Source: Actinomycetes bacterium (GTDB lineage: Bacteria; Actinomycetota; CALGFH01). From it: 8,450 nucleotides of DNA. Below, one piece after another: positions 1-8,450 of the stretch; the stretch's first letter is position 1, and the number at the start of each line of letters is the position of its first letter. The notes beneath the pieces are model-generated. The model was not told the DNA's origin and did not search any database. It worked only from the letters and a program-made list of their open reading frames with translations. The translations under genes were made by a program, and so were the position numbers. Where the stretch lies: positions 1 through 8,450 of the forward strand of contig JASLIH010000185.1 in assembly GCA_030152105.1 (NCBI GenBank). Direction: 5' to 3'.

Positions 1-210
1 GGGGACGACCCGGGCGGCATCATCGTGACGATCATCATCGGGATCGTCGGGGCCATCCTGGGTGGGTTCCTGGCGCAGGTGCTGTTCGGCCGCGACACCG
101 TGGATGAGTTCTTCGACATCAGCACCTGGCTGACCGCGATCATCGGGGCCATCCTGCTGCTGCTGATCTACCGCGTGGTGGCCGGGCGAGGCCGGCGCCG
201 AGCTCTCTGA
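1..210 (+). CDS. GlsB/YeaQ/YmgE-family small membrane protein, 5'-truncated
   Basis: The reading frame is open from the first base of the window and ends at TGA 208-210, so 69 residues are visible and the true start lies upstream. The visible part begins GDDPGGIIVTIIIGIVGAIL and contains two hydrophobic segments (about residues 7-29 and 44-60). Both have the GxxGA pattern of the transglycosylase-associated / GlsB-YeaQ family (IIIGIVGAILGG and TAIIGAILLLLIYR), and the protein ends in a basic tail, GRGRRRAL. Members are normally 80-95 residues with three membrane segments, so only the first segment should be missing. A GTG at 25-27 is a possible internal start, but it has no ribosome binding site and would remove the conserved GD.PGG loop, so I reject it. 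The family is associated with envelope or general stress; its molecular role is not established. It is convergent with the SMC operon. Confidence 0.8.
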   Translation, partial: GDDPGGIIVTIIIGIVGAILGGFLAQVLFGRDTVDEFFDISTWLTAIIGAILLLLIYRVVAGRGRRRAL

Positions 211-212
211 CC

Positions 213-279
213 GGCCAGCTCCCCGAGCTGGCCCAGCGATCTGGTCCGGCGGCGTGCCTCCACACCGCCGCCGGACCAG
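213..279. terminator. Two tandem hairpins between convergent genes, probable bidirectional terminator
   Basis: Hairpin 1 starts three bases after the GlsB-type stop codon: GGCCAGCTC (213-221) pairs perfectly with GAGCTGGCC (225-233) across a 3-nt loop. Hairpin 2 is a perfect 14-bp stem, CTGGTCCGGCGGCG (241-254) with CGCCGCCGGACCAG (266-279), and an 11-nt loop. Neither is followed by a real T-run; only a short TTCC follows the second. This is common for terminators in high-GC actinobacteria. The location between convergent stop codons (210 and 308) fits termination from both sides. The 97-bp gap 211-307 holds nothing else that I can see. Confidence 0.6.
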
Positions 280-307
280 TTCCATGCCGCCGCGGCGAGC
301 GGACGGG

Positions 308-3184
308 CTAGCCGCTGGCTGACAGCTCGCGCTCGGGGGCCCGCTCCTCGAGGTCGCCGACGCCGAGGCGGCTGAGGAGCCGGATCGGCGGGCTGTAGGC
401 CCGGCCCGGGTCCCGTGGCAGGAAGGCCAGCTGGAGGTCGCACCAGGAGAGGCGGAGCGACTCGGCGTTGGTCGGGGTGGCGAGCACGAACTGGACCCGG
501 TCGGCCAGGGCGTGCATCAGGCCGGCCACGTGGTCGATGTTGGTCGAGTCCAGGTGGGCGATGTGCTCGTCCATGATGAGCAGGTCGGCCGCCTCGGCCG
601 TGCCCATGGTGGCCAGCAGCAGCAGGATGGCGATGGTGGCCCGCTGCCCGCCGGAGTGGGCGGCGTCCCGGTAGGAGCGGCGGCGCTCGGTGGCCCGGTG
701 GGCGACCAGCACGTCGACCCCGTACTCCTCGGGCCGGTCGCCGGCCAGCAGGCGCAGCTCGCCCTCGGCCCCGGCCGTCTGGCAGACCCGGGCGAACTCG
801 CCGCTGAGGCGCTGGACGACCTCCCTGACCCCCTCCTCGAACCGGCGGCGGGCCGCCTCGACCCGCTCCAGCTGCTCGTCCAGCTCGTGCTTGCGCCGCT
901 CGGCGAGCTGGTTGGCCTCCTCGACGGCCTCGGCCTGGTGCTCGCGGCCGGTCACCAGCTCGGGGTCCCGGACCTCGGGCGGGAACCGCTCGTCGTCCTC
1001 GACCTGCCCGCCGAGCCAGTCGATGTCGCGCAGCACCGACTCGGTCCCGGGCAGGTCGCCGGCGTCCAGCAGGGCCCGCTGCTCGGCGGCCAGCGGCCGC
1101 CCGGCCAGCTCGGTCTCCAGCCCGGCGAGCAGCCCGTCCCGCTCGGCCAGCTCGGGCAGCCGGGCGGCCAGGCGGATCTCGGTCTCGTTCTGGCGCTGCC
1201 GAGCAAGGGCGAGCTCGGCGTTGGCCGCGCCGAGGGCGCCGTCCAGCTCGCGCAGCTCGCCGGCCAGGGCGCGCTCCTGCTCGACCAGCTGGGGCCGGTC
1301 GGCCCCGGCCCGCTCGCGCTGCCGGTCGGCCTCGTCGACCTGGCCCTGGAGGTCGCCGAGGCGGTGGACGGCGTCGAGCACGTGCATGGCCCGGTGCCAG
1401 GCTCCCCGCAGCTCGGCGGTGGCCGCGTCAATGGCGGCCAGCTCCTCGCCGAGGCGGGCCGCCTCGGCCTTGAGGCCGAAGTGGTGCAGCTCCCTGGCCC
1501 GGCGGCCCAGCACCGGCTGGGACGGGGCCTCCAGCCGGGCCATGGCGTCGCCGTAGCGCATCCCGTCCGGGGCCACCGCGGCCAGGCCCCGGCCGGCCAG
1601 CCCGTGGGCCTGGGCGGCGTCGTGCGCGGCCTGGGCATCGGCCCGCTCCAGCAGCAGGCCGGCCTCGACCGGGCCGAGCACGGCGGTGAGGGCGGCCCGG
1701 GGGTCGCCGGCCCCGCCCCTGGCGATCCCCCAGCGGTAGCCGTCCTCGACGGCCAGGGCGGTGGCCTGGCGGTAGGCGTGGGACGGCACCAGCAGGGCCC
1801 ACAGGGCGTCGCCGAGGGCGGCCTCGGCCCTGATCCGGGACGCGTCGCCGGCCGCCTCGTCGGCCAGCTCCAGGACCTCGGCCACCACCGAGGCCTGGAT
1901 CCCTTCGGCGGCCAGCCGTTCCCGGAAGGCGGTCACCTCGGCCGGCACGGGCACGCCGCCGCCGGCCAGGACGGCCATGCGGGCCTGGACGTCGGCCAGG
2001 GTGGCGCGCAGCTCCTCGCGCCTGGCCAGGACCGTGGCCAGGCTGGACTCGGCCGCCTGGACCTCGCTGGCCGCCTGCTCGCCGGTCCGCTCGCCGGCCA
2101 GGCCGGCCAGGCGGACGGCGGTGGTCTGGGCCTCCTCGGCCCTGGCCTCGGCCGCGGCCAGGCGGACCTCCAGGGCGGTCCTGGTGTCGCGGGTCCCGGC
2201 CAGGCGCTCGGCCAGCTCCCTGGCCTGGTCGGCCATGGCGGCCGCCTTCGCCTCGAGCGCCGGGGCCTGCCCGGTCAGCTCGTCCAGGTCGCGGCGGTCG
2301 GCGGCGATCCGCTCGGCCACCGCGTCGCGCTCGCCGCGGGCCGCCTCGACCCGGACGGCGACGTCGCGGTGCTCGGCCGCCGGGCGGGCCAGGTCGCGCA
2401 GCAGGTCGAGCCGCTCCCGCAGCCCGGCCCACTCCAGGTGGCGGGCCGCCTGGCCACCGAGGGCGCCGAGGCTGTCCTGCTCGGCCCTGGCCGCCTCGAC
2501 CGCCTCCAGGTAGGCGGCGCGGGCCTCGCCGGCCCGTTCCCGCTGCGCCTCGACCTCGTCCAGCAGGGCCCGCTCGCCGGTCAGCTCGAGCAGCCTGGCC
2601 AGCAGCCCGGCCGGCCGCTCGTCCATGGTCCGGTCGATCGCCCCCTGGGGCAGGGCCAGCACCTCGCGCAGGGCCCTGGTGATGCCGGTCCGGTCGAGCA
2701 GCTCGTCATAGCGCCGCGGCCCCAGCCATTCGTCCTCGGGGTGGGCGTCCAGGAACGCCTCCAGGTCGTCGGCCAGGGGCTGCTCGAAGCCCCAGCGGTG
2801 CAGGCCACCGAGGACCAGGTAGCGGCGGCTGTCGGCGGTGACCAGGCAGACCACCGTCACCCGGTCGGCGTCGCGAAGGCGCTCGTCGGCGGCCGCGAAC
2901 AGGCGCTCACCCCGGCCGGGTAGGACCGGGTTGCTGAACGTGGCCCGCAGAAAGGCCCGCTCGGCGGCCGCGCCGCCGGGGCCGCCGTCGAAGATGTAGC
3001 GGTGGGAGCTTCGCCCCGGGGCGAAGCTGGTCACCCCGAGCAGCAGCTTGATGCCGTCCAGGAAGCAGGTCTTGCCCGACCCGTTGGGCCCGGTGGCCAC
3101 GTTGATGCCGTCGATCAGCAGCGGGATCGGGTCGGGCCGCAGCGACCCCCAGTGGACCAGCTGCACTTCCTCAATCCTGGGCAT
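308..3184 (-). CDS. SMC-type ATPase of a MukB/MksB/JetC-like condensin, 958 aa
   Basis: This is the ATP-driven motor of a loop-extruding or DNA-entrapping condensin. The N-terminal head opens IEEVQLVHWGSL, like the 'L.NWG.F' start of MksB/JetC proteins, with Walker A GPNGSGKT at 32-39. Long Ala/Glu/Arg-rich heptad-like helices at about 200-405 and 560-790 form the two coiled-coil arms. Residues about 412-505 form a hinge-like domain (FRERLAAEGIQASVVAEVLE, then ALLVPSHAYRQA) of the type seen in SbcC/MksB/JetC. The C-terminal head has the signature SGGQ (844-847), Walker B LLIMDE (868-873) and D-loop AHLD (876-879). The usual switch histidine region reads LATPTNAES (901-909) with no His; TP at this site is also what I recall from JetC-like proteins. 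The ATG at 3182-3184 has GGAG seven bases upstream. The gene overlaps the KITE gene by 14 nt and is last in the operon. At 958 residues it is shorter than typical MksB/JetC (about 1100) or MukB (about 1480). The SMC assignment is firm; the exact subfamily is not. Confidence 0.88.
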   Translation of the reverse strand: MPRIEEVQLVHWGSLRPDPIPLLIDGINVATGPNGSGKTCFLDGIKLLLGVTSFAPGRSSHRYIFDGGPGGAAAERAFLRATFSNPVLPGRGERLFAAADERLRDADRVTVVCLVTADSRRYLVLGGLHRWGFEQPLADDLEAFLDAHPEDEWLGPRRYDELLDRTGITRALREVLALPQGAIDRTMDERPAGLLARLLELTGERALLDEVEAQRERAGEARAAYLEAVEAARAEQDSLGALGGQAARHLEWAGLRERLDLLRDLARPAAEHRDVAVRVEAARGERDAVAERIAADRRDLDELTGQAPALEAKAAAMADQARELAERLAGTRDTRTALEVRLAAAEARAEEAQTTAVRLAGLAGERTGEQAASEVQAAESSLATVLARREELRATLADVQARMAVLAGGGVPVPAEVTAFRERLAAEGIQASVVAEVLELADEAAGDASRIRAEAALGDALWALLVPSHAYRQATALAVEDGYRWGIARGGAGDPRAALTAVLGPVEAGLLLERADAQAAHDAAQAHGLAGRGLAAVAPDGMRYGDAMARLEAPSQPVLGRRARELHHFGLKAEAARLGEELAAIDAATAELRGAWHRAMHVLDAVHRLGDLQGQVDEADRQRERAGADRPQLVEQERALAGELRELDGALGAANAELALARQRQNETEIRLAARLPELAERDGLLAGLETELAGRPLAAEQRALLDAGDLPGTESVLRDIDWLGGQVEDDERFPPEVRDPELVTGREHQAEAVEEANQLAERRKHELDEQLERVEAARRRFEEGVREVVQRLSGEFARVCQTAGAEGELRLLAGDRPEEYGVDVLVAHRATERRRSYRDAAHSGGQRATIAILLLLATMGTAEAADLLIMDEHIAHLDSTNIDHVAGLMHALADRVQFVLATPTNAESLRLSWCDLQLAFLPRDPGRAYSPPIRLLSRLGVGDLEERAPERELSASG

Positions 3185-3740
3185 CGTCCTGCTCCACTCC
3201 GTCGAGCTCCGCGGCCCGGCGCCGCAGGTGGGCCAGCCGCTGGTGGCGGCCGACGAGGGCCCTGGCCTGGTCGGCGGCGCCCGGCTCGTCCAGTGTGTCC
3301 AGCAGCGGCCCGGCCTCGACCCGGCCCTCGCGCAGGGTCAGGTAGCCGGCCTTGGCCAGCCGCTCGAGCACGCTGGGCAGCCCGGTGCCGTTCAGCCTCG
3401 CCCCGAGCAGCTCCGCCAGGTCGTCGGGGTCGACCCACTCCTGTTCCTGCTGGGAGGCGCCCTCACCGGGGAGGAAGCGCAGGTGGAGCCAGCAGGTGGC
3501 CAGCACGGCCAGCTCGGCCGTGCCGAGGGCCAGCACCGGGTCGTGGCCCTCCAGCTCGGGCACGGGGCCGTCGAGGCGGGCCAGCCAGCGCTCGGAGGCC
3601 GGCGAGTAGACCAGCTCGCAGCCGGCCTCGCCGAGTCGCCGCCGCACCTCGTCCCGGGTCTCGGGCTCGCCCAGCTCGGGCACGTCGGCGGCGGCCACCG
3701 ACCCGACGAGCAGGACCCGGCAGAGCTCGGTCGCGTTCAG
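3171..3740 (-). CDS. KITE / DUF4194-like winged-helix subunit (MksE/JetB-like), CTG start
   Basis: The product is predicted to be 189 aa, a small dimeric winged-helix protein that binds the kleisin in MukBEF/MksBEF/JetABC-type condensins. The sequence follows the family plan: an N-terminal helical part (ELCRVLLVGS, then VRRRLGEAGCELVYSPAS, 32-49), a middle helix (LGTAELAVLATCWLHLRFL, 72-90), and a C-terminal winged helix (VDPDDLAELL, about 103-112; LPSVLERLAKAGYLTLREG, 121-139). I chose CTG 3738-3740 as the start. On the coding strand AGGAGGTGA (3753-3745) leaves 7 nt between AGGAGG and CTG, and the CTG overlaps the kleisin stop as CTGA. The next conventional start, GTG 3696-3698, has no ribosome binding site and would delete 14 residues of the first helix. 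The 3' end overlaps the SMC gene by 14 nt. Assignment rests on sequence pattern plus gene order, not on a search. Confidence 0.75.
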   Translation of the reverse strand: MNATELCRVLLVGSVAAADVPELGEPETRDEVRRRLGEAGCELVYSPASERWLARLDGPVPELEGHDPVLALGTAELAVLATCWLHLRFLPGEGASQQEQEWVDPDDLAELLGARLNGTGLPSVLERLAKAGYLTLREGRVEAGPLLDTLDEPGAADQARALVGRHQRLAHLRRRAAELDGVEQDDAQD

Positions 3741-5059
3741 GTGGTCACCTCCTGCCGGTCACCTGGCGGGTCCGGGGGGCTCAAGCCGAGCCCCCCGGTC
3801 GATCGGGGCTCGCCGGTGAGGTCGATCACGACCGGGCGCTCGGCGGCCAGCTCGACCTCGGGAGCGCGCACGCCCGTCCAGGAGATCACCCCGACCTCGT
3901 CGTGGCCGACCACCTCGAGGCGGGGACGCGGGTCGAGCTCGGCGGCCAGGCTGTTGTCGCCGGCCGGTCCCCAGCGCGACCAGGCCTCGACCACCGCGGC
4001 CATGCGGGCCGTGGCCTCGGCCCAGGTCCCGCCGACGACCCACCTGGCCAGGTCGGTTTCGCCCAGCCCGGCCAGCCAGGTGATCACGTCGGCGGCCAGC
4101 CGCACGAAGTCGGGCACGACCTCGGGCGACTCGACCGGCAGCAGGGTCGGCTCTGGCAGCGGCACCACCACCGGCTCGGGCCGGCCCAGGTGGGCGTCGA
4201 GGGCGGCCAGGGCGGCGGCGGCCCTCACCGGGGCGACCGCCGGCGGCAGCTGGAGGCGGCCGGCGACCAGGCCGGCCAGGTCCGCCGGGTCGGTTGCGGC
4301 GACCAGCTCCCGCAGCTCGGACGCCGGGGTGGCCACGGGAGCGGGGTCCGACCGCTCGCCGGGGTCGCGGGCAGGATCACCCCGGACCTCGTCGACCAGG
4401 GCGTGCAGGCGGGCGGCCACGGCCGCGGCCAGCTCCCGCTCGGCCTCGTGCCCGCCGGGTCGGGCGACCTGCCTGGCCATCTCGCCCAGGTCGGCCAGGT
4501 GGGCGGCGGCGACCTCGGCGGTGGCGGTCAGGGCGTCGTCGTCGCCCTGGTCGATCAGCCGGTGCAGCTCCGCCAGGTCGCGCTCGAGCACGGCGGTGGC
4601 GGCCACGAACGGGGCGAAGGTCGACCGCTCGTCGACCCCGGCCGCCCGGGCCAGGGCCATCGCCGCGGCCAGGACCCTGACGGCCCGCTCGGGGGCGATC
4701 GCCGGGGCGGCCAGCACGGCGCAGACGGTGGCCACCAGGTGGCCCTCGTCGGACAGGCGCCAGGCCTGGGGCCTGTCCGGCTGGCCGTAGCGGTCGACCT
4801 CGACCACCAGCCCGTCGCTGCGCAGCTCGGACAGCAGCCGGTTGGCGGTCGCCGGCTCCAGCCAGGTCAGTGCCTGCCCGGCCTCGGCCAGGGACCAGCT
4901 CGGCTCGGGCAGCCCGGCCAGCTGGCGGAGAACGGCTACCTTGAGCCGTTGGTAGGGCTGGCCCAGAAGCTCGGCGAAGGGCCCCAGCGACGGCACGGCG
5001 CGGCCGGCCGGAGGTGGGGGGGAAGGACGGTCCGAGCCCGGCCACATTGCTGCCACCAT
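3737..5059 (-). CDS. Kleisin-like winged-helix subunit (MksF/JetA-like), 440 aa
   Basis: First gene of the operon, predicted to bridge the two SMC heads and carry the KITE dimer. Residues about 28-115 look like a winged helix: LKVAVLRQLAG (39-49), a recognition-helix region ATANRLLSELRSDGLVVEV (70-88), and a wing followed by LSDEGHLVATVCAVL (102-116). A long all-helical region follows (about 122-225), rich in Ala/Leu/Glu, suitable for the four-helix contact with the SMC neck. A Pro/Asp-rich linker (about 228-245) leads to a less recognisable C-terminal half ending in a short beta-like part (LEVVGHDEVGVISW, VVIDLTGE). The length fits MukF/MksF/JetA proteins (about 440-500 aa). The ATG at 5057-5059 is followed directly by GTG and has no clear SD; an internal ATG at 5045-5047 is the alternative. 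Identification depends mainly on the N-terminal fold pattern and on the conserved kleisin-KITE-SMC gene order; the C-terminal half was not recognised. Confidence 0.65.
   Translation of the reverse strand: MVAAMWPGSDRPSPPPPAGRAVPSLGPFAELLGQPYQRLKVAVLRQLAGLPEPSWSLAEAGQALTWLEPATANRLLSELRSDGLVVEVDRYGQPDRPQAWRLSDEGHLVATVCAVLAAPAIAPERAVRVLAAAMALARAAGVDERSTFAPFVAATAVLERDLAELHRLIDQGDDDALTATAEVAAAHLADLGEMARQVARPGGHEAERELAAAVAARLHALVDEVRGDPARDPGERSDPAPVATPASELRELVAATDPADLAGLVAGRLQLPPAVAPVRAAAALAALDAHLGRPEPVVVPLPEPTLLPVESPEVVPDFVRLAADVITWLAGLGETDLARWVVGGTWAEATARMAAVVEAWSRWGPAGDNSLAAELDPRPRLEVVGHDEVGVISWTGVRAPEVELAAERPVVIDLTGEPRSTGGLGLSPPDPPGDRQEVTT
3745..3753 (-). promoter_or_regulatory. Perfect Shine-Dalgarno sequence deciding the CTG start of the KITE gene
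   Basis: The coding strand reads AGGAGGTGA, a full anti-16S match, inside the last codons of the kleisin gene (QEVTT). From the end of AGGAGG there are 7 nt to CTG 3740-3738. No ATG, GTG or TTG in the KITE frame lies at a useful distance. The GTG inside the motif itself (3748-3746) is in the kleisin frame, not the KITE frame. This implies translation initiation on CTG coupled to termination of the upstream gene. Confidence 0.7.
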
Positions 5060-5067
5060 GACTGGAG

Positions 5068-5094
5068 AACGTACCGCAACCCGCGACGGCGCAA
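5068..5094 (-). promoter_or_regulatory. Candidate leaderless promoter of the SMC operon
   Basis: On the coding strand TACGTT (5073-5068) matches the actinobacterial TANNNT -10 box and is followed by 8 nt before ATG 5059, so transcription could begin at or next to the A of the start codon. TTGCGC (5094-5089) is a possible -35 with a short 15-bp spacer. The absence of an SD before this ATG is consistent with a leaderless transcript. Short GC-rich motifs like these occur often by chance. Confidence 0.35.
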
Positions 5095-5132
5095 CCTAGG
5101 TACTGCTACCGAGCCGATGTGCCCCCGTCTGC

Positions 5133-5150
5133 GTAGCCCGTACGGGCTAC
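5133..5150. repeat. 18-bp perfect palindrome overlapping the CoA-ligase stop codon
   Basis: GTAGCCCGTACGGGCTAC is its own reverse complement over all 18 bases, and it includes the ligase TAG stop (coding-strand complement of 5147-5149). As RNA it would form a 7-bp stem with a GUAC loop; no T-run follows on either strand. It sits 74 bp before the kleisin ATG and about 40 bp upstream of the candidate -35. It could act as a weak terminator for the ligase or as a dimeric-regulator operator for the SMC operon. The rest of the 87-bp gap (5060-5146) shows only the candidate promoter. Confidence 0.5.
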
Positions 5151-6721
5151 CCGGCTGCCTGGCGGTCCCGGTCCATCAGCAGCCGGCGCAGGATCTTGCC
5201 CGAGGCCGCCTTGGGGATCTCGTCCACGAACTCGACCTGGCGGATCTTCTTGTGCGGGGCGACCCGCTCGGCCACATACGCCATCAGCTCCCCGGGGTCG
5301 ACCGGGTCGCGGGCGACCACGAACGCCTTGGGGACCTCGCCGGCCTCCTCGTCGGGGAAGCGGACCACGGCCGCGTCGGCCACCTTCGGATGGGAGAGGA
5401 GCACCGCCTCCAGCTCGGCCGGGGCCACCTGGAGCCCCTTGTACTTGATGAGCTCCTTGACCCGGTCGACGATGAACACGTAGCCCTGCTCGTCGACCAT
5501 GCCGAGGTCGCCGGTGTGCAGCCAGCCGTCCGGGTCGAGCATGGCCGCGGTCGCCTCGGGCGCGTTCAGGTAGCCCTTCATCACCTGGGGGCCGCGGACC
5601 AGCAGCTCGCCGGTCTCGCCCCGGGAGACGTCGGCCCCGGTGGCCGGGTCGACCACCCGCATCTCGGTGTTGGGCAGCGGCACCCCGACCGACCCGGGGC
5701 GCGGCCCCCCGGGCGTGTTGTAGTTGGTGGTGACCACCGGGCTGGTCTCGGTCAGCCCCCAGCCCTGGATGACCTCGCAGCCAAGGCGCTCGGAACAGGC
5801 CCGCTCCAGGCTGGCGTCCATCGGGGCGGCGCCGGAGAAGATCGACTTGAGCTCCGACAGGTCGTACTTGTCGACCAGCGGGTGCTTGGCCAGGGCGAGC
5901 ACGATCGGCGGGGCCACGTACGCCCGCGTGATGCGCTGGTCCTGGAGCAGGCGGAGGAACTCCTCGAGGTCGAACCTGGGCATGGTGACCAGGGTCGAGC
6001 CCCGGGACAGGGCCGCGCACATGAGCACGACCAGCCCGTAGATGTGGAAGAAGGGGAGCACCGCGATCAGCCGCTCGCCCTCGCCGGCGAGCAGCGCCGG
6101 CGCCCCCTGGCAGACGTTGGCGACCAGGTTGCGGTGGGTCAGCATGACCCCCTTGTTCACCCCGGTGGTGCCGCTCGAGTAGGGGAGGACGACCAGGTCG
6201 TTGGCCGGGTCGATCTCCACGGCGGGCGGGGTGTCGCCGGCGGTGAGCAGGTCGGCGAACGGGGTCGCGCCCTCGGCCTCGCCGAGCACGAACACCTCCT
6301 CGACGCCGCTGCGGTCGGCCGCCTCCAGCGCCTTGGCGAGGAACGGGGGCACGGTGAGCAGGAACCGGGCGTGCGCGTCGGTGAGCTGGCGGACGAGCTC
6401 CTCGACGGTGTAGAGCGGGCTGATGGTGGTGTTGATCCCGCCGGCGGCCGAGACGCCGTAGAAGGCGAGAGCGTACTCGGGGACGTTGGGACAGTAGATG
6501 GCGAACACGTCGCCCTTGGCGAAGCCACGGGCGGCCAGGCCGGCCGCCACCCGGCGCACGCCCCCGGCCAGCTGGCCGTAGGTCAGCGTCCGGCCGCTGG
6601 GCCCGTCGACCAGCGCCGCCTGGTCGGCCCGCTGCATGGCGTCGGCGAGCACGAACTCATGCAGCGCCACGTCGGGCACCGAAACGTCGGGATGGGGACT
6701 GAGCACGACCTCGCCGGCCAT
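5147..6721 (-). CDS. AMP-forming acyl/aryl-CoA ligase, 4-coumarate-CoA-ligase-like
   Basis: A complete 524-aa member of the ANL adenylate-forming family. It activates a carboxylic acid with ATP to an acyl-AMP, then transfers it to coenzyme A in the cytoplasm. Motifs in order: ATP-grasping loop SSGTTGVNKG (182-191), HIYG (226-229), GWGLTETSP (320-328), GELLVRG (371-377), TGD (403-405), the hinge and A8 region VDRVKELIKYKG (418-429), and the adenylation lysine in PKAASGK (K509). Box I and box II resemble plant and bacterial 4-coumarate-CoA ligases more than acetyl-CoA synthetase. The substrate cannot be read from sequence; a phenylpropanoid or medium/long-chain fatty acid is possible. All catalytic motifs are intact and the length is normal. 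The ATG at 6719-6721 has AGGAGG (6732-6727 on the coding strand) 5 nt upstream, which fixes the start. It lies on the same strand as the SMC operon but 87 bp away, and is divergent from the membrane-protein gene. Confidence 0.93.
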   Translation of the reverse strand: MAGEVVLSPHPDVSVPDVALHEFVLADAMQRADQAALVDGPSGRTLTYGQLAGGVRRVAAGLAARGFAKGDVFAIYCPNVPEYALAFYGVSAAGGINTTISPLYTVEELVRQLTDAHARFLLTVPPFLAKALEAADRSGVEEVFVLGEAEGATPFADLLTAGDTPPAVEIDPANDLVVLPYSSGTTGVNKGVMLTHRNLVANVCQGAPALLAGEGERLIAVLPFFHIYGLVVLMCAALSRGSTLVTMPRFDLEEFLRLLQDQRITRAYVAPPIVLALAKHPLVDKYDLSELKSIFSGAAPMDASLERACSERLGCEVIQGWGLTETSPVVTTNYNTPGGPRPGSVGVPLPNTEMRVVDPATGADVSRGETGELLVRGPQVMKGYLNAPEATAAMLDPDGWLHTGDLGMVDEQGYVFIVDRVKELIKYKGLQVAPAELEAVLLSHPKVADAAVVRFPDEEAGEVPKAFVVARDPVDPGELMAYVAERVAPHKKIRQVEFVDEIPKAASGKILRRLLMDRDRQAAG

Positions 6722-6742
6722 GGCTGCCTCCTGGGGCCAGGG

Positions 6743-6788
6743 TTGTCAAGCGTACGATGGAGGTCAGACTGAAGCCTCGGCTGGAGGT
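6743..6788 (+). promoter_or_regulatory. Divergent intergenic region with a candidate + promoter and RBS
   Basis: The 76-bp gap 6722-6797 separates the divergent ligase and membrane-protein genes. On the + strand TTGTCA (6743-6748, one base off TTGACA) is followed after 16 bp by CAGACT (6765-6770), a weak -10. GGAGGT (6783-6788) then lies 9 nt before GTG 6798. On the - strand TACGCT (6754-6749) could be a -10 for the ligase, but no good -35 accompanies it. The RBS is convincing; the promoter boxes are tentative. Confidence 0.35.
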
Positions 6789-6797
6789 GCCGCAAGA

Positions 6798-7355
6798 GTG
6801 TCCGACGGGTTGGACCACGGCCATCTGGATGACAGCGAACGCGAGTGGCTGCGCGCCTCCAGGCGCTCGGCCGCCCGCAAGTCCTGGCTGCTCATCGGGG
6901 TGCTCGTGGTCGCGGCCATCTTCCTGGCCTGGCTGACGGTCGACGGGCTCCCCTGGACCGACCGGGCCCCGGCCACCACCACCCCGGACCAGCAGGTCAT
7001 CGCCGACGGCGAGAAGGCTCTGGCCGACTGGGGCGAGTTCGCGGTCACCAACGACCTCAGCGACGTCAAGGAGACGTTCTGGGCCAACGGGCCGCAGTAC
7101 AAGCAGCTGGCCAAGGAGGCCAAGGAGCGCAAGGGCAAGCCGATCGGGCCGCCGCCGTACAAGATGACCATGTCCGGGGTGCAGGTGATCGCCCCGTCGA
7201 ACCGGGCCGACCAGCGGGTGCTGCGCGGCAAGGTGCAGATGACCCGGCCCGGCGAGGACCCCCAGAGCTTCAACTGGGACGTCTGGCTCCAGCTCGACCA
7301 GGCCTCGGACGGCCGCTGGCGGCTCTGGACGGTCCGGGAGACGGCCGGGCCCTGA
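6798..7355 (+). CDS. Single-pass membrane protein of unknown function, possible NTF2-like extracytoplasmic domain
   Basis: I do not recognise this 185-aa protein. The N-terminus is short, acidic and then basic (SERE...RRSAARK), followed by one strong membrane helix at about 30-48 (LLIGVLVVAAIFLAWLTV). The positive-inside rule places the remaining ~135 residues outside the membrane. That part starts with a Thr/Pro linker (APATTTPDQQ), then two helices (VIADGEKALADWGEF) and several strand-like stretches (YKMTMSGVQVIA, RVLRGKVQMT, NWDVWLQLDQ, RWRLWTVRE). Helices followed by a curved sheet suggest a cystatin/NTF2-like domain, as in many actinobacterial membrane-anchored accessory proteins; this is inference. 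I chose GTG 6798-6800 because GGAGGT lies at 6783-6788. The frame is open further upstream to an ATG at 6636, but that extension overlaps the ligase start on the other strand and looks non-coding. The stop is 3 bp from the stop of the convergent LysM gene. Confidence 0.75.
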   Translation: MSDGLDHGHLDDSEREWLRASRRSAARKSWLLIGVLVVAAIFLAWLTVDGLPWTDRAPATTTPDQQVIADGEKALADWGEFAVTNDLSDVKETFWANGPQYKQLAKEAKERKGKPIGPPPYKMTMSGVQVIAPSNRADQRVLRGKVQMTRPGEDPQSFNWDVWLQLDQASDGRWRLWTVRETAGP

Positions 7356-7358
7356 GGC

Positions 7359-8288
7359 TCAGTCGACCGGCGGGAGGGTGATCTCCTCGCCCGGGTAGAT
7401 CAGGTCGGGGTTACCCGAGCGCAGCCCGTGCCGGTTGGCCTCGACGACCCGCACCCAGTAGTCGGCCACCTCGCGGTTGGTCGGCTCGCCCGACCCGCCG
7501 CTGCGTGCCTTGGACAGGTGCGCCCGGGCGATGGCCCAGAGGTTGTCGCCGCTCGCCACCTCGTACGGCTGCCGCTCGTCCGAGCGGGTGCTCCCGCCGC
7601 CTCCGGGCTCCTTGCCGGGTTCGTTCCCAGGCCCTTGCCCGCCGCCCTGGTTGGGCCCGCCGGGCGGCTCCTGCGGGGCCCGGCTGGTGCTCGTGGTCGC
7701 CGGGTTGAACTCGTAGGCGTGGGTGGTGGTCGGCGCGGCCGTGCCCTTGCGGGTCGCCGGGGGCGCCGGCGTGGCCACGGTGGTGGGCGGCGCACCCTCG
7801 GTGGTCGTCGGCGCCTGGGCCGCGGCCGGGGCCTCGGTGGTGGTGGGCGCCGCTGTCGTGGTGGGGGCCTCGGTGGTGGTGGGCGCCGCTGTCGTGGTGG
7901 GGGCCTTGGTGGTGGTGGGGGCCCTGGTGGTGGGCGCCGCTGTAGTCGTGGGGGCCTTGGTGGTGGTGGGCTGCCCGGAGGCCGGGAGGCGGCGGGGGGC
8001 CTGATCCGCTGGTTCGGGAACATAGCGGCTGGCCGGCGGCCCGGTCGTCTCCGGGGCGGTGCTCGGAGGTGCCGTCGTCTCGCTGCCCGAGGTCGGGACC
8101 TGGTCGGCGGGATTGGGAACATACCGGCTGGCCGGCGGCTCGGTGGCCGAGCTCGGCGGGTCCTGCTGGCCCGAGGACCCGGTCGCCTGGGCGGCGGCCA
8201 CCGGCTTCCTGGCCGGCGGCCCCATCCCGCCCCCGCTGTCGGCGGCCAGGGCCGGGCCGGCCACCCCGAGCGTGGTGCCCCCGACCAT
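7359..8288 (-). CDS. Exported Thr/Pro-rich protein with C-terminal LysM domain
   Basis: Predicted cell-surface protein that binds peptidoglycan through a C-terminal LysM domain. With ATG 8286-8288 it has 309 residues. It opens with a hydrophobic stretch ending GPALA-ADS, an AxA-type signal peptidase site. Two copies of PPASRYVP(N/E)PADQ follow (51-63, 84-96), then a low-complexity stalk of APTTT-type repeats (about 107-165), a Gly/Pro linker (205-233), and LysM at about 241-307 (YEVASGDNLWAIARAHL ... LIYPGEEITLP). The LysM is the longer actinobacterial form, with an insert between its first helix (AIARAHL) and second helix (WVRVVEANRHG). The start is uncertain. The ATG has no SD and would give a signal peptide lacking a basic N-region. 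The frame stays open to 8399, and the residues just before the ATG (ADHAVAVTLATS) look like part of the same hydrophobic segment, but no ATG, GTG or TTG is found there. The upstream side is disturbed by the inverted repeat 8255-8450. Confidence 0.75.
   Translation of the reverse strand: MVGGTTLGVAGPALAADSGGGMGPPARKPVAAAQATGSSGQQDPPSSATEPPASRYVPNPADQVPTSGSETTAPPSTAPETTGPPASRYVPEPADQAPRRLPASGQPTTTKAPTTTAAPTTRAPTTTKAPTTTAAPTTTEAPTTTAAPTTTEAPAAAQAPTTTEGAPPTTVATPAPPATRKGTAAPTTTHAYEFNPATTSTSRAPQEPPGGPNQGGGQGPGNEPGKEPGGGGSTRSDERQPYEVASGDNLWAIARAHLSKARSGGSGEPTNREVADYWVRVVEANRHGLRSGNPDLIYPGEEITLPPVD
7831..7975. repeat. Coding tandem repeats for the APTTT stalk, including an exact 36-bp duplication
   Basis: Units 7831-7866 and 7867-7902 are identical 36-bp copies. 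They are followed by an 18-bp partial unit (7903-7920), a 33-bp variant (7921-7953) and a further partial unit. All are in frame with the LysM protein gene and encode APTTTEAPTTTA-like sequence. Repeats in multiples of 3 bp can expand or contract without breaking the frame, so stalk length probably varies between strains. There are no unique spacers, so this is not a CRISPR array. Confidence 0.85.
8001..8039. repeat. Imperfect direct repeat, copy A (pair with 8100-8138)
   Basis: This ~39-bp stretch is repeated at 8100-8138, sharing CATA.CGGCTGGCCGGCGG and GGGAACATA. Both copies encode PPASRYVP(N/E)PADQ in the LysM protein. The conserved RYVP core between low-complexity segments suggests an internal duplication of a short motif rather than random drift. 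Confidence 0.7.
8100..8138. repeat. Imperfect direct repeat, copy B (pair with 8001-8039)
   Basis: Second copy of the motif-coding repeat. It encodes the membrane-distal or proximal partner of the RYVP motif, depending on protein orientation, with N instead of E at the one changed core position. Confidence 0.7.
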
Positions 8289-8450
8289 CGAGGTGGCCAG
8301 GGTGACCGCGACCGCGTGGTCGGCTCCCGTCGGCGGTCCGGGCGGTCGGGTGGGCCACCCTGCCCCGGGCCCGCCCGGTGGCCGACCACGCGGTCGCGGT
8401 CACCCAGGCCACCACGATGGTCGGGGGCACCACGCTCGGGGTGGCCGGCC
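8255..8450. repeat. Large inverted repeat at the window edge (70-bp arms, 68/70 matched)
   Basis: Position i pairs with 16705-i: arm 8255-8324 is the reverse complement of 8381-8450 except for A/A mismatches at 8291/8414 and 8299/8406. The arms flank a 56-bp spacer (8325-8380) that still pairs in patches, for example 8338-8343 with 8362-8367. The right arm reaches the last base, so the true length is unknown. The left arm is the signal-peptide-coding start of the LysM gene; the right arm is the same sequence pointing the other way. It is either a fold-back assembly or library chimera or a real inverted duplication. Confidence 0.9.
8378..8450 (+). CDS. Possible start of a divergent gene with a LysM-protein-like signal peptide (partial)
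   Basis: In the right arm of the inverted repeat, GTG 8378-8380 opens a frame reading MADHAVAVTQATTMVGGTTL and continuing off the window. It differs from the equivalent part of the LysM protein only by Leu to Gln and Ser to Thr. If the repeat is real, this would be the start of a divergently transcribed paralogue; if it is a chimera, it is not a gene. No ribosome binding site is visible. Confidence 0.2.
   Translation, partial: MADHAVAVTQATTMVGGTTLGVAG

Follow-up and report, generated by a model that had tools for sequence, protein, structure and literature searches.

A nuclease-free kleisin–KITE–SMC-like operon of uncultured Actinomycetota that may belong to a separate lineage of MukBEF/Wadjet-like complexes

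Introduction

Wadjet defence operons carry a fourth gene, jetD, which encodes a TOPRIM nuclease. The window, the whole 8,450-nt stretch of DNA analysed here, from a soil actinobacterium, contains an operon with the kleisin–KITE–SMC gene order of Wadjet JetABC(D) types I–III but without JetD. Is this a chromosome-organising complex of the MksBEF kind, or a Wadjet variant that relies on an unlinked or different effector, the two readings offered by a first-pass annotation, and do its subunits fall within a known lineage? We addressed these questions by analysing the three proteins, their relatives and the genomes that encode them.

Results

Three coupled genes with a conserved layout

Three coupled genes occupy the minus strand of the window, with the coordinates, order, strand and sizes that the first-pass annotation had given. 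They encode a kleisin-like subunit (3737..5059, 440 aa), a KITE-like winged-helix subunit (3171..3740, 189 aa) and an SMC ATPase (308..3184, 958 aa, ATG start), and the SMC and KITE genes overlap by 14 nt. The KITE frame reaches 189 aa only with a CTG start at 3740, in a 4-nt overlap with the kleisin stop, and this codon has a GGAGGTG motif ahead of it; a GTG at 3698 could serve instead. The codon corresponding to the one at 3740 is likewise CTG in L001, a contig of an uncultured actinobacterium that carries the block, and GTG in L005 and L006 from related genomes, and it directly precedes a conserved NATELCRVLLVGS, the L006 version of which is NADELCRVLLVGS. The dN/dS values of the three genes were 0.15–0.37 when the window was compared with L001 and L005, indicating purifying selection, and 0.62–0.77 against the distant L006, a comparison in which divergence is high and codons are GC-biased.

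The first-pass annotation had the operon end at 308 with hairpins and a convergent gene. A GC-rich hairpin without a T run lies 3′ of the SMC stop (241..279, 39 nt, minus strand), and the 76-nt stretch around it folds with a z-score of −5.24, a stability reached by 0 of 200 shuffles, so that a transcript end at this site is possible. Downstream of the SMC gene lies a convergent Transgly_assoc-like gene (1–210), named through its L001 homologue. The upstream neighbour is an AMP-binding/CoA ligase (5147–6721, Pfam), again as annotated. Three genes upstream of the operon, a Thr/Pro-rich protein (7359–8288) has a partial LysM match near its C-terminus (Pfam E 2.1e-4).

The SMC protein has the head motifs and a probable hinge

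The SMC head contains a Walker A motif (GPNGSGKT, residues 32–39, 3068..3091), an ABC signature (SGGQR, residues 844–848, 641..655) and a Walker B motif (LLIMDE, residues 868–873, 566..583) followed by HIAHLD, all encoded on the minus strand. The same head motifs are present in L001, L005, L006 and the family members P0192–P0199. Most SMCs of the family read DEHxAxLD at Walker B, with DEVAASLD in P0199, whereas MukB has DEAARLD; MukB is also much longer (1486 aa in E. coli).

Strong matches were obtained with generic SMC/ATPase models only (Pfam, NCBIfam, PADLOC). The protein scored 54.1 bits against Pfam SMC_N (cut-off 40) and 66.7 of 567 bits against SMC_prok_B, which places it far under the cut-off and sets it apart from the SMC of Smc-ScpAB. 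The PADLOC mad3 model matched best over the C-terminal head (E 9.3e-20), and the JetC1 models matched best over residues 280–476 only, comprising coiled coil and middle part (E 3.3e-13); the head also matched RecF and Rad50 models weakly. A profile of the family SMC retrieved 29 solved sequences at E ≤ 0.01, including heads of canonical SMC, SMC1, SMC3, SMC5 and Rad50, with no MukB or JetC chain among the 29.

The middle region (about residues 415–570, 1475..1942, minus strand) is probably the hinge and has a weak MukB/JetC-like character. In hhalign comparisons it was closest to MukB (E 0.0018, probability 15%), followed by JetC (0.018) and canonical SMC (0.43), and Pfam MukB_hinge matched the L006 SMC at E 7.7e-4 and the window SMC at 0.041, both below the cut-off, as was a Catalase_C match to the same region (E 0.0066). 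The CxxC zinc hook was absent from all 12 family SMCs inspected.

Kleisin-like and KITE-like subunits lie outside the curated families

Searches of Pfam, NCBIfam and PADLOC with the two smaller proteins gave nothing that passed a cut-off or reached E < 0.05, and PADLOC returned no family for either even at E ≤ 10. The weak matches below the cut-off were Lant_dehydr_C (E 0.051), HTH_IclR (0.1) and Talin_IBS2B (0.16) for the kleisin in Pfam, and FadR (E 0.2 and 0.26) for the KITE protein in NCBIfam. Searching PDB sequences gave no match for the KITE protein and four for the kleisin, all at E 0.18 or worse and taken as chance.

The AlphaFold2 model of the kleisin contains a winged helix and a helical bundle (about residues 26–228) with a weak likeness to the N-terminal region of MukF over both domains, then a linker and a conserved Pro-rich stretch (about 294–317), and possibly a C-terminal winged helix (about 346–398, low confidence). 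In its fold list the MukF rows equalled single winged-helix proteins in Z, MarR-type and similar regulators filled much of the lists of both subunits, and Foldseek found no match at E ≤ 0.001 for either model. By hhalign the kleisin had no similarity to MukF or to the proteins that take the place of JetA next to DUF4194 genes.

That annotation had also called the 189-aa protein DUF4194/KITE-like. The DUF4194 half was not borne out, as Pfam gave no match at E ≤ 10, DUF4194 included; the KITE half is suggested by the place of the gene, the length of the protein and a weak fold match of a poor AlphaFold2 model (mean pLDDT 48.5). Against MukE, hhalign showed no similarity, and against six DUF4194-region proteins (JetB) it gave E 0.011 with a probability of 4%.

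A family that is sparse across genomes

Scoring 7991 candidates yielded 457 kleisin homologues at E ≤ 0.001, of which at least 120 listed were 80–99% identical, some of them named as Actinomycetota or Actinomycetes MAGs; a divergent kleisin query found 314 homologues among 7996 candidates, many about 50% identical. Besides the genome of L001, two further carriers (G002 and G003) were found in a set of 198 genomes, and the block order was the same in all three related genomes. L006, from G003, is about 59% identical to the window in SMC, 59% in KITE and 50% in kleisin. The kleisin profile and the SMC profile (E ≤ 1e-25) each recovered 3 of 396 genomes, and a search with a distant SMC from Miltoncostaea oceani recovered 3 of 236 (E ≤ 1e-16), G001–G003 each time; these counts come from one phylum with two to four candidates scored per genome, so that members may be missed. 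The KITE profile hit 12 of 396 genomes, nine of them outside G001–G003 at E 6e-4 to 9e-3, which we regard as chance matches.

A tblastn search over 72,556 plasmids revealed two carriers. On an 815-kb plasmid of M. oceani, genes for a kleisin (374 aa), a KITE protein (182 aa) and an SMC (718 aa) follow in the same order and overlap consecutively; its kleisin matched the profile of the window family (E 9e-8, probability 94%), and the two KITE proteins had no sequence similarity in hhalign. The M. oceani SMC retrieved nine proteins including itself (604–976 aa); the SMC family is thus wider, though sparse, and its Walker B motif mostly reads DEHxAxLD. The second carrier, a plasmid of Variovorax sp. 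WDL1, holds a broken member between IS66 and IS1071 elements (L047, 7395–9470). A 487-aa N-terminal SMC fragment precedes IS1071, with a KITE-like open frame ahead that matched the profile of the window family at E 1.7e-4 and a probability of 50%. As judged from sequence, this copy shows that the family occurs outside Actinomycetota. A viral or phage origin was discarded, as viral contigs searched with the kleisin and SMC profiles gave no confirmed relative and phage records searched with two SMC queries gave no match.

The window, L001 and L005 share flanks, namely the CoA ligase, a 185-aa-type protein and Transgly_assoc. The flanks of L006 differ, and a pair of dynamin-like GTPase genes is the sole part of the flanks that it shares. 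This pair is codirectional and lies 1.1–2.1 kb 3′ of the SMC gene in all three relatives, with different intervening genes (L001 9312–12708; L005 11707–15127, named by homology to L001; L006 1395–5221); for the window it would lie beyond the left edge. Of 236 genomes sampled in the phylum, 43 have a homologue, compared with 3 of 236 for the family SMC in a like sample; the linkage may therefore be plain synteny, and the pair was set aside as a functional partner.

All three relatives also encode, on contigs other than that of the operon, ScpA and a strong canonical-type SMC match, full-length in G002 and G003 and a 592-aa frame in G001. The family thus differs from Smc-ScpAB, which is encoded elsewhere in these genomes, and from MukBEF in coexisting with it.

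SMC heads group outside MukB and Wadjet

A maximum-likelihood tree of concatenated SMC heads (25 proteins, 334 columns) placed the family in one clade (support 100). MukB and the type I-like, II and III Wadjet SMCs formed a clade (93) that excludes it, with inner relations partly at support 26–46, and canonical SMC, SbcC and RecN fell on the far side (98–100). In this tree six JetCs beside DUF4194 genes stand for the type I-like Wadjets, and the TIGR02680 SMC stands for type II. A 23-taxon tree agreed, and rooting on RecN made the family sister to Muk plus Wadjet, in trees that are thinly sampled and have long branches. The guess of a separate clade was upheld to this extent.

These trees bear on whether the operon is instead a true MksBEF, that is, a Wadjet minus JetD whose subunits evolve fast and only appear separate. 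The mechanism would be the one we favour below and only the descent would differ, so that the chances of the two readings overlap. MksBEF without MksG likewise has three genes, lacks the nuclease and is accessory to Smc-ScpAB; DUF4194-type kleisin–KITE–SMC sets with no JetD picked directly downstream do exist in Actinomycetota (L068, L070, L071 and L073), and the junction of hinge and coil is weakly MukB-like. However, the SMC falls outside the MukB and Wadjet clade, the Walker B motif and D-loop differ, the KITE protein lacks a DUF4194 match and the kleisin is unlike the proteins at the JetA position. We consider fast divergence from MksBEF possible but rather doubtful.

JetD is absent from the operon locus

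In agreement with the first-pass annotation, no nuclease was found among the window neighbours. A search for jetD in the operons of relatives found none at the locus in L001, L005 or L006 (3/3, at identities down to 50–60%). Pfam JetD_C had no match anywhere in G001 or G002, which are MAGs and possibly incomplete, and 0 matches on the M. oceani megaplasmid; the same model does find JetD beside JetC in L069 and L072. As JetD is missing from the locus of the relatives and from the plasmid of a distant homologue, recent local loss was rejected as the explanation for the clade. Directly downstream of the DUF4194-type sets, L070 has a Mutator transposase and the next gene in L073 has no Pfam match.

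G003 gave two JetD_C matches, one over and one below the cut-off, on contigs other than that of the operon, and both adjoin their own Wadjet genes. Type III and type II Wadjet genes lie at 8186–15836 of L032 (G003:C160) and 187–7140 of L033 (G003:C117); the type III set has four genes, the outer ones being JetA3 and JetD3, and the type II genes are JetB2, a TIGR02680 SMC and JetD2. G003 thereby encodes no fewer than four different kinds of SMC protein (type II, type III, canonical and that of the nuclease-free operon).

A novel nuclease next door was also considered. The Pfam-matched neighbours offer none, being a CoA ligase, an MscS-type channel, a sigma factor, TetR, transglycosylase-associated, DUF3472, MFS, glycosyltransferase, Flp pilus and dynamin-like genes. 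The proteins of 185 and 182 aa that adjoin the CoA ligase of L001 and L005 had no Pfam match, nor did any of the six M. oceani neighbours scanned, and an effector of a new kind could lie among these.

A defence role, in which a Wadjet-like sensor acts against plasmids or phages with an unlinked effector, a different nuclease or none, has some points in its favour. JetABCD is a defence system (PMC10586767); the SMC partly resembles the JetC1 and mad3 models, G003 carries JetD2 and JetD3, and the distant M. oceani copy sits on a megaplasmid. Yet the JetD proteins of G003 adjoin Wadjet genes of their own, the two possibly incomplete MAGs gave no JetD_C match, and two SMC queries found no phage relative. 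The flanks common to the window, L001 and L005, together with hundreds of homologues, are unlike a mobile defence island. We regard a defence role as unlikely.

Discussion

Our results favour a nuclease-free accessory condensin among the two readings of the first-pass annotation, since G001 and G002 lack JetD_C and the JetD genes of G003 lie beside other Wadjet genes. By analogy, the operon probably encodes an accessory, nuclease-free, MukBEF/Wadjet-like loop extruder of a separate lineage that would act on the chromosome. As in MukBEF of E. coli, the genes overlap in F–E–B order; the kleisin model is weakly MukF-like, and the probable hinge has a weak similarity to that of MukB. Two SMC subunits would dimerise through the hinge, and the MukF-like kleisin with the KITE protein would bridge the ATPase heads, where ATP binding and hydrolysis could drive DNA loop extrusion or compaction, as in MukBEF, MksBEF and JetABC. 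With no JetD, the role of the complex would be to organise or hold DNA, not to cleave it, alongside canonical Smc-ScpAB. A further reading takes the SMC for a repair ATPase of the SMC/Rad50 kind and the two smaller proteins for its winged-helix regulators. Winged helices are generic folds, regulators crowd both fold lists and the head weakly matches RecF and Rad50. This reading is nevertheless very improbable, since the SMCs lack a CxxC hook, the kleisin model is weakly MukF-like over two domains, the genes are arranged as in mukFEB and the head tree sets the family apart from SbcC and RecN.

Action on the chromosome is favoured by the shared flanks of the window, L001 and L005, the many close homologues and the precedent of P. 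aeruginosa MksBEF (PMC10586767). Against it, the M. oceani copy is on a megaplasmid, and PMC10123090 describes a C. glutamicum MksB that affects plasmids and not chromosome organisation.

Nuclease-free three-gene condensins are already known (MksBEF), and the missing nuclease is not what is new here; the new part would be a distinct lineage that has no Pfam, NCBIfam or PADLOC family model. Our literature search, which covered sources other than preprints and most subscription journals, found no paper on the family. A ‘hinge-less’ oceanic actinobacterial SMC cluster is likewise a divergent clade in uncultured actinobacteria; according to PMC12153180 it branches near actinobacterial Smc, has no hinge and is not found with a regular SMC. 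The present family, with its likely hinge-like region and coexisting canonical SMC, differs from it by that description.

The family could, tentatively, be a deep, ancestrally nuclease-free Muk/Jet-type SMC lineage, with MukBEF and the Wadjets jointly as its sister group, although we hold this placement to be doubtful. If it is true, a loop extruder acquired JetD within the Wadjet line, and nuclease loss from a defence system would not be the source of every nuclease-free form. It is not settled in which order Smc-ScpAB, Wadjet, MksBEF and MukBEF evolved, and a nuclease-free branch outside all four would supply an outgroup for this question. With SMCs of 604–976 aa, whose arms would be shorter than those of canonical Smc, such small complexes could be used to test how arm length and kleisin type affect loop extrusion.
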